From assembly GCA_013791855.1 (NCBI GenBank), contig VMTA01000019.1:62001-126000 (forward strand): DNA of 64,000 nt, in the 5' to 3' direction. The notes under the pieces are model-generated. The model worked only from the letters and a program-made list of their open reading frames with translations. It was not told the origin of the DNA and made no database searches. Positions 1-64,000 of this stretch are shown piece by piece. This stretch comes from Sideroxydans sp. GTDB lineage: Bacteria > Pseudomonadota > Gammaproteobacteria > Burkholderiales > Gallionellaceae. How positions within the stretch are numbered: the first letter of the stretch is position 1; every line of letters begins with the position of its first letter. A program made the translations under genes and the position numbers.

Positions 1-9
1 GGTTCAAAC

Positions 10-1014
10 ATGGATGAGACACATATCAGTCTGGCGCACGGCAACGGCGGCCATTACATGCGCGAACTGATCGAACAGGTGTTCGCGCGCCATCTGCACA
101 ATCCCCTGCTGAATGTGCAGGTGGATGCCGCATCGCTGCCGCACATGGACGGCGTGGTGATGGTGACCACCGACGGCTTCACCGTGCAGCCGCTGGAATT
201 CCCTGGCGGCAGCATCGGCTCGCTGGCGGTGCACGGCACGGTGAACGACCTCGCAGTGTCGGGGGCAACGCCGCGCTATCTCACATTGAACGCCTTCATC
301 GAAGAGGGCATGGAGGTCGCGCAACTGGATCGTATCGTCGCCGATCTGGCGCGCGCAGCACGCGAGGCGAACGTGGCGGTGGTGGCGGGTGATACCAAAG
401 TGCTGCGACGCGGCGAGGGCGGCGGCATCTATCTCGCTACCACCGGTATCGGCGTGCGTCCTGCCGAGGTGAAACTGGGGCTGGATCGCATCCGCGAGGG
501 TGATGTGATCCTGGTCAGCGGGCCGGTGGGCGATCACGGCATCGCGGTGCTGCTGGCGCGCGAACAGTTCGGCCTCAGCGGTGAACTGCAGTCCGATGCG
601 GCCAGCGTGTTCCCGCTGGCGCAGGCGCTGTTGCCGCTCGATGGTTTGCGTTTCATGCGCGACCCCACGCGCGGCGGACTGGCCACCGTGATGCATGAGA
701 TCTGCCGCGCCACGGATATGCAGGTGTTGCTGCAGCAACCCGCTATCCCGGTGCGCGAACAGGTTAACTCGGTGTGCGAGATGCTTGGTTACGACGCGAT
801 GTATCTGGCCTGCGAGGGACGCTTGGTGGCGGTGGTGGATGCTGCCCAAGCGGATGCAGCGCTGGTTGCGCTGCAAGCACTGCCGCAAGGGCAGGGCGCT
901 GCCATCATCGGCAAGGTGCAAGCAGGCCGCACGCAGGTGGTGCTGGAGACTGAATTCGGTGGTCAGCGCATCCTGGAAGAACTGGAAGACGACCCGCTGC
1001 CGCGCATCTGCTGA
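10..1014 (+). CDS. hypE: Hydrogenase expression/formation protein HypE
   Basis: HypE converts the carbamoyl group placed on its C-terminal cysteine into thiocyanate, the source of the cyanide ligands of the [NiFe]-hydrogenase active site; it works in the cytoplasm with HypF and HypC/D. The 334-residue product has the AIRS/PurM-type ATP-binding fold signature (HGNGG near residue 11, DPTRGG near 218) and ends in the diagnostic PRIC tail whose cysteine is the modified residue. Length is normal. The window begins only nine bases before the ATG, so the rest of the presumed hyp operon lies upstream and out of view. The stop is four bases from the stop of the converging minus-strand gene. Identification is firm. 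Confidence 0.96.
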   Translation: MDETHISLAHGNGGHYMRELIEQVFARHLHNPLLNVQVDAASLPHMDGVVMVTTDGFTVQPLEFPGGSIGSLAVHGTVNDLAVSGATPRYLTLNAFIEEGMEVAQLDRIVADLARAAREANVAVVAGDTKVLRRGEGGGIYLATTGIGVRPAEVKLGLDRIREGDVILVSGPVGDHGIAVLLAREQFGLSGELQSDAASVFPLAQALLPLDGLRFMRDPTRGGLATVMHEICRATDMQVLLQQPAIPVREQVNSVCEMLGYDAMYLACEGRLVAVVDAAQADAALVALQALPQGQGAAIIGKVQAGRTQVVLETEFGGQRILEELEDDPLPRIC

Positions 1015-1018
1015 CTCG

Positions 1019-1384
1019 CTACATCATGCTGCCGAAGGAGAGGTCCTGAGTATGCGGCGGTAACGGCAGACCGGCGAGTCGGCTGGCTTGACCGACCGGG
1101 CCGCGCGGGAACAGTTCATACAGATGGCCGCGCCCGAGTGCTTCACAGAAGCGTTCTTCCAGATCGCGCAAAACATCCCGTGCGCTGTCTTCGTTGCCGC
1201 GCTGTCTGTAACGTTCGCGCAGGTAGAAGAGTACTTCCCAGTGTTCCTCGTTCAGATCGATCCCTTCGAGCTCAGCTTCGCGATTGGCGTGTTGCGGTGA
1301 CCATGGTGCAAGCTCGGTCATGTGGCCTTCCGGGTCGTTTTCGTAACGTAGCGGGTCGCGGATGGATTTGTTGATGTCGAGCAT
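1019..1384 (-). CDS. DsrC/TusE-family protein lacking both redox cysteines (RspA type)
   Basis: The 121-residue product has the DsrC/TusE fold signature: a helical core (EEHWEVLFYLRERY), then LYELFPRGPVGQASRLAGLP. In true DsrC two cysteines sit in the C-terminal arm (CysB in the QAC segment, CysA penultimate); here the first is serine and the tail continues as PLPPHTQDLSFGSMM with no cysteine. DsrC homologues missing both cysteines have been called RspA and are proposed to be regulatory rather than sulfur carriers. I chose the ATG at 1384 because AGGAGGAAAC lies just upstream; an upstream in-frame ATG at 1462 lacks this. The gene converges on hypE. Family assignment is strong, function is inference. 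Confidence 0.8.
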   Translation of the reverse strand: MLDINKSIRDPLRYENDPEGHMTELAPWSPQHANREAELEGIDLNEEHWEVLFYLRERYRQRGNEDSARDVLRDLEERFCEALGRGHLYELFPRGPVGQASRLAGLPLPPHTQDLSFGSMM

Positions 1385-1433
1385 GATGTTTCCTCCTGCT
1401 GACGGGGGCGGGCAGGACGCCTGCCGTGGGATC

Positions 1434-1462
1434 ATCTTCAAACTCTTGAGTAGGATTGTCAA
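1434..1462 (-). promoter_or_regulatory. Candidate sigma-70 promoter for the DsrC-like gene
   Basis: Reading the minus strand there is a perfect -35 TTGACA (1462-1457), a 17-base spacer, and a weak -10 GAAGAT (1439-1434), about 50 bases before the chosen start codon. The -35 is convincing, the -10 matches only three of six consensus bases. Confidence 0.4.
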
Positions 1463-1515
1463 CTATTTCCCATGCTGGAGAGCGGGGAAAAAAGGCGGTC
1501 GGGCCGTGCTTTCGC

Positions 1516-1899
1516 TCAGGAATTCTCCTCGCGCAACGCGGCGCGAGTGAGCCGGTCGAAGCCCAAAGTGGAACAGGTGTCGATGCTGAGGTATTGGTCG
1601 GTGACATCGGTCTGGGTGGAGATGCCGTTGCTGCTGCACCAGGTGTCCCAGGCGGATTTGCCGGCCGGGTAATTACCGGGCCGGCCGACGAGTTTGTAGA
1701 GCCGGCCGCTGCGGGTAAAGACGGTCATGTTGTGCGCATCGAACTCGCCGATGGCGCTGGAGGTGCGGGCGAAATTGTTGGTGACGTCGTGGCCATGCAC
1801 ATGATGGCTGCGTGCACCTTGTCGGGTGGTGATCTCCATCACGCTCCAGCGGCGCAAGGTGACTTCTCTCGATCCTTCAGGTGCTTTTCTGACAGCCAT
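1516..1899 (-). CDS. Hypothetical protein, 127 aa
   Basis: I do not recognise this family. The product is soluble (no membrane segment or signal peptide), with a basic N-terminus (MAVRKAPEGSREV), a histidine pair region (SHHVHGHDV, near residue 32) and two cysteines in the C-terminal half (WCSSNG and DTCSTLGFDR). A GGAAGA ribosome-binding site lies eight bases before the ATG. It sits between the DsrC-like gene and another small minus-strand gene, close to hypE and the sulfur island, but nothing in the sequence assigns a role. Codon use looks like that of the neighbours, so I believe it is a real gene. Confidence 0.6.
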   Translation of the reverse strand: MAVRKAPEGSREVTLRRWSVMEITTRQGARSHHVHGHDVTNNFARTSSAIGEFDAHNMTVFTRSGRLYKLVGRPGNYPAGKSAWDTWCSSNGISTQTDVTDQYLSIDTCSTLGFDRLTRAALREENS

Positions 1900-1980
1900 C
1901 GTGGTCTTCCGTGCTTTTCAACGGGGCTTATCTTAGCCGAGTATCGGCCGGAGGTTTTCTTTTTGAGGATGAGTCGATGC

Positions 1981-2012
1981 CAGCCGCACGACCGTTCAGG
2001 ATCGCGCGGCTG
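1981..2012. repeat. Inverted repeat, possible terminator
   Basis: CAGCCGC (1981-1987) pairs with GCGGCTG (2006-2012) around an 18-base loop, between two minus-strand genes. It could end transcription of the 2033-2203 gene, but the T-rich side lies on the plus-strand reading, so the assignment is weak. Confidence 0.3.
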
Positions 2013-2032
2013 TTCTTTCTTTGCTGTTTACT

Positions 2033-2203
2033 TCAGGGATGCTTGGGCGTGGTGTAGGGTACTTCTTTCTGTGCCGGTTCCCATGTAGTTTCGTAGCCGA
2101 CGAAGAACTGCCCCGGTACGATCTCTTTCTGGCGGGTGGTTACGCGGAATGCATGACCGTCTGGAATCTTGGGACGGCAAAAAGGTTTCTTTACTTCACT
2201 CAT
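2033..2203 (-). CDS. Small hypothetical protein, 56 aa
   Basis: The 56-residue product begins MSEVKKPFCRPKIPDGHAF and ends in a proline/tyrosine-rich stretch (VPYTTPKHP). It has one cysteine and no membrane segment. The start at 2203 is chosen because AAAGGAGATAGGATC stands immediately before the ATG, a strong ribosome-binding site; the frame is open further upstream but without such a site. I do not recognise it. The strong translation signal and normal codon use support a real gene; no function can be proposed. Confidence 0.55.
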   Translation of the reverse strand: MSEVKKPFCRPKIPDGHAFRVTTRQKEIVPGQFFVGYETTWEPAQKEVPYTTPKHP

Positions 2204-2302
2204 GATCCTATCTCCTTTGGTTGTAGAAAACGGGTGGTTCAAAAAGGGAGGAATAGATACAAGTTTCTCTGAACCTCCCGGTCTTTCGGTAAAAATCATT
2301 GC

Positions 2303-2716
2303 TTAGCGCGTGTAATGTGCCTTCTTCGGGATCACATGTCGTACGCCCCCCTGGGGGTTCTCAACATCCCCTTTGTAGCGTGGGATGAGGTGAATATGGA
2401 CATGGAAGATGCTTTGCCCGGCCGCCTGCCCCACATTGACGCCGATGTTGTAACCATCCGGTTTAAATTCGTCGTCGATGAGTTTCTTTTCTTCTTGAAT
2501 CAGGTGCATGCAGGTAGCGACTTCTTCAGCTGTCAGCTCGAAAAAACTGGCGACATGCCGACGCGGGATGACCAGCGTGTGACCCGGACTCGTGGGGTAA
2601 GTGTCGCGCGCACTGAAAGCAAGTTCATGCTGTATCGATACCCCGCGCGGATCGGTACAAAACAGGCACGGATCATTGGGGTCGCGTTTCTTTGCTTGTG
2701 TGGCTTCAGTCGACAA
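2303..2716 (-). CDS. HIT (histidine triad) family protein
   Basis: A 137-residue HIT-superfamily nucleotide hydrolase/transferase. The diagnostic motif HVHIHLIPRY lies near residue 105, preceded by the GQSIFHVH segment; the N-terminal half has CLFC (a frequent zinc-type pair in the family) and HTLVIPRRHVASF. Members hydrolyse phosphoramidates or dinucleotides such as AMP-NH2 or Ap4A; the exact substrate cannot be read from sequence. The length is typical. It diverges from the DUF4279 gene with about 60 bases between them, leaving room for two compact promoters. Family assignment is firm, substrate open. Confidence 0.88.
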   Translation of the reverse strand: MSTEATQAKKRDPNDPCLFCTDPRGVSIQHELAFSARDTYPTSPGHTLVIPRRHVASFFELTAEEVATCMHLIQEEKKLIDDEFKPDGYNIGVNVGQAAGQSIFHVHIHLIPRYKGDVENPQGGVRHVIPKKAHYTR

Positions 2717-2777
2717 CAGCGCACCTCATTCTGTAAGTTATACTCGAACGAAGAAAATCATCTACGAGGACATCACC

Positions 2778-3194
2778 GTGGCATCGAACAAAGGACGGGC
2801 TTACTTTGCATTGCTTGGCTACCATTTCAACCCCGACGACATCACGCGCCTGCTTGGGATAGAACCCACCACAGTCAACGCTGCGGGCGCATACAGTGAG
2901 CTTGATAAACCCGTGATCAGTTCCTGGGAGTTATCAACGGAGACTGCTGTCGGAGCGGTGGACGTTTTCGCCTTGGCAGACATCATCGTCAAGCAGCTCG
3001 ATCCCATCAAAGAAAAGATCGTCGGTGTCTGCAAAAGCCACAATCTGTCTCCCCGTCTGGGCGTGGTGCTGACTTTATCCATCGACAAGGATGAATCCAG
3101 ACCGGAAGTCGGCTTCGGCGCCAGAACAATCCGTTTCCTTGCGGATACCGGTTCATTCATCGACGTGGAATACAAACTTTCCGAACGGGTCTGA
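2778..3194 (+). CDS. DUF4279 domain-containing protein
   Basis: The product (138 residues from the GTG at 2778) matches the DUF4279 pattern: an N-terminal FALLGYHFNPDDITRLLGIEPT segment, then a W-containing strand (ISSWELSTE) and a C-terminal acidic half. No biochemical role is established for this family. I prefer the GTG because ACGAGGA lies six bases before it and the upstream in-frame codons overlap the HIT gene on the other strand; an ATG at 2601 would add 59 residues unlike the family. No membrane segment or signal peptide. Confidence 0.7.
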   Translation: MASNKGRAYFALLGYHFNPDDITRLLGIEPTTVNAAGAYSELDKPVISSWELSTETAVGAVDVFALADIIVKQLDPIKEKIVGVCKSHNLSPRLGVVLTLSIDKDESRPEVGFGARTIRFLADTGSFIDVEYKLSERV

Positions 3195-3213
3195 TTCATT
3201 TTTCTCCCGGCTC

Positions 3214-4221
3214 CTAGCTGTTAAGCACGGTTAGCTGCGTCCGCGCCATTTTCATCTGCTCCTCGCAATGCTTTAAACAGAGCGGCTGCAGCGCGTGGCG
3301 GAAACATTCAATGATCACTTCGAACTCATCCGCGATCTCTTCCGCGAGCGCGGCATCGTTGGTCAATTGAGCCAGTACGTTCTGTGCGGTCGCCTTGTTC
3401 ACGCGGCAGATGACTGACACATGGATGGGTAGTTGCTGTTCCATGCCGACCGTCAACGACTTTTCATAGGAATTGATCGCCTCTTTCACGCGGTCGGGGT
3501 TCGCTTCCGATTCGCCGAGATGATGCAAGGTGATGCCCCGGTTGTTATGGGTGGCTGTCAGTTCCAGTGCATGATCGTCCGCGTTGAGTGCGGCCAGTGC
3601 ATTCTTGTAGGCGACCACGGACTTTTGCAGTTGACGGTTGCCTTTGAGCTGGATGCCGTGGGTATACAAGGCCGCGCCGAGCTGGTGCATGGTCTGCATC
3701 CACGCTTCCGGATGCGCTTCCCGTGTCCAGACCAGTAGGGCGTTGGTGTACGCATCCACCGCGAGCTTCAGTGGGTTGGTGGTCTCAAGCAGGCGGCCCA
3801 GCGCCTGATTGGCCGTGCCGAGGTTGTATTGCGTGGACGCCCATTCCTGCGGCGTATCTTCCTGACTATAACTTTCCAATGCTTGTTCGAAACACTGGAC
3901 GGCCTGCTCGAACAATGCGGCGTCTCTGCGCTGCTGGCCCAGTGCGGCGAGGATGTTGCCTAGCTTGTTCAGTGTCTCCGCGCACGGAGAGGCAGCCAGC
4001 GATGCCTCCAGCGCTTCGCGCAGGCGCTCGAAGATGCGGGTGCTGTAGCGGTGCTGCTCGTAATTGCCGCGCGTGAAACGAAAGTTGTCCGCGACGGCGA
4101 CTTGCGTATCCGGCATGGCCGCTGCTGCTTCTTGTTCACTCAGCAAACAGAGGGAATCAGCAATGGCACGTTCCAGTGCCTTGTTTGCGGGGTAGAGGAG
4201 GTACAGGGTTGAGCGCTTCAT
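3214..4221 (-). CDS. Tetratricopeptide-repeat protein
   Basis: A 335-residue protein built of helical pairs with TPR character: ETLNKLGNILAALGQQRRDAALFEQAVQCFEQALE, then TQYNLGTANQALGRL, TMHQLGAALYTHGIQLKG and THNNRGITLHHLGESEAN. Such repeats serve as protein-docking scaffolds; no catalytic domain is present. The start overlaps the stop of the upstream SlyD-like gene as ATGA (4218-4221), so the two are translationally coupled. With the small gene at 4749-5099 they form a minus-strand three-gene operon. The partner proteins are unknown; coupling to a folding helper suggests, but does not prove, a shared client. Confidence 0.8.
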   Translation of the reverse strand: MKRSTLYLLYPANKALERAIADSLCLLSEQEAAAAMPDTQVAVADNFRFTRGNYEQHRYSTRIFERLREALEASLAASPCAETLNKLGNILAALGQQRRDAALFEQAVQCFEQALESYSQEDTPQEWASTQYNLGTANQALGRLLETTNPLKLAVDAYTNALLVWTREAHPEAWMQTMHQLGAALYTHGIQLKGNRQLQKSVVAYKNALAALNADDHALELTATHNNRGITLHHLGESEANPDRVKEAINSYEKSLTVGMEQQLPIHVSVICRVNKATAQNVLAQLTNDAALAEEIADEFEVIIECFRHALQPLCLKHCEEQMKMARTQLTVLNS

Positions 4222-4727
4222 TGTGCCCGTTCGAGTATCTCGTTCAATTCCGGATCGGCACCGACCGCGCCGCCAAGATCGATCTCTTCCTCGGTCGCTT
4301 CGCGTATCGTCAATACTTCCAGCATGAAAGTGACTTCTCGGCCGCAAAGGGGATTATTGCCGTCCACGGTCAATGTCTTGTCGTCGAAGCGGGTGACGAT
4401 GAAGTTCCTCGGCTCACCCTTTTCGTTTTCCATGGTGATGGTCATGCCGATCTCGCGGTATTCCTCAGGGACATTCTCGATGCGGTCGGTGAATACCAGT
4501 GACTCGTCCCGCTCGCCGTACAGCAGCTTGGTGTCGATAGACACTTCGATGATGTCGCCGACCTTCTTGCCGTACAGCGCCTTGGTCACGTCCTCGGACA
4601 TCACGTCGTTCACGCCGTGCACATAGCCCAGCGGATAGTCCACAGTGACCAGGACGTCGCCGGTTTTGTTGTCGATGACTTTGTAATTCAGCTCAACGAA
4701 TTTTTCGTCTTCAATGGTATCTGACAT
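4218..4727 (-). CDS. FKBP-type peptidyl-prolyl cis-trans isomerase, SlyD-like
   Basis: SlyD-type proteins catalyse proline cis/trans isomerisation and act as chaperones through an insert-in-flap domain. The 169-residue product shows the layout: an N-terminal FKBP half (FVELNYKVID, PLGYVHG), the flap insert in the middle (VPEEYREIGMTITMENEKGEP), and the return to FKBP with DGNNPLCGREVTFMLEVLTIREATEEE, matching the DGNHPLAGK region of SlyD. The metal-binding histidine-rich tail of E. coli SlyD is absent; the C-terminus is short and acidic. It is followed with ATGA overlap by the TPR gene. Family is clear, whether it should be called slyD is less so. Confidence 0.88.
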   Translation of the reverse strand: MSDTIEDEKFVELNYKVIDNKTGDVLVTVDYPLGYVHGVNDVMSEDVTKALYGKKVGDIIEVSIDTKLLYGERDESLVFTDRIENVPEEYREIGMTITMENEKGEPRNFIVTRFDDKTLTVDGNNPLCGREVTFMLEVLTIREATEEEIDLGGAVGADPELNEILERAQ

Positions 4728-4748
4728 GTCGATTCTTAAAACCCAGTC

Positions 4749-5099
4749 TTAGAAAATGGTTGCGCCAAAGATCCTTACCTTGTCTTTTTCGTAACCCAGC
4801 ACCAGCCTTCCCAGCCATTCGCCCGGTTTCGTCGTGCTGCGCTGCTTGTATAGCACGGTGACATATTCGCCGCGACGGATGATGCCCAGATACTCGTAGT
4901 CCGGTGACAGGTTCTTTGCCAGTTCGCTGCGGGCGAACTGCTTGCCCATCTCGACCTCATTCGCACCCGCGATCAGCGTGCTCGAGAATTGACGTGTGAA
5001 AGCGCCGTAGTTTCCTTCGTTCGAGTATTTCACCAGATCCGCCCACATGGGGTGTGCGAGTTCCAGTATCTCTTCATCCGACTTATCAATGATATTCAT
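4749..5099 (-). CDS. Hypothetical protein, 116 aa
   Basis: A soluble 116-residue product starting MNIIDKSDEEILELAHPMW. Its helical N-terminus followed by strands (YLGIIRRGEYVTVLYKQR, GRLVLGYEKDKVRIFGATIF) is reminiscent of small NTF2/cystatin-like alpha+beta folds, but I do not recognise a family. The start at 5099 is chosen for a GGAG eight bases upstream; the ATG at 5123 overlaps the terminator region. It is the first gene of a minus-strand operon with the SlyD-like and TPR genes, 21 bases before the former. It lies just downstream of the apr terminator. Confidence 0.6.
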   Translation of the reverse strand: MNIIDKSDEEILELAHPMWADLVKYSNEGNYGAFTRQFSSTLIAGANEVEMGKQFARSELAKNLSPDYEYLGIIRRGEYVTVLYKQRSTTKPGEWLGRLVLGYEKDKVRIFGATIF

Positions 5100-5130
5100 C
5101 AACCAAACTCCATTCCTGCGCAAGAGACAA

Positions 5131-5165
5131 AAAGAGGACCAACATGGATTATGCCGGTCCTCTTT
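5131..5165 (-). terminator. Rho-independent terminator of the sat-aprMBA operon
   Basis: A perfect 10-base stem (AAAGAGGACC 5131-5140 with GGTCCTCTTT 5156-5165) and a 15-base loop. Read on the minus strand it ends in TTTTTG, about 80 bases after the aprA stop, so it fits the end of the apr operon. Confidence 0.72.
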
Positions 5166-5242
5166 AATGTACTACCAAGTCATCGCAAATATTTTTGCGT
5201 AAGCCTGATTTTACAAAACCGGTAAATCAAGCCTGCATTTGC

Positions 5243-7132
5243 TTAATGTCCTTCTGGCGGCGCCGTCTCTGCATCGCCTACCAGGTGGTAGAGCGGTGCT
5301 TTTTCCATCGTGTACTCGCCCGTCTTGGGATCGCGGCGGGACACAGTCAGCACGTGCCAGTTCTGGTCATCCAGCTTCATTGCGTCGCCGCGGTAGTAGT
5401 AGCCCGGCCAACGTGTTTCCTTACGGAACAGCGTGTGATGGAACACACTCTCGGAAGTCAGGAAACGGTGCTTCAGCTCCCATGCGCGCAGCAGTTCATG
5501 GATATCCGACGCGGCGACCTTTTCCAGATCTTCGCCCAAGATGGACATCTTCTTCAGACCGATGTTCAGGAGTTTGTCGTTGGTCATGTAGTTGACACCG
5601 AAACCGCCGCAATACTCGTCCATCAGCTTCTGCAAACGATCCAGACCCTGTCTCGGATTGATGAAGTTGGGATTGACGCTACCGGCAACCACTTCGTTGC
5701 TGTAGACACGATACGTTTCCAGCGGCTTGAAGATCTGCTCCTTGCGACGATTGATCTGCGCGTCGGAAACACGGATGCCTTCTGCTTTGCCATCGTCGAT
5801 ATATTTACAGGCAGCCTTGGCAGCCAGACGGCCTTCGGTGAACGATCCGGATGAGAAGGCGTGCGGTGTACCGCCGACCGCATCACCGGCACCGAACAGA
5901 CCTTCGATGGTCGTCATGCGGTTGTAGCCCCAGTAATACTCCGGAGGCGACACGTCTTGCGGACCCGAGCACCATGCGCCGCAACCGGTGGCGTGCGAAC
6001 CCATGACATAAGGTTCGGAGGTGGTCAGTTCCGGGTTCTCGTACTTGGGATCGACGTCCGTGGCGGCCCACAGCACGGCCTGACCGACGGTCATGCCGAG
6101 GAAGTTGTGCCAGCCGATCTCTTCAAGATGCGGGTCCTGGAAGGCTTCCATGGTGACCATGTGGATCGGGCCGCGACCGGCGTTCACCTCGTTGATGATC
6201 GCATGGTTACGGAGACAGGTCGGAATGGGACGGTGTGTACGGTGCGAGACTTCCGGATCCAGGTATTCCTTGCCCACCATCTGCTGTAGTGCCGGGAACC
6301 ACTTGGACTCGTACTCTTCGCCGTAGGCGTTCTGGGTATAGGTCTTGAGGTGCAGGAAGTAGGCACCGACCGGGCCGTAACCATCCTTGAAGCGGGCCAG
6401 CACGATACGGTTCTCCATCTGGGTCATCTTGGCACCGGCTTCGATCATCAGACCATAGGCAGAACCCGAAGACCACGGTGCGTACCAGACGCGGCCCGCA
6501 CCTTCGCCAACGGAACGCGGCTTGAAGATGTTGGAAGCGCCACCGGCGCCGCAGACAACCGTCTTGGACTTGAACACGTGGTAGTTACCCGTGCGCACAT
6601 TGAAACCCACGGCACCGGCAACACGGTTCTCCTTGGACTCGTCCATCAGCAGGTGGGTCAAACAGACACGGTTGAAAACCTTGTCCGCCGACTTCTTGGC
6701 CGCTTCGGCAACGATAGGCTTGTAGGATTCGCCGTGGATCATGATCTGCCAGCGTCCTTCACGCAGGAAGGAGCCTTTCTTCTCGTCGCGCATGATGGGC
6801 AGGCCCCACTCTTCGAAGTTGTGCACGGTGGAGTCGACGTGGCGTGCCATATCGAAAGCCAGATCCTCGCGCACCATGCCCATCAGGTCGATACGTGCAT
6901 AGCGCACATGGTCTTCCGGATTGTTCTCGCCGAAACGCGTGCCCATGTAGCAGTTGATCGCATACAGACCCTGTGCGACTGCACCGGAACGCATGATGTT
7001 CGCCTTTTCGGCGATGACGATCTTCTTGTTCTGACCCCAATATCTGGCTTCGAATGCCGCACCCGTACCGCCCAGGCCCGCGCCTGCAACCAGGATGTCG
7101 ATATTGTCTTCGATGATTGTCTGGTAGCTCAT
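5243..7132 (-). CDS. aprA: Adenylylsulfate (APS) reductase, alpha subunit
   Basis: AprA is the FAD subunit that interconverts APS with sulfite and AMP; in sulfur oxidisers it runs in the direction sulfite plus AMP to APS in the cytoplasm. The 629-residue product starts with an FAD-binding Rossmann motif (ILVAGAGLGGTGAAFEA, near residue 12) and carries typical AprA segments such as GAVAQGLYAINCYMGTRFG and SSGSFTEGRLAAKAA. Start at 7132 overlaps the aprB stop by one base (TAATG), giving translational coupling. The frame stays open further upstream, but that part is aprB read in another frame. It is the last gene of sat-aprM-aprB-aprA. Confidence 0.97.
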   Translation of the reverse strand: MSYQTIIEDNIDILVAGAGLGGTGAAFEARYWGQNKKIVIAEKANIMRSGAVAQGLYAINCYMGTRFGENNPEDHVRYARIDLMGMVREDLAFDMARHVDSTVHNFEEWGLPIMRDEKKGSFLREGRWQIMIHGESYKPIVAEAAKKSADKVFNRVCLTHLLMDESKENRVAGAVGFNVRTGNYHVFKSKTVVCGAGGASNIFKPRSVGEGAGRVWYAPWSSGSAYGLMIEAGAKMTQMENRIVLARFKDGYGPVGAYFLHLKTYTQNAYGEEYESKWFPALQQMVGKEYLDPEVSHRTHRPIPTCLRNHAIINEVNAGRGPIHMVTMEAFQDPHLEEIGWHNFLGMTVGQAVLWAATDVDPKYENPELTTSEPYVMGSHATGCGAWCSGPQDVSPPEYYWGYNRMTTIEGLFGAGDAVGGTPHAFSSGSFTEGRLAAKAACKYIDDGKAEGIRVSDAQINRRKEQIFKPLETYRVYSNEVVAGSVNPNFINPRQGLDRLQKLMDEYCGGFGVNYMTNDKLLNIGLKKMSILGEDLEKVAASDIHELLRAWELKHRFLTSESVFHHTLFRKETRWPGYYYRGDAMKLDDQNWHVLTVSRRDPKTGEYTMEKAPLYHLVGDAETAPPEGH

Positions 7133-7614
7133 TAGTATTGCACTCCCTCTTTGATTTCCAGACCATTGGATTCCAGTGTATGCAGGCCACCTTGATCCAT
7201 GCGGATATATTTCGGCTCGTTGAACAACAGTTGGCTGTCGCGCATCTCCTTGCTCGGAGCAGGTACGTCTGCGAGTTTGGGTGTGGCCGAGCCCCAAGGC
7301 TTGGTCGTGATCGGAGCCAGCAGCTCCATGTCTTTCTTGCCGTTGCGGAACTTGATGCGCCACGCGATGGTGCCTTTCTCCTCGTCGCGGATCACGCGTA
7401 CCGAGTGACCGAGCGGGGCAAAGTCCGCGTAACCGCGCACATCGATCGCCTGATGCGGACATGCTTTCACGCAGGAATAGCATTCCCAGCACATGTTGGG
7501 TTCGATGTTGTAGGCACGTCGCAATTTCTTGTCGATGTGCATGATGTCGGATGGGCAGATGTCGACGCATTCACCACAGCCGTCGCAACGCGTCATATAT
7601 ACAAAGGTTGGCAT
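7132..7614 (-). CDS. aprB: Adenylylsulfate (APS) reductase, beta subunit
   Basis: AprB carries electrons to and from the FAD of AprA through two [4Fe-4S] clusters. The 160-residue product has both ligand sets: C10, C13, C16, C20 (CDGCGECVDIC) and C42, C45, C48, C52 (CWECYSCVKAC). The C-terminal tail (MDQGGLHTLESNGLEIKEG), which wraps around AprA in known structures, is present. It follows aprM by 33 bases and overlaps aprA by one base. Confidence 0.97.
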   Translation of the reverse strand: MPTFVYMTRCDGCGECVDICPSDIMHIDKKLRRAYNIEPNMCWECYSCVKACPHQAIDVRGYADFAPLGHSVRVIRDEEKGTIAWRIKFRNGKKDMELLAPITTKPWGSATPKLADVPAPSKEMRDSQLLFNEPKYIRMDQGGLHTLESNGLEIKEGVQY

Positions 7615-7647
7615 GATCTATTCCTTATGGATGATGTTGGGTCGGTA

Positions 7648-8472
7648 TCAGTAGTGCTTTGCGCGTTCAGCCTTGATGCAAAGCCCCATGTTGGGCGGGT
7701 TCTTGCCCATGTACATCGGTACATCGGGGAACTTGGCATGCACTGCGGGATCGGTCAGGTCGTAGTCGGGCGGCAGGTTCTCGCGCCCGCCGTCGGCCAT
7801 GATGACGCGCTTCTGGAAAGCTGCCGCCGGCTTGAAGAACATGTGTGCGAACTTGGACCAGTACACACCGCCGAATAGCGCGGTGCTGGACAGGATGAAC
7901 AGAGCGAACAGCAGGTTCAGGCCGCCGCCGCTGTACGACCAGAGCAGGGCGAAGGTCGAGGTGGCCAGCAGCGAGACGATGAACAGGTCGGAACGCTCGA
8001 AGCGGAAGCGGGACAGGCCTTCCGCGGCCACGTCGACGCGGATCGCGAACCAGAACCAGTAGCCGCCGACGGCCAGCATCAGTGCGCCGATATGCCACAG
8101 CTGAGGCACCAGGGTGGAGGTGGTGTCCGGCGAGAAGATCATGATCGCGGTGGTCACCGCGAACATCATGAAGCCGTACATCATCAGCAGGTGGGAGATC
8201 CGGCGTTGCGGGTTGCTGAATTCGCCGGCGGTCATCACTTCGTTGGTCAGCACGCCTACGGCCATAGCGACCTTCTCGCCGCCGCCCACTTCGCGTTTCG
8301 CGCTCTTCTGTGCCTTCTTCGCGTTCTCGAAGAAGTACTTCGCACTCTTCTTGTGCAGCATGTCGAGTATCGTGCCGCCCATGACCAGCAGCACCATGAG
8401 CACGATGTAGCCTTGCATCATGGCGGGGGTGATGAGGTCTGGCAGTGTGGCAAAGGGGTTGCTCGTGAACAT
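7648..8472 (-). CDS. aprM: APS reductase membrane anchor AprM
   Basis: AprM is the presumed membrane partner that links the AprBA enzyme to the quinone pool in sulfur oxidisers that lack QmoABC. The 274-residue protein has about five hydrophobic segments (for example GYIVLMVLLVMGGTILDML, LLMMYGFMMFAVTTAIMIF, LWHIGALMLAVGGYWFWFAI, and two more near residues 175-225) with a histidine-bearing core and a soluble C-terminal tail. I chose the ATG at 8472, which has TGAGGAG close upstream; an ATG at 8526 would overlap sat. Location between sat and aprBA is the known aprMBA arrangement. Function rests on context and family, not on direct proof. Confidence 0.88.
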   Translation of the reverse strand: MFTSNPFATLPDLITPAMMQGYIVLMVLLVMGGTILDMLHKKSAKYFFENAKKAQKSAKREVGGGEKVAMAVGVLTNEVMTAGEFSNPQRRISHLLMMYGFMMFAVTTAIMIFSPDTTSTLVPQLWHIGALMLAVGGYWFWFAIRVDVAAEGLSRFRFERSDLFIVSLLATSTFALLWSYSGGGLNLLFALFILSSTALFGGVYWSKFAHMFFKPAAAFQKRVIMADGGRENLPPDYDLTDPAVHAKFPDVPMYMGKNPPNMGLCIKAERAKHY

Positions 8473-8518
8473 CAGGTTCTCCTCATTAAAATAATAGTCT
8501 CTGGAAATCGGTCGATCA

Positions 8519-9691
8519 TCAGCCATTCAATCCTGCATAGTACTTGCGCAATATCTCCAGCACTTCCGGGCGACTGAACTCGGCGGGAACTTCCTCTCCG
8601 TCGGAAAGCATCTTGCGCAACTGGGTGCCGGACACTTGCAGTCGGTCGGCATCGGAATGCGGGCAGGTGCGGGCCGAGGCCATGCCGCCGCACTTGTAGC
8701 ACCAGAAGGAGACGTCGATCTTGAGTGCTTGGGTCTCCAGTGCGTTCTTGGGGATCTTGTCGAAGATGTGGTGCGCGTCGAAGGGGCCGTAGTATTTGCC
8801 CACGCCTGCATGGTCGCGGCCGACGATCAGGTGCGAGCAGCCGTAGTTCTGGCGGAACAGCGCATGCAGCAGTGCTTCGCGCGGACCGGCATAGCGCATG
8901 TCCAGCGGGTAGCCGGACTGCACCACGGTCTTGCCGACGAAGTAGTTCTTGGTCAGCGCGATGATGGCATGGGTGCGCACTTCGGCCGGGATGTCGCCCG
9001 GTTTGAGATTGCCGAGCAGGGAATGGATCATCACGCCGTCGCACACTTCGATGGCGATCTTGGCCAGATACTCGTGCGAGCGGTGCATGGGGTTGCGCGT
9101 CTGGAATGCGGCGACCTTGCTCCAGCCCATCTCGGTGAACAGCGCGCGCGTCTCTTTCGGCGTCATGTACATCGCGCCGTATTTCTGCGGGAAACCGCCT
9201 TGCGACAACACCTTTACCGGACCGGCCAGGTTCACCTCGCCCTGTTCCATCACCATCTTCACGCCGGGGTGTTCGAGGTCGGTGGTGCCGAACACGGTGG
9301 CGCATTCGTGTGCCTTGTCGATGGTGTATTTCTCGGTCACCTGCATGGTGGCGAGGATACTGTCGTCGTCGGGGTCGACCAGTGCGATGGTGCTGCCGGT
9401 GGGGATGGCGTCCGCTGCGGACTTGTCGGTGGAGAGGGTGATGGGGATGGGCCAGAACAGACCGTTGGTGAGCGTCATGCCGTCGCATACGCCTTGCCAG
9501 TCGGCGTGGCTCATGAAACCGTCCAGCGGTGTGAAACCGCCTATGCCGAGCATGATGAGGTCGCCTTTTTCGCGAGAGCTCACTGTTACTTTGGGGTAAC
9601 TGCGTGCCCGATTCAACTCTGCGATCAGATCTTCGCCCACTAACAACAGTGGTTTCAGATCGCTCCCGCCATGCGGGTTTACCAATGCCAT
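8519..9691 (-). CDS. sat: Sulfate adenylyltransferase (ATP sulfurylase)
   Basis: In sulfur oxidisers Sat converts APS and pyrophosphate to ATP and sulfate, the substrate-level phosphorylation step after AprBA. The 390-residue product has the nucleotide-binding signatures QTRNPMH (197-203) and GRDHAG (291-296), and a zinc site C331-x2-C334-x8-C343-x-H345. Length is that of the bacterial homo-oligomeric type without an APS kinase domain. AGGGAGGC precedes the ATG. It is the first gene of the minus-strand operon; 46 bases separate it from aprM. Its promoter must lie in the 277-base region shared with soeA. Confidence 0.97.
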
Positions 9692-9779
9692 AAAGCCTCC
9701 CTGTTGGGTCCAGCTACGGATGGAGAATCATCGAAATTTCAGGTGCGCACAGTAGAGGAACATCACGCGTGTAGCGATA

Positions 9780-9871
9780 CCCCTCATGGGTTGAGGGGCA
9801 CACCCCCCATAGGGGTTATGTCTTTCCCCCTCATCACGGCTATGGCAGCAGTGGCGCGGGATACGCATACT
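9780..9871. promoter_or_regulatory. sat/soe divergent regulatory region with candidate operators
   Basis: The 277-base region between sat and soeA holds a hairpin (CCCCTCA 9780-9786 with TGAGGGG 9792-9798), a near-palindrome CCCCATAGGGG (9805-9815) running into GGTTATG, and GGCTATGG (9838-9845). A plausible soe-directed -10 is CATACT (9866-9871). The ATAGGGGTTA and GGCTATGG elements recur before tusA, with the same 48-base offset from TTA to the -10. This is pattern reading; no known regulator site is recognised. The sat-directed promoter is not clear to me. Confidence 0.4.
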
Positions 9872-9968
9872 GGCGACCCTGAAAGATTGAGTAATTTCGT
9901 AGGGCAGTAGCACACGAAAAACAAAGTGTTGCGCACCGATAACGATCAACCCACACAAGATTTTGCCC

Positions 9969-12884
9969 ATGTCATCGACACCATTGCACGACCCCTTGGC
10001 GCCGCCGGTCGCTGGCGCCACCACCGAGATCAAGAAGACTACCTGTTATATGTGCGCTTGCCGATGCGGCATCCGCGTGCATATCCGCAACGGCGAGGTG
10101 CGTTACATCGACGGTAATCCCGACCACCCGCTGAATGCAGGCGTGATCTGTGCCAAGGGCTCTTCCGGCATCATGAAGCAGTATTCGCCGGCACGTCTGA
10201 CCAAGCCGCTGCGCCGCAAACCGGGCACCGAGCGCGGGGCGGGCGAGTTCGAGGAGATCAGCTGGGAAGAGACGTTCACATTGCTCGCCGATCGTCTCGG
10301 CGAACTGCGCGCCACCGATCCTAAGAAGTTCGCCTTGTTCACCGGGCGCGACCAGATGCAGGCGCTGACCGGCATGTTCGCGCGCCAGTTCGGCACGCCC
10401 AACTACGCGGCGCACGGCGGTTTCTGCTCGGTCAACATGGCGGCCGGCATGATCTACACCATCGGCGGTTCGTTCTGGGAGTTCGGCGGTCCGGACCTGG
10501 AGCGTTCCAAACTGTTCATCATGATCGGCACAGCCGAGGACCATCACTCCAACCCGCTCAAGGTCGCGCTGTCCAAGTTCAAGCGCGAGGGCGGTCGTTT
10601 CATCTCCATCAATCCGGTGCGCACCGGATATTCGGCCATCGCAGACGAGTGGGTGCCTATCCGTCCTGGTACCGACGGTGCGCTGTTCCTCGCCATCATC
10701 CATGTGCTAATCTAGCTGGGTCTATACGACCGCGAGTTCCTGGTGCGTTACACCAACTCCGGCCAACTGGTGAACCTGGATGCGGCGCATGACGAGTTCG
10801 GCATGTTCGTGCGTACCGAGGTGCCGGAAGAAGAGGGCTGCTACGACCCGCAGAACAAACTGTGGTGGGATCGCAATACCAACAAGCCGGTGGTGACACA
10901 TACCGAGGGGGCCGACCCATTCCTGCGCGGCGAGTTCAAGCTGGCTGATGGCACACCGGTCAAGCCCGCGTTCCAGTTGCTCAAAGAGCGCGTCGCCGAA
11001 TACACACCGGAGTGGGCAGAGGGCGTGACCGGCATCCCCGCCGACACCATCAAGCGTCTGGCGCACGAGATGGGCATCACCGCACGCGACCAGAAGATCG
11101 AACTGCCGATCGCATGGACCGATTCCTGGGGCAAGGAGCACGACACCGTCACCGGCAATCCGGTGGCCTTCCACGCCATGCGCGGATTGGCTGCGCACTC
11201 CAACGGTTTCCATACCATTCGTGCGTTGTCCATCCTGATGACGCTACTGGGTACCATCGATCGTCCGGGCGGCTTCCGTCACAAGACACCGTTCCCGCGT
11301 CCGATCCCGCCCTGCGCGCGTCCGCCCAACGATCCGCGCGCGGTGCAGCCGAACACGCCGCTGGACGGCATGCCGCTGGGCTGGCCGGCCGACCCGGACG
11401 ATCTGTTCGTGGACAAGGAAGGCGAAGCGGTGCGTATCGACAAGGGTTTCTCCTGGGAGTATCCGTTGTCCGCGCACGGCCTGATGCACAACGTGATCAC
11501 CAACGCCTGGCGCGGTGATCCGTACAAGATCGACACGCTGCTGCTGTTCATGGCCAACATGGCGTGGAACTCCAGCATGAACACCAGCGAAGTGCGCAAG
11601 ATGCTCACCGACAAGGATGAGAACGGCGAGTACAAGATCCCGAACATCGTGGTGTGCGACGCGTTCCATTCCGAGACTACCGCATTCGCCGACTTGATCC
11701 TGCCGGATACGACTTATCTGGAACGACACGACGTGATGTCCATGCTGGACCGTCCGATCTCCGAGTTCGACGGCCCGGTGGATTCGGTGCGCATCCCGGT
11801 GATGCCGCGTACTGGCGAGTGCTTGCCGTTCCAGGAAGTGTTGATTGAACTCGGCACGCGCCTGAAGCTGCCGGCGTTCGTCACCGCTGACGGCGCGCGC
11901 AAGTACCGCGACTATCCGGACTTCATCGTCAACTGGGAGACCGCGCCGGGTTCCGGCATCGGCTTCCTGTCCGGCTGGCGCGGCAAGGGCGGCGAGAAGA
12001 GTATGAAGGGCGAGCCGAATCCGAACCAGTGGGAGATGTATGCCAAGAACGACTGCGTGCACCACGAGGTGTTGCCGCGTTCCTACCAGTTCATGCGCAA
12101 CTGGAACAAGGGTTATCTGGAATGGTCGCAGCGCAACGGTATCACGCGCTATTCCGAGCCCATCCTGATCCACCTATATTCCGAGGTGATGCAGAAATTC
12201 CGTCTGGCCGCGCAGGGCAGGAGCATCACCCGCCAACCGCCCAAGCATCTGGCCAAGCGCGTCGAGACTTATTTCGACCCGTTGCCGTTCTACTACGAGC
12301 CGCTGGAGACACAGGCCAGCGACAAGCAGAAGTACCCGCTGTCCGCCGTGACGCAACGCCCGATGGCGATGTATCACTCGTGGGATTCGCAGAACGCCTG
12401 GCTGCGCCAAATTCACGCGCACAACTATCTGTATGTGAACGCGCTGACCGCGAAGAACGCGGGCATCAATGACGGAGACTGGATCTGGTGTGAATCGCAA
12501 TGGGGCAAGGTGCGCTGCATGGCGCGCTACAGCGAGTCGGTCGAGCCGGGCACGGTGTGGACATGGAACGCCATCGGCAAGGCCGCCGGTGCGTGGAACC
12601 TGACACCGGACGCGAACGAGTCGCAACAGGGCTTCCTGCTCAATCACCTGATCTCGGAAGAATTGCCGAAGCAGGCCGACGGTTCGCGCTTTTCCAACTC
12701 CGGCCCGATCACCGGGCAGGCCGCGTGGTACGACGTGCGCGTGCGCATCTACAAGGCGGAAGAGGGTGAGCCCAAGCAGACCTCGCCGCAGTTCCCGCCC
12801 ATGAAAAAATATCCCGGCATGAAGGATGCGCCGACTTGGTTGGCCTACTTGGCTGGAGCAAGAAAGAAAGGCGGTGCGAAATGA
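9969..12884 (+). pseudogene. soeA: Sulfite dehydrogenase (quinone) molybdopterin subunit SoeA, interrupted by an in-frame TAG
   Basis: SoeA is the Mo-bisPGD catalytic subunit of the SoeABC complex, which oxidises sulfite directly to sulfate on the cytoplasmic side of the membrane. The frame spans 971 codon positions. The N-terminal [4Fe-4S] site is intact (C26, C29, C33, C61) and C153 in GGFCSVN is the probable Mo ligand, as in PsrA-type enzymes. Codon 249 (10713-10715) is TAG, between IIHVLI and LGLYDREF; reading resumes without frame change and continues with full family similarity to the end. A lysine or glutamine codon is expected there. The stop overlaps the soeB ATG (ATGA). Either a sequencing error, a real nonsense mutation or suppression. 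The start could also be TTG 9963. Confidence 0.85.
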
Positions 12885-13612
12885 CACAACTCGCATTGGT
12901 GATCGACCTGAACGTGTGCGTGGGCTGCAGCGCCTGCGTGACCAGTTGCAAGGAATGGAACACTTCCGGCTCGGCCGGCCCGCTGGTGGATGAACGTCCC
13001 TACGGCGAGAACCCGACCGGTACGTTCTTCAATCGTGTGCAGACCTACGAGATGGGCACGTTTCCGAACAGCGAGACGATGCACTTCCCGAAATCCTGCC
13101 TGCATTGCGAAGATCCCCCGTGCGTGCCGGTGTGCCCGACCGGCGCTTCCTACAAGCGCAAGGAAGACGGCATCGTGTTGGTGGATTACGACAAGTGCAT
13201 CGGCTGCAAATACTGCTCATGGGCGTGCCCGTACGGCGCGCGAGAGATCGACGAGAAGCAGAAGGTGATGAAGAAGTGCACCCTGTGCGTGGACCGTATC
13301 TACGACATGACGATGCCGGAAGAAGATCGCAAGCCGTCCTGCGTGAAGGCTTGCCCGACCAGTGCACGCCTGTTCGGCGACATCCATGATCCGGAATCGG
13401 CAGTGTCGGTGGCGATCCGCGAGGATGGCGGCTATGCGCTGATGCCGGAATGGGGTACACATCCTTCCAATCACTATCTGCCGCGTCGCAAGACCAAGAT
13501 GAAGATCCACGCCGACGAGCTGGAGCGCGCCGACAATCCGCTCAAACTCGACCAGCAATTGCCCAAGCCGGACAAGGATCAGTCGACGATGGACGACGTG
13601 TCGGCCTGGTAA
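12881..13612 (+). CDS. soeB: Sulfite dehydrogenase iron-sulfur subunit SoeB
   Basis: SoeB transfers electrons from the Mo subunit to the membrane subunit. The 243-residue product is a DmsB-type ferredoxin with four cysteine clusters: CVGCSACVTSC near residue 13, CLHCEDPPCVPVC near 74, CIGCKYCSWAC near 106, and CTLC with a distant CVKAC near 133-160. The ATG at 12881 overlaps the soeA stop (ATGA); an earlier in-frame start would lie inside soeA. Twenty bases separate it from soeC. That soeB and soeC are intact argues the complex was functional at least recently. Confidence 0.94.
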   Translation: MTQLALVIDLNVCVGCSACVTSCKEWNTSGSAGPLVDERPYGENPTGTFFNRVQTYEMGTFPNSETMHFPKSCLHCEDPPCVPVCPTGASYKRKEDGIVLVDYDKCIGCKYCSWACPYGAREIDEKQKVMKKCTLCVDRIYDMTMPEEDRKPSCVKACPTSARLFGDIHDPESAVSVAIREDGGYALMPEWGTHPSNHYLPRRKTKMKIHADELERADNPLKLDQQLPKPDKDQSTMDDVSAW

Positions 13613-13632
13613 ACAGAACTTAGCGAGACATT

Positions 13633-14604
13633 ATGAAACCAGCATTCTCAGTGATCTTTTTGACGACCTTGATCGGCGCGGCGCAGGGCCTGTTCCTCGC
13701 CCTGTTCACGCACCAGTCGTACGCGCTGTTCGGCCTGTTGCCGATGCAGTCAGATGACTTCTACGGCTACGGCACGCTCATCGTGATGGTGTTGCTGGCG
13801 GCAGGTCTGGTTGCATCGTTCTTCCACCTCGGTCGCCCCGAACGCGCCTGGCGTGCAGCCACGCAGTGGCGCACCTCATGGCTGTCGCGCGAAGTGATCG
13901 TGCTGCCCGCGTTCATGGGCGTGGCATTTCTGTTCGGAGTGTCGCATCTATTCGGCATCCGTCCCGAGATCGTTACTTTGCCAGGCGGCCAGGTGGTCGA
14001 TCTGTCACTGTTGCTGGGGGTGGTTGGGACGCTGCTGGCGTTCGCGCTGTTCGTGTGTACAGCGATGATCTACGCTTGTTTGCGCTTCCTCAAGGAATGG
14101 AATTCTCCGCTGACAGTCATCAACTACATCCTGATGGGTGGTTCGTCCGGTTTTATTCTGGCCGCCTTCTATGCGGTTTCTGCCGCGCCGGATCAGGCCG
14201 ATTTCTTTGCCGGTTGGGCAATCATAATCACCGTGCTGGCACTGATTGGACGTGTGGCATCCTTGATACGCAATGCGCGCCTGAAGCCGACCTCGACCAT
14301 GCAGACCGCCATCGGTGTGAAGCATCCCAAGATCACCCAGCGTTCCATGGGCGCGATGGGCGGTTCGTTCAACACGCGCGAGTTCTTCCACGGCAAGAGC
14401 GATAGCTTCCTGCGTGCGATCAAGCCGGCTTTCCTGTTGCTGGCCTTTGTGTTGCCGCTGGTGTTGCTGGCGATCAGCCTGTCCACGCCCGCGTTATTGG
14501 GGCTGGCGTTTATACTGCAGTATGTCGGGCTGCTGGCCGAGCGCTGGTTCTTCTTCGCACAGGCCAACCATCCGCAAAATCTCTATTACCAGACCGTAGG
14601 CTGA
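13633..14604 (+). CDS. soeC: Sulfite dehydrogenase membrane anchor SoeC (DmsC/NrfD-like)
   Basis: SoeC anchors the complex and passes electrons to quinone. The 323-residue protein is strongly hydrophobic with about eight membrane segments, beginning with FLTTLIGAAQGLFLALFTHQ, and contains the DmsC-type AWRAATQWRTSWLSREV loop near residue 80. A soluble stretch between about 220 and 260 (HPKITQRSMGAMGGSFNTREFFHGK) is a usual feature of SoeC-like proteins. It follows soeB by 20 bases and precedes a SulP transporter by 10 bases, so the transporter is probably cotranscribed. Confidence 0.92.
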   Translation: MKPAFSVIFLTTLIGAAQGLFLALFTHQSYALFGLLPMQSDDFYGYGTLIVMVLLAAGLVASFFHLGRPERAWRAATQWRTSWLSREVIVLPAFMGVAFLFGVSHLFGIRPEIVTLPGGQVVDLSLLLGVVGTLLAFALFVCTAMIYACLRFLKEWNSPLTVINYILMGGSSGFILAAFYAVSAAPDQADFFAGWAIIITVLALIGRVASLIRNARLKPTSTMQTAIGVKHPKITQRSMGAMGGSFNTREFFHGKSDSFLRAIKPAFLLLAFVLPLVLLAISLSTPALLGLAFILQYVGLLAERWFFFAQANHPQNLYYQTVG

Positions 14605-14614
14605 TGCAATCCTG

Positions 14615-16411
14615 ATGGCAACTCAAACTCGTACCCGTATCTGTAAAGACTGGCTGTGCCGGTCGCTTCCGTTCATGCAATGGAAGCATCTGGTAGACAA
14701 GCAATCCTCCCGTGCCGATCTGATCGCGGGCCTGACCGGTGCGATGATCGTTTTGCCGCAAGGCGTCGCGTTCGCCACCATCGCCGGTATGCCGCCGGAG
14801 TACGGTCTTTATGCCGCCATGGTGCCGGCCATCATCGCTGCCCTGTTCGGTTCGAGTTGGCATCTGGTGTCGGGGCCGACCACGGCCATCTCCATCGCGG
14901 TGTTCGCGGCTATGAGCCCGCTGGCCGATCCGGGTTCGCCCGAGTTCATCAGCATGGTGCTGACGCTGACCTTTCTGGTGGGTTTGTTCCAGTTGATACT
15001 CGGGCTGGCGCGTATGGGGGTGCTGGTCAACTTCATTTCGCATACGGTGGTGATCGGCTTCACGGCCGGGGCGGCGGTGCTGATCGCGGCCAGCCAGGTG
15101 AAACATTTCTTCGGTATCGCCATCGAGCGCGGCGCGCATTTCCATGTGGTGATCGAGCAACTGGTCCTGCAGCTCGGCGACATCAATCTGTACGTCACGC
15201 TGGTCGGTGCGGTGACGCTCGCTGCCGGGATATTGGCGAAGCGGCTCATCCCCAAGATGCCTTACATGATCGTGGCCATGGTGGTCGGCAGTGTGGTGGC
15301 CTGGCTGGTCAATCTGGAAGTCGGCGTGGCGACCACCCACATCACGACGGTGGGGGCACTGCCTTCGCACCTGCCGCCGCTGTCGTTGCCTGACTTCTCC
15401 TACGACACGATACGCAAGGTGCTGTTCCCGGCGCTGGTGGTGACCATGCTGGCGCTGACTGAGGCGGTCTCCATCTCGCGCGCCATCGCGGTGAAGTCGG
15501 AGCAGCGCATCGACGGCAATCAGGAATTCATCGGCCAAGGCCTGTCCAATCTGGTCGGCAGCTTCTTTTCCAGCTACGCCTCCTGTGGTTCGTTCAACCG
15601 TAGCGGCGTGAACTACGCAGCCGGTGCGCGCACGCCGCTGGCGACGGTTTATGCCTCGATCTTCCTGTTGCTGATCCTGTTGCTGGTCGCGCCGCTGGCC
15701 GCCTATCTGCCGACGGCGGCGATGGCGGGCATCCTGTTCTTGGTGGCATGGGGACTGATCGATTTCCACCACATCTCCAGCATCATGAAGACCAGCCGGG
15801 GAGAGACCGTCATCCTGTGGGTGACGCTGGTGGGTACCTTGATCGATCTGGAAAAAGGTATCTTCTTCGGTATCCTGCTGTCGCTGGCGATCTATCTGTA
15901 CCGCGTCTCCAAACCCGGCATGCGTCCTGTCGTGCCGTCGAAGGAAGAGGGCGCCTACCATTTCGTCGGCGCCGAGGACCATCCGCAATGTCCGCAGATG
16001 TCCATCATGCGTATCAACGGCGCATTGTTTTTCGGTGCCGTCGATAACGTGCGTGACCGTCTGCACCAGATAGACGAGGAGGATCCGCAAAAGAAATCGC
16101 TGCTGCTGACCGTGCGCGGTCTGACCTTTGTGGACGTGGCCGGAGCCGAGATGCTGGCCCAAGAGGCGCGCCGCCGCAAGAAGTTGGGCGGCAGGATTTA
16201 CTTCTATTCATGCAAAGAAGCGACGAAGGATTTTCTGAGGAAATCCGGGGCGATGAAAGACATCGGCGAAGAGAACTTCTTCCCGGTGATGTCGAATTGG
16301 GTCGGGAAAATCTATCCAGATCTGGACCCGGAGATCTGCCGCAATTGCACAGCGCGCATATTCAGCGAATGCAATGTCAGATTGCCGAACGGTGCACCGA
16401 GGACGAACTAG
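14615..16411 (+). CDS. SulP family inorganic anion transporter with STAS domain
   Basis: A 598-residue SulP (SLC26-type) permease: transmembrane domain from about residue 35 to 430, with PPEYGLYAAMVPAIIAALFGSS and GPTTAISIAVF typical of the family, then a C-terminal STAS domain (MRINGALFFGAVDNVRDRL and LLLTVRGLTFVDVAGAEML). A cysteine-containing tail, ICRNCTARIFSEC, follows; I recall similar tails in other proteobacterial SulP proteins. Substrate could be sulfate, sulfite or bicarbonate. Its position right after soeC suggests movement of the sulfate product or related anions; direction is not decidable. The ATG has only a weak ribosome-binding site. Confidence 0.92.
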   Translation: MATQTRTRICKDWLCRSLPFMQWKHLVDKQSSRADLIAGLTGAMIVLPQGVAFATIAGMPPEYGLYAAMVPAIIAALFGSSWHLVSGPTTAISIAVFAAMSPLADPGSPEFISMVLTLTFLVGLFQLILGLARMGVLVNFISHTVVIGFTAGAAVLIAASQVKHFFGIAIERGAHFHVVIEQLVLQLGDINLYVTLVGAVTLAAGILAKRLIPKMPYMIVAMVVGSVVAWLVNLEVGVATTHITTVGALPSHLPPLSLPDFSYDTIRKVLFPALVVTMLALTEAVSISRAIAVKSEQRIDGNQEFIGQGLSNLVGSFFSSYASCGSFNRSGVNYAAGARTPLATVYASIFLLLILLLVAPLAAYLPTAAMAGILFLVAWGLIDFHHISSIMKTSRGETVILWVTLVGTLIDLEKGIFFGILLSLAIYLYRVSKPGMRPVVPSKEEGAYHFVGAEDHPQCPQMSIMRINGALFFGAVDNVRDRLHQIDEEDPQKKSLLLTVRGLTFVDVAGAEMLAQEARRRKKLGGRIYFYSCKEATKDFLRKSGAMKDIGEENFFPVMSNWVGKIYPDLDPEICRNCTARIFSECNVRLPNGAPRTN

Positions 16412-16435
16412 CGAGTAGCTTATGAAGGAGGCCAG

Positions 16436-18379
16436 ATGAACAGCAAAGCCAGCCATACCAAAACCATCGTTTCTGCCTTCATCTTTCTTGCAGTTGGTGT
16501 TTCAGCTTTCCTGTTCGCGCCTAGCCGCGAGATTGCCGTCGTTCTAAACTTATTGCTGTTGACGGTGTTCCTGTTCGCTTTCGAGGTGGTCGGCGTGGAT
16601 GTGGCGGCGGTCACCATCATGGTGCTGCTGGGCCTGATCAGTCACTTCAGCGGTGTGATCGGCCTGCCGCAACCACTGGTCGAAGGACGGGAATTGTTCC
16701 GAGGATTCTCCGGCAATGCAGTGATCTCCATCATCGCCGTGATGATCGTCGGGGCCGGGCTAGACAAGACCGGCCTGATGAACAAGGTTGCCGGCTTCAT
16801 CCTGCGCGTGGCTGGCAAGACCGAGGCACGTGTCATCCCTGCAGTTTCCAGTACCGTGGGTTTCATCTCCAGCTTCATGCAGAACGTCGGCGCCGCCGCG
16901 CTGTTCCTGCCGGTGGTCGGCCGCGTCTCGGCGCGCACCGGACTGCCCATGTCGCGCCTGCTCATGCCAATGGGATTTTGCGCCATCCTCGGCGGCACCA
17001 TCACCATGGTCGGCTCCAGTCCTCTGATTCTGCTCAACGATCTGATGCTCGCCTCCAACAAGGGCTTGGCACCCGAGCAACAGATGCAGACCTGGTCGCT
17101 GTTCTCGGTCACACCGATCGGACTGGCCTTGCTGGCTGCGGGTATTGCCTACTTTGTCTTGGCGGGGCGCTACGTTCTTCCTGGAGGTGATAAAGCGAAC
17201 GTGACCAGCGGTGCCAATGCGATGGATTATTTCCAGAAGCTGTATGGTCTGGACTACGCGGCTTTCGAGGTCGTGGTGCCCGCAGGGAGCCCGTTGATCG
17301 GCCGCGTGATCAACGATATCGAACAGCCGAACCGCTTGCGTGTCATCGCCATCATGCGCGGCAGCGACGATCTGCGCATCGGTCCGGCTCGCGACATTGG
17401 GATCGTGGCTGGTAGCGTGCTGGGCATCCTCGGTGCGCCGGAACGATTGCGGGAATTCGCAGCGGCCAACGGGCTGCTGTTGCGCGAGGAACTGGAGACC
17501 TTCGCTGAACAGTTGTCGGCGGCGAAGTCCGGTATCGCCGAGCTGGTCATCCCGCCCCGTTCCGAACTGATCGGCAAAAGCGCGCGCGATCTGTGGTTGC
17601 GCAAGAAATATGGCGTATCGCTGATGGCACTGCATCGCGGCGGCAAGACGCTGCGCGAGGGAGACGGGGTGCGCGATATCCCGTTCCAGTCCGGTGACGC
17701 GCTGGTGGTACATACCGGCTGGGAGACGCTGGCCCATCTGCTGAAGGACAGGAACTTCGTGGTCATCACTACCGAGTTCCCGCGCGAGGAGCTGCGCCCG
17801 CACAAGGTGAAGGCGGCGTTGGGTAGTTTCCTGCTGGCACTGGTGCTGATCCTGTTCACCAATATCACGCTCTCCATCGCGCTGATGACGGGCGCCATCG
17901 GCATGATCCTGTTGCGCGTGCTCAGCATCGACGAGGCGTATAGAGCTGTGAGCTGGAAGTCGGTGTTTCTGCTGGCCAGTCTGATCCCGCTCGGTCTCGC
18001 GGTGGAGACCAGCGGCACGGCCAGATGGATCGCCGAGCAGACGTTGTCCGTGCTGGGTGGTACACCGATCTGGGTGATCCAGTTGGCGATCGTCATCCTG
18101 GCCACTTTCTTCACGCTGGTGATGTCGAACGTGGGCGCGACGGTGCTGCTGGTGCCGCTGGCGGTGAACATCGCCATCGGCGCGGGGGCGGACCCTGCGG
18201 TGTTCGCACTGACCGTGGCGCTGGCGACTTCCAATTCCTTCTTCCTGCCGACCCATCAGGTCAATGCGCTGTTGATGGGGCCGGGCGGTTATCGCGTGGT
18301 CGACTACATGCGTGCGGGTGGGGTGATGACGATACTTTTTATCGTCGTGCTGATGGTCATGTTGAACCTGATCTTCTGA
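16436..18379 (+). CDS. SLC13-family permease with two RCK_C (TrkA-C) domains
   Basis: A 647-residue anion permease. Hydrophobic segments occupy residues 10-250 and 460-647, split by two cytoplasmic TrkA-C-like modules (VVPAGSPLIGRVINDIEQ and LVIPPRSELIGKSARDL). This architecture is shared with SAC1-like and bacterial sulfate/thiosulfate carriers. The ATG is preceded by GAAGGAGG. It lies 24 bases after the SulP gene and before soxY, so the two anion carriers are flanked by sulfite- and thiosulfate-oxidation genes; sulfate, sulfite or thiosulfate are likely substrates by context only. Confidence 0.88.
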   Translation: MNSKASHTKTIVSAFIFLAVGVSAFLFAPSREIAVVLNLLLLTVFLFAFEVVGVDVAAVTIMVLLGLISHFSGVIGLPQPLVEGRELFRGFSGNAVISIIAVMIVGAGLDKTGLMNKVAGFILRVAGKTEARVIPAVSSTVGFISSFMQNVGAAALFLPVVGRVSARTGLPMSRLLMPMGFCAILGGTITMVGSSPLILLNDLMLASNKGLAPEQQMQTWSLFSVTPIGLALLAAGIAYFVLAGRYVLPGGDKANVTSGANAMDYFQKLYGLDYAAFEVVVPAGSPLIGRVINDIEQPNRLRVIAIMRGSDDLRIGPARDIGIVAGSVLGILGAPERLREFAAANGLLLREELETFAEQLSAAKSGIAELVIPPRSELIGKSARDLWLRKKYGVSLMALHRGGKTLREGDGVRDIPFQSGDALVVHTGWETLAHLLKDRNFVVITTEFPREELRPHKVKAALGSFLLALVLILFTNITLSIALMTGAIGMILLRVLSIDEAYRAVSWKSVFLLASLIPLGLAVETSGTARWIAEQTLSVLGGTPIWVIQLAIVILATFFTLVMSNVGATVLLVPLAVNIAIGAGADPAVFALTVALATSNSFFLPTHQVNALLMGPGGYRVVDYMRAGGVMTILFIVVLMVMLNLIF

Positions 18380-18511
18380 GTGCCGGTTGTTCGTTAGCGA
18401 ATAGCCCGAAAGGGTTATGAGTGTCGACACTTGCTAGTTATGGACGCAACTTGGGGGCTGGTATCAAATGGCCCCTCTATCAGTAGTCCTTTTACGATAA
18501 CAGGGGGCTGG

Positions 18512-18979
18512 ATGCATAGTCGTGAAGGTGTGGATGGCGGGCGTCGTCAGGTGCTCAAGACCGGTGGTGTGCTGGGATTGTTCGCCATGCTCGGTTTGTT
18601 GCCTGCTGCTGCGCTCGCAGGGATCGATCGCAAAGCTTTTGAAGCCAAGGCGCTGAATGAGGCGCTTGATGCGCTGGGCGCCTTGATCGCCGAAGAAAGC
18701 GCCCTCATCACGCTGACTGCCCCCGATGTCGCCGAGAACGGCGCGCTGGTGCCGGTGACCGTCGAAAGCACGCTGGCCGATGTCGAACAGATCTCCATTC
18801 TGGCCGACCGCAATCCCACCATGCTGGTCGCGCAATACACCTTGCCCAAGGGCACTGATGCTTATCTCTCTACCCGTATCCGCATGGCCGAGACGTCGAA
18901 TGTGATCGTGCTGGTCAAGGCGGGCGGGCGTTTCTATCGCGCATCCAAGCAAGTCAAAGTCACGGCGGGGGGGTGCTGA
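18512..18979 (+). CDS. soxY: Thiosulfate oxidation carrier protein SoxY
   Basis: SoxY binds sulfur intermediates covalently on a C-terminal cysteine in the periplasm, as a SoxYZ heterodimer. The 155-residue product starts with a Tat signal (GRRQVLKTGG followed by a hydrophobic stretch ending AALA) and contains the SoxY core with AQYTLPKGTDAYLSTRIRMAETS. It ends VTAGGC: the carrier cysteine is the very last residue, whereas the classical swinging arm is GGCGG. The stop overlaps the soxZ start (TGATG). I place the start at 18512 because the Tat motif follows directly; an ATG at 18431 would put 27 extra residues before the signal. Confidence 0.93.
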   Translation: MHSREGVDGGRRQVLKTGGVLGLFAMLGLLPAAALAGIDRKAFEAKALNEALDALGALIAEESALITLTAPDVAENGALVPVTVESTLADVEQISILADRNPTMLVAQYTLPKGTDAYLSTRIRMAETSNVIVLVKAGGRFYRASKQVKVTAGGC

Positions 18980-19293
18980 TGTCCACACCTTCCAAGATAC
19001 GCGCATCGCTCAAGGACGGTGCTTACGTCGAAGTCAGGATGCTGATGTACCACGATATGGAGAACGGCCGTCGCAAGGACGAAGCCGGCAATCTCGTGCC
19101 AGCTTGGCACATCGCGGAATTCAGGGTGCAGCATCAGGGGCGGACCGTGCTGGAAGGACAGTTCGGTACCTCCGTGTCAAAGAATCCGTATCTGGTCTTT
19201 CGCTTCCGGGGCGCGAACAAGGGGGACGTGCTGTCCCTTTCATGGCAAGACAATCGGGGTGATCATCGCGTGGATGAGGCAATCATCGATTGA
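18979..19293 (+). CDS. soxZ: Thiosulfate oxidation carrier complex protein SoxZ
   Basis: SoxZ is the structural partner of SoxY in the periplasm and has no signal of its own, being exported with SoxY. The 104-residue product has the SoxZ immunoglobulin-like fold signature with EVRMLMYHDMENGRRKDEAGN, IPAWHI-type HIAEF, and VSKNPYLVFRFRGANKGD. The start overlaps the soxY stop by one base. No soxA, soxX, soxB or soxCD lies in this locus, so the pair must cooperate with enzymes encoded elsewhere or with the downstream flavocytochrome. Confidence 0.95.
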   Translation: MSTPSKIRASLKDGAYVEVRMLMYHDMENGRRKDEAGNLVPAWHIAEFRVQHQGRTVLEGQFGTSVSKNPYLVFRFRGANKGDVLSLSWQDNRGDHRVDEAIID

Positions 19294-19365
19294 CCAGTGC
19301 AGGGGCCGCCGCCGGGCGGGAAATGCAGCAAACGTCGTTCAATTCAACTCAGGGGAGGTTTGATT

Positions 19366-19674
19366 ATGATTTCGTTTCGAATGCTATTGGTCTTCATCGG
19401 ACTGGGCTTGTGCTCTGTCGCACAGGCGGCAGGTGTCGATAAACACGCGCGCAACATGGCGGCATCCTGCTCCGCCTGCCATGGTACGGACGGTTACAGC
19501 GAGGGTGGCATGCCGGTGATCGCGGGTATGGATAAAAAGCTGTTCGTCATCACGATGAAGGACTTCAAGTCCGGCGCGCGTCCGGCCACCGTCATGCACC
19601 AGCATGCCAAGGGTTACTCCGACGAGCAGATCGAGATGCTCGCGAAGTTCTTCGCTGCGCAGAAGCGCAAGTGA
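19366..19674 (+). CDS. fccA: Monoheme cytochrome c, FccA-like subunit
   Basis: A 102-residue secreted cytochrome c: signal peptide to about residue 21 (ending AQA), one CSACH heme-binding site near residue 34, and downstream methionines as possible axial ligands. Size and position directly before the flavoprotein subunit fit the small heme subunit of flavocytochrome c sulfide dehydrogenase. GGGGAGG precedes the ATG at 19366; an earlier ATG at 19297 would give a non-signal extension. A generic class I cytochrome serving as acceptor for Sox is the alternative. Confidence 0.82.
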   Translation: MISFRMLLVFIGLGLCSVAQAAGVDKHARNMAASCSACHGTDGYSEGGMPVIAGMDKKLFVITMKDFKSGARPATVMHQHAKGYSDEQIEMLAKFFAAQKRK

Positions 19675-19715
19675 TGCCTGTGCCAACCTGAACAACAGAA
19701 CAGAGGGAGAACAAT

Positions 19716-20993
19716 ATGTCATTCAGTCGTCGTGATTTTCTGAAGGCCGGTGTCGCCGGTATCGCAATCGGATCGTTCCCGGGCCTGGCATTCGCATCCA
19801 GCGAACTGGTCAAAAAGAAAGGCCAGCGTGTAGTGGTGGTGGGAGGCGGCTTCGGCGGTGCGACCGCAGCCAAGTACCTCCGCAAATGGAGCAAGAACAA
19901 GATCGAGGTGGTGCTGGTCGAGCGCAACACCAGCTTCATCTCCTGTCCGATGAGCAACACCGTGCTCGGTGGCACCCGCAAGATCGAAGACCTGACCATG
20001 AGCTACGGCACGCTGCAGAAAAAATATGGTGTCAAGCTGATCAAGGGTGAGGTAACCGCCATAGATCCGGACAAGAAGACGGTCATGCTGGCAGACGGGC
20101 ATTTGAGTTACGACCGCCTGATCGTATCGCCTGGCGTCGATTTCATGTTCGATAAGGTAGAGGGGCTGGATGCCAAGGTGGCGAGCGAGAGCATCCCGCA
20201 CGCCTGGAAGGCCGGTGCGCAGACTGTCCTCTTGCGCAAGCAACTGGAGCAGATGGCGGACGGCGGCGTGTTCGCGCTCGCCATTCCGAAAGGGCCGTAT
20301 CGTTGCCCGCCCGGACCTTACGAGCGTGCCTGTCAGGTGGCGAGCTACCTGAAAGAGCACAAGCCGAAGTCCAAGGTGCTGGTGCTGGATGCGAATCCGG
20401 ACATCGTCTCCAAGAAGGGCTTGTTCATGGCAGCCTGGAACGAGTTGTACCCGGGCATGGTGGAATACCGTCCGAATTCGATGGTGATGGGGGTCGATGT
20501 GGCCAGCAAGACGGCCAAGACCGAATTCGATGATGTGAAGGCGGACGTGCTGAACGTCATCCCACCGATGCGTTCGGGTGTGGTGGCGGATATGGCCGGT
20601 CTGGCCAATATCGATGCGCGCTGGTGCGGAGTGGATTTCCTGAGCTACGAATCCAAGGTGCACAAGAACATCCACGTCATCGGCGATGCGGTGTCTGCCG
20701 CGCTGCCCAAGTCCGGCCATATGGCGACCTCGCAGGCCAAGATCTGTGCTGCGGCAGTGATCGAGATGATGAGCGGCAAGCAACCCGATCAGGCGCCCGT
20801 CATCGCTAACACCTGCTACAGCATGGTCAGCGGCAACGAGGCGATGCATGTGGCCAATGTGTATCACTTCAATGCAGAGAAGATGGCGATGGTGTCGGCG
20901 GAGGGCGGCGGCGTGTCGGCCAAGCGTTCCGAACTGGAAGGTGCGTTCGCTGGTTACTGGCTGAAGAACATTCTTAACGACGTATTGCTCTGA
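19716..20993 (+). CDS. fccB: Flavocytochrome c sulfide dehydrogenase flavoprotein subunit (FccB/SoxF)
   Basis: FccB oxidises sulfide to sulfane sulfur in the periplasm, using covalently bound FAD and passing electrons to the FccA heme. The 425-residue product begins with a Tat signal (SRRDFLKAG), then an FAD-binding motif (VVVVGGGFGGATAA) and the family's cysteines in SFISCPMSN and YRCPPGPYERAC, which form the active disulfide and the flavin attachment region. Length is normal. It is the last gene of the soe-sox-fcc plus-strand set and is followed by a strong terminator. Confidence 0.94.
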   Translation: MSFSRRDFLKAGVAGIAIGSFPGLAFASSELVKKKGQRVVVVGGGFGGATAAKYLRKWSKNKIEVVLVERNTSFISCPMSNTVLGGTRKIEDLTMSYGTLQKKYGVKLIKGEVTAIDPDKKTVMLADGHLSYDRLIVSPGVDFMFDKVEGLDAKVASESIPHAWKAGAQTVLLRKQLEQMADGGVFALAIPKGPYRCPPGPYERACQVASYLKEHKPKSKVLVLDANPDIVSKKGLFMAAWNELYPGMVEYRPNSMVMGVDVASKTAKTEFDDVKADVLNVIPPMRSGVVADMAGLANIDARWCGVDFLSYESKVHKNIHVIGDAVSAALPKSGHMATSQAKICAAAVIEMMSGKQPDQAPVIANTCYSMVSGNEAMHVANVYHFNAEKMAMVSAEGGGVSAKRSELEGAFAGYWLKNILNDVLL

Positions 20994-21004
20994 GATGTTC
21001 CGCT

Positions 21005-21054
21005 ACGCCCCCGCTACGACGGCATGCCGCGCGTGGCGGGGGCGTTTCCTTTTG
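21005..21054 (+). terminator. Rho-independent terminator after fccB
   Basis: ACGCCCCCGC (21005-21014) pairs perfectly with GCGGGGGCGT (21036-21045), followed by TTTCCTTTT. It lies 12 bases after the fccB stop and ends the long plus-strand sulfur unit. Confidence 0.85.
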
Positions 21055-21084
21055 CGCCTCGAGGGTGTGTCCCAACCGTAACTC

Positions 21085-21147
21085 CTATGGGTTACCTTTT
21101 TCACCCGTCGTGGCTATGGACGTCCATGCAAGGAATATCCCTATAAT
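21085..21147 (+). promoter_or_regulatory. Candidate tusA promoter with upstream motif
   Basis: A perfect -10 TATAAT sits at 21142-21147, 60 bases before tusA. No good -35 is seen at 17 bases; instead GGCTATGG (21112-21119) borders that position and CTATGGGTTA (21085-21094) lies further upstream. Both elements resemble those in the sat/soe region, suggesting an activator-dependent promoter. The activator is unknown. Confidence 0.5.
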
Positions 21148-21207
21148 ACAAGTCAGGTTTTGTGCGGTGACGCACTTTTTTCGTAAACAACAAGTAGGAG
21201 AGAAACA

Positions 21208-21435
21208 ATGAATTTCGATAAAGAGCTGAACGCACGTGGCCTGTCCTGTCCTTTGCCTATCGTCAAGACTAAAAAGTCATTGGCCGACATGACTCCCGGT
21301 CAGATCCTCAAAGTCATTTCGACCGACACCGGTTCCGTCAAAGACATGGCGGCGTTCGCTGAGCAGACAGGCAATGCGCTGGTGGCGCAGGAAGAAGTTG
21401 GCGGCGAATTCGTTTTCTACATGAAAAAGGGCTAA
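21208..21435 (+). CDS. tusA: TusA family sulfurtransferase
   Basis: TusA-type proteins carry persulfide sulfur on the cysteine of a CPxP motif; here C14 in SCPLPIVKTKKSL. In sulfur oxidisers they deliver sulfane sulfur to DsrEFH or the sHdr system in the cytoplasm. The 75-residue product has the full family length and GQILKVISTDTGSVKDMAAF. It is the first gene after a TATAAT promoter and is followed in 36 bases by dsrE2, a known pairing in which the two proteins exchange sulfur. AGGAGAG precedes the ATG. Confidence 0.93.
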   Translation: MNFDKELNARGLSCPLPIVKTKKSLADMTPGQILKVISTDTGSVKDMAAFAEQTGNALVAQEEVGGEFVFYMKKG

Positions 21436-21445
21436 GGCCTTTTTT
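21424..21445 (+). terminator. Weak hairpin with T-run spanning the tusA stop
   Basis: AAAAAGG (21424-21430) can pair with CCTTTTT (21438-21444) around a seven-base loop, followed by T's. It overlaps the tusA stop codon and could reduce read-through to dsrE2. The stem has only two G-C pairs, so it may be chance. Confidence 0.3.
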
Positions 21446-21471
21446 ATAACTTAAATTCAGGGAGTACGAAA

Positions 21472-21939
21472 ATGGCAAAGAAAATGGCGATCATCGCCAC
21501 CAAAGGCACGCTGGATATGGCGTATCCGCCGTTCATTCTGGCTTCAACCGCTGCAGCGCTGGGTTATGACGTGCAAGTGTTCTTCACTTTCTACGGTCTG
21601 CAACTGCTGCGCAAAGACCTGTCCGATGTGAAGATCAGCCCGCTGGCGAATCCGGCCATGCCGATGCCGATCCCAATGCCGGTGATGGTGCAGATGCTGC
21701 CGGGCATGGAAAGCATGGCAACCATGATGATGAAGCAGAAGCTGGCCAAGCATGGTGTCGCATCTCTGGAAGAGTTGCGCGATCTGTGTCTGGAAGCGGA
21801 CGTGAAATTCATTGCCTGCCAGATGACCGTGGACCTGTTCGAATTCGACAAGAGCGAATTCATCGACAACGTCGAATACGGTGGTGCTGCGACATTCATG
21901 AGTTTCGCCGGCGAGACCGACATCTGTCTGTTCGTTTAA
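21472..21939 (+). CDS. dsrE2: DsrE2-like sulfurtransferase
   Basis: A 155-residue DsrE/DsrF-like protein of the DsrE2 type: N-terminal MAIIATKGTLDMAYPPFILASTA, a hydrophobic methionine/proline stretch in the middle (NPAMPMPIPMPVMVQMLPG, near residue 63) and the conserved sulfur-carrying cysteine in FIACQMTVDLF near residue 120. Homologues partner with TusA in cytoplasmic sulfur transfer and are thought to associate with the membrane. Preceded by tusA and followed after 82 bases by a FadL-type porin. Confidence 0.88.
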   Translation: MAKKMAIIATKGTLDMAYPPFILASTAAALGYDVQVFFTFYGLQLLRKDLSDVKISPLANPAMPMPIPMPVMVQMLPGMESMATMMMKQKLAKHGVASLEELRDLCLEADVKFIACQMTVDLFEFDKSEFIDNVEYGGAATFMSFAGETDICLFV

Positions 21940-22021
21940 GGGGATTGCAGTAGAAAATATAAGCTGTTGCTGTTCGTAGCATTTGTCGCACTTGTAAACA
22001 CACCAATCAGGGAGAGAACAA

Positions 22022-23248
22022 ATGAAATTCAGTAGATCAGCAGTCGCAGTACTGGTACTCGCAGCACTTTCATCGCAACAAGCATTTGCTACCAACGGTG
22101 CAGCCATGATGGCCGTTGGTTCCCAGAACACAGCACTGGGCGGTACCGGCGTAGCAAACTTCACCGGCGCTGACAGTGCCTTCGCCAACCCGGCGATGCT
22201 GGGAAAATCACAGGGCAAGGAAGTCACCGGCGGTATCGTGCTGTTCAAGCCGGATGTCACCAACAACGGCATGGGCGGATCAGTGGCAAGCAGCTCTTCC
22301 AACACTAGCTATATTCCTGATGTGTCCTATTCCAATCGCATGAGCGACAGCCTGACGTTCGGCGTGGCGATGGCAGGAATCGCGGGTATGGGCGTGGATT
22401 ACACCGGCGCCAATGCCGCAACCCATATCAAGGCGAAGACAGCACTCAGCATCTTGCACATCATCCCGACGATCGCCTATAACCAGGCGAACTACGGTAT
22501 CGGTTTCTCGCCGGTGGTGCAGTACGGGTCATTGATGATCACCTATAACAATGGCGCAGCTTATAACGCCGCTGAGAAGGCTGATACCAAGACCAGCATG
22601 GGCTATGCGCTGGGCGGCTATTTCGATGTGAGTCCTGCGGTCACCTTGGCTGCCTCATATAGCTCCGAGATCAAGGCGAAGTACGGTACACAATTGTCTG
22701 GTGCTGGTAATGGCTTTGGTTTGTGTCAGCCGGCTGGTGGTGGTTGTACTGGTGCAGCACCGTTCGGTGATGATCTGAACCAGCCCGCACAGATCAAGTT
22801 CGGTGTGGCCATGGCTATGAGTGATGCAGTCAAGTTGACCGCAGACTACAAGTCTATCCAGTACGGTAGCGCAGGCGGCTGGAAGGATTTTAACTGGAAG
22901 AACCAGGCGGTCATTTCTGTAGGTGCTAAGTATTCGACCAGTAGCTACTGGATCGGGGCGGGCTACAACCATGCTGACAATCCTATCTCCGTGCTGGGTG
23001 ATACCTCGTACCGCAATGCGGTGGTGGATTTCTTCAACAACATGATGTTCCCCGGTATCGTGAAGAGCTCCTACACCTTCGGTGGCGGCTACACGCTGTC
23101 CAAAGAGATGGATATCGAAGCCTCGGCCGTCATCACGCCCAAGGTCAATACTTCGGTGAATGTGACGAACATCAATGCAATGTTGCCGGCAAATGCCACT
23201 TCGCATGCACAGAGTTCCTACTCGGTCTCTCTGCGTTACAAGTTCTAA
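22022..23248 (+). CDS. OmpP1/FadL/TodX-family outer membrane protein
   Basis: A 408-residue outer-membrane beta-barrel protein with signal peptide (cleavage near AFA, residue 24), then [34 protein letters not shown], the FadL-family N-terminal hatch with NPA motif, and a C-terminal aromatic residue (SLRYKF) typical of barrel assembly. FadL-type proteins import hydrophobic compounds. Position behind tusA-dsrE2 and a shared-looking transcription unit suggest uptake of hydrophobic sulfur species rather than fatty acids, which is inference. A strong terminator follows. Confidence 0.88.
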
Positions 23249-23274
23249 CTGCTTAGCAGCTTTGTATCAAGTGA

Positions 23275-23302
23275 CGGCACCCCATCCGGGGTGCCGTTTT
23301 TT
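23275..23302 (+). terminator. Rho-independent terminator after the fadL-type gene
   Basis: CGGCACCCC (23275-23283) pairs with GGGGTGCCG (23288-23296) over a four-base loop, followed by six T's. It closes the tusA-dsrE2-porin unit. Confidence 0.92.
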
Positions 23303-23328
23303 ATTGCAGTAGAGAGGCTCATTGCATG

Positions 23329-23337
23329 TGCTAGAAT
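23329..23337 (+). promoter_or_regulatory. Candidate extended -10 promoter for typA
   Basis: TGCTAGAAT is an extended -10 (TGN plus TAGAAT) located 35 bases before the typA ATG. No clear -35 is seen. Confidence 0.4.
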
Positions 23338-23371
23338 GCGCCCCCTTTGAATTCCATTCAGGTAGTAAATC

Positions 23372-25204
23372 ATGTCCCGCGCGCTCCGCAACATTGCCAT
23401 CATCGCCCACGTTGACCACGGTAAGACCACTCTCGTCGACCAACTTCTGAAGCAGTCGGGCACGTTCCGCGACAACCAGAAGGTGGATGAGCGCGTGATG
23501 GACAGCAACGACCTAGAAAAGGAACGTGGCATCACCATTCTGGCCAAGAACACCGCCATCAAATACGGCGAATATCACATCAATATCGTAGACACACCGG
23601 GACACGCCGACTTCGGCGGCGAGGTGGAGCGCGTGCTGGGCATGGTGAACGGCGTTGTGCTGCTGGTGGATGCTGTTGAAGGCCCGATGCCGCAGACGCG
23701 CTTCGTGACCAAGAAAGCGCTGGCGCTGGGTCTGAAGCCTATCGTTGTGATCAACAAGGTCGACCGTCCGGGTTCGCGTCCGGACTGGGTGCTGGACCAG
23801 ACCTTCGATCTGTTCGACAAGCTGGGTGCGACCGAAGAACAACTCGACTTCCCCGTGATCTACGCTTCCGGCCTGAACGGTTGGGCGTGCATGGACATCA
23901 ACGATGCGCCTTCCAAGGGCGGTTCCGCTTCCGACATGAAGGCGCTGTTTGATCTCGTGATCAAACACGTGCCTACGCCTCCGGGCAATCCTGATGCGCC
24001 TTTGCAATTCCAGATCGCGGCGCTGGACTACTCTACGTTCACCGGACGCCTTGGCGTTGGTCGCGTGCTGAACGGTCGTATCAAGCCGGGTCAGCAAGTG
24101 GTGGTGATGAATCACGAAGAGCAGGTTGGCAGCGGCCGTATTAATCAGGTGCTGGGTTTCCAGGGGCTGGATCGCGTGCCGGTGGATAGCGCCGAGGCTG
24201 GCGACATCATCATCATCTCCGGTCTGGACGAGATCGGTATCGGCGTCACGGTCTGTGACAAGGAAAATCCGGTCGGTCTGCCGGTGATGGGCGTGGATGA
24301 GCCGACGCTGAACATGGACTTCATGGTGAACACATCGCCATTGGCCGGTCTGGAAGGCAAGTTCGTGACTTCCCGTCAGATCCGCGACCGCTTGACCAAA
24401 GAGTTGTTGACTAACGTCGCGTTGCGCGTGGAAGACACTGAAGACGCAGACGTGTTCCGCGTCTCGGGTCGCGGCGAATTGCATCTCACCATCCTGCTGG
24501 AGAACATGCGCCGCGAAGGTTTCGAGATGGCAGTGGCCAAGCCGCGTGTCGTTTACAAAGAGATCAATGGCGAGAAGTGCGAGCCATACGAGAACCTGAC
24601 TATCGACCTGGAAGATGCGCACCAGGGCGGCATCATGGAAGAGATCGGTCGCCGTCGTGGTGAGCTGACTAACATGGAATCCGACGGCCAAGGCCGTACC
24701 CGTCTGGAATACCACATTCCAGCACGCGGCTTGATCGGTTTCCAATCCGACTTCATGACCATGACGCGCGGCTCGGGCCTGATGAGCCACGTGTTCGACG
24801 ACTACGGTCCGGTCAAGGCTGACCTGCCGGGACGTCACAACGGCGTGCTGATCTCTGCCGAGGACGGCGAAGCGGTTGCCTATGCACTGTGGAAACTGGA
24901 AGACCGCGGTCGTATGTTCGTTGTTCCGGGCGACAAGCTGTATGAAGGCATGGTCATCGGTATCCACAGTCGCGACAACGATCTGATCGTGAACCCGATC
25001 AAGGGCAAGCAGCTCACCAACGTGCGCGCATCCGGTACGGATGAAGCCGTGCGTTTGACGACGGCTTTGAAGATGACGCTGGAATCAGCTGTCGAATTCA
25101 TCGACGACGACGAACTGGTCGAGCTGACACCCAAGTCCATCCGCATCCGCAAGCGTTACCTGAAAGAGCACGAGCGCAAGCGTTCGACCAAGGCGTCTTC
25201 GTAA
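23372..25204 (+). CDS. typA: Translational GTPase TypA/BipA
   Basis: TypA/BipA is a ribosome-binding GTPase of the EF-G family that assists 50S assembly and stress adaptation. The 610-residue product has the G1 loop [10 protein letters not shown] near residue 12, RGITI (switch), [14 protein letters not shown] (G3) and NKVD (G4), followed by domain II and the BipA-specific C-terminal domain ending in [12 protein letters not shown]. Normal length. It stands alone between two terminators, after the sulfur genes and before rmuC. Confidence 0.97.
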
Positions 25205-25242
25205 CATGGCAAGGGCCCGGGTATTCCCGGGTAGCAGAAAAC

Positions 25243-25272
25243 AAGGGACGCTTCGGCGTCCCTTTGTTTTTT
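25243..25272 (+). terminator. Rho-independent terminator after typA
   Basis: AAGGGACGC (25243-25251), TTCG tetraloop, GCGTCCCTT (25256-25264), then TGTTTTTT. A textbook structure. Confidence 0.93.
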
Positions 25273-25351
25273 CAATTGCCTGTGCGAATCTATGTTCGCC
25301 GGGGCGTGATCCGGCTGTCAGCCGTGATCTCACGCCGATACAGCTATCGTT

Positions 25352-25357
25352 TATACT
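25352..25357 (+). promoter_or_regulatory. Candidate -10 box for rmuC
   Basis: TATACT lies 28 bases before the rmuC ATG, behind a GC hairpin (CGGCT, GTC, AGCCG near 25313-25325). A -35 match is poor. Confidence 0.3.
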
Positions 25358-25384
25358 GCCGACTTCAATTTCCCCTCCCTGACC

Positions 25385-26626
25385 ATGCTGGAAATACTGT
25401 CTGTGATCGCTGTTGTCGTACTGCTCGCCGTGCTGGCACTGCAGTTCAAACAGCCTGCCCGCATCGCACGGATGCTGGAGCAGCAGCACCGTGCCATGCT
25501 CACCGACCTTAACGACGGCCTGAACAAACAGGGTGACCGCCTGATCGCGGCACAGGCGGCGGAATCGGAGCGGCTGCGTTCTGCCGTGAGCGAAGAGTTG
25601 CGCGCCACGCGCGATGCCATAGGTGCGCTGCGTACCGAGATGCTGGCGCAGATGCTTGAAAGATTGGCGGAGCAGGGGCGGGCCGACCAGAAGCTGATTC
25701 AGGATTCGTTCAACAACGCTTCGCAGCACTTGCGCAACAGCATTGAGACCCTGAGCAAGACGGTGGACGGGCGTCTGGAACAGATCGGTGGCAAGGTCAA
25801 CGAACGGCTGGACGAGGGCTTCAAGAAGACCAACGAGACTTTTGTCAGCGTGATGGCGCGGCTGGCAACCATAGACGAGGCGCAGAAGAAGATCGATGGG
25901 CTCACCACCAATGTCGTCAGCCTGCAAGAGTTGCTGGGCGACAAACGTTCTCGCGGCGCGTTCGGCGAGGTGCAACTGGAAGGGCTGGTGCGCAACATCA
26001 TGCCGTCCAACGCCTACGAGATGCAGTACACCCTGCCCAACGGCACCCGCGCCGATTGCGTGCTCAAACTGCCGGAACCGACCGGCATGGTGGCGGTGGA
26101 TTCCAAGTTCCCGCTGGAGAACTATCGTCGCATGCTGGATGGCGAAACAGGCGCAGAGAAACAGTTCAAGGCCGATTTGAAGAAGCACGTCGACGACATC
26201 GCCGGCAAATACATCATCCCCGATGTGACCTCGGACGGGGCGGTGATGTTCATCCCCGCGGAAGCGGTATTCGCCGAGATCCATGCGCATCATCCCGACC
26301 TGATCGAATATGCGATGCAAAGGCGCGTGTGGGTCGTTTCGCCGACCACGCTGATGGCGGTGCTCAATACCGCACGTGCAGTGATGAAGGATGTGGAAAC
26401 CCGCAAGCAGGTACACATCATCAAGGACGAGCTGGGCAAGCTGGGCAAGGAGTTCGGCCGCTTCGACGAGCGCATGAAGAAACTGGCCGACCATATCCGC
26501 CAGGCGCATGAGGATGCACAAAGCGTGCGTACCACCAGTGAGAAGATATCCAAGCGCTTTATCAGCATCGAGCAGGTCGATCTGGATCATGCACCGGCTT
26601 TGCCCGGCCCCGCGTCGGATGATTGA
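25385..26626 (+). CDS. rmuC: DNA recombination protein RmuC
   Basis: RmuC is a membrane-anchored coiled-coil protein with a PD-(D/E)XK nuclease-like core, reported to limit inversions at short repeats. The 413-residue product starts with one membrane helix (LSVIAVVVLLAVLAL), a long charged coiled coil (about 30-170), then the conserved core: LGDKRSRGAFGEVQLE, PDC-type RADCVLKLPEPTGMVAVDSKFPLENY and the C-terminal VWVVSPTTLMAVL segment. Length and order are typical. It is followed within 30 bases by an unrelated EF-hand gene. Confidence 0.95.
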   Translation: MLEILSVIAVVVLLAVLALQFKQPARIARMLEQQHRAMLTDLNDGLNKQGDRLIAAQAAESERLRSAVSEELRATRDAIGALRTEMLAQMLERLAEQGRADQKLIQDSFNNASQHLRNSIETLSKTVDGRLEQIGGKVNERLDEGFKKTNETFVSVMARLATIDEAQKKIDGLTTNVVSLQELLGDKRSRGAFGEVQLEGLVRNIMPSNAYEMQYTLPNGTRADCVLKLPEPTGMVAVDSKFPLENYRRMLDGETGAEKQFKADLKKHVDDIAGKYIIPDVTSDGAVMFIPAEAVFAEIHAHHPDLIEYAMQRRVWVVSPTTLMAVLNTARAVMKDVETRKQVHIIKDELGKLGKEFGRFDERMKKLADHIRQAHEDAQSVRTTSEKISKRFISIEQVDLDHAPALPGPASDD

Positions 26627-26652
26627 AGCCTAAATTGGGGAGGGAAGTGACG

Positions 26653-28761
26653 ATGGACACGACTCATACATGGAAATTCTTTCGTGCAGGCGGTTTCGAT
26701 CAGGTGCAACTGGACAGCGGTGCCGACCTGCTTGCGCTGAAGGATCTGAACCAGAAGCTGTGGGTGGCATTGAGCTGTCCGGTGCATGGCATCGAGTTCG
26801 ATGACCGCACGCTGGAGATGGTCGATACGGACGGTGATGGTCAGGTGCGCGCCAATGAGGTGTTGGCGGCGATCTCCTGGGCGGGCGCACTGCTGAAGGA
26901 CGCCGATCTGCTAACCAAGGGTACGGACCAACTGTTGTTGGCGGATATCGACGATGCAGGTGCAGAGGGGCGGCAGGTGCTGGCGTCCGCACGACTCATT
27001 CTGAACACTCTCGGCAAACGGGATGCCAGTCATATCTCGCTGGCGGAGATGACCGACATCAACAAATTTGTGGCCGATTTGCAGTTCAACGGTGACGGTG
27101 TGATCTGCGCACAACAGGTCGACGATCCGACCGTGCGCGCAACGGTGGAGGATATCGTCAAGACTGCTGGCTCTGTCGCGGATGTGAGTGGCGATACCGG
27201 CATCAATCAGGAGATCGGCGACAAGTTCTTTGCCGATGCCGCAGCGTATGCCGAATGGTTCGGCCGGGGCGAGACAGATGCGGGGATATTGCCGCTGGGG
27301 ACGGACAGTGATGCGGCGGCGCTGGCATTGCAGGCGGTCAGGGACAAGATCGACGACTATTTCATCCGTTGCCAGATGGCGGCATACGACGAGCGCGCGG
27401 CCCTGCCGTTGAGCCGTTCTGCCGAGGACTACCAGCAATTGGCCGCGAAGTGCCTGTCCGCGCAGAATGAGGAAGTAGCTGCTTTTCCGCTGGCGACCAT
27501 CGCAGCAGGCAAACCACTGGCACTGCATACAGCTGTCAATCCTGCTTGGCAGGACAAGATAGATGCCTTGTGCCAGTTCGTGTTGCAGCCTTTGCTGGGT
27601 GAACGGCAGAACCTGACGTTCGACGAGTGGAAGGAATTGTGCACACGCTTCGATGCCTTTGCCGATTGGCAGAAGGCGAACCCCGCTCCGCAAGTCGGCG
27701 AGCTGGGTATAGCGCGTGTGCGGGAGATATTGTCTGCGGGGCAGCAGGCGCGGATCGATGCGCTGATCGCACAGGACAAGGCGCTGGCGCCGGAGATCGA
27801 GGCCATCCACTCGGTAGAGCGCCTGATCCGTTATCAGCGCGACCTGTTCAAGCTGGTGAACAATTTCGTGTCTTTCCGCGAGTTCTATTCCGGCAAGGGC
27901 AAGGCTGTGTTCCAGGTCGGCACGCTATATCTGGACGGGCGCAGTTGCGAGTTGTGCGTCAAGGTCAATGATGTGAGTGCACATGCCACGTTCGCCAACA
28001 GCAGCGGTGTGTGTCTGATCTATTGCGAACTGGTGCGTCAAGGCGGCAGCGAGAAGATGAACATCGCTGCCGCGTTCACGGCAGGTGATGCCGATTTTCT
28101 GGCGGTGGGCCGTCACGGTATCTTCTATGACCGCAAAGGGCAGGACTGGAACGCCACCATCGTGCGTATAAATGACCACCCTATCAGCATCCGCCAAGCT
28201 TTCTGGTCGCCATACAAAAAACTTTCCAAGACCATTGCTGAACAGTTGCAGAAGTTTGCCGCCTCCAAGGCAGGCAAGGTGCAGGATGGCATGACCAAGG
28301 CAGTGACCGGGGCTGCAGATTCTGCGCCCAAGCCGGCATTCGATGTCGCCAAGTTCGCCGGTATCTTTGCCGCCATCGGGCTGGCCATCGGTGCTATCGG
28401 CGGTATTCTGGCTTCCGTCGTTGGCGGTATCCTGAGTCTGGAGTTCTGGCAGATACCGCTGGCGGTCATCGGGCTGATGCTGGCGGTTTCCCTGCCTTCG
28501 ATGGCGCTGGCTTGGTTCAAACTGAAGAAGCGTAATCTCGGCCCCATCCTGGATGCCTGCGGCTGGGCGATCAATGCGCGTGCGCTGATCAACATCCCGT
28601 TCGGCACTTCGCTCACCGGGCTGCCCAAGCTGCCGGAAGGCGCGCAGCGCGCACTGTTCGATCCCTATGCCGAGAAGAGACATGTATGGCCATATCTGCT
28701 TGGATTGCTTGTGCTGATGGCTGCGCTGGTCTGGGCGTGGTATGCCGGATATTTTGAATGA
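26653..28761 (+). CDS. EF-hand-containing membrane protein of unknown function
   Basis: I do not recognise this 702-residue protein beyond its parts. Residues 58-69 (DTDGDGQVRANE) are a canonical calcium-binding EF-hand loop; FNGDGVI near 150 and DVSGDTGINQEI near 185 look like degenerate copies. A long helical middle region follows, then a strand-rich domain (FQVGTLYLDGRSCELCVKV) and, at the C-terminus, two close membrane segments (about 565-630) and one more (about 680-700). There is no signal peptide, so the large N-terminal part is probably cytoplasmic. The ATG at 26653 has GGAGGGAAG upstream. It lies between rmuC and nadE, 13 bases before the latter. Confidence 0.72.
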   Translation: MDTTHTWKFFRAGGFDQVQLDSGADLLALKDLNQKLWVALSCPVHGIEFDDRTLEMVDTDGDGQVRANEVLAAISWAGALLKDADLLTKGTDQLLLADIDDAGAEGRQVLASARLILNTLGKRDASHISLAEMTDINKFVADLQFNGDGVICAQQVDDPTVRATVEDIVKTAGSVADVSGDTGINQEIGDKFFADAAAYAEWFGRGETDAGILPLGTDSDAAALALQAVRDKIDDYFIRCQMAAYDERAALPLSRSAEDYQQLAAKCLSAQNEEVAAFPLATIAAGKPLALHTAVNPAWQDKIDALCQFVLQPLLGERQNLTFDEWKELCTRFDAFADWQKANPAPQVGELGIARVREILSAGQQARIDALIAQDKALAPEIEAIHSVERLIRYQRDLFKLVNNFVSFREFYSGKGKAVFQVGTLYLDGRSCELCVKVNDVSAHATFANSSGVCLIYCELVRQGGSEKMNIAAAFTAGDADFLAVGRHGIFYDRKGQDWNATIVRINDHPISIRQAFWSPYKKLSKTIAEQLQKFAASKAGKVQDGMTKAVTGAADSAPKPAFDVAKFAGIFAAIGLAIGAIGGILASVVGGILSLEFWQIPLAVIGLMLAVSLPSMALAWFKLKKRNLGPILDACGWAINARALINIPFGTSLTGLPKLPEGAQRALFDPYAEKRHVWPYLLGLLVLMAALVWAWYAGYFE

Positions 28762-28774
28762 GGGAACACCGTAA

Positions 28775-30379
28775 ATGAAGATCGCCATCGCACAGATCAA
28801 TTGTCTGCTGGGTGATCTGGACGGCAATGCCGCCAAGATCGCCGAGTACGCAGCACGCGCCCGTGAACAAGGCGCCGCGATCCTGCTCACCCCGGAGATG
28901 AGCTTGTGCGGCTATCCGCCTGAAGACCTGCTGCTGCGTGACGGTTTCTATCATGCCTGTCAGGCGGCATTGCACAAGTTGGCACAGCAGTTGTCTGGTA
29001 TCACGGTTGTGGTCGGCCATCCGCATCAGCATGGCGGGGAGTGTTACAACGCGGCCTCGGTGTTGCGCGACGGGGAGATCGTCGCGACCTATCACAAACA
29101 CGAGTTGCCGAACCATAGCGTGTTCGACGAGGTGCGATATTTCTCGCCGGGTTCCTTGCCTTGTGTGTTCGAACTGGAAGGTATCAACTTCGGCATCAAT
29201 ATCTGTGCAGATGTATGGGAGTCACGTGCGGCGCAGCGGGCACGTGACGCGGGCGCGCAAGTGTTGCTGGTGCTGAATGCATCGCCGTATCACTTCTCCA
29301 AGGTCGATTCGCGCCACGGTGTCGTGCGCGAGCGTATCGCCGATACCGGCATGCCGGTCATCTATGCCAATCTGGTCGGAGGACAGGATGAGTTGGTGTT
29401 CGATGGCGCTTCGTTCGCGATGGACGGGGAAGGCGGTATCACGCATCAGTTCTCCTCATTCGAAGAGCGGCTGGGTTTGGTCGAACTGCAGGATGGACGA
29501 CCTGTCCCGGGCGAGCAAGTGGAGGTGCTGCGCGAAGAAGCCAGCATCTATCAGGCGCTGTGCCTGGGCGTACGGGACTACATCACCAAGAATCGTTTCC
29601 CCGGCGTGTTGCTGGGTCTGTCCGGCGGTATCGATTCCGCGCTGACGCTGGCGGTGGCGGTGGATGCGCTGGGTGCGGACAAGGTGCGCGCGGTGATGAT
29701 GCCGTCGCCCTACACGGCGCAGATCAGCATCGATGATTCGCGCGAGATGGTGCAACTGCTCGGTGTGCCATATGAAGAGCTTGATATCGTGCCGACCTTC
29801 GATGCCTTGCAGGACACTTTGGCACCGCTGTTCAAGGGGCTGCCGGTGGATACCACCGAAGAGAATCTGCAGGCACGCATCCGTGGCACGTTGCTGATGG
29901 CGCTGTCCAACAAGACAGGCTCGCTTGTGTTGACCACCGGCAACAAGTCCGAGATGACCGTAGGTTACGCCACACTGTATGGCGATATGGCGGGCGGCTT
30001 TGCGGTGCTCAAGGATGTGAGCAAGACCTGGGTCTATCGTTTGTCCAACTGGCGCAATGTGCAAAGTCGCACCATCCCCGAGCGCATCATCACGCGTCCG
30101 CCGAGTGCGGAGTTGAGGCCCGACCAGACCGATCAGGACAGTCTGCCGCCCTACGATGTGCTGGACGCCATCATGGCCTGTTATGTGGAACGCAACATGT
30201 CCATTGCGGCGATCGTGGCGCTAGGTTATGCCGAGGAAGATGTGCGCCGTGTGGTCAAGTTGATACGCATCGCGGAATACAAACGACGTCAGGCACCGGT
30301 CGGCATACGCATCACCGACCGCAGCTTCGGCAAGGATTGGCGCTATCCCATCACCGTGCGTTATCAGGACGACTACTGA
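28775..30379 (+). CDS. nadE: Glutamine-dependent NAD+ synthetase
   Basis: NadE amidates deamido-NAD to NAD+ using glutamine. The 534-residue product has an N-terminal nitrilase-type glutaminase domain with the Glu-Lys-Cys triad visible in EMSLCGYPPEDL, YHKHELPN and NICADVWE, and a C-terminal ATP-pyrophosphatase synthetase domain with LGLSGGIDSALTLAVA near residue 285. This is the glutamine-using two-domain form. Its 3' end overlaps the converging minus-strand gene by 29 bases. Confidence 0.96.
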   Translation: MKIAIAQINCLLGDLDGNAAKIAEYAARAREQGAAILLTPEMSLCGYPPEDLLLRDGFYHACQAALHKLAQQLSGITVVVGHPHQHGGECYNAASVLRDGEIVATYHKHELPNHSVFDEVRYFSPGSLPCVFELEGINFGINICADVWESRAAQRARDAGAQVLLVLNASPYHFSKVDSRHGVVRERIADTGMPVIYANLVGGQDELVFDGASFAMDGEGGITHQFSSFEERLGLVELQDGRPVPGEQVEVLREEASIYQALCLGVRDYITKNRFPGVLLGLSGGIDSALTLAVAVDALGADKVRAVMMPSPYTAQISIDDSREMVQLLGVPYEELDIVPTFDALQDTLAPLFKGLPVDTTEENLQARIRGTLLMALSNKTGSLVLTTGNKSEMTVGYATLYGDMAGGFAVLKDVSKTWVYRLSNWRNVQSRTIPERIITRPPSAELRPDQTDQDSLPPYDVLDAIMACYVERNMSIAAIVALGYAEEDVRRVVKLIRIAEYKRRQAPVGIRITDRSFGKDWRYPITVRYQDDY

Positions 30380-30815
30380 TCCGGCGCAGTGCTCTGGCAG
30401 CAAGCAGGTGCAAGGGAAGCATCAGTGCCAACGCGATGCCCAGCCCTTGGTGCAGTTGGCTGATGGTTTCGCGCCAATCTTCATGTGGCGGGTAATACAG
30501 GCACAGCCCGCTGACAGCCAGTAGCGCCAGCACTGCAGTGAGTAGCAAACCGTTCCCGCGATTGCGATGCGCCCGCCAATTCCCTTGTTGATGCAGGCTG
30601 GATAATCTGCCAGCCATCCACACCAGAACGTAAGCAGTGATGCCGTGCAGGACCAGCATGCGGTGACGCAGCGTGTGCAGCGGATCGGTATAGTCCTGCA
30701 CATCCACCAGCCAGCCCAACACCATCCACGCAAAGCCACTCGCAATCACGATCAGGCTGCAAATCAATACCGTATTGCGCGCGAATGGACTCAACCGTAC
30801 GCCCCAAGTGTTCAT
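30351..30815 (-). CDS. Four-helix membrane protein, probable b-type cytochrome
   Basis: A 154-residue integral membrane protein with four hydrophobic helices and histidines placed for heme: DPLHTLRHRMLVLHGITAYVLVW in helix 2 region, ISQLHQGLGIALALMLPLHLLAAR in helix 4. This resembles small DUF4405/cytochrome b561-like subunits that move electrons between quinol and periplasmic partners. Its start overlaps the stop of the FMN-binding gene as ATGA (30812-30815). Its 3' end overlaps nadE by 29 bases. Heme binding is inferred from the histidine pattern only. Confidence 0.65.
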   Translation of the reverse strand: MNTWGVRLSPFARNTVLICSLIVIASGFAWMVLGWLVDVQDYTDPLHTLRHRMLVLHGITAYVLVWMAGRLSSLHQQGNWRAHRNRGNGLLLTAVLALLAVSGLCLYYPPHEDWRETISQLHQGLGIALALMLPLHLLAARALRRISSRPDNAR

Positions 30816-31321
30816 GGATGTTCTCCCGTCATGGCCTGCTGATGCAGCAGCAGTGCGAGTCGCGTCAGCTTCTGTAGCGCACGGACGGACAAGGTGGCCC
30901 CGGATATGCCGTCGATGTGACGATCCAGATTCATTCCATCATCAAGCCGGGCACCGGCGAACTGGGCAGTGAAGGCGGGGTGCTTTACTTCCCAGCCACG
31001 ACTCTCGCGGTAGATCAGCACGCTCACCTTTTCGACCCGGTCGTGGGCTATCACGATGCCGACCGTGATTGGTCTTTCCTTGCCTATCTCATCCAGCACC
31101 CAGGCGGTGCGGTCACCGCTGCGCCAGTATCTCACCCGTGCAAGTGGGTAGTCGTGATGCAGGATGTCACGCACGCTGGCGCGCAACTCGCCGGTGAGCC
31201 AGATGTCTCGCGCTTCTGGCGCTTCCTGGAAGGCACTATTGAGGAAGGTCTCGATCTCGGGTTCACCAGAGTAAGCCGGAAGCGAGAAAACGAGCAGGAT
31301 GAACAGGCTTAACCAAGCCAT
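30812..31321 (-). CDS. FMN-binding domain protein, periplasmic
   Basis: The 169-residue product has a signal sequence (MAWLSLFILLVFSLPAYS) and an FMN_bind domain with GWEVKHPAF and the attachment motif DGISGATLS, whose threonine normally receives FMN through a phosphoester bond made by ApbE. RnfG and NqrC carry the same motif. The start at 31321 lies two bases after the porin stop; a longer form from 31366 would begin inside the porin gene. Sandwiched between a porin and a b-type membrane protein, it probably passes electrons in the periplasm. The redox partners are unknown. Confidence 0.78.
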   Translation of the reverse strand: MAWLSLFILLVFSLPAYSGEPEIETFLNSAFQEAPEARDIWLTGELRASVRDILHHDYPLARVRYWRSGDRTAWVLDEIGKERPITVGIVIAHDRVEKVSVLIYRESRGWEVKHPAFTAQFAGARLDDGMNLDRHIDGISGATLSVRALQKLTRLALLLHQQAMTGEHP

Positions 31322-31322
31322 A

Positions 31323-32453
31323 TCAGAACTGGTAACCCAGGCCGAGGTTGATTCCATCGTATTCACTCTGTCCGGAAGGGGTGCGTTGATTCTGGTAGTC
31401 CACTTTTACGACCACATCAGGGTGCGGCCAGAAGTTCATACCCAGATCGGTTTGTTGGAAACGGCTGTGGCTGCTATCGCCAGCGCGATTGTCCCAACTG
31501 CTGCAGCGCGCGAAGATGCCCCAGCGTTCGGAAAGGCGCCATGATGGTTCCGCGTACCAGCCGTTCTGTCTGTCTGCACCAAGCGCTGCCGGGCCGCTGC
31601 CTGCAAGCTTCCAACCTGCGTATAGCAGGCGCAAGCCGAATGCGCCGCGCGTGACCACTGCGTGGGTCTCATACAGGGTCGCTGCACCGGCTGTGGCGTC
31701 GAGGCTCTGCGTGATATCCGATTGGTGGTGCAGCGTGGCGGCCAGTTCCAGTCCGGGCATGCCGGTCCATTTCAAACGGCCTGTATAGGCTGCATCGACC
31801 GCCAAAGCTTTCGACGCATTCTGACGCCCGGCGCGTACCGCGTAGTTAGAGGAGGCGCTTGTGGATAGACCGCTGGTGAGGGCCGCTTCGATGGTGAATC
31901 CGTTCTGTGTGCGTTTGGACAGCATGACGCCGCCTTCACTCCAGGTGGTGGGAATGATGTTCGTCTCTACCGGATTTCGCTCCACACCGTAGAAAGTCGG
32001 TGGCTCATGCGTCTCACTGATGATGCCGACCGGCATGAGCATCATGCCTGCCTTGAGGTTCGTCGCTTCATTCAGCGTGTATTCGATGTAAGCCTGCTCC
32101 AGTACCACGACCCCTGAGCTTCCCGTATCGCTGTGTTCGACCTCCAGTTCGGAGATGAATCGTGTCTGGTTATCGAATTCATGCGACATGAACAGCACGA
32201 AACGGTGGATATCCAGTTCGTCCTTGTCGTTGCCGTTGCGATTGTTGAGTTTGTTCAGGTGTAGCTCGCCATAACTGCCGAAGTTGGTGCGCTGATATTC
32301 TTGGTTCGATGCAGTTTGCGTATTGCCATACATTGTCTCAAGTTGCGCTTCCAGTCTTTCGATCCGCTGTTCAAGTGCGGTATCTGCTGCGCTTGCCCCT
32401 AGCGGGAGCAACAATGCTAGGGCGGTGATGTGGCGTTGGATCATGATGTTCAT
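31323..32453 (-). CDS. Outer membrane porin-like protein
   Basis: A 376-residue beta-barrel protein: signal peptide ending GASA (about residue 22), a short coiled coil (LEQRIERLEAQLETMYG) as in trimeric porins, then strands with GSYGELHLNKLNN and FVLFMSHEFDNQTRFISELEVEH, ending in an aromatic residue (LGLGYQF). It resembles phosphate-selective/OprP-like or DcaP-like porins without close assignment. AGGAGCG precedes the ATG at 32453. Two Fur-box-like sequences lie directly upstream, so iron probably controls it. It is the first gene of a three-gene minus operon. Confidence 0.8.
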   Translation of the reverse strand: MNIMIQRHITALALLLPLGASAADTALEQRIERLEAQLETMYGNTQTASNQEYQRTNFGSYGELHLNKLNNRNGNDKDELDIHRFVLFMSHEFDNQTRFISELEVEHSDTGSSGVVVLEQAYIEYTLNEATNLKAGMMLMPVGIISETHEPPTFYGVERNPVETNIIPTTWSEGGVMLSKRTQNGFTIEAALTSGLSTSASSNYAVRAGRQNASKALAVDAAYTGRLKWTGMPGLELAATLHHQSDITQSLDATAGAATLYETHAVVTRGAFGLRLLYAGWKLAGSGPAALGADRQNGWYAEPSWRLSERWGIFARCSSWDNRAGDSSHSRFQQTDLGMNFWPHPDVVVKVDYQNQRTPSGQSEYDGINLGLGYQF

Positions 32454-32500
32454 AAACGCTCCTGATGAGTAGTTAGGAATCTGTTTTGCAATGCTCAAAC

Positions 32501-32541
32501 GATAATGATTCTCAATATAGATGATAATGATTATCATGTGC
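32501..32541. promoter_or_regulatory. Tandem Fur boxes between porin and fur
   Basis: GATAATGATTATCATGTGC (32523-32541) is close to the 19-base Fur consensus, and GATAATGATTCTCAAT (32501-32516) is a second, weaker copy. They lie in the 152-base space between divergent porin and fur genes and could control both. A likely extended -10 for fur, TGCTAGACT, lies at 32552-32560, placing the better box over its -35. Confidence 0.78.
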
Positions 32542-32605
32542 AAGCGATATTTGCTAGACTGGGGCAAGACCGAATCGGGATATCCGGACTTATCAAGGAG
32601 GGAAT

Positions 32606-33031
32606 ATGGATAGCGAAGAGTTGCGTAATGCAGGCTTGAAGGTGACGATACCCCGTCTCAAGATATTGTCCTTGCTGGAGAATTCAGCAGAGCGGCACAT
32701 GACGGCCGAGACTGTCTACCGTCTGCTGGCGGAAGGCGGCGAAGTGATCGGACTGGCAACGGTGTACCGGGCGCTGGCCCAGTTCGAGGCGGCCGGACTC
32801 ATCACGCGTCATCACTTCGACAGTGGCCAGACGGTGTACGAACTGGAACGCGGCCCCCATCACGACCACATCGTGTGCATACGTTGCGGGCGGGTGGAAG
32901 AGTTCTATGACAAGGTCATCGAGGAACGCCAGCGCGAGATCGCCGCTTCACTGGGTTTCACACTGAGCGATCATGCGCTGACCCTGTACGGCGAGTGCAA
33001 CAGCCCGGATTGTCCGGGACACCAAGGTTAA
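32606..33031 (+). CDS. fur: Ferric uptake regulator Fur
   Basis: Fur represses iron-uptake genes when loaded with Fe(II). The 141-residue product has the winged-helix N-terminal half (LRNAGLKVTIPRLKILSLLE, then GLATVYRALAQFEAAGLI) and the metal/dimer half with HHDHIVCIRCGRVEEF. Histidines of the regulatory site (GPHHDHI) and one CxxC are present; the C-terminal CNSPDCPGHQG holds another cysteine pair. GGAGGG precedes the ATG. The Fur boxes upstream suggest autoregulation. The histidine arrangement fits Fur better than Zur or PerR. Confidence 0.93.
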   Translation: MDSEELRNAGLKVTIPRLKILSLLENSAERHMTAETVYRLLAEGGEVIGLATVYRALAQFEAAGLITRHHFDSGQTVYELERGPHHDHIVCIRCGRVEEFYDKVIEERQREIAASLGFTLSDHALTLYGECNSPDCPGHQG

Positions 33032-33090
33032 GGCGTATTCGTGCCATTCCTGTTGGGCTATACTTGAACAAATCATCACATAACCGTTGA

Positions 33091-33450
<360 letters not shown>

Positions 33451-33483
33451 TCGTCCGGGCGGGGGCCTTGCGGACGTGAGCAG

Positions 33484-35184
33484 ATGACGATGATCAGAAA
33501 CTGGTGGTATGGCTTGAGCATGCGGCTCAAGCTCTCTCTGCTGATCCAGGTGGGGCTGCTCATCATCCTCGTTTTCACCCAACGCTGGCTGATGGCCAGC
33601 TTCGAAACTAAGATCCTGCAGTCTGCTCAGGTGCGAGCCGAGGAGACTGCCGACGGCATCATCAACGGCATGAACATGCTGATGCTGACCAGCCAGATAT
33701 CCGATCCGGCGAACCGTATGCTGTTCATCGACAAGATGAGCCAGTCGCGCGGCATACGCGAATTGCGCATCATCCGTTCCGAATTGGTAGACCGTCAGTT
33801 CGGTCCCGGACTGCCCGAGGAGCGGGTGCGGGACGAGATCGACCGGCGCGTGCTGCAGACTGGGAAACCCTATTTTGAGCGTCGCGATGCCGAGAAGCAG
33901 TCATTGCGCGCAGTCTTCCCTTTTATCGCCAGTCATAACTACAAAGGAACAGATTGTCTGGCCTGTCACCATGTGCCGGATGGAACGGTGAATGGCGCGG
34001 CAAGCATCGTGCTGGACCTGACCGAGGAATTCGAGCTTATCCGTTCGATCGATGCCTGGTTGTGGATAGGGCAGCTGTTGTTGCAGCTCGTGTTGTTCTT
34101 CATGATCGATGTGCTCATCCGTTCCTTCACCAATCCGCTGAAAAAGTTGCAGAACGTCATGTCCGCCATACAGGAGGACGGTGATCTGTCACGTCGAGTG
34201 GATATCAAATCGCGCGATGAGATCGGCAAGATGGCGAATGCCTTCAATGCGCTGACGGACAGTCTGCAGAAGAGCGTAGAGCAGGTGAAGCAAGGCCAGG
34301 AACAACTCAGGCTGGCGGCCGAGGTGTTCGTCAGCAGTGCAGAAGCCATCGTGATCACCGATGTGAACAACAACATCATGCAGGTCAACCGGGCCTTCAC
34401 CCAGATCACGGGATATGCGGCCGAAGAGGTGATAGGCAAGAATCCGCGCATCCTGAAATCCGGCGAGCAGGGGCCGGAGTTCTACAAGGAGATGTGGGAC
34501 ACCCTGCTGTCGACCGGCTCATGGCAAGGCGAGGTGATGGACCGGCGCAAGAGCGGCGAGGTCTACCCGAAATGGCTATCGATCGCCGTGGTCAAGAACG
34601 AACAGGGCGAGATCACCAATTACATCGCACTGTTCACCGATATCACCGAGCGCAGGGCTTCCTTCGAGCGGATACAGCAGTTGGCGCATTTCGATGCCCT
34701 GACCAATCTGCCCAACCGTACTTTGCTGAACCAGCACATCGAACAGTCCTTACTGACCGCCAAACGCAACCGCAACAAGATGGCTTTGCTGTTCCTCGAT
34801 CTGGATGGATTCAAGGGCGTGAACGATACCCTGGGCCACCATGCGGGCGATATGCTTCTGCGGGAAGTATCTATTCGCCTGAAGAGATGTGTCCGCGAGA
34901 CGGATATGGTGTCGCGACTGGGAGGGGACGAATTCGTCGTCGTGATGTCTGCGATCAACAAGTCTGAAGATGCTGCGCAGGTGGCCCAAAAGATCATTGC
35001 CTCGATCTGCGAACCATTCGAGATCGAAGGCCATACGGTGAACATCGGTACCAGTATCGGTATCAGTATCTATCCGGACGATGCGGACGAAAGTGACAGC
35101 TTGAAGAAGTTCGCCGATGCGGCGATGTACGAGGTCAAGCAGGCGGGGAAGAACCATTACCGCTTTCACGGCCAGCCGATTTAA
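33484..35184 (+). CDS. Membrane-bound PAS/GGDEF diguanylate cyclase with periplasmic c-type heme motif
   Basis: The 566-residue protein begins with a membrane helix (15-33), a periplasmic domain (34-192) with one CLACH c-heme motif at 158-162, a second helix (193-212), a HAMP linker (213-265), a PAS domain (about 280-390) and a GGDEF domain with intact active site RLGGDEF (478-484) and inhibitory I-site RETD (471-474). It should make cyclic di-GMP in the cytoplasm in response to a heme-sensed periplasmic signal such as redox state or a diatomic gas. The 3' end overlaps the converging smr gene by 50 bases. Heme attachment is predicted from the motif. Confidence 0.88.
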   Translation: MTMIRNWWYGLSMRLKLSLLIQVGLLIILVFTQRWLMASFETKILQSAQVRAEETADGIINGMNMLMLTSQISDPANRMLFIDKMSQSRGIRELRIIRSELVDRQFGPGLPEERVRDEIDRRVLQTGKPYFERRDAEKQSLRAVFPFIASHNYKGTDCLACHHVPDGTVNGAASIVLDLTEEFELIRSIDAWLWIGQLLLQLVLFFMIDVLIRSFTNPLKKLQNVMSAIQEDGDLSRRVDIKSRDEIGKMANAFNALTDSLQKSVEQVKQGQEQLRLAAEVFVSSAEAIVITDVNNNIMQVNRAFTQITGYAAEEVIGKNPRILKSGEQGPEFYKEMWDTLLSTGSWQGEVMDRRKSGEVYPKWLSIAVVKNEQGEITNYIALFTDITERRASFERIQQLAHFDALTNLPNRTLLNQHIEQSLLTAKRNRNKMALLFLDLDGFKGVNDTLGHHAGDMLLREVSIRLKRCVRETDMVSRLGGDEFVVVMSAINKSEDAAQVAQKIIASICEPFEIEGHTVNIGTSIGISIYPDDADESDSLKKFADAAMYEVKQAGKNHYRFHGQPI

Positions 35185-35688
35185 GTAACACCCGCACCGC
35201 GCCGCTGCCACCGGCATTCATCGGCGCATCGCAGAACGCCAGCACCAGCGGGTGCTGGATCAGCCAATGTCGGGCCAGACGTTTCAGCAAGCCTTCCCCT
35301 TGTTCGCTATGCCAGCCTTTGCCGTGGATCACGTTCACGCAGCGCAGGCCGTGCTGCGTCGCCTGATGCAGGAACGATGTCAGTAGTCTTCTTGCTTCAT
35401 CACTGTTCAAACCATGCAGATCAAGCTCATCCTGCACCGGCCATTCGCCGCGACGCAGTTTGCGCAGCGTCATTCGATTCAGTCCGTTGCTTAAGTATTC
35501 AGTGGGCGCAACATCGCCCGCGCCATGATCGGAGAGTGTATCGGCGACTTCTGTTTCGGGAAGGCGGTTTTGCGGACGTGATTTGCGGGGAACGGGAGAG
35601 GGGATGCGACGGCCACTGGGCTTGAGTGGCGTCACGTCGTCCAGCAGTTGCCGGAACAAGTTTTCATCCTGTTCCGGCGTATCTTTCA

Positions 35689-35689
<1 letters not shown>
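35135..35689 (-). CDS. Smr-domain protein (DNA/RNA endonuclease-like)
   Basis: A 184-residue protein with a disordered, charged first half and a C-terminal Smr domain: DELDLHGLNSDEARRLL near residue 88 and NVIHGKGWHSEQGEGLLK near 118, both diagnostic. Stand-alone Smr proteins of this kind (SmrA/SmrB-like) cut nucleic acids, and SmrB cleaves mRNA at collided ribosomes; which applies here is unknown. The ATG at 35689 overlaps the trxB stop (TGATG). Its end overlaps the diguanylate cyclase gene on the other strand. Confidence 0.87.
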
Positions 35690-36687
<998 letters not shown>

Positions 36688-36728
36688 TTAACAGTAGGGG
36701 GGAGGGCTGTCGAGTAAAATGCTCGGCC

Positions 36729-37682
36729 ATGAGATTGATCAGCCTGTTTTTCCTGTTGTTGTCGAGTCAACCTGCCTTCGCGGTCCAGTTGCCCGGCATC
36801 CCCCAATTCATAGATGAAATGGTAGAGCGCCACCATTTCAAGCGTGCCGATCTGGAACGGGTGTTCCGCCGTGCAGAACGCCGTCCGGACGTGATCGAGG
36901 CGATAGAGAAACCTGCCACCTTGAAGCCGTGGGCCGAATACCGCGCCAATTTCGTCAATCCGCAACGCATCAAGGACGGTCTCAAATTCTGGATGAAGAA
37001 CGAGACTTACCTGAATCGCGCGCAGCGCCAGTTCGGCGTGCCGGCCGAATACATCGTTGCCATCATCGGCGTGGAGACCATGTACGGCAAACAGACCGGA
37101 CGCTTCCGCACACTGGATGCGCTGACGACACTTGCGTTCGATTTTCCGCGTCGTGCGCCGTATTTTCGGGCTGAGCTGGAAGAGTTCCTGCTGTTGTCGA
37201 GTGAGCAGGATTTCAATCTGCTGGCGATCAATTCTTCATACGCAGGCGCGCTGGGCATCCCGCAGTTCATGCCGAGCAACTATCGTAAATATGCGCTGGA
37301 CTACAACGGCAACGGCCATGTGGACATCCTGCATGAACCGGCCGATGCCATCGGCAGTGTGGCGAACTACTTCAAGCACTACGGTTGGCGTAGCGGCGAG
37401 CCGGTCGCTACCCAGGTGCGTGTCGCTGAAGGAAGCAAATTGGGCGATCTGCTGGTGGCGAGGCCGGTCAAAGGGTGGACGACCGATGCGGGTGTGTTAT
37501 TTGAAGGTGAGGAGAAAGACATCTTGCCACCGGCATGGCTTCTGGATCTGACGCTGGAGAACGGTAAGGAATACTGGCTGGTTTTCGAGAACTTCGACGT
37601 CATCATGCGCTACAACATCAGCAGCTATTACGCGATGTCGGTACACCAACTGGCAGAGGCGTTACGCGCGTCCCGGCCCTGA
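36729..37682 (+). CDS. mltB: Lytic murein transglycosylase B
   Basis: MltB cleaves the glycan strands of peptidoglycan to 1,6-anhydro ends. The 317-residue product has an N-terminal signal sequence (MRLISLFFLLLSSQPAFA, without a lipobox cysteine, so probably soluble or periplasmic), the catalytic glutamate in IIGVETMYGKQTGRF near residue 116, and SYAGALGIPQFMPSNYRKYALDYNGNG. The stop is adjacent to that of the converging NlpC/P60 gene. Confidence 0.93.
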   Translation: MRLISLFFLLLSSQPAFAVQLPGIPQFIDEMVERHHFKRADLERVFRRAERRPDVIEAIEKPATLKPWAEYRANFVNPQRIKDGLKFWMKNETYLNRAQRQFGVPAEYIVAIIGVETMYGKQTGRFRTLDALTTLAFDFPRRAPYFRAELEEFLLLSSEQDFNLLAINSSYAGALGIPQFMPSNYRKYALDYNGNGHVDILHEPADAIGSVANYFKHYGWRSGEPVATQVRVAEGSKLGDLLVARPVKGWTTDAGVLFEGEEKDILPPAWLLDLTLENGKEYWLVFENFDVIMRYNISSYYAMSVHQLAEALRASRP

Positions 37683-38150
37683 TCAATACACGCGGCGGGC
37701 GCCGTTGTAGCGCGATCTCCAGTAGTTGAGTTCCATGCTCTCCACCCGAATCCGGCTGCCGGTCTTGGGCGCATGCACGAACTTCCTTTCGCCGACGTAG
37801 ATGCCTACATGCGAGTAGGGGCGGCGCATGGTGTCGAAGAACACCAGATCGCCGGGGCGCAAGTCGCTTTGCCGCAAGGGTTCGCCGACACCACTGATCG
37901 CTTTGGTCGTCCGGGGGAGTTGGATATCCAGTACTTCCCGGTACACATGGCCGACATAGCCGCTGCAATCGAATCCGCTGCTCGCACTGCTGCCGCCATA
38001 TTGGTAAGGAGTCTCGGCCAGACTCATGGCATACATCACCAGGTCGTTCATTTGATCATTGCGCGCGCTGCCGATTTGCGCAGGTGCAGAACCGCAGGCG
38101 GTCACGAAGGTAAGCAGAAGTAGTAAGGACAATTTTTGCATGGCGGACAT
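37683..38150 (-). CDS. NlpC/P60-family lipoprotein (cell wall hydrolase)
   Basis: A 155-residue lipoprotein: signal LLLLLTFVTAC with lipobox cysteine at about residue 19, then an NlpC/P60 domain with the catalytic cysteine in GFDCSGYVGHVY, the histidine in SHVGIYVG and a further histidine in KFVHAPKTG. Such enzymes cut peptide crosslinks in peptidoglycan, like MepS (Spr) of E. coli. It converges with mltB with no gap. Confidence 0.92.
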   Translation of the reverse strand: MSAMQKLSLLLLLTFVTACGSAPAQIGSARNDQMNDLVMYAMSLAETPYQYGGSSASSGFDCSGYVGHVYREVLDIQLPRTTKAISGVGEPLRQSDLRPGDLVFFDTMRRPYSHVGIYVGERKFVHAPKTGSRIRVESMELNYWRSRYNGARRVY

Positions 38151-38270
38151 CCCGAGAGTTGGTGGGGATTATATAGGCATGCGGCCCAAGCGGCTGACGG
38201 GCTGCAAAACCGGGGCCCGTGGAACCTTCTTCTCAAGTAGAATCTGGGCATCAATCAACTGGAGCGCGCG

Positions 38271-39362
38271 ATGAGTTTTTCCGAAATCGATGTACAGAAT
38301 GCACTGAAGAGCCTGATCGATCCCAATACCAAAAAGGATTTCGTTAGCGGTAAATCCGTCAAGAACGTCAAGGTCAGCGGTAGCGATGTGACGCTGGACA
38401 TCCTGCTCGGATATCCGGCACAGAGCGTCTGGAGTGAGATCAAGGCGCAGGTCGAGACCCATCTGAAGACTGCCTTGACCGGTGCAGGCAAGATCGAAGC
38501 CAGTGTCAGCAGCAAAGTCGTGCCGCACGCGGTGCAGCGTGGCGTGAAGCTGGTGGACGGTGTGAAGAACATCATTGCGGTGGCTTCCGGCAAAGGCGGC
38601 GTGGGCAAGAGCACCACTGCGGTGAATTTGGCGCTGGCGCTGGCCGCTGAAGGTGCGCGCGTTGGCATGCTGGATGCGGATATCTACGGGCCGTCGCAAC
38701 CCACCATGCTGGGGCTGAGCGGCAACCCCGATTCTGAAGACGGCAAGACCATGAAGCCGCTCATCAATCACGGTCTGCAAGTGATGTCGATCGGCTTTCT
38801 GATCGACGCGGATACACCGATGATCTGGCGCGGTCCGATGGTGACGCAGGCGCTGGACCAGTTGCTGCACCAGACCAAGTGGGACAACCTGGATTATCTG
38901 GTGATCGACCTGCCTCCCGGCACCGGCGACATCCAGCTCACCCTGGCGCAGAAAGTACCTGTCACCGGTGCGGTGATCGTCACCACGCCGCAAGACATCG
39001 CGCTGATGGACGCGCGCAAGGGGCTCAAGATGTTCGAGAAGGTCGATGTCAAGATCATCGGCATCGTGGAGAACATGAGTACTCATATCTGCTCGAAGTG
39101 CGGCCACGAGGAGCATATCTTCGGTGCCGGCGGCGGCGAGAAGATGTGCGCCGACTACAACACCGAATTCCTCGGCAGTCTGCCGCTGGACATCCGTATC
39201 CGCGAACAGACCGATTCCGGAGAGCCCTCTGTCGTGTCCGATCCGGACGGCAGTATCGCCAAGGTGTACAAACAGATCGCACGTCGCGTGGCGGTAAAGA
39301 TCGCCGACATGGCGCAGGATCATAGCGCGGCGTTCCCGAAAATAGTCGTTCAGAACACCTGA
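38271..39362 (+). CDS. apbC: Iron-sulfur cluster carrier ATPase Mrp/ApbC
   Basis: ApbC-type P-loop ATPases bind and deliver [4Fe-4S] clusters. The 363-residue product has an N-terminal MIP18-like domain (about 1-90), the deviant Walker [17 protein letters not shown] near residue 106, the Walker B region [16 protein letters not shown] and the cluster-binding pair in [14 protein letters not shown] near 268. Its last base overlaps the surE start (TGATG). Confidence 0.95.
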
Positions 39363-40111
39363 TGCGCATTCTGATCAGTAACGACGACGGCTATTTCGCG
39401 CCGGGTCTGGCTTGTCTGGCGCAACACCTTTCCGCCATCGCAGAAGTGACCGTGGTGGCGCCCGAGCGCGACCGTAGCGGGGCCAGTAATTCGCTTACGC
39501 TCAACCGTCCTCTCAATCTGCGCCGTGCAGCCAACGGTTTCCATTATGTGGACGGAACACCGACCGACTGCGTGCACCTCGCTGTGACCGGCATGCTGGA
39601 TGTGCAACCTGACATCATCGTTTCCGGTATCAATGCAGGGGCGAACATGGGTGACGACACCATCTATTCGGGTACGGTGGCTGCGGCAACGGAGGGCTTC
39701 CTGCTAGGGATCCCGGCGATCGCCATTTCCATGGCAAAACATGATCCTGAATATTTCGATACGGCAGGCAGGGTCGCGGTCGAGTTGGTGCAGCGCTTCA
39801 TGCGTGAGAGCCAGCCGCACCCGTGGCTGCTCAATGTGAACGTGCCGGATATCCCCTACGCGCAATTGCAAGGCATGGAAGTGACTCGTCTGGGCAAGCG
39901 CCACAAAGCCGAGCCGGTGGTCAAAGCCAGCAATCCGCACGGACAGCCGATCTATTGGGTCGGGCCTGCGGGCAAGGCGCAGGACGCGGGCGAGGGCACG
40001 GATTTCCACGCGATAAACAATGCCCGTGTTTCCATCACACCTTTGCAGATCGATCTGACCCAGTACAGCCAACTTGATGCGGTGCGCGCCTGGATGGGGA
40101 CTGGTGCATGA
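39362..40111 (+). CDS. surE: 5'-nucleotidase SurE
   Basis: SurE hydrolyses nucleoside 5'- and 3'-monophosphates with a divalent metal. The 249-residue product has the N-terminal metal motif [12 protein letters not shown] (the two aspartates near residue 8), SGASNSLTL and the [22 protein letters not shown] loop. Overlapping junctions on both sides (TGATG with apbC, ATGA with pcm) show an operon in the conserved surE-pcm-nlpD order. Confidence 0.96.
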
Positions 40112-40764
40112 ACTTGCAGCACGCGGGTATCGGCATGACCTCGCCTCGCACGCGCGCGCGCATGATCGAGCGTTTGCGTGCCCAAGGCATCCGCGACGAG
40201 ACCGTGCTGGCGGCGATGAACAATGTGCCGCGCCACCTGTTCGTGGACGAGGCGCTGGCAGGCCGTGCCTATGACGACGTCTCGTTGCCGATCAACTACG
40301 GACAGACCATCTCGCAGCCCTACATCGTGGCGCGCATGACCGAGGTGCTGCGTAACGGCAAGCAACTGGGCAAAGTTTTGGAGGTCGGTACCGGCTGCGG
40401 TTATCAGGCGGCTGTGCTGGCACAGGTCGCGCAACAGGTTTACAGCGTGGAACGCATCCTGCCCCTGCACGAACGCGCGCGCAAACTGCTGCGCGAATTG
40501 AAGATCAGGAATGTCGTGTTGCGTCATGCGGATGGTACGAGCGGATTGACTGAAGGTGCGCCGTTCGAGGGCATCATCATGGCTTGTGCCGCACCGGCAT
40601 TATCCGAGTCGCTGAAAGCTCAGCTGGCGGTGGGTGGTAGAATGGTGCTGCCGGTCGGTACGCAGGAACAATTTCTTTATCTGGTCGAGCGTACCGAAAG
40701 CGGTTTCAAGGAGACACGTCTGGAGGCGGTGAAATTCGTACCGCTTCTGGCAGGGATAGCATGA
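40108..40764 (+). CDS. pcm: Protein-L-isoaspartate O-methyltransferase
   Basis: Pcm methylates isoaspartyl residues in damaged proteins to start their repair, using S-adenosylmethionine. The 218-residue product has the family motif [16 protein letters not shown] near residue 88, preceded by [15 protein letters not shown], and the C-terminal [14 protein letters not shown]. Starts within the surE stop (ATGA) and ends overlapping the nlpD ATG in the same way. Confidence 0.96.
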
Positions 40765-41651
40765 CTGGCCTCATTTCTAAAACACGACATACGACTCCGA
40801 TCCTCATCGCCTTGCTGGCGGCGGCACTGCTGAGCGCCTGTGCAGGTCCCGCAGCCAGTGGCAAACGCGCGCCCATTGTGGAATATGGCGCAGGTCCTGT
40901 TCCTTATGCTGCTGAAAAACCTGCAGAGACCACCACGATCTATGTAGTACAGGCGGGCGACACTTTGTACAGCATCGCCTTCCTGAACGGACTGGATTAC
41001 ATGGAAGTGGCGCAACAGAACGGTCTCAAGGATCCTACTGCCATCCAAGTGGGGCAGAGACTGCGTTTGATCGTTCCCGTCGAGGAGGTGGTATCCGAAG
41101 TGTCTGTTCCGGTCGCTACGCGCATCCCGCGTGCGGGCGAGGTCAAGAATCAGCCCAAGGTGGGACGCTTGCTGTATTCGGCGCAAGCTTTGGCCAAAGC
41201 GCAACACATGCAGGATGACGATCCTTCCGCAACATCTGTCGCCAGTTCGGCACCAGCGCCGACTGTGGTTGAGGAAGGGGTGGAGTGGGGGATGCCGACA
41301 CGCGGCAAGGTCATCGCCGGTTATGCGAAGAGTGCCAACCGCAAAGGTGTGGACATCGCCGGTGCGCAAGGTCAACCCATACTCGCCAGTGCTTCAGGAA
41401 AGGTCGTGTATAGCGGCAGCGGCCTGCGCGGCTATGGCAAGCTGGTCATCATCAAGCACAACACCACCTTCCTCAGCGCCTATGCCCACAACGACCGTCT
41501 GCTGGTGAAAGAAGGCCAAAGCGTGCGCAAGGGACAGAAGATCGCCGAGATGGGCAGCACTGATACCGATCAGGTCAAGCTGCATTTCGAGATTCGTCGC
41601 ATGGGCAAGCCGGTCGATCCTGCCAAGTATCTGCCGCTGATGAAGTCTTGA
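40761..41651 (+). CDS. nlpD: NlpD-like lipoprotein, LysM and degenerate M23 domain
   Basis: NlpD activates the amidase AmiC during cell division. The 296-residue product has a lipoprotein signal (ALLAAALLSAC), a LysM domain (IYVVQAGDTLYSIAFLNGLDYMEVA, near 55-100) and a C-terminal LytM/M23 domain. In the latter the first zinc-ligand histidine is missing (NRKGVDIAG where HxGxD is expected), as in known amidase activators that are not hydrolases. The gene is last of surE-pcm-nlpD; the rpoS gene that often follows is absent here. Confidence 0.92.
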   Translation: MTGLISKTRHTTPILIALLAAALLSACAGPAASGKRAPIVEYGAGPVPYAAEKPAETTTIYVVQAGDTLYSIAFLNGLDYMEVAQQNGLKDPTAIQVGQRLRLIVPVEEVVSEVSVPVATRIPRAGEVKNQPKVGRLLYSAQALAKAQHMQDDDPSATSVASSAPAPTVVEEGVEWGMPTRGKVIAGYAKSANRKGVDIAGAQGQPILASASGKVVYSGSGLRGYGKLVIIKHNTTFLSAYAHNDRLLVKEGQSVRKGQKIAEMGSTDTDQVKLHFEIRRMGKPVDPAKYLPLMKS

Positions 41652-42487
41652 GCGACAACGCCCTTAACGTGAACGACCATGACCGGGCCAGCGCCGGTCT
41701 GCGCTATGTCTACCCGGTCGTGTCGCGTCGCGCGGGCGGCGTTTCCATCGGCATCAATCTCAATACCAATAACGCCTGTAATTGGCGTTGTATCTATTGT
41801 CAGGTTCCGGACCTGAAACTGGGCGCTGCACCAACTGTCGATCTGGCGCTGCTGGAGCTGGAGCTGAGCGGATTCTTGCACGAGTTGCAGCATGGCGATT
41901 TCATGCAGCGCGTACCGCCCGAGATGCGGCGCATCAACGATATCGCACTCTCCGGTAATGGCGAGCCGACCAGCGCGCTTGAATTTCCCCAAGTGGTCGA
42001 ACTCATCGGCAGGCTCAAGCCCGCCGATCTCAAGCTGGTGCTGATCACCAACGGCAGTCTGATGCAGCGTGACACCGTGCAGCAGGGACTGCGCCGTATG
42101 GCGCAACTCAATGGCGAAGTTTGGTTCAAACTGGATCGTGCCAGCGAGGCAGGCATGCTGCGCGTGAACGATACGAAGTCACAGATGGATGCGGTGCTCA
42201 AGAATCTGGCAACCGCCGTCAGTTGCTGTCCCAATACATGGTTGCAGACTTGCTGGTTCGCATTTGATGGTGCGGCGCCCGACAAGCAGGATGAGGATGG
42301 CTATCTGGATATGCTGACGTCTTGTGCGAGGCTGGGCATCCACCTGCAGGGTTTGCTGCTATACGGTCTGGCACGCCCCTCCTTGCAAGCAGAAGCGCCG
42401 CGTCTGTCGGCATTGTCGGCGCAGCAGATGGAAGCCTTTGCGGCGCGTATCCGGAATCTGGGGTTGGCCGTAAAAGTGTCGGTCTGA
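41648..42487 (+). CDS. Radical SAM protein
   Basis: A 279-residue radical SAM enzyme: the cluster motif CNWRCIYCQ lies near residue 44, followed by IALSGNGEPTSALEFPQVVELI, the SAM-binding GNGEPT segment, and a strand-helix pattern up to KLVLITNGSLMQR. No second cluster domain is visible. The substrate is unknown; similar proteins are annotated only as radical SAM. It starts with TTG overlapping the nlpD stop (TTGA), and converges on the EAL gene with a three-base gap. Confidence 0.82.
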   Translation: MSDNALNVNDHDRASAGLRYVYPVVSRRAGGVSIGINLNTNNACNWRCIYCQVPDLKLGAAPTVDLALLELELSGFLHELQHGDFMQRVPPEMRRINDIALSGNGEPTSALEFPQVVELIGRLKPADLKLVLITNGSLMQRDTVQQGLRRMAQLNGEVWFKLDRASEAGMLRVNDTKSQMDAVLKNLATAVSCCPNTWLQTCWFAFDGAAPDKQDEDGYLDMLTSCARLGIHLQGLLLYGLARPSLQAEAPRLSALSAQQMEAFAARIRNLGLAVKVSV

Positions 42488-42490
42488 AAC

Positions 42491-43975
42491 TTATTGTTCT
42501 TCAAGTGCGCGCGGACGGGAGATGCCGAAGCCTTGTGCGTAGTCGATACCCAATTCATTTAGTTTGCTGATAAGTTCATCGCTTTCCACCAGTTCTGCCA
42601 CGGTGCGCACGCCGATCTTCTTTGCTACACGGTCGATGGAGCTGACCTTTGCCAGATTGACCGGGTCGCGCAGCAGACCAAGGATGAGGCTGCCATCGAT
42701 CTTGATGAAGTCCACCTGGAAGCCGCGTATGCGGTCGAACGAGACGTTGTCTCGCCCGAAACCGCTCAAGGCGACCCGGCAATCGCAAGCTCTGACCTGC
42801 CGGATGAATTCAGCCGCATTCTCTCCGCGCTGTGTCAGTTCGGCATCAGTCACTTCAAAACACAGGCTGCCTGCCGCCGCTTCATATTCCTGTAACAGGG
42901 TTCTCAGGAACTCCGGGAATTCCGGATCACCCAGCGTGGCAGCGGCGAGGTTGATGAAGAACATCGAGTCTTTACGACTGTGGCTGGCCGACCATGCCAG
43001 CACATGCTGGATCACCCAGCGATCCAGATAGGGCATCAGGCCGTGCCGTTCTGCCAGCGGAAAGAATGCGCCGGGCGGCAGCAGACCTTCTTCTTCTTCC
43101 TGCAGGCGGATAAGGATCTCGTAGTGTTCGGCTCCACCGCTGTTGAGTGGGAGCGGGGCGATCAACTGGCAGTAAAGGCGAAACTCGCCATGCTCGATGG
43201 CGGTGATGATGCGTTTACCGGCATTCTTTTGGCCGGTGATCTGTTCCGAAAATGCGTCTATGTATAGTTCCTGCCCCGCTTGAGACTCATCCCCGGCGAT
43301 GGGCTGCTCGTTGGGAGGCGCTTGAACCGGAGTCAGATCGCTGCGGCCGGTGATGTCATCCGCCAGAAAGTAGAAACCATTGATTTTCCCAGCCTCGTCG
43401 TATTGCGGAACGTGGGTGACCGACAGGTGATAGAGCGCGCCGTTCTGCATCGCCTGTGTGCGCTCGTAGCGGACCTCCTGCCCATCCAGTGACTGCCGCA
43501 CCGCAGTGGCGATCTCTGCGCTGACCTTGGGGCCGAGTATCTCGCGAATGTGGTGGCCGTCTATCTGCTCGGGGCGCATCCCCAGCCAGTCATGGAAGGC
43601 GCGATTATGGTAATGGCATTGGCCTTTGCTATCGAACAGCGCGACCATGGTCGACAGGGATTCGTCCATGAGTTGCAGGCGGGGACGGTCGGTGGAGTTC
43701 TTTTGATCGGCGTGCTTGCGCAGCAGTGTCTCGCGCTCCAGCTTGCTTTTGAGGGCGGCAAGTTGTGCCGTGCGGCGCATCAGCAACCAATCAGAGTGTG
43801 AGGCGCGCACTGCTTCGGCCAGAATGGCGGCGACCAGTATGCCGGTCAGGAATGCTGTCCATAGCAGGTTGGATTCGGTGAAGGAGATGGCGAACACAAG
43901 GGCGGACGCAGTGGCGACCACAGCCAGAGCGGCGACATAGTTTCGTATGGTTCGGAATAGCGTCCGTTTCTGCAT
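42491..43975 (-). CDS. Membrane PAS-EAL protein with degenerate EAL active site
   Basis: The 494-residue protein has two membrane helices (about 12-31 and 36-56), a coiled coil, a PAS domain (about 105-210) and an EAL domain (about 250-494). EAL domains hydrolyse cyclic di-GMP. Here the signature glutamate is present (E286 in YEILIRL), as are N342, E374 and K425 (DFIKIDG), but the metal-binding DDFG is SGFG (404-407). Loss of both aspartates suggests no or little activity, so a binding or sensory role is more likely. GGGAGCG precedes the ATG at 43975. Confidence 0.85.
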   Translation of the reverse strand: MQKRTLFRTIRNYVAALAVVATASALVFAISFTESNLLWTAFLTGILVAAILAEAVRASHSDWLLMRRTAQLAALKSKLERETLLRKHADQKNSTDRPRLQLMDESLSTMVALFDSKGQCHYHNRAFHDWLGMRPEQIDGHHIREILGPKVSAEIATAVRQSLDGQEVRYERTQAMQNGALYHLSVTHVPQYDEAGKINGFYFLADDITGRSDLTPVQAPPNEQPIAGDESQAGQELYIDAFSEQITGQKNAGKRIITAIEHGEFRLYCQLIAPLPLNSGGAEHYEILIRLQEEEEGLLPPGAFFPLAERHGLMPYLDRWVIQHVLAWSASHSRKDSMFFINLAAATLGDPEFPEFLRTLLQEYEAAAGSLCFEVTDAELTQRGENAAEFIRQVRACDCRVALSGFGRDNVSFDRIRGFQVDFIKIDGSLILGLLRDPVNLAKVSSIDRVAKKIGVRTVAELVESDELISKLNELGIDYAQGFGISRPRALEEQ

Positions 43976-44107
43976 CAAGCGCTCCCTTGTGATGCGTTGA
44001 TGTTCGTTATGGCCGATTATGGCACCAAGTCGGCCCAAGTCGCACCCGTTCGGGTCGAGAAGCTTGTGGGTGGCATCTTTGACGAGGCATGGAAGTGCCT
44101 CAACAGC

Positions 44108-44136
44108 TTGAGTCGGCAGGGGAGTTCGGTTACAAT
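44108..44136 (+). promoter_or_regulatory. rpsB promoter
   Basis: TTGAGT (44108-44113), a 17-base spacer, and TACAAT (44131-44136) form a good sigma-70 promoter about 120 bases before rpsB. The leader it would produce is unusually long. Confidence 0.65.
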
Positions 44137-44151
44137 GCGCGCCCCGTTTAT

Positions 44152-44226
44152 CCGGCAACCGCCGGTGGGCGGGAATTCACACACTCGTTCATGTTGGGGT
44201 GTCCTACGGGATCAGGCTGGCGAGTG
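44152..44226 (+). promoter_or_regulatory. Structured rpsB leader, possible S2 autoregulatory element
   Basis: The untranslated leader holds a hairpin CCGGC-AACC-GCCGG (44152-44165) and a second pairing CACTCG (44182-44187) with CGAGTG (44221-44226). Ribosomal protein S2 represses its own operon through the leader in several proteobacteria; whether this fold corresponds to that element is not known. The remainder of 43976-44258 shows nothing else recognisable. Confidence 0.3.
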
Positions 44227-44258
44227 GAAGAACTTAACCCTTAACATTGGAGTAGATC

Positions 44259-44987
44259 ATGGCAGCAGTCACTATGCGTCAAATGCTGGAAGCGGGTGTC
44301 CATTTCGGCCACCAGACACGTTTCTGGAATCCCAAGATGGCCCCTTATATCTTCGGTCATCGCAACAAGATCCATATCGTCAACCTGGAAAAGACCGTCG
44401 TGATGTTCAACGACGCGCTGAAGGAAGTGCGCAAGATCGCATCGAAGAAGGGCAACGTCCTGTTCGTGGCGACCAAGCGTCAAGCGCGCGAGATCATCCG
44501 CGAAGAAGCGCAGCGCGCGGGTTCTCCTTATGTCGACTACCGCTGGTTGGGCGGCATGCTCACCAACTTCAAGACCGTGCAACTGTCGATCAAGCGTCTG
44601 AAAGAACTGGAAGCCATGATCGAAGACGGCAGCATCGACAAGGTCTCCAAGAAAGAAGGCCTGATGTTCCGTCGCGAACTGGAAAAGCTGGAGCGCAGCT
44701 TGGGCGGTATCAAGGATATGCAAGGCCTGCCTTCTGCGATCTTCGTGATCGACGTCGGTTACCAGAAGGGTACCGTCACTGAAGCGCAGAAGCTGGGCAT
44801 CCCGGTCATCGGCGTGGTCGATACCAACCATAGTCCGCTCGGTGTGGACTTCGTGATTCCCGGTAACGACGACTCCAGCCAGGCGATCCGCCTGTACGCA
44901 CGCGGCGTGGCCGATGCGATCCTGGAAGGTCGCGAGCAAGCGACTACCGATCTGGTCGAACAGATCGCGGAAAAAGAAGCTGCTTAA
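44259..44987 (+). CDS. rpsB: 30S ribosomal protein S2
   Basis: S2 is a late-binding protein at the back of the 30S head, needed with S1 for mRNA binding. The 242-residue product starts [19 protein letters not shown] and carries family signatures [38 protein letters not shown] and [11 protein letters not shown]. It heads the rpsB-tsf-pyrH-frr unit; an intergenic terminator hairpin separates it from tsf. Confidence 0.98.
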
Positions 44988-45003
44988 GCGGCCTCTCCGT
45001 AAC

Positions 45004-45027
45004 AAGGGGGCGCAAGCCCCCTTTTTT
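45004..45027 (+). terminator. Hairpin with T-run between rpsB and tsf
   Basis: AAGGGGGC (45004-45011), GCAA loop, GCCCCCTT (45016-45023), in a run of six T's. In E. coli a partial terminator at the same place sets the rpsB to tsf ratio; the same is plausible here. Confidence 0.83.
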
Positions 45028-45062
45028 GTAACTGAATTCTGTTGAAATATTAGGAGTGTGAC

Positions 45063-45962
45063 ATGGCGGAAATCACCGCAAGCATGGTTAAAGAACTGCG
45101 TGAGGCCACCGGCCTCGGCATGATGGAGTGCAAGAAGGCACTGGTAGAGACCGATGGCGATGCCAAGGCTGCTGAAGAGTTGCTGCGCATCAAGAGCGGC
45201 GCCAAGGCCAGCAAGGCCGCATCGCGCGTGACTGCTGAAGGCGTGATCGGTTCTTATCTGTCTGCCGACGGCAAGATCGGCGCCGTGGCTGAAGTGAACT
45301 GTGAAACAGACTTCGTGGCCAAGAACGACGACTTCATGGCGTTCGCCAAGAACGTCGCCGAGACTGTGGCGAAGAACAATCCTGCCGATATCGACGCTTT
45401 GCTGGGCATGAAGCTGGCGAACGGTGCCGGTAGTGTGGAAGAAGATCGCAAAGCGCTGGTGATGAAGTTGGGCGAGAACCTGACCGTGCGCCGTATCGAG
45501 CGTTACGAGACCGCCACCGGTCAACTGGCGACCTATCTGCACGGCAACAGGATCGGTGTGATGGTCAACTACGAAGGTGGTGACGAGGCGTTGGGCAAGG
45601 ATCTGGCGATGCACATCGCGGCTTCCAAGCCGAAGTCGGTAGATGCCTCCGGCGTGAATCCAGAAGACATCGAGACCGAGCGCCGTATCGCTATCGAAAA
45701 GGCCAAGGAATCCGGCAAGCCGGAAGCCATGCTGGAAAAGATCGCCGAAGGCACCGTGCAAAAGTTCCTCAAGGAAGTGACGCTGATGGGCCAGGTTTTC
45801 GTCAAGGCAGAAGACGGCAAGCAGACTATCGAGCAACTGCTGAAGAGCAAGGGTGCTTCGGTCACCGCTTTCCAGATGTTCGTGGTCGGCGAAGGCATCG
45901 AGAAGAAGGTCGAAGACTACGCGGCTGAAGTCGCTGCCGCTGCTGCCGCACTGAAAGGCTAA
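45063..45962 (+). CDS. tsf: Elongation factor Ts
   Basis: EF-Ts exchanges GDP for GTP on EF-Tu. The 299-residue product has the N-terminal UBA-like domain with [24 protein letters not shown] and the core motif [13 protein letters not shown] near residue 80. Length is usual for beta/gammaproteobacteria. It lies 75 bases after rpsB and two bases before pyrH. Confidence 0.98.
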
Positions 45963-45964
45963 CC

Positions 45965-46684
45965 ATGACCGCACCCGCCTACAAACGCATCCTGCTCAAA
46001 CTCTCCGGCGAAGCCCTGATGGGCGATGACAGCTACGGTATCAACCGTGCCGTCATCGAACGCATCGTGGCCGAGATCAAGGAGGTGGTCGAGTTGGGTG
46101 TGGAGGTGGCGATGGTGGTCGGCGGTGGCAATATCTTCCGTGGTGTCGCTCCGGCGGCGGCAGGGATGGACAGGGCCACCGCCGATTACATGGGCATGCT
46201 GGCCACGGTGATGAATTCGATGGCCTTGCAGGACGCGATGACACGCGCCGGGCTGGACTGTCGCGTGCAGTCCGCGCTGAGCCTGGAGCAAGTCGCCGAG
46301 CCGTTCATACGTGGCAAGGCTTTGCGTTATCTGGAAGACGGCAAGGTGGTTATATTTGCGGCGGGTATCGGTAGTCCGTTCTTCACTACCGATACGGCGG
46401 CTGCACTGCGCGGGGTCGAGATGACTGCCGATGTGGTGATCAAAGCCACCAAGGTCGACGGTATCTATACCGATGATCCGAAGAAGAACCCCGATGCGAT
46501 CCGCTATCAGAGCCTGAGCTTTGATGAGGCGATCAGCAAGAATCTGAAGGTGATGGATGCGACGGCGCTGACCCTGTGTCGCGACCAGAAGCTGCCCATC
46601 ATCGTGTTTAGCATCTTCAAGCCGGGCGCGCTCAAGCGCGTGGTGTTCGGCGAAGGTGAAGGTACTTTGGTAAGAGTCGATTAG
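45965..46684 (+). CDS. pyrH: UMP kinase
   Basis: PyrH phosphorylates UMP to UDP and belongs to the amino-acid-kinase fold. The 239-residue product has [14 protein letters not shown] at the N-terminus, [10 protein letters not shown] near residue 56, [11 protein letters not shown]-type [13 protein letters not shown], and [12 protein letters not shown]. Starts two bases after tsf and is followed by frr after nine bases. Confidence 0.97.
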
Positions 46685-46693
46685 GAGCGAAGC

Positions 46694-47251
46694 ATGATCT
46701 CTGACATCAAGAAGAACGTAGAACAAAAGATGCAAAAGTCGCTAGATGCACTGAAGACCGACTTGAGCAAGATCCGTACAGGACGCGCGCATACCGGTAT
46801 TCTGGATCACGTGATGGTTGAGTATTACGGAACACCCACACCGGTGAATATGGTGGCCAACGTCACACTGACAGATGCGCGCACCATCGGCGTGCAGCCT
46901 TACGAAAAGAACATGATCGGACCAGTCGAAAAGGCGATCCGCGATTCCGATCTGGGTCTGAATCCGGCCACCAACGGCGAGATTATCCGTGTGCCGATGC
47001 CGATGTTGACTGAAGAGCGTCGCCGCGACCTGATCAAGGTGGTGAAGAGCGAAGGCGAGGATGCCAAGATCGCCGTGCGTAACATCCGCCGCGAAGCCAA
47101 TGAGCAGCTGAAGAAGCTGCTCAAGGACAAGGAAGTCGGCGAGGATGATGAGCGCCGCGCGCAGGACGATGTGCAGAAACTGACCGACCGCTACGTCGCC
47201 GAGATCGACAAGGCATTGCAGTCCAAAGAAGTCGACCTGATGGCGGTCTGA
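46694..47251 (+). CDS. frr: Ribosome recycling factor
   Basis: RRF splits post-termination ribosomes together with EF-G. The 185-residue product is full length, with [21 protein letters not shown] near residue 22, [13 protein letters not shown] and [31 protein letters not shown] precedes the ATG. A facing repeat array of heptamers separates it from uppS. Confidence 0.98.
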
Positions 47252-47258
47252 TAGGACT

Positions 47259-47338
47259 GGGGATATGGGATTTAGGATTTTGGATCGAGTATGACTTCCA
47301 GCCCATCCTGAATCCCAGATCCCACATCCCAGATCCTA
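47259..47338. repeat. Facing heptamer repeat arrays between frr and uppS
   Basis: Four heptamers of the form TGGGATN occur on plus (47259-47286: GGGGATA, TGGGATT, TAGGATT, TTGGATC). Five occur on minus (read as catcctg, aatccca, gatccca, catccca, gatccta at 47304-47338). The arms are complementary enough to form an imperfect hairpin in the mRNA, with a loop around 47287-47303. The right arm ends three bases before the uppS ATG. Confidence 0.72.
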
Positions 47339-47341
47339 AAC

Positions 47342-48103
47342 ATGGCTCTATTCAAAAGCTCCACACGCACCATCCCCGAGACAGCAGCCGTCCCGCGCCA
47401 TATCGCCATTATCATGGATGGCAACGGACGTTGGGCAAAACAGCGTTTCATGCCGCGCGTGATGGGCCATCAGCGCGGTGTGGAAACGGTGCGCGAAGTG
47501 GTCAAAGCCTGTCGCCAGATGGGTGTGGAATATCTGACGCTGTTCGCTTTCAGCAGCGAGAACTGGCGCCGTCCCGCCGACGAAGTCTCTTTCCTGATGC
47601 AGCTGTTCCTGAAGATGCTGGAGCGCGAAGTCTCCAAGCTGCATGAGAACAACATCTGCCTGAAGATCATCGGTGACCGTAGTCGTTTCGACGCGGCGCT
47701 GGTGCAACACATCGAAGCAGCAGAGCGGCTTACTGCCGCAAACACCGGTCTCACACTTACCATCGCCGCCAACTACGGTGGACGCTGGGACATCATGCAG
47801 GCCATGCATGCATTGAGCCTGGCACACCCCGAGCGCGCCACCGCCTTCGAGGAAGAAGAACTCGCACCCTATCTTTCCATGCATTACGCGCCGGAACCGG
47901 ATCTGTTCATCCGCACCGGGGGTGAAAAACGCATCAGCAATTTCCTGCTGTGGCAATTGGCCTATACAGAGCTGTTCTTCACCGACACGCTGTGGCCAGC
48001 TTTCGATCGCAAGGCGCTGGAGGAGGCGATCAAGTCCTATCAAAAACGCGAACGCCGTTTCGGCCGTACCAGCGAACAACTTAAGGGAAATGACGATGCT
48101 TAG
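47342..48103 (+). CDS. uppS: Undecaprenyl diphosphate synthase
   Basis: UppS extends farnesyl diphosphate with eight cis isoprene units to the carrier lipid of peptidoglycan and O-antigen. The 253-residue product has [16 protein letters not shown] near residue 20 (catalytic aspartate), [24 protein letters not shown] and the C-terminal [20 protein letters not shown]. No Shine-Dalgarno sequence is visible before the ATG; the repeat array occupies that place. It overlaps the next gene by a few bases. Confidence 0.96.
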
Positions 48104-48926
48104 ATCGCGCGTGATCACCGCCTTCATCTTGCTGGTGTTGCTGCTCGCGGCGCTATTCCTGTTGCCCGCACTGGGCTGGTCCTTGCTGGTGATCGCCATG
48201 GTGATGCAGGGCACATCCGAATGGGCTCGCCTGTCCGGACTGCAAGGGACGGCTGCAAAGTCCTATTGGGGCGTCACGCTGCTGTTGATGCTGGGCCTGC
48301 TGTGGATGGATATGAATCTTGAGCCGGGTGCGATGAACTATCCACATCTGACGGCTTACCTGTTTTCCGCCTTGCTGTGGCTGATCGTGGTGCCGGCCTG
48401 GCTGATGAGCGGCGTAAAGGTCAAACATCAGGGCTTGATGATGCTGGTCGGATGGGTGGTGTTGATTCCGACCGGCTTGGCCATGATCGACTTGCGTGCC
48501 TGGGCACCCAGTCCGTGGATGTTGCTGTTCGTGATGGGGGTCGTGTGGGTGGCGGATAGCGCCGCCTATTTCGCCGGACGCAAATACGGCAAGACCAAGC
48601 TGGCGCCCAGTATCAGTCCGGGCAAGACTTGGGAAGGTGTGGCGGGTGCGATCCTGGGCGTTTCCATCTATGTGGCACTGGTGTGGACGTTCAGTACCGA
48701 ATTCTCGCGGTTGCAGGTGCTGCCGGCGTTGATGCTCACCGCTTGGTGGTGGGTGGTGCTGGCCGTGCTTGGCGATCTGTTCGAGTCAGCCATCAAGCGT
48801 CAGGCGGGCGTCAAGGATAGCGGGGCGCTGCTGCCCGGCCATGGCGGTTTGCTGGATCGCATCGACGCGCTGACTTCCACCTTGCCGCTGGCCATGCTGG
48901 CGCTGCTCTTTCACGGGCTGAACTAG
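48096..48926 (+). CDS. cdsA: Phosphatidate cytidylyltransferase
   Basis: CdsA makes CDP-diacylglycerol from phosphatidate and CTP in the inner membrane. The 276-residue product has about eight hydrophobic segments and the family signature [20 protein letters not shown] near residue 235 followed by [10 protein letters not shown] take the ATG at 48096, eight bases after AAGGGA, inside the uppS 3' end; an ATG at 48090 is also possible. The stop overlaps the dxr start (TAGTG). Confidence 0.95.
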
Positions 48927-50107
48927 TGCAGAACCTCACCGTTCTTGGCTCCACAGGGAGCATAGGAAAAAGCACGCTGGATGTTGTTGCACGACATCCG
49001 GATCGTTACCGCATCATCGCCCTGACCGCGAGTCAGCAAGATGAATTGCTGTTCGAACAATGTCAGCAGTTCCGCCCGCATTTCGCCGTGCTGCTCGACG
49101 AGGCGGCGGCCGAACGTCTGCGCAAGCGTATCGTTGCTGCGGGACTTGATGTTGAAGTGTTATGCGGCAATGAATCTTTGGTGCGGGTCGCTACCTTGCC
49201 GGAAGTGCATGCGGTGATGGCGGCCATCGTCGGCGCGGCGGGCATGCGTCCCACGCTGGCGGCGGCGGAAGCGGGAAAGAAGATACTACTGGCGAACAAA
49301 GAGACACTGGTACTGGCTGGTCACCTGTTCATGGATGCGGTGCGCCGCAGCGGTGCGGCGCTGTTACCTATCGACAGCGAACACAACGCTATCTTCCAGT
49401 CCTTGCCGCACGATTACGCAGGGAATATGCAGCAGAGTGGCGTCAGCAAGATCTTGCTGACTGCCTCGGGCGGCCCGTTCCGCAACACACCTTTGTCGGC
49501 CCTGCAGAATGTCACACCGGATCAGGCTTGCGCCCATCCCAACTGGAGCATGGGGCGCAAGATTTCGGTCGATTCTGCCAGCATGATGAACAAAGGGTTG
49601 GAGGTGATCGAGGTGCACTGGCTGTTCAATGCCGCGGCCGATGACATTCAGGTGGTCGTGCATCCGCAAAGTGTGATCCATTCCATGGTGCAGTACGTCG
49701 ACGGTTCGGTGCTGGCGCAGCTCGGCAATCCGGACATGCGCACGCCCATCGCCTACGCCTTGGCCTGGCCGGAGCGTATCGCTTCCGGGGTTGCGCCGCT
49801 TGATCTGTTCGCCATCGCCAAGCTGGATTTCGTCGCGCCCGACCTTGAGCGCTTCCCTTGCCTGGCATTGGCGTATCAAGCCCTGCGTGCCGGCGGCACT
49901 GTGCCGGCGCTGCTCAATGCTGCGAATGAAGTGGCGGTGGATGCGTTCCTCAATCATCGCATCGCCTTCCTCGATATTCCGCGCCTGATCGCGTCCGTGA
50001 TGGCGGCGGTACCGCGTTGTGAAGTGCATCAGTTGCAGGATGTGCTGGACGCCGACGCTGCAGCGCGTGAATGCGCTCGGACGTGGGTGCGGGAAAACAC
50101 AAAGTGA
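48926..50107 (+). CDS. dxr: 1-deoxy-D-xylulose-5-phosphate reductoisomerase
   Basis: Dxr (IspC) makes methylerythritol phosphate with NADPH, the committed step of the MEP isoprenoid pathway. The 393-residue product begins with the NADPH motif [18 protein letters not shown], and has [12 protein letters not shown] near residue 122, [11 protein letters not shown] and the metal/substrate region [10 protein letters not shown]. The start codon is GTG overlapping the cdsA stop. Supply of isoprene units here suits its place next to uppS. Confidence 0.97.
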
Positions 50108-50144
50108 TGTTGCGCCTATCACTGACTGGATCCGGGGAGAACGC

Positions 50145-51500
50145 ATGATCACCCTGCTTTCCTTCGTCGTCGCCATCGTCGTGCTGGTCGTGTTCCATGA
50201 ATACGGCCACTATCTGGTCGCGCGCTGGTGCGGCGTGAAGGTGCTGCGTTTCTCGGTCGGTTTCGGCAATGTCATCTACTCGCGCCGCTTCGGCAAAGAC
50301 GGCACCGAATGGGCGTTGTCCGCCATCCCGCTGGGCGGTTACGTGAAGATGCTGGATGAGCGCGAGGGAGACGTCGCGCCGAATGATTTGCGCCACGCTT
50401 TCAATCGTAAGCCGGTGTTGCAGCGCATGGCCATCGTCGTGGCAGGGCCGCTGGCCAATCTGTTGCTGGCCGTGGTGTTGTACTGGGCGCTGTTCATGTA
50501 CGGTGTGCCCGGGATCAAACCGGTGCTGGGCGAGATCGCGCCGGGCACTCCGGCCGCCGTCGCTGCCTTGCACACTCAAAGCACTATCGTCAGTATCAAT
50601 GGACAAGCCACGCAAAGTTGGCAGGAAGTACGCTGGACTTTGCTCGACCTGATCCTGCAGCAGCGTTCCGCTACCTTGCAACTGCGCGACCGAATGGATG
50701 TTATCGTTGAACGGAAGTTGGATATGTCCGGTCTGTCTGCGGCCGATCTGGACGGCGACTTCATGCGCAAGTTGGGTCTGTTGCCATACCAGCCGCCGGT
50801 GTATCCGGTTATCGGCCAGTTGACGGAAGACGGTGCGGCGGCACAGGCGGGCATGAAGACGGGTGACCGTGTGTTGTCCGTGAATGGCGAGACGGTGGCG
50901 TTATGGACAGACTGGGTCGAGGTGATCCGGGCGCATCCCGAACAGATGTTGCTGCTCGAGATCGAACGTGACGGTGCGAGTATCGACCTGACGATCAAAC
51001 CGGCAGCAGTCATTGATAAAGGCGAACGCATCGGTCGCATCGGCGCGGGGGCACAGATCGATCAAAAAGCTTTTGAGGCATTGCTGACTGAAGTACGTTA
51101 CCCGCCGTTGCAAGCACTGTCTGAAGGGCTAAGCAAAACTTGGGAGACGGCCGTCATCAGCCTGAAGATGATGGGCAAGATGGTCATGGGCGAAGTGTCG
51201 CTGAAGAACCTGTCCGGCCCGATCACCATCGCCGACTATGCCGGTCAGTCGGCGATGATGGGCTTAGGGGCCTATGTGGGTTTCCTAGCACTGATTAGCA
51301 TCAGTCTGGGAATATTGAATCTGCTGCCGATCCCGTTATTGGATGGCGGTCATTTGCTGTATTATTCGGTCGAATTTTTCAAGGGCAGTCCGGTCTCTGA
51401 CTATCTGTGGGAAGCAGGACAGAAAGTCGGTATCGCACTCTTGGTGACCATGATGGCTTTTGCGTTGTACAACGACGTGAGCCGCCTGATTTTGGGTTAA
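50145..51500 (+). CDS. rseP: Site-2 intramembrane metalloprotease RseP
   Basis: RseP cleaves the anti-sigma factor RseA within the membrane and so activates the envelope stress sigma factor. The 451-residue product has the zinc site HEYGHY in the first membrane helix (about residue 18-23), two PDZ domains in the middle (about 110-300), and the C-terminal membrane part with LLNLLPIPLLDGGHLLYY (third zinc ligand D). GGGGAG lies before the ATG at 50145. Next gene bamA follows in six bases. Confidence 0.96.
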   Translation: MITLLSFVVAIVVLVVFHEYGHYLVARWCGVKVLRFSVGFGNVIYSRRFGKDGTEWALSAIPLGGYVKMLDEREGDVAPNDLRHAFNRKPVLQRMAIVVAGPLANLLLAVVLYWALFMYGVPGIKPVLGEIAPGTPAAVAALHTQSTIVSINGQATQSWQEVRWTLLDLILQQRSATLQLRDRMDVIVERKLDMSGLSAADLDGDFMRKLGLLPYQPPVYPVIGQLTEDGAAAQAGMKTGDRVLSVNGETVALWTDWVEVIRAHPEQMLLLEIERDGASIDLTIKPAAVIDKGERIGRIGAGAQIDQKAFEALLTEVRYPPLQALSEGLSKTWETAVISLKMMGKMVMGEVSLKNLSGPITIADYAGQSAMMGLGAYVGFLALISISLGILNLLPIPLLDGGHLLYYSVEFFKGSPVSDYLWEAGQKVGIALLVTMMAFALYNDVSRLILG

Positions 51501-51506
51501 TAAACA

Positions 51507-53789
51507 ATGGATTTTAGAAAATTAGCGGGCGTGATTGCGCTTGTATACGGCGCGTCTGCCTGGGCGGGGCAGCCTTTTGTGGTGAAAGACATCCGCATCG
51601 AGGGTATTCAGCGCACCGAAGCGGGCACTGTGTTCAGCTATCTGCCGGTCAAGGTCGGGGATACGCTGGATGATGACCGTGCGACATCAGCTCTGCGTGC
51701 CTTGTTTTCCACCGGCTTCTTCAAAGATGTGCAGTTGCTGGAAGAGCAAGGTGTGCTGGTGGTGCGCGTGCAGGAGCGTCCGACCATCGCCAGCGTCGAG
51801 CTGGACGGCATCAAGGATTTCCCCAAGCCGCAGTTGCTGGAGAACCTGAAACTGGTCGGATTGGCCGAAGGCCGCATCTTCGACAAATCGGCGCTGGAAA
51901 AATCCGAGAACGAATTGAAGCGTCAGTACATCGCCCGCGGCAAGTATGGGGTGTCCGTCAAGACGAAAGTGACGGAGCTGGAGCGCAACCGTGTCGCGGT
52001 CAGCCTGGATGTGGTCGAAGGCAAGCCTTCCAAGATCCGTCAGATCAATATCATCGGCAACACGCATTTCAGTGATGACGATCTGCTCGGCGAGATGAAA
52101 CTGACCACGCCTGGCTGGTTCACCTGGCTCAGTAGCAACGATCAGTATTCGAAACCGAAATTGTCTGCCGACATCGAGAACCTCCGCAGCCTCTACCTGA
52201 ACTCGGGTTACATGGACTTCTCCATCGACTCGACCAACGTGACGATCTCTGCCGACAAGAAGGACATCTACATCACGCTCGCGTTGACCGAGGGCGAGCA
52301 GTATTCCATCTCGGACATCAAGGTGGCGGGTGCCAAGGGCGTGTTCAGCAACGAGGCGCTGCGCGCCATGGTCGATGTGCAGCCGGGACAGGTGTTCTCG
52401 CGCGAGGCCCTGACCGCCGCTTCGGAGAAGATCCGCGAGAATCTGGGCGAGGAGGGCTATGCTTTCGCCAACGTGAACATCGTGCCGGATATCGACAAGG
52501 AGAAGCATCAGGCCGCGTTCACCTTCGTGGTGGACCCCATGCAGCGTGCCTATGTGCGCAACATCAATGTCTCCGGAAACGACAAGACCAAGGACGAAGT
52601 GATCCGGCGCGAGTTCCGCCAGATGGAAGGCGGCTGGTTCGCCACCTCCAAGATCAAGAAATCCAAGCAGCGCATCGACCGCCTCGGGTTCTTCGAGAGC
52701 GTGAACGTCGAGACTCATCAGGTACCGGGCAGTACCGACCAACTTGATCTGGATCTGACGGTGGCGGAGAAATCCACCGGCAACTTCAACATCGGTATGG
52801 GTTTCAGCAACGGGGAGGGTCTGACCTTCATGGGCGGCATCACCCAGTCCAACCTGTTCGGCACGGGCAACTACCTGTCCACGCAGGTCAACACCAGCAA
52901 GGTGAATCAGGTGTACTCGGTGTCCTATACCAACCCGTATTACACCGACGATGGCATAAGCCGCGGCTTCGACCTTTACAAGCGGCGCTCGGACGTCACA
53001 TCGACCAGCATCAGCCAGTACACCTCCGAGACCTACGGTGGTGGCGTCCGCTACGGCGTGCCGATCAGCGATGAAGAGATGTTCCACTATGGATTGGCCT
53101 TGGAGAACACCACGATCGGCCTGACCAGCAACAGTCCGCAACGATTCATCGATTACATAGCGACCTTTGGCGAGACCAACCAGAACATGCTGGGTACCAT
53201 AGGCTGGTCGCGCGATACGCGTGATAACGCGCTGTTCCCGAGTGAAGGGGCGATCCAGCGCGCCAACATCGAGGCTTCCCTGCCGGTATCCGGCCAGCGT
53301 TTTTACAAGGTCACCTATACCCAGCAGTGGTACCAGCCGCTGACTGAGAATCTGATCCTGCACCTGAACGGTGATCTGGGCTTGGCGGATGGATATAGCG
53401 GCATGGCGCTACCGTTCTTCAAGAGCCTGTATGCAGGCGGTTCGGGCAGCGTCCGGGGATATGATTACAACTCTTTGGGTCCGCGCGATGCCAGCGGATA
53501 TTCGCTGGGCGGTAACCGGCGCGTGGTGGGAAACGCAGAGATTTTGTTCCCCATGCCGGGCATGGAAAAGAGCCGGTCGCTGCGCATGAGCCTATTTCTT
53601 GACGGTGGCGCGGTCTACGGCGATGCTACGCAGACGCCGGCGTCGGAGGGAATGCGCTATGCTGGCGGCTTGGGACTGACCTGGTTCTCGCCGGCCGGTC
53701 CGATACAGATCAGTTGGGCCAAGGCATTGAATACACAGCCGCAGGACAAGCTGCAATTCTTCCAGTTCACCATGGGTGGCATGTTCTAG
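51507..53789 (+). CDS. bamA: Outer membrane protein assembly factor BamA
   Basis: BamA inserts beta-barrel proteins into the outer membrane. The 760-residue product has a signal peptide (ending SAWA, about residue 20), five POTRA domains (about 22-420, e.g. PFVVKDIRIEGIQRTEAGTVF and YVRNINVSGNDKTKDEVIRREF), and a 16-strand barrel with the conserved VRGYDYNSLGPRD loop near residue 645. It ends in a phenylalanine (MGGMF). Confidence 0.97.
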   Translation: MDFRKLAGVIALVYGASAWAGQPFVVKDIRIEGIQRTEAGTVFSYLPVKVGDTLDDDRATSALRALFSTGFFKDVQLLEEQGVLVVRVQERPTIASVELDGIKDFPKPQLLENLKLVGLAEGRIFDKSALEKSENELKRQYIARGKYGVSVKTKVTELERNRVAVSLDVVEGKPSKIRQINIIGNTHFSDDDLLGEMKLTTPGWFTWLSSNDQYSKPKLSADIENLRSLYLNSGYMDFSIDSTNVTISADKKDIYITLALTEGEQYSISDIKVAGAKGVFSNEALRAMVDVQPGQVFSREALTAASEKIRENLGEEGYAFANVNIVPDIDKEKHQAAFTFVVDPMQRAYVRNINVSGNDKTKDEVIRREFRQMEGGWFATSKIKKSKQRIDRLGFFESVNVETHQVPGSTDQLDLDLTVAEKSTGNFNIGMGFSNGEGLTFMGGITQSNLFGTGNYLSTQVNTSKVNQVYSVSYTNPYYTDDGISRGFDLYKRRSDVTSTSISQYTSETYGGGVRYGVPISDEEMFHYGLALENTTIGLTSNSPQRFIDYIATFGETNQNMLGTIGWSRDTRDNALFPSEGAIQRANIEASLPVSGQRFYKVTYTQQWYQPLTENLILHLNGDLGLADGYSGMALPFFKSLYAGGSGSVRGYDYNSLGPRDASGYSLGGNRRVVGNAEILFPMPGMEKSRSLRMSLFLDGGAVYGDATQTPASEGMRYAGGLGLTWFSPAGPIQISWAKALNTQPQDKLQFFQFTMGGMF

Positions 53790-53832
53790 CGGTCAGTACC
53801 TTCGCTGGTTTGATGTCCGATAAGGAGCAATC

Positions 53833-54348
53833 ATGAAGAACATATTCGTTGCATTCGTTTTTGGGGCGCTGGTCGCTGCCAATGTCCAGGCTGCTGATTT
53901 CCGTATCGGTATCGTCGATACCGAGCGCATCCTGCGCGAATCCGCGCAGGCGCTTGCCGCGCAGAAGAAGATCGACAAGGAGTTCGCGATACGCGACCAG
54001 GAGATCAAGAAGCTGGCCGGCGAGCTGAAGGACGTGCAAGAGGATCTGGAAAGTAACCGTGGCAAGTTGTCCGATTCTTCGCGCCGCATCAAAGAGCGCG
54101 AGATCGCCAATCTCAATCTGCAATTGCAGACCCGTCAGCGCGAGTTCCGTGAAGATTTGAGTCTGCGCCAGAACGAAGAGCTGGCACAGATCCTCGCCAA
54201 GGCAGACAAGGCGATCCGTGCCATCGCCGAGAGCGAGCAATACGATGTCATCCTGCAGGAAGCCGTTTACCGCAATCCGCGCGTGGATATCACCGACAAG
54301 GTACTCAAATATCTGGAAGGCGAGCCGCTGTCCGGGTCGGCTAAGTGA
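53833..54348 (+). CDS. skp: OmpH/Skp family periplasmic chaperone
   Basis: Skp shields unfolded outer-membrane proteins in the periplasm before delivery to BamA. The 171-residue product has a signal peptide (cleavage near VQA, residue 20), IGIVDTERILRES and a long charged coiled coil (about 40-130), the tentacle region of the jellyfish-shaped trimer. AAGGAG precedes the ATG. It sits between bamA and lpxD as in many proteobacteria. Confidence 0.93.
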   Translation: MKNIFVAFVFGALVAANVQAADFRIGIVDTERILRESAQALAAQKKIDKEFAIRDQEIKKLAGELKDVQEDLESNRGKLSDSSRRIKEREIANLNLQLQTRQREFREDLSLRQNEELAQILAKADKAIRAIAESEQYDVILQEAVYRNPRVDITDKVLKYLEGEPLSGSAK

Positions 54349-54369
54349 CGTTTCAACAGGGTTGAGCAG

Positions 54370-55410
54370 ATGGAGCGACCGCACTACAGTCTGGCTGACA
54401 TCGTTGCCCGTTTCGGCGGGCAGGTGCTCGGGGACGCGCAAACTGCCATCACGCAGATCGCCACACTGGAGAAAGCCGGTCAGGGGCATATCGCCTTCCT
54501 GGCCAACGCCAAATACCGCAAGCAACTGGACGACAGTCATGCTGCTGCCGTGATACTCGGCGCAGCCGATGCCGAACTGACCCAGCGTCCGCGCATCGTC
54601 GCCGCCAATCCCTATTCCTACTTCGCCAAGCTGTCTGCTTTCCTCAATCCCCTGCGTGAATATGCATCCGGCATACATGCCAGCGCGGTGATAGCGCCGG
54701 GTGCGCATGTCTCACCGGACGCGCATATCGGTGCCAATGTGTGGGTGGGTGAGGGGGCGCGTATCGGTGCTCGCTGTGTGGTGATGGCCGGCTGTACTGT
54801 TGGTGAGCATGTGACCATGGGTGAGCAGGTGCGGTTGTATCCCAACGTCAGTGTTTATCACGGTTGCATGCTGGGCGATCATGTCATCGTGCATGCCGGT
54901 GCAGTGATCGGTGCGGACGGGTTCGGCATCGCCATGGAAGAAGGGCGCTGGCTGAAGATTCCGCAGATCGGCCGTGTCATCATCGGCGACCACGTCGAGA
55001 TCGGTGCCAACACCACCATAGACCGCGGCGCGCTGGACGACACCGTGATTGAAGAGGGCGTGAAACTGGACAACCAGATCCAGATCGCGCACAACGTGCG
55101 CATCGGTGCGCATACCGCCATCGCCGGTTGTGTTGGCATCGCGGGCAGTGCGCGTATCGGACGCTACTGCCGCATCGGCGGCGGCGCCATCATCCTTGGT
55201 CATCTGCAGGTCGCCGACGAGGTCGAAGTATCTGCCGGAACGGTGATCACCAAGAGCATAGCGAAGGGCAGCTACACCGGCACCTACCCGTTCAGCGACA
55301 ACCACGCCTGGCGGCGCAACGCGGCGCAGCTACGTCACCTGGACGAGATGGCGAAACGCATCAAACAACTTGAACACGACATTGCAACATTGAAGGGGAG
55401 AGAAGCATGA
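54370..55410 (+). CDS. lpxD: UDP-3-O-acylglucosamine N-acyltransferase
   Basis: LpxD adds the second acyl chain in lipid A synthesis. The 346-residue product has an N-terminal uridine-binding domain (about 1-100, with [15 protein letters not shown]) and a left-handed beta-helix made of hexapeptide repeats ([19 protein letters not shown] onward), with the catalytic histidine in [11 protein letters not shown] short C-terminal coil follows. Its stop overlaps the fabZ start (ATGA). Confidence 0.97.
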
Positions 55411-55853
55411 GCATCACCATGGACATACATGAAGTATTGGAACATCTGCCGCACCGTTATCCTTTCCTGCTGATTGATCGCGTGCTGGACGTGGTGCCGA
55501 ACGAACGCATCGTGGCACTCAAGAACGTGACCATGAATGAGCCATTCTTTCCCGGCCATTACCCGCATCATCCGGTGATGCCGGGCGTGCTGATCATCGA
55601 GGCGATGGCGCAGGCTTCAGCGCTGCTGTCATTCAAAAGTATGGGCACCAAGCCGGACGAGAACTCTGTGTACTACTTCGTGGGTATCGACAACGCGCGC
55701 TTCAAGCGTCCCGTCAGCCCCGGCGACCAATTGATCTTCCGTATGGAACTGACCATGAACCGTCGCGGTATGTTCAAGTTCAAGGGCACGGCCGAAGTGG
55801 ATGGACAGATTGCCGCTGAGGCGGAATTGATTTGCGCAATCAAGGAAAAGTAA
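55407..55853 (+). CDS. fabZ: 3-hydroxyacyl-[acyl-carrier-protein] dehydratase FabZ
   Basis: FabZ dehydrates 3-hydroxyacyl-ACP in fatty acid elongation and competes with LpxA for the hydroxyacyl substrate. The 148-residue hotdog-fold protein has [14 protein letters not shown] and the active-site stretch [20 protein letters not shown] near residue 50 (histidine and glutamate). Overlaps lpxD and lpxA on both sides. Confidence 0.97.
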
Positions 55854-56632
55854 TGATCGAATTGCGCCATCCGACTGCGATCATCCATCCGGGTGCGAAA
55901 CTGGCCGACGATGTCAGCGTTGGCCCTTACACCATCATCGGCGAGCACGTCGAGATTGGTGCCGGCACCACGGTCGGCCCGCATGTGGTCATCAACGGCC
56001 ACACCACCATCGGCAAGAACAACCGCATCTTCCAGTTCTCCTCGCTGGGCGAGATCCCGCAGGACAAGAAATATGCGAACGAGCCGACACGGTTGGAGAT
56101 CGGCGACAACAACATGATCCGTGAGTTCTGCACCTTCAACCTGGGCACTGCACAGGACAAGGGTGTGACGCGCGTCGGCAACAATAATTGGATCATGGCC
56201 TATGTGCATCTGGCGCATGATTGCCAGGTCGGCAACAACACCATCTTCGCCAACAATGCGCAGTTGGCGGGGCATGTGATCGTGGACGACTATGCCATAT
56301 TGGGCGGATTCACCGTGGTGCACCAGTTCGTGCAGATTGGTGCGCATGTCATCACCGGCATGGGCAGTATCCTGTTTCAGGATATCCCGACTTATGTCAC
56401 CGTTTCCGGCAATCCTGCCGCGCCGCACGGCACCAATTCGGAAGGTCTGAAGCGGCGCGGATTCTCCAGTGCTGCTGTGATGGCGATCAAACGCGCATAC
56501 AAGACCCTGTACAAATCCAGCATGACACTGGAAGAAGCGAAGGCGGCGCTTGCCACGCAGGCAGCCGAGCATCCCGAGCTACAGGCCATGGTCGAATTCC
56601 TCGGACGTACCCAGCGCGGCATCGTCCGATAA
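55853..56632 (+). CDS. lpxA: UDP-N-acetylglucosamine acyltransferase
   Basis: LpxA starts lipid A synthesis by moving hydroxyacyl from ACP to UDP-GlcNAc. The 259-residue product is mostly hexapeptide repeats (VSVGPYTIIGEHVEIGAGT) and has the catalytic histidine in YVHLAHDCQVGNN near residue 120, followed by a C-terminal helical domain. The ATG at 55853 overlaps the fabZ stop (TAATG). Confidence 0.97.
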   Translation: MIELRHPTAIIHPGAKLADDVSVGPYTIIGEHVEIGAGTTVGPHVVINGHTTIGKNNRIFQFSSLGEIPQDKKYANEPTRLEIGDNNMIREFCTFNLGTAQDKGVTRVGNNNWIMAYVHLAHDCQVGNNTIFANNAQLAGHVIVDDYAILGGFTVVHQFVQIGAHVITGMGSILFQDIPTYVTVSGNPAAPHGTNSEGLKRRGFSSAAVMAIKRAYKTLYKSSMTLEEAKAALATQAAEHPELQAMVEFLGRTQRGIVR

Positions 56633-56634
56633 TC

Positions 56635-57798
56635 ATGACTGAACCTGTCAAGACCATCGCCATCGTGGCGGGTGAGGCATCGGGCGACATGCTGGCCAGC
56701 ATGCTGATGCAGGCCATCAAGCAAGCCTATCCTGCCGTGCGTTTCATCGGTATCGGCGGCCCCAAGATGCAGGCGGTCGGTATGGAGATCCTGTTTCCTT
56801 TGGAAAAGCTTGCGGTGCGCGGTTATGTCGAAGTGCTGCGCCACTACCGCGAGATCGTCGGCATCCGCAGCCAGTTGCGCAAACGATTCCTCGCGCAAAA
56901 ACCGGACTTGTTCATCGGCGTGGATGCCCCCGATTTCAATCTCGACCTCGAAATGGCATTGAAGTCGCATGGCATTCCCACCGTGCACTACGTCAGTCCT
57001 TCCATCTGGGCCTGGCGCGGCGAGCGCATCAATAAGATCAAGCAGGCCGTCTCGCACATGCTGGCGCTGTTCCCGTTCGAGGCACCTTTGTACGAGCAAG
57101 CCGGTGTGCCGGTCACCTATGTTGGCCATCCGCTGGCTGACTTTATGCCCGAGCAACCCAACCGTGCCGCGATGCGCGAGCAGATGCGCATCCTGCCCAA
57201 GACGGCCAAGGTGTTCGCCCTGTTGCCGGGCAGTCGCCAGAGCGAGGTGCGCCAGCTTGCCGAGACTTATATTGAGACGGCCAAGCTGATCTGGCAGCAA
57301 TGTCCCGAAGCGCAATTTCTGGTGCCGCTGGCTACGCGCGAGACGCGCAACATCTTCGAGAAGGTACTGTGGAAGCTGCACGCGCAGGATCTGCCTATGA
57401 CGCTGTTGTTCGGTCACGCGCATGACGCGATGATCGCCGCCGACGGTGTACTGGTCGCCTCCGGTACCGCCACGCTGGAAGCTGCATTGCTCAAACGTCC
57501 CATGGTCATCACCTACAAGATGCCGGCGCTGTCGTGGTGGATGCACAAGCGCAAGATGTATCAGCGCTGGGTTGGTCTGCCTAATATCCTGGCCGGGCGA
57601 TTCGTGGTGCCCGAGATATTGCAGGACGATGCGACCCCGCAGAATCTGGCGCAGGCATTGCTGAATCTGGTCAATAACAAGGCCGCGGTAGCGGAATTGC
57701 AGCAGACCTTCACCGCGATGCATCACAGCTTGCGCCAGAACACGGCGCAGAAAGCGGCGGCAGCCATCCTGCCGTTTCTGGTGAAAGATGCAGGCTGA
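56635..57798 (+). CDS. lpxB: Lipid-A-disaccharide synthase
   Basis: LpxB joins two acylated glucosamines to the tetraacyl disaccharide. The 387-residue product has [15 protein letters not shown] at the N-terminus, [10 protein letters not shown] and [20 protein letters not shown] near residue 120, and the glycosyltransferase end with [20 protein letters not shown] near 280. The start is two bases after lpxA. It overlaps rnhB by 11 bases. Confidence 0.96.
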
Positions 57799-58384
57799 AC
57801 TGCTGATCTGCGGCGTGGACGAGGCCGGCCGTGGTCCCTTGGCCGGGCCGGTGAGTGCCGCAGCGGTGATCCTCGATCCGGCTCGTCCCATCGTCGGATT
57901 GGCTGATTCCAAAAAATTGAGCGAGAAGCAGCGCGACCGTCTGGCCCCCATCATCCGCGCGCAGGCATTGGCCTGGTGCGTGGCCTATGCCGAGCCTGAC
58001 GAGATCGATGAGATCAACATCCTGCAAGCGACCTTGCTGGCGATGAAACGTGCCGTGGAAGGTTTGTCGATCCGTCCGCAGCAGGTGCTGGTGGATGGAC
58101 TGTATTGTCCGGATACCGGCATCCCCAGCGAGGCCATCGTCAAGGGTGACAGCAAAGTGGCAGCTATCTCTGCCGCATCCATTCTGGCCAAGACCGCGCG
58201 CGACGAGATCATGCTGCGCATGCATGAACGCTATCCGCAATACGGTTTTGATGCACACAAGGGTTATCCTACGGCTGTTCATCTGGCTGCATTGCGTACG
58301 CACGGTGTGCTGGACATCCATCGACTATCATTCAAACCGGTGCGAGAAGCGATCGCACCCATTACTCAGGAGAGATCATGCTGA
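57788..58384 (+). CDS. rnhB: Ribonuclease HII
   Basis: RNase HII removes ribonucleotides from DNA and RNA-DNA hybrids. The 198-residue product has the metal-site motif [16 protein letters not shown] at the N-terminus (D and E), [11 protein letters not shown], and [13 protein letters not shown] with the third acidic residue. The C-terminal [17 protein letters not shown] is typical. Starts inside lpxB. Confidence 0.96.
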
Positions 58385-58836
58385 CATTTTTGAAATTGTT
58401 ACATCTTTTTGGCGTTGTCGTTTGGGTCGGCGGGATGTTCTTCGCTTACCTGGTGCTGCGTCCGGTTGCGGCCGACGTGTTGCAACCGCCGGAACGTCTG
58501 CGTCTGTGGAACGGCGTGTTCAGCCGCTTCTTCAACTGGGTATGGCTGTCCATCGGTGCCATCTTGCTCAGCGGCCTGTATCTGATCTACCTGTATGGCG
58601 GCATGGGCAATGTAGGCCACTATGTGCACACGATGCTGCTGCTCGGTCTGGTGATGGTCGCCGTCTATGTGTATGTGTTCTTCGGCTGCTTCGTGCCCTT
58701 CAGCCTGCATGTCGAGAAGGAGCACTGGAAGGAGGCGGGTGCCTTGCTGGGCAAGATACGCAAACTTGTCGCCATCAATCTGTCATTGGGAGTGCTTACG
58801 CTGGCGGTCGCCACCATAGGCGTTCAATTCGGTTAA
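58378..58836 (+). CDS. CopD-like four-helix membrane protein
   Basis: A 152-residue protein with four hydrophobic helices: [24 protein letters not shown], then [40 protein letters not shown] and [20 protein letters not shown]. The [15 protein letters not shown] start is typical of CopD-type domains; conserved histidines (H9, H81) could bind heme or copper. Function is unproven. It overlaps the rnhB stop by seven bases and may be read from the same mRNA. Confidence 0.75.
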
Positions 58837-58846
58837 GGAGAGAAGT

Positions 58847-59089
58847 ATGCGAAAGATCGTATTCGTTCTGATATGCGCAGTGATCGGCATGGCCATCGGC
58901 TACGGTATCTTCGGCAAGATCGCCGGTCACTATGTCAGTTTGAACAGCCTGCTCTCGTTCGGCGGCAACGCCTTGCAGAGCGCGTGGAGCTCCGTGTCTG
59001 GTCTGGCAGAGATGCGTAACAAGATACTACTGTGCGGTGCGGGTGGTGCGATAGTGGGTTTTCTGTTGTCGACCAGGCTGAAAAAATGA
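58847..59089 (+). CDS. Small two-helix membrane protein, 80 aa
   Basis: Eighty residues with two hydrophobic stretches (IVFVLICAVIGMAIGYGIFG and ILLCGAGGAIVGFLLST) joined by a soluble middle, and a basic end (RLKK). I do not recognise it. It follows the CopD-like gene by 10 bases with AAGGAGAG before the ATG, so translation is credible. The uvrB start is 32 bases downstream. Confidence 0.62.
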   Translation: MRKIVFVLICAVIGMAIGYGIFGKIAGHYVSLNSLLSFGGNALQSAWSSVSGLAEMRNKILLCGAGGAIVGFLLSTRLKK

Positions 59090-59121
59090 AACTGCGGTGC
59101 GCTGAGTAGCGTCCGAGATAC

Positions 59122-61142
<2,021 letters not shown>

Positions 61143-61146
<4 letters not shown>

Positions 61147-61637
61147 GTCGAAGCATGAAAGTCGGCGTCCTGTTCGTCTGCATGGGCAACATCTGCCGTT
61201 CACCGACGGCGGAAGCCGTGTTCCGTCACTGCGTCGAGAAGGCCGGGCTGGCGGATGTCATTCACATCGATTCGGCAGGCACGCACGATTACCATATCGG
61301 TGATGCACCCGATCCGCGTACGCAACAGGCTGCGCAACGGCGCGGCTACGAGATGAGCTGTCTGCGGGGGCGGCAGGCGGAGGCGGCTGACTTCGCGCGT
61401 TTTGATTATGTGCTGGCGATGGATGAAGCCAATCTGTCGAACCTGCAAAGATTGCGGCCGCGTGATGCGCAAAGCCATCTGGGACTTTTCCTTGAGTTCG
61501 CCGAACATCACAGCGAGCGCGAAGTGCCTGATCCGTATTACGGCGGCGAAGACGGTTTTGAGCGGGTGCTGGACATGGTGGAGGATGCCGCAGCGGGATT
61601 GCTCAAGCATATCCGCAGTCGACATCTGACCCGCTGA
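61143..61637 (+). CDS. Low molecular weight protein-tyrosine phosphatase
   Basis: A 164-residue arsenate-reductase-like/LMW-PTP fold enzyme. The phosphate loop [15 protein letters not shown] near residue 15 (Cys and Arg of CX5R) and the acid loop [12 protein letters not shown] with the catalytic aspartate are both present. Substrate unknown; such enzymes can act on exopolysaccharide kinases. The start is either GTG 61143, overlapping the uvrB stop, or ATG 61155, which would remove four residues; I keep GTG because of the overlap. Confidence 0.92.
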
Positions 61638-61653
61638 TCGATTCGCAGGCAAT

Positions 61654-61683
61654 AAAAAACGCACGGCATGCCGTGCGTTTTTT
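61654..61683. terminator. Bidirectional terminator between phosphatase gene and rne
   Basis: A perfect 30-base palindrome: six A's, ACGCACGGC-type arm and its complement, centred on GCATGC at 61668.5, ending in six T's. It can end transcription from both strands; the two genes converge here. Confidence 0.87.
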
Positions 61684-61701
61684 ATTGTTTCCATCTGATA
61701 C

Positions 61702-64000
61702 TTATTTCGGTGATCGGGTCTCCACCATTTGCAGCGGTTCGCTGTTTTCCATGGTGTAGATCTCACGCGGACGCTGACGACGACGCGGTGCATGGGCCGT
61801 CATTTCCGGTGCCGGTACGACGACGGAGGCGGCCTTGTTCGGGTCGGTCTCTATCAGCGTCAGGCCGATGCTGCTCAGGTCCGCCACAATCGCTTCCTTG
61901 TGGGCAACGACAGGTGCCGGCGCTGCTGCGACAGGCGCAACAGCCGCTGCTGCTGGCTTGCTGGTCGGATGGCACACGATCTCTGTTGGTTTGACCGGAC
62001 GTGTCATGCCAGCCGGATACGCCACATACTCAGAAGGCTTGACGCGTGCCGGGGTAGCAGCTTGCTGTGCGACCGGTGCTTGTGCCGCCTGCGAGGAAGT
62101 CGCGGCGTCATTCAGCTCCGGTGTATCCAGCTGCTCACGACGCTCGCGTTCACGGCGACCACCGCGACGACCGCGCTTGCGACCGCCTTCACGTGGTTGG
62201 CCATCCTGACCTTGCTGCTCGGGGGCTGCAACCGGCAGGGATTCCAGTACAGGCTTGCTTGCGTCATTTTCCTGACGCGGTGGGCGCGGTTGGCGTTCTT
62301 TGCGATTCGGCTGTTGTTCTTTGTCGTTGTTGGCTTGGCGCGGCGCTTCGTCACGTTCGCGGCGAGGCTTCTTGCCGGCTTCGTTGCGTTCGCCTTTTTC
62401 AGTGCGATCACCCTTTTCACCACGCTCGCCACCCCGGTCACGGCGCTTGTCGCCGCGTTCGCGACGTCCATTGTTGCGGCTGCCGCTCTTGCGTGTCTCG
62501 GCGGCCGGTTTCTCGGGCTCGCTTTCACCGCCCAGTGATTTGATCCAGCCGAACAGGCTGCCGAGCAGCGAGGTTTTCTTCTCCTCGACTTTTTCGGTGT
62601 GCTTCGGTGCAGGCTGTGTCGGGGTGATGCTGCGCACGGCGGCTTGCGGGCGCTGTGCAATCTTGCTTTCGGGGGTGGAAGTGACCGGCTTGGCTTCTTC
62701 CGGCGCCACGACCTGTTTGTAGCTGGGCTGCATGTGCTCAGGCGTGATGTCGTCCATGCGCAGACGGTCCACCGAGTAGTGCGGTGTCTCCATGTGCGGG
62801 TTGGGGATCAGTGTGATGCGCACTTTGAAACGCTGTTCGATGCGGTTGATGTCCGAACGTTTCTCGTTCAGCAGGAAGGTGGCAACATCCACCGGCACTT
62901 GCGCGTAGATGGCGGCGCTGCTGTCTTTCATCGCTTCTTCCTGGATGATGCGCAGGATGTTCAAAGCGGAAGATTCCGTACCGCGGATGTGGCCGATACC
63001 GTTACAGCGCGGGCAAGTGGAGTGATTGCCTTCTTCCAGGCTGGGGGCCAGACGCTGGCGCGACAGTTCTAGCAGGCCGAAGCGCGAGATCTTCGCGCTC
63101 TGGATGCGGGCACGGTCGAAGTGCAGGGCATCGCGCAGACGATCTTCCACCGCGCGCTGGTTCTTGGTCGATTCCATATCGATGAAGTCGATCACGATCA
63201 GGCCGCCCAAGTCGCGCAGGCGCAATTGGCGGGCGATCTCGTCGGCGGCTTCCAGATTGGTGTTGAGCGCGGTGGTCTCGATATCGCTGCCGCGCGTGGA
63301 ACGTGCAGAGTTGATGTCGATGGCGGTCAGCGCTTCGGTGTGGTCGATCACGATGGCGCCGCCGGAAGGCAGGTTCACTTGGCGCGCATGCGCCGATTCG
63401 ATCTGGTGTTCGATCTGGAAGCGCGAGAACAGTGGCACGTCATCGTGATAACGCTTGATGCGGTTCACGTGGTCCGGCATCACCGTACCCATGAAAGCCT
63501 GTGCCTGTTCGAAGATGTCGTCGGTGTCGACCAGGATCTCGCCGATGTCCGGGTTGAAGTAGTCGCGGATGGCGCGCACTACCAGGCTGCTTTCCAGATA
63601 GATCAGGGAAGGGGCCTTCTCGGACTGCGAAGCGCCTTCGATGGCGTCCCACAGTTGCTTGAGGTAGTTCAGGTCCCACTGCAGTTCTTCGGCGTTGCGG
63701 CCGATGCCTGCAGTGCGGGCGATGATGCTCATGCCCTTGGGGACGTCGATCTGTGCCAGTGTGTCGCGCAGTTCGTTGCGGTCTTCGCCTTCGATGCGGC
63801 GCGATACGCCGCCGCCGTTCGGGTTGTTCGGCATCAGCACCACATAACGACCGGCCAGACTGATGTAAGTGGTGAGGGCTGCGCCCTTGTTGCCGCGCTC
63901 GTCCTTTTCGACTTGCACCAGCAGTTCCTGGCCTTCTCTCAGCGCTTCCTTGATGCTGGGACGGCTACCGGCGCCCGCTTGGTAATACTGCGGGGCAACT
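61702..64000 (-). CDS. rne: Ribonuclease E, 3' portion (partial at window end)
   Basis: RNase E starts mRNA decay and processes rRNA and tRNA. The gene runs off the right edge; about the first 100 residues (S1 domain) are outside. Visible are LVQVEKDERGNKGAALTTYISLAGRYVVLMPNN, the catalytic aspartates in VIDHTEALTAIDINSARSTRG and GGLIVIDFIDMES, and the zinc-link CPRCNGIGH. The C-terminal half is long, disordered and rich in Arg, Glu, Pro and Lys, the degradosome scaffold. Full-length RNase E rather than RNase G because of this tail. It ends before the bidirectional terminator. Confidence 0.95.
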   Translation of the reverse strand, partial: VAPQYYQAGAGSRPSIKEALREGQELLVQVEKDERGNKGAALTTYISLAGRYVVLMPNNPNGGGVSRRIEGEDRNELRDTLAQIDVPKGMSIIARTAGIGRNAEELQWDLNYLKQLWDAIEGASQSEKAPSLIYLESSLVVRAIRDYFNPDIGEILVDTDDIFEQAQAFMGTVMPDHVNRIKRYHDDVPLFSRFQIEHQIESAHARQVNLPSGGAIVIDHTEALTAIDINSARSTRGSDIETTALNTNLEAADEIARQLRLRDLGGLIVIDFIDMESTKNQRAVEDRLRDALHFDRARIQSAKISRFGLLELSRQRLAPSLEEGNHSTCPRCNGIGHIRGTESSALNILRIIQEEAMKDSSAAIYAQVPVDVATFLLNEKRSDINRIEQRFKVRITLIPNPHMETPHYSVDRLRMDDITPEHMQPSYKQVVAPEEAKPVTSTPESKIAQRPQAAVRSITPTQPAPKHTEKVEEKKTSLLGSLFGWIKSLGGESEPEKPAAETRKSGSRNNGRRERGDKRRDRGGERGEKGDRTEKGERNEAGKKPRRERDEAPRQANNDKEQQPNRKERQPRPPRQENDASKPVLESLPVAAPEQQGQDGQPREGGRKRGRRGGRRERERREQLDTPELNDAATSSQAAQAPVAQQAATPARVKPSEYVAYPAGMTRPVKPTEIVCHPTSKPAAAAVAPVAAAPAPVVAHKEAIVADLSSIGLTLIETDPNKAASVVVPAPEMTAHAPRRRQRPREIYTMENSEPLQMVETRSPK

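Follow-up and report, generated by a model that had tools for sequence, protein, structure and literature searches.

A stop codon in the middle of an otherwise open gene can mark a real loss of function, a codon that is decoded in an unusual way, or a wrong base in the assembly, and soeA in this draft genome (G000) of a Sideroxydans, an oxidiser of iron and sulfur, raises the question of which of these applies. The assembly comprises 2.55 Mb in 47 contigs (99.74% complete, 0.4% contamination). Genomes with the label Sideroxydans or Gallionellaceae are among the nearest relatives that carry a name, and the taxonomy lists them under the order Nitrosomonadales. The window, meaning the whole stretch of 64,000 nucleotides that was analysed, covers positions 62001-126000 of contig C23 (225,362 bases). 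The soe genes and the sites discussed below are located in it as follows.

9969..12884, + strand: soeA reading frame with one in-frame TAG (open reading frame, homology, Pfam)
10704..10706, + strand: codon 246, GTG (Val), at a position filled by Glu in 128 of the 130 other SoeA rows that have a residue
10713..10715, + strand: in-frame TAG, codon 249; the seven closest homologues encode Glu here
10743..12884, + strand: open frame past the stop with a possible GTG restart, 713 aa, without the Fe4S4 domain (open reading frame list)
12702..12704, + strand: codon 912, Gly, where all 130 other rows that have a residue carry Asp
12881..13612, + strand: soeB, ferredoxin-type subunit, intact, its start overlapping the soeA stop (open reading frame, Pfam)
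13633..14604, + strand: soeC, DmsC-type membrane anchor, intact (open reading frame, Pfam)

The TAG noted in the preliminary description is present in the assembled sequence. Counted from the ATG at 9969, the soeA frame has 971 codons followed by a TGA at 12882-12884, and the TAG at codon 249 is its sole internal stop. The terminal TGA overlaps the soeB ATG at 12881 (ATGA), and soeB and soeC are both open, as had been stated. The claim that the reading past the TAG stays homologous to the end also held, with the read-through frame aligning over 971 of 971 residues with the intact SoeA of relatives, at 98% identity to the nearest. A second SoeA match was not found in G000 at E <= 0.001, and the 261-bp stretch around the TAG occurs there once; a paralogue or second soeA copy as donor of the changed patch was thereby ruled out. 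Among the literature matches listed, no title or opening of an abstract reports this soeA mutation.

The read-through SoeA gave Pfam matches over cut-off to Molybdop_Fe4S4 (PF04879, residues 21-72), Molybdopterin (PF00384, 76-602) and Molydop_binding (PF01568, 793-899), while PF13247 was found in SoeB and PF04976 in SoeC. The operon order soeA-soeB-soeC matches that of the SoeABC of Allochromatium vinosum and Sideroxydans ES-1, a membrane-bound, cytoplasm-facing sulfite dehydrogenase, and the window shares with it a Mo/Fe4S4 catalytic subunit, a ferredoxin-type SoeB and a DmsC-type SoeC. It also shares the lack of a twin-arginine motif, which was absent from the first 30 SoeA residues when read by eye, as expected for an enzyme on the cytoplasmic side. 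None of the 25 NCBIfam models listed for SoeA passes its own cut-off, and the name SoeABC, a putative sulfite:quinone oxidoreductase, rests on context and on the placement of the ES-1 Soe in the Soe clade, as stated in an excerpt of PMC4643136. Near-identical SoeA homologues occur in genomes labelled Sideroxydans or Gallionellaceae. Unlike the SoeABC of A. vinosum and ES-1, the window's soeA is broken by the TAG at codon 249.

The seven closest SoeA genes (G033, G015, G032, G008, G017, G021, and G372) are free of stops, encode proteins that are 95-98% identical, and all carry GAG or GAA at codon 249, so GAG to TAG is the simplest and likely change there. A source codon of CAG or AAG, as proposed in the preliminary description, was therefore not borne out; Lys appears in somewhat more distant homologues, among which Ala, Arg, and other codons are also seen. 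The same description's statement that the downstream two thirds show no further damage needs a small correction: two residues of the frame, Val 246 and Gly 912, depart from columns at least 98% conserved among 131 other rows. The exceptions to Glu at position 246 are one Gln and one Val (E246V in the window), and the changed base of this codon sits eight bases upstream of the changed base of the stop. The Val row (L213), at 66% identity, belongs to a homologue free of stops, and Val also occupies this position in 2vpw, the thiosulfate/polysulfide reductase of Thermus, so E246V is not clearly damaging and may be harmless. For the change at 912 (D912G), no parallel Gly was seen among the rows.

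At columns at least 98% conserved in the 132 SoeA rows, the window's soeA departs twice, while the 26 further rows with identity of 88% or higher comprise 19 with no departure, 7 with one, and none with two; at that rate, the chance of two is about 0.03 (Poisson, a post hoc figure). Across all 132 rows, 45 show at least two departures, and these are mostly distant rows. The window's soeB, soeC, and sat have none at near-invariant columns. Against six close relatives, we counted 45 private changes, of which 35 are silent and 10 are not. A local error hot spot was considered and rejected: a cluster of four private changes within 20 bp, as seen around the stop, arose in 606 of 5000 shuffles, and some clusters elsewhere are denser, including in aprM. 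The densest cluster in the compared stretch is in that gene, with ten private substitutions in 50 bp at window positions 8246-8295, and aprM is among the fastest-evolving genes of the apr-sat cluster.

The real gene would be intact if the TAG arose as an error of assembly or consensus, or if a draft consensus, probably built from short reads, took up the variant of a minority strain, and we consider this a serious possibility, although short of probable. A single wrong base suffices to give the same picture, the frame is otherwise strongly constrained (see dN/dS below), and the two radical changes at codons 246 and 249 are only 8 bases apart. The character of the draft fits as well. No 16S rRNA gene was found in G000 by a search that detected 16S in 9 of 14 known genomes, and tRNA-Ile(GAT) and tRNA-Ala(TGC) are absent among its 42 tRNAs; the rRNA operons are therefore probably missing from these 47 contigs, as in short-read drafts that lose them. 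Against an error stands the rest of the contig, where no other large gene was interrupted on the half that was compared (register-filtered genes over 112,043 of 225,362 bases, versus the five relatives G008, G032, G017, G033, and G015). Internal stops were flagged in 12 gene comparisons. Four of these are soeA itself (versus G008, G032, G017, and G033; the soeA of G015 is cut by a contig end), one (469 aa) extends sat upstream and has its stop before the sat start, and the remaining seven are short frames of 103-269 aa, which leaves soeA as the only large gene with an internal stop in the compared 112 kb. The near-invariant departures also argue against an error: in addition to its stop, soeA carries two, one of them 2 kb off, and its neighbours soeB, soeC, and sat have none.

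Pairwise dN/dS against six relatives was 0.03-0.07 past the stop, 0.017-0.035 in the part of soeA before it, and 0.01-0.05 in soeB. The values past the stop lie near those of soeB and only a little higher than those before the stop. Purifying selection thus appears still visible beyond the stop with little decay, so any loss would be recent, bearing in mind that pairwise dN/dS has low power over so short a time. The locus resembles the nonsense pseudogenes of recently dispensable genes in having one in-frame stop, a frame that is otherwise full-length, an intact alternative pathway, and a congener in which soeA has been cut down to a relic. It differs from clear nonsense pseudogenes in that decay is so early that the sequence alone also fits an error.

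Low dN/dS past the stop, together with intact soeB and soeC, would also fit a gene that is still translated in full, with the TAG decoded by amber suppression or programmed readthrough, as the preliminary description had allowed. We consider this very improbable. The locus is like UAG recoding and suppressor-tRNA systems in having an in-frame TAG within a conserved gene, but unlike them, the gene for RF1 is present and intact (over cut-off, no internal stop), no CTA anticodon was found among the 42 tRNAs (ARAGORN, on a draft that seems to lack the rRNA-operon tRNAs), and TAG is an ordinary terminator, ending 12 of 103 compared genes on the contig, including the one at 14615-16411 just behind soeC. 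The Glu codon at the site in the seven closest relatives likewise speaks against a conserved recoding site. The soeA stop is ordinary in kind, and neither a change in the genetic code nor a new mechanism is indicated.

Still less credible is a restart at the GTG at 10743, which would make SoeA a split enzyme of two pieces. The 713-aa open frame does begin 27 bases past the stop, but the stretch at this GTG is ordinary coding sequence in the intact relatives, so nothing was gained, and the break falls within the Molybdopterin domain (76-602). None of the results supports use of this GTG as a restart.

The reading of a recent loss of function, with AprMBA-Sat as a back-up route for sulfite, draws on the genes directly upstream of soeA.

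5243..7132, - strand: aprA, intact (TIGR02061 over cut-off; comparison with G023 puts the start at the ATG at 7132)
7132..7614, - strand: aprB, intact (TIGR02060 over cut-off)
7648..8526, - strand: aprM-like membrane protein, frame open (none of the curated models reaches its cut-off; named from its place in the cluster)
8519..9691, - strand: sat, intact (two sulfate adenylyltransferase models over cut-offs)

The aprA frame is open upstream across much of aprB (window 5243-7570, 775 aa in the mechanical open reading frame list), so the aprA start may be miscalled by automatic annotation; homology places it at the ATG at 7132. DsrA is present and intact in G000, and no PF00174 match, as would mark a SorA/SoxC-type sulfite dehydrogenase, was found in the genome.

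A parallel comes from a congener, G023, a genome in one contig that is 99% complete. Although dsrA, aprA, aprB, aprM, and sat are all there, nothing at the level of SoeA was found in the genome (best match 1.8e-21, 30% identity), nor any soeB or soeC match in the 35 kb around the apr-sat cluster. What is present, ~ 5.5 kb beyond sat, is a soeA relic of ~ 107 bp with a stop inside.

L219 ~19459-19565, equal to G023:C1 ~1,769,459-1,769,565: decayed soeA relic (similarity to soeA)

The relic is 74-78% identical to soeA in its ten best matches (best E 3e-16), and none of 20 mononucleotide shuffles of the region gave a protein-level match. We infer that soeABC formerly stood beside the G023 apr-sat cluster and has since been removed. 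In G019 (99% complete), soeA, aprA, and dsrA are all lacking.

Of the three options that the preliminary description had offered, loss of function is the best supported, with an error keeping the weight given above, since G000 has intact AprA, AprB, and Sat and no SorA/SoxC-type enzyme by the PF00174 search, and since soeA is gone from beside the apr-sat cluster of a congener. We favour, with modest confidence, a real and recent nonsense mutation in a soeA that is now dispensable, as an early stage of SoeABC loss. With the Glu codon changed to TAG, the catalytic SoeA would end after 248 of 971 residues. By the domain positions, the product to residue 248 includes the whole Fe4S4 domain (21-72) but only the first portion of Molybdopterin (76-602), and a fragment without most of the molybdopterin part would presumably be inactive. 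SoeB and SoeC would also be poorly made, because the start of soeB overlaps the end of soeA and ribosomes would halt 2.2 kb short of it, with loss of translational coupling. Oxidation of the sulfite from reverse Dsr would then fall to AprMBA and Sat, the genes for which are intact, although the flux itself is a prediction. The window's soeA would in this way represent an early step of a loss already complete in a close relative.

Stops in soeA of other genomes were surveyed in 80 SoeA-bearing genomes of the order (80 of an initial 98). Internal stops were found in three, namely the window's genome, G034, and G290, and all three are TAG. In G034 (L023 / L217), the TAG is at soeA codon 228, a position that is Trp in all 129 of the other rows having a residue. 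In G290 (L187), it is at codon 898 of its own frame (query position 901), within the last 8% of SoeA, and two sisters have Glu there. Both are independent of the window's TAG. In both genomes soeB is intact, soeC is open over the residues that could be compared (322 aligned in G034, 255 available in G290), aprA is stop-free and 48% identical to the window's, and dsrA is present. Departures at near-invariant sites were considered as a general mark of stop-bearing soeA, an idea rejected for G290 and weakened for G034: the four departures in G290 are common to its stop-free sister and one of those in G034 is common to L066, so these appear to be lineage traits shared with stop-free relatives. As controls in the same 80 genomes, internal stops were found in none of 70 rpoB matches (67 genomes), 78 alaS matches (77 genomes), or 76 aprA matches (68 genomes), which argues against an assembly error in the window's soeA. 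The comparison of 3 of 80 with 0 of 224 control matches gives a Fisher value of 0.018, for a contrast picked after the finding had been seen; a stop in rpoB or alaS, the two housekeeping genes of the three, would be lethal, making aprA the fairer control.

Sulfite can be oxidised to sulfate by two routes that often coexist, an overlap described as unexplained in an excerpt of PMC6382920, which also states that SoeABC activity is backed by genetic evidence only and that aprBA is non-essential in A. vinosum. A genome survey (PMC6397845) describes soeABC as completely conserved in dsr-positive sulfur oxidisers. G023 is an exception to that statement, as is the window if its TAG is real, and the broken soeA and the G023 relic would be natural loss-of-function cases in dsr-positive genomes. 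Ferriphaselus is reported to show the reverse state, its genomes having dsr and soe and lacking both apr and sat (excerpts of PMC4643136 and PMC11044966), and sulfur oxidation is termed auxiliary in Gallionellaceae (PMC10734462, excerpt). These cases suggest that some dsr-positive sulfur oxidisers with APS reductase can do without soeABC. We suggest more tentatively that soeABC has been lost repeatedly, through soeA amber mutation or deletion, among dsr-positive lineages whose aprA is still intact, which would make direct sulfite oxidation optional and the APS route sufficient. If true, such repeated loss would counter the published picture of soeABC as always kept with dsr. The window and G023 suggest that SoeABC can be given up where AprMBA-Sat is retained, and they mark out lineages suited to testing this idea.

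Beyond the window's genome and G034, 13 further genomes were flagged for stops in the survey, and all were checked by tblastn, with only that of G290 proving internal. The stop is at the normal end (968) in G397, G371, and G342, and at codon 2 in G409. No stop was seen within the aligned stretch in G349, G362, G415 (aligned over 18-930), G099, G171, G087, G131, and G038 (375-966). Four more genomes, G050, G043, G059, and G045, carry distant molybdoenzyme homologues (28-32% identity) with one internal TGA each, which we presume may be selenocysteine formate dehydrogenases.
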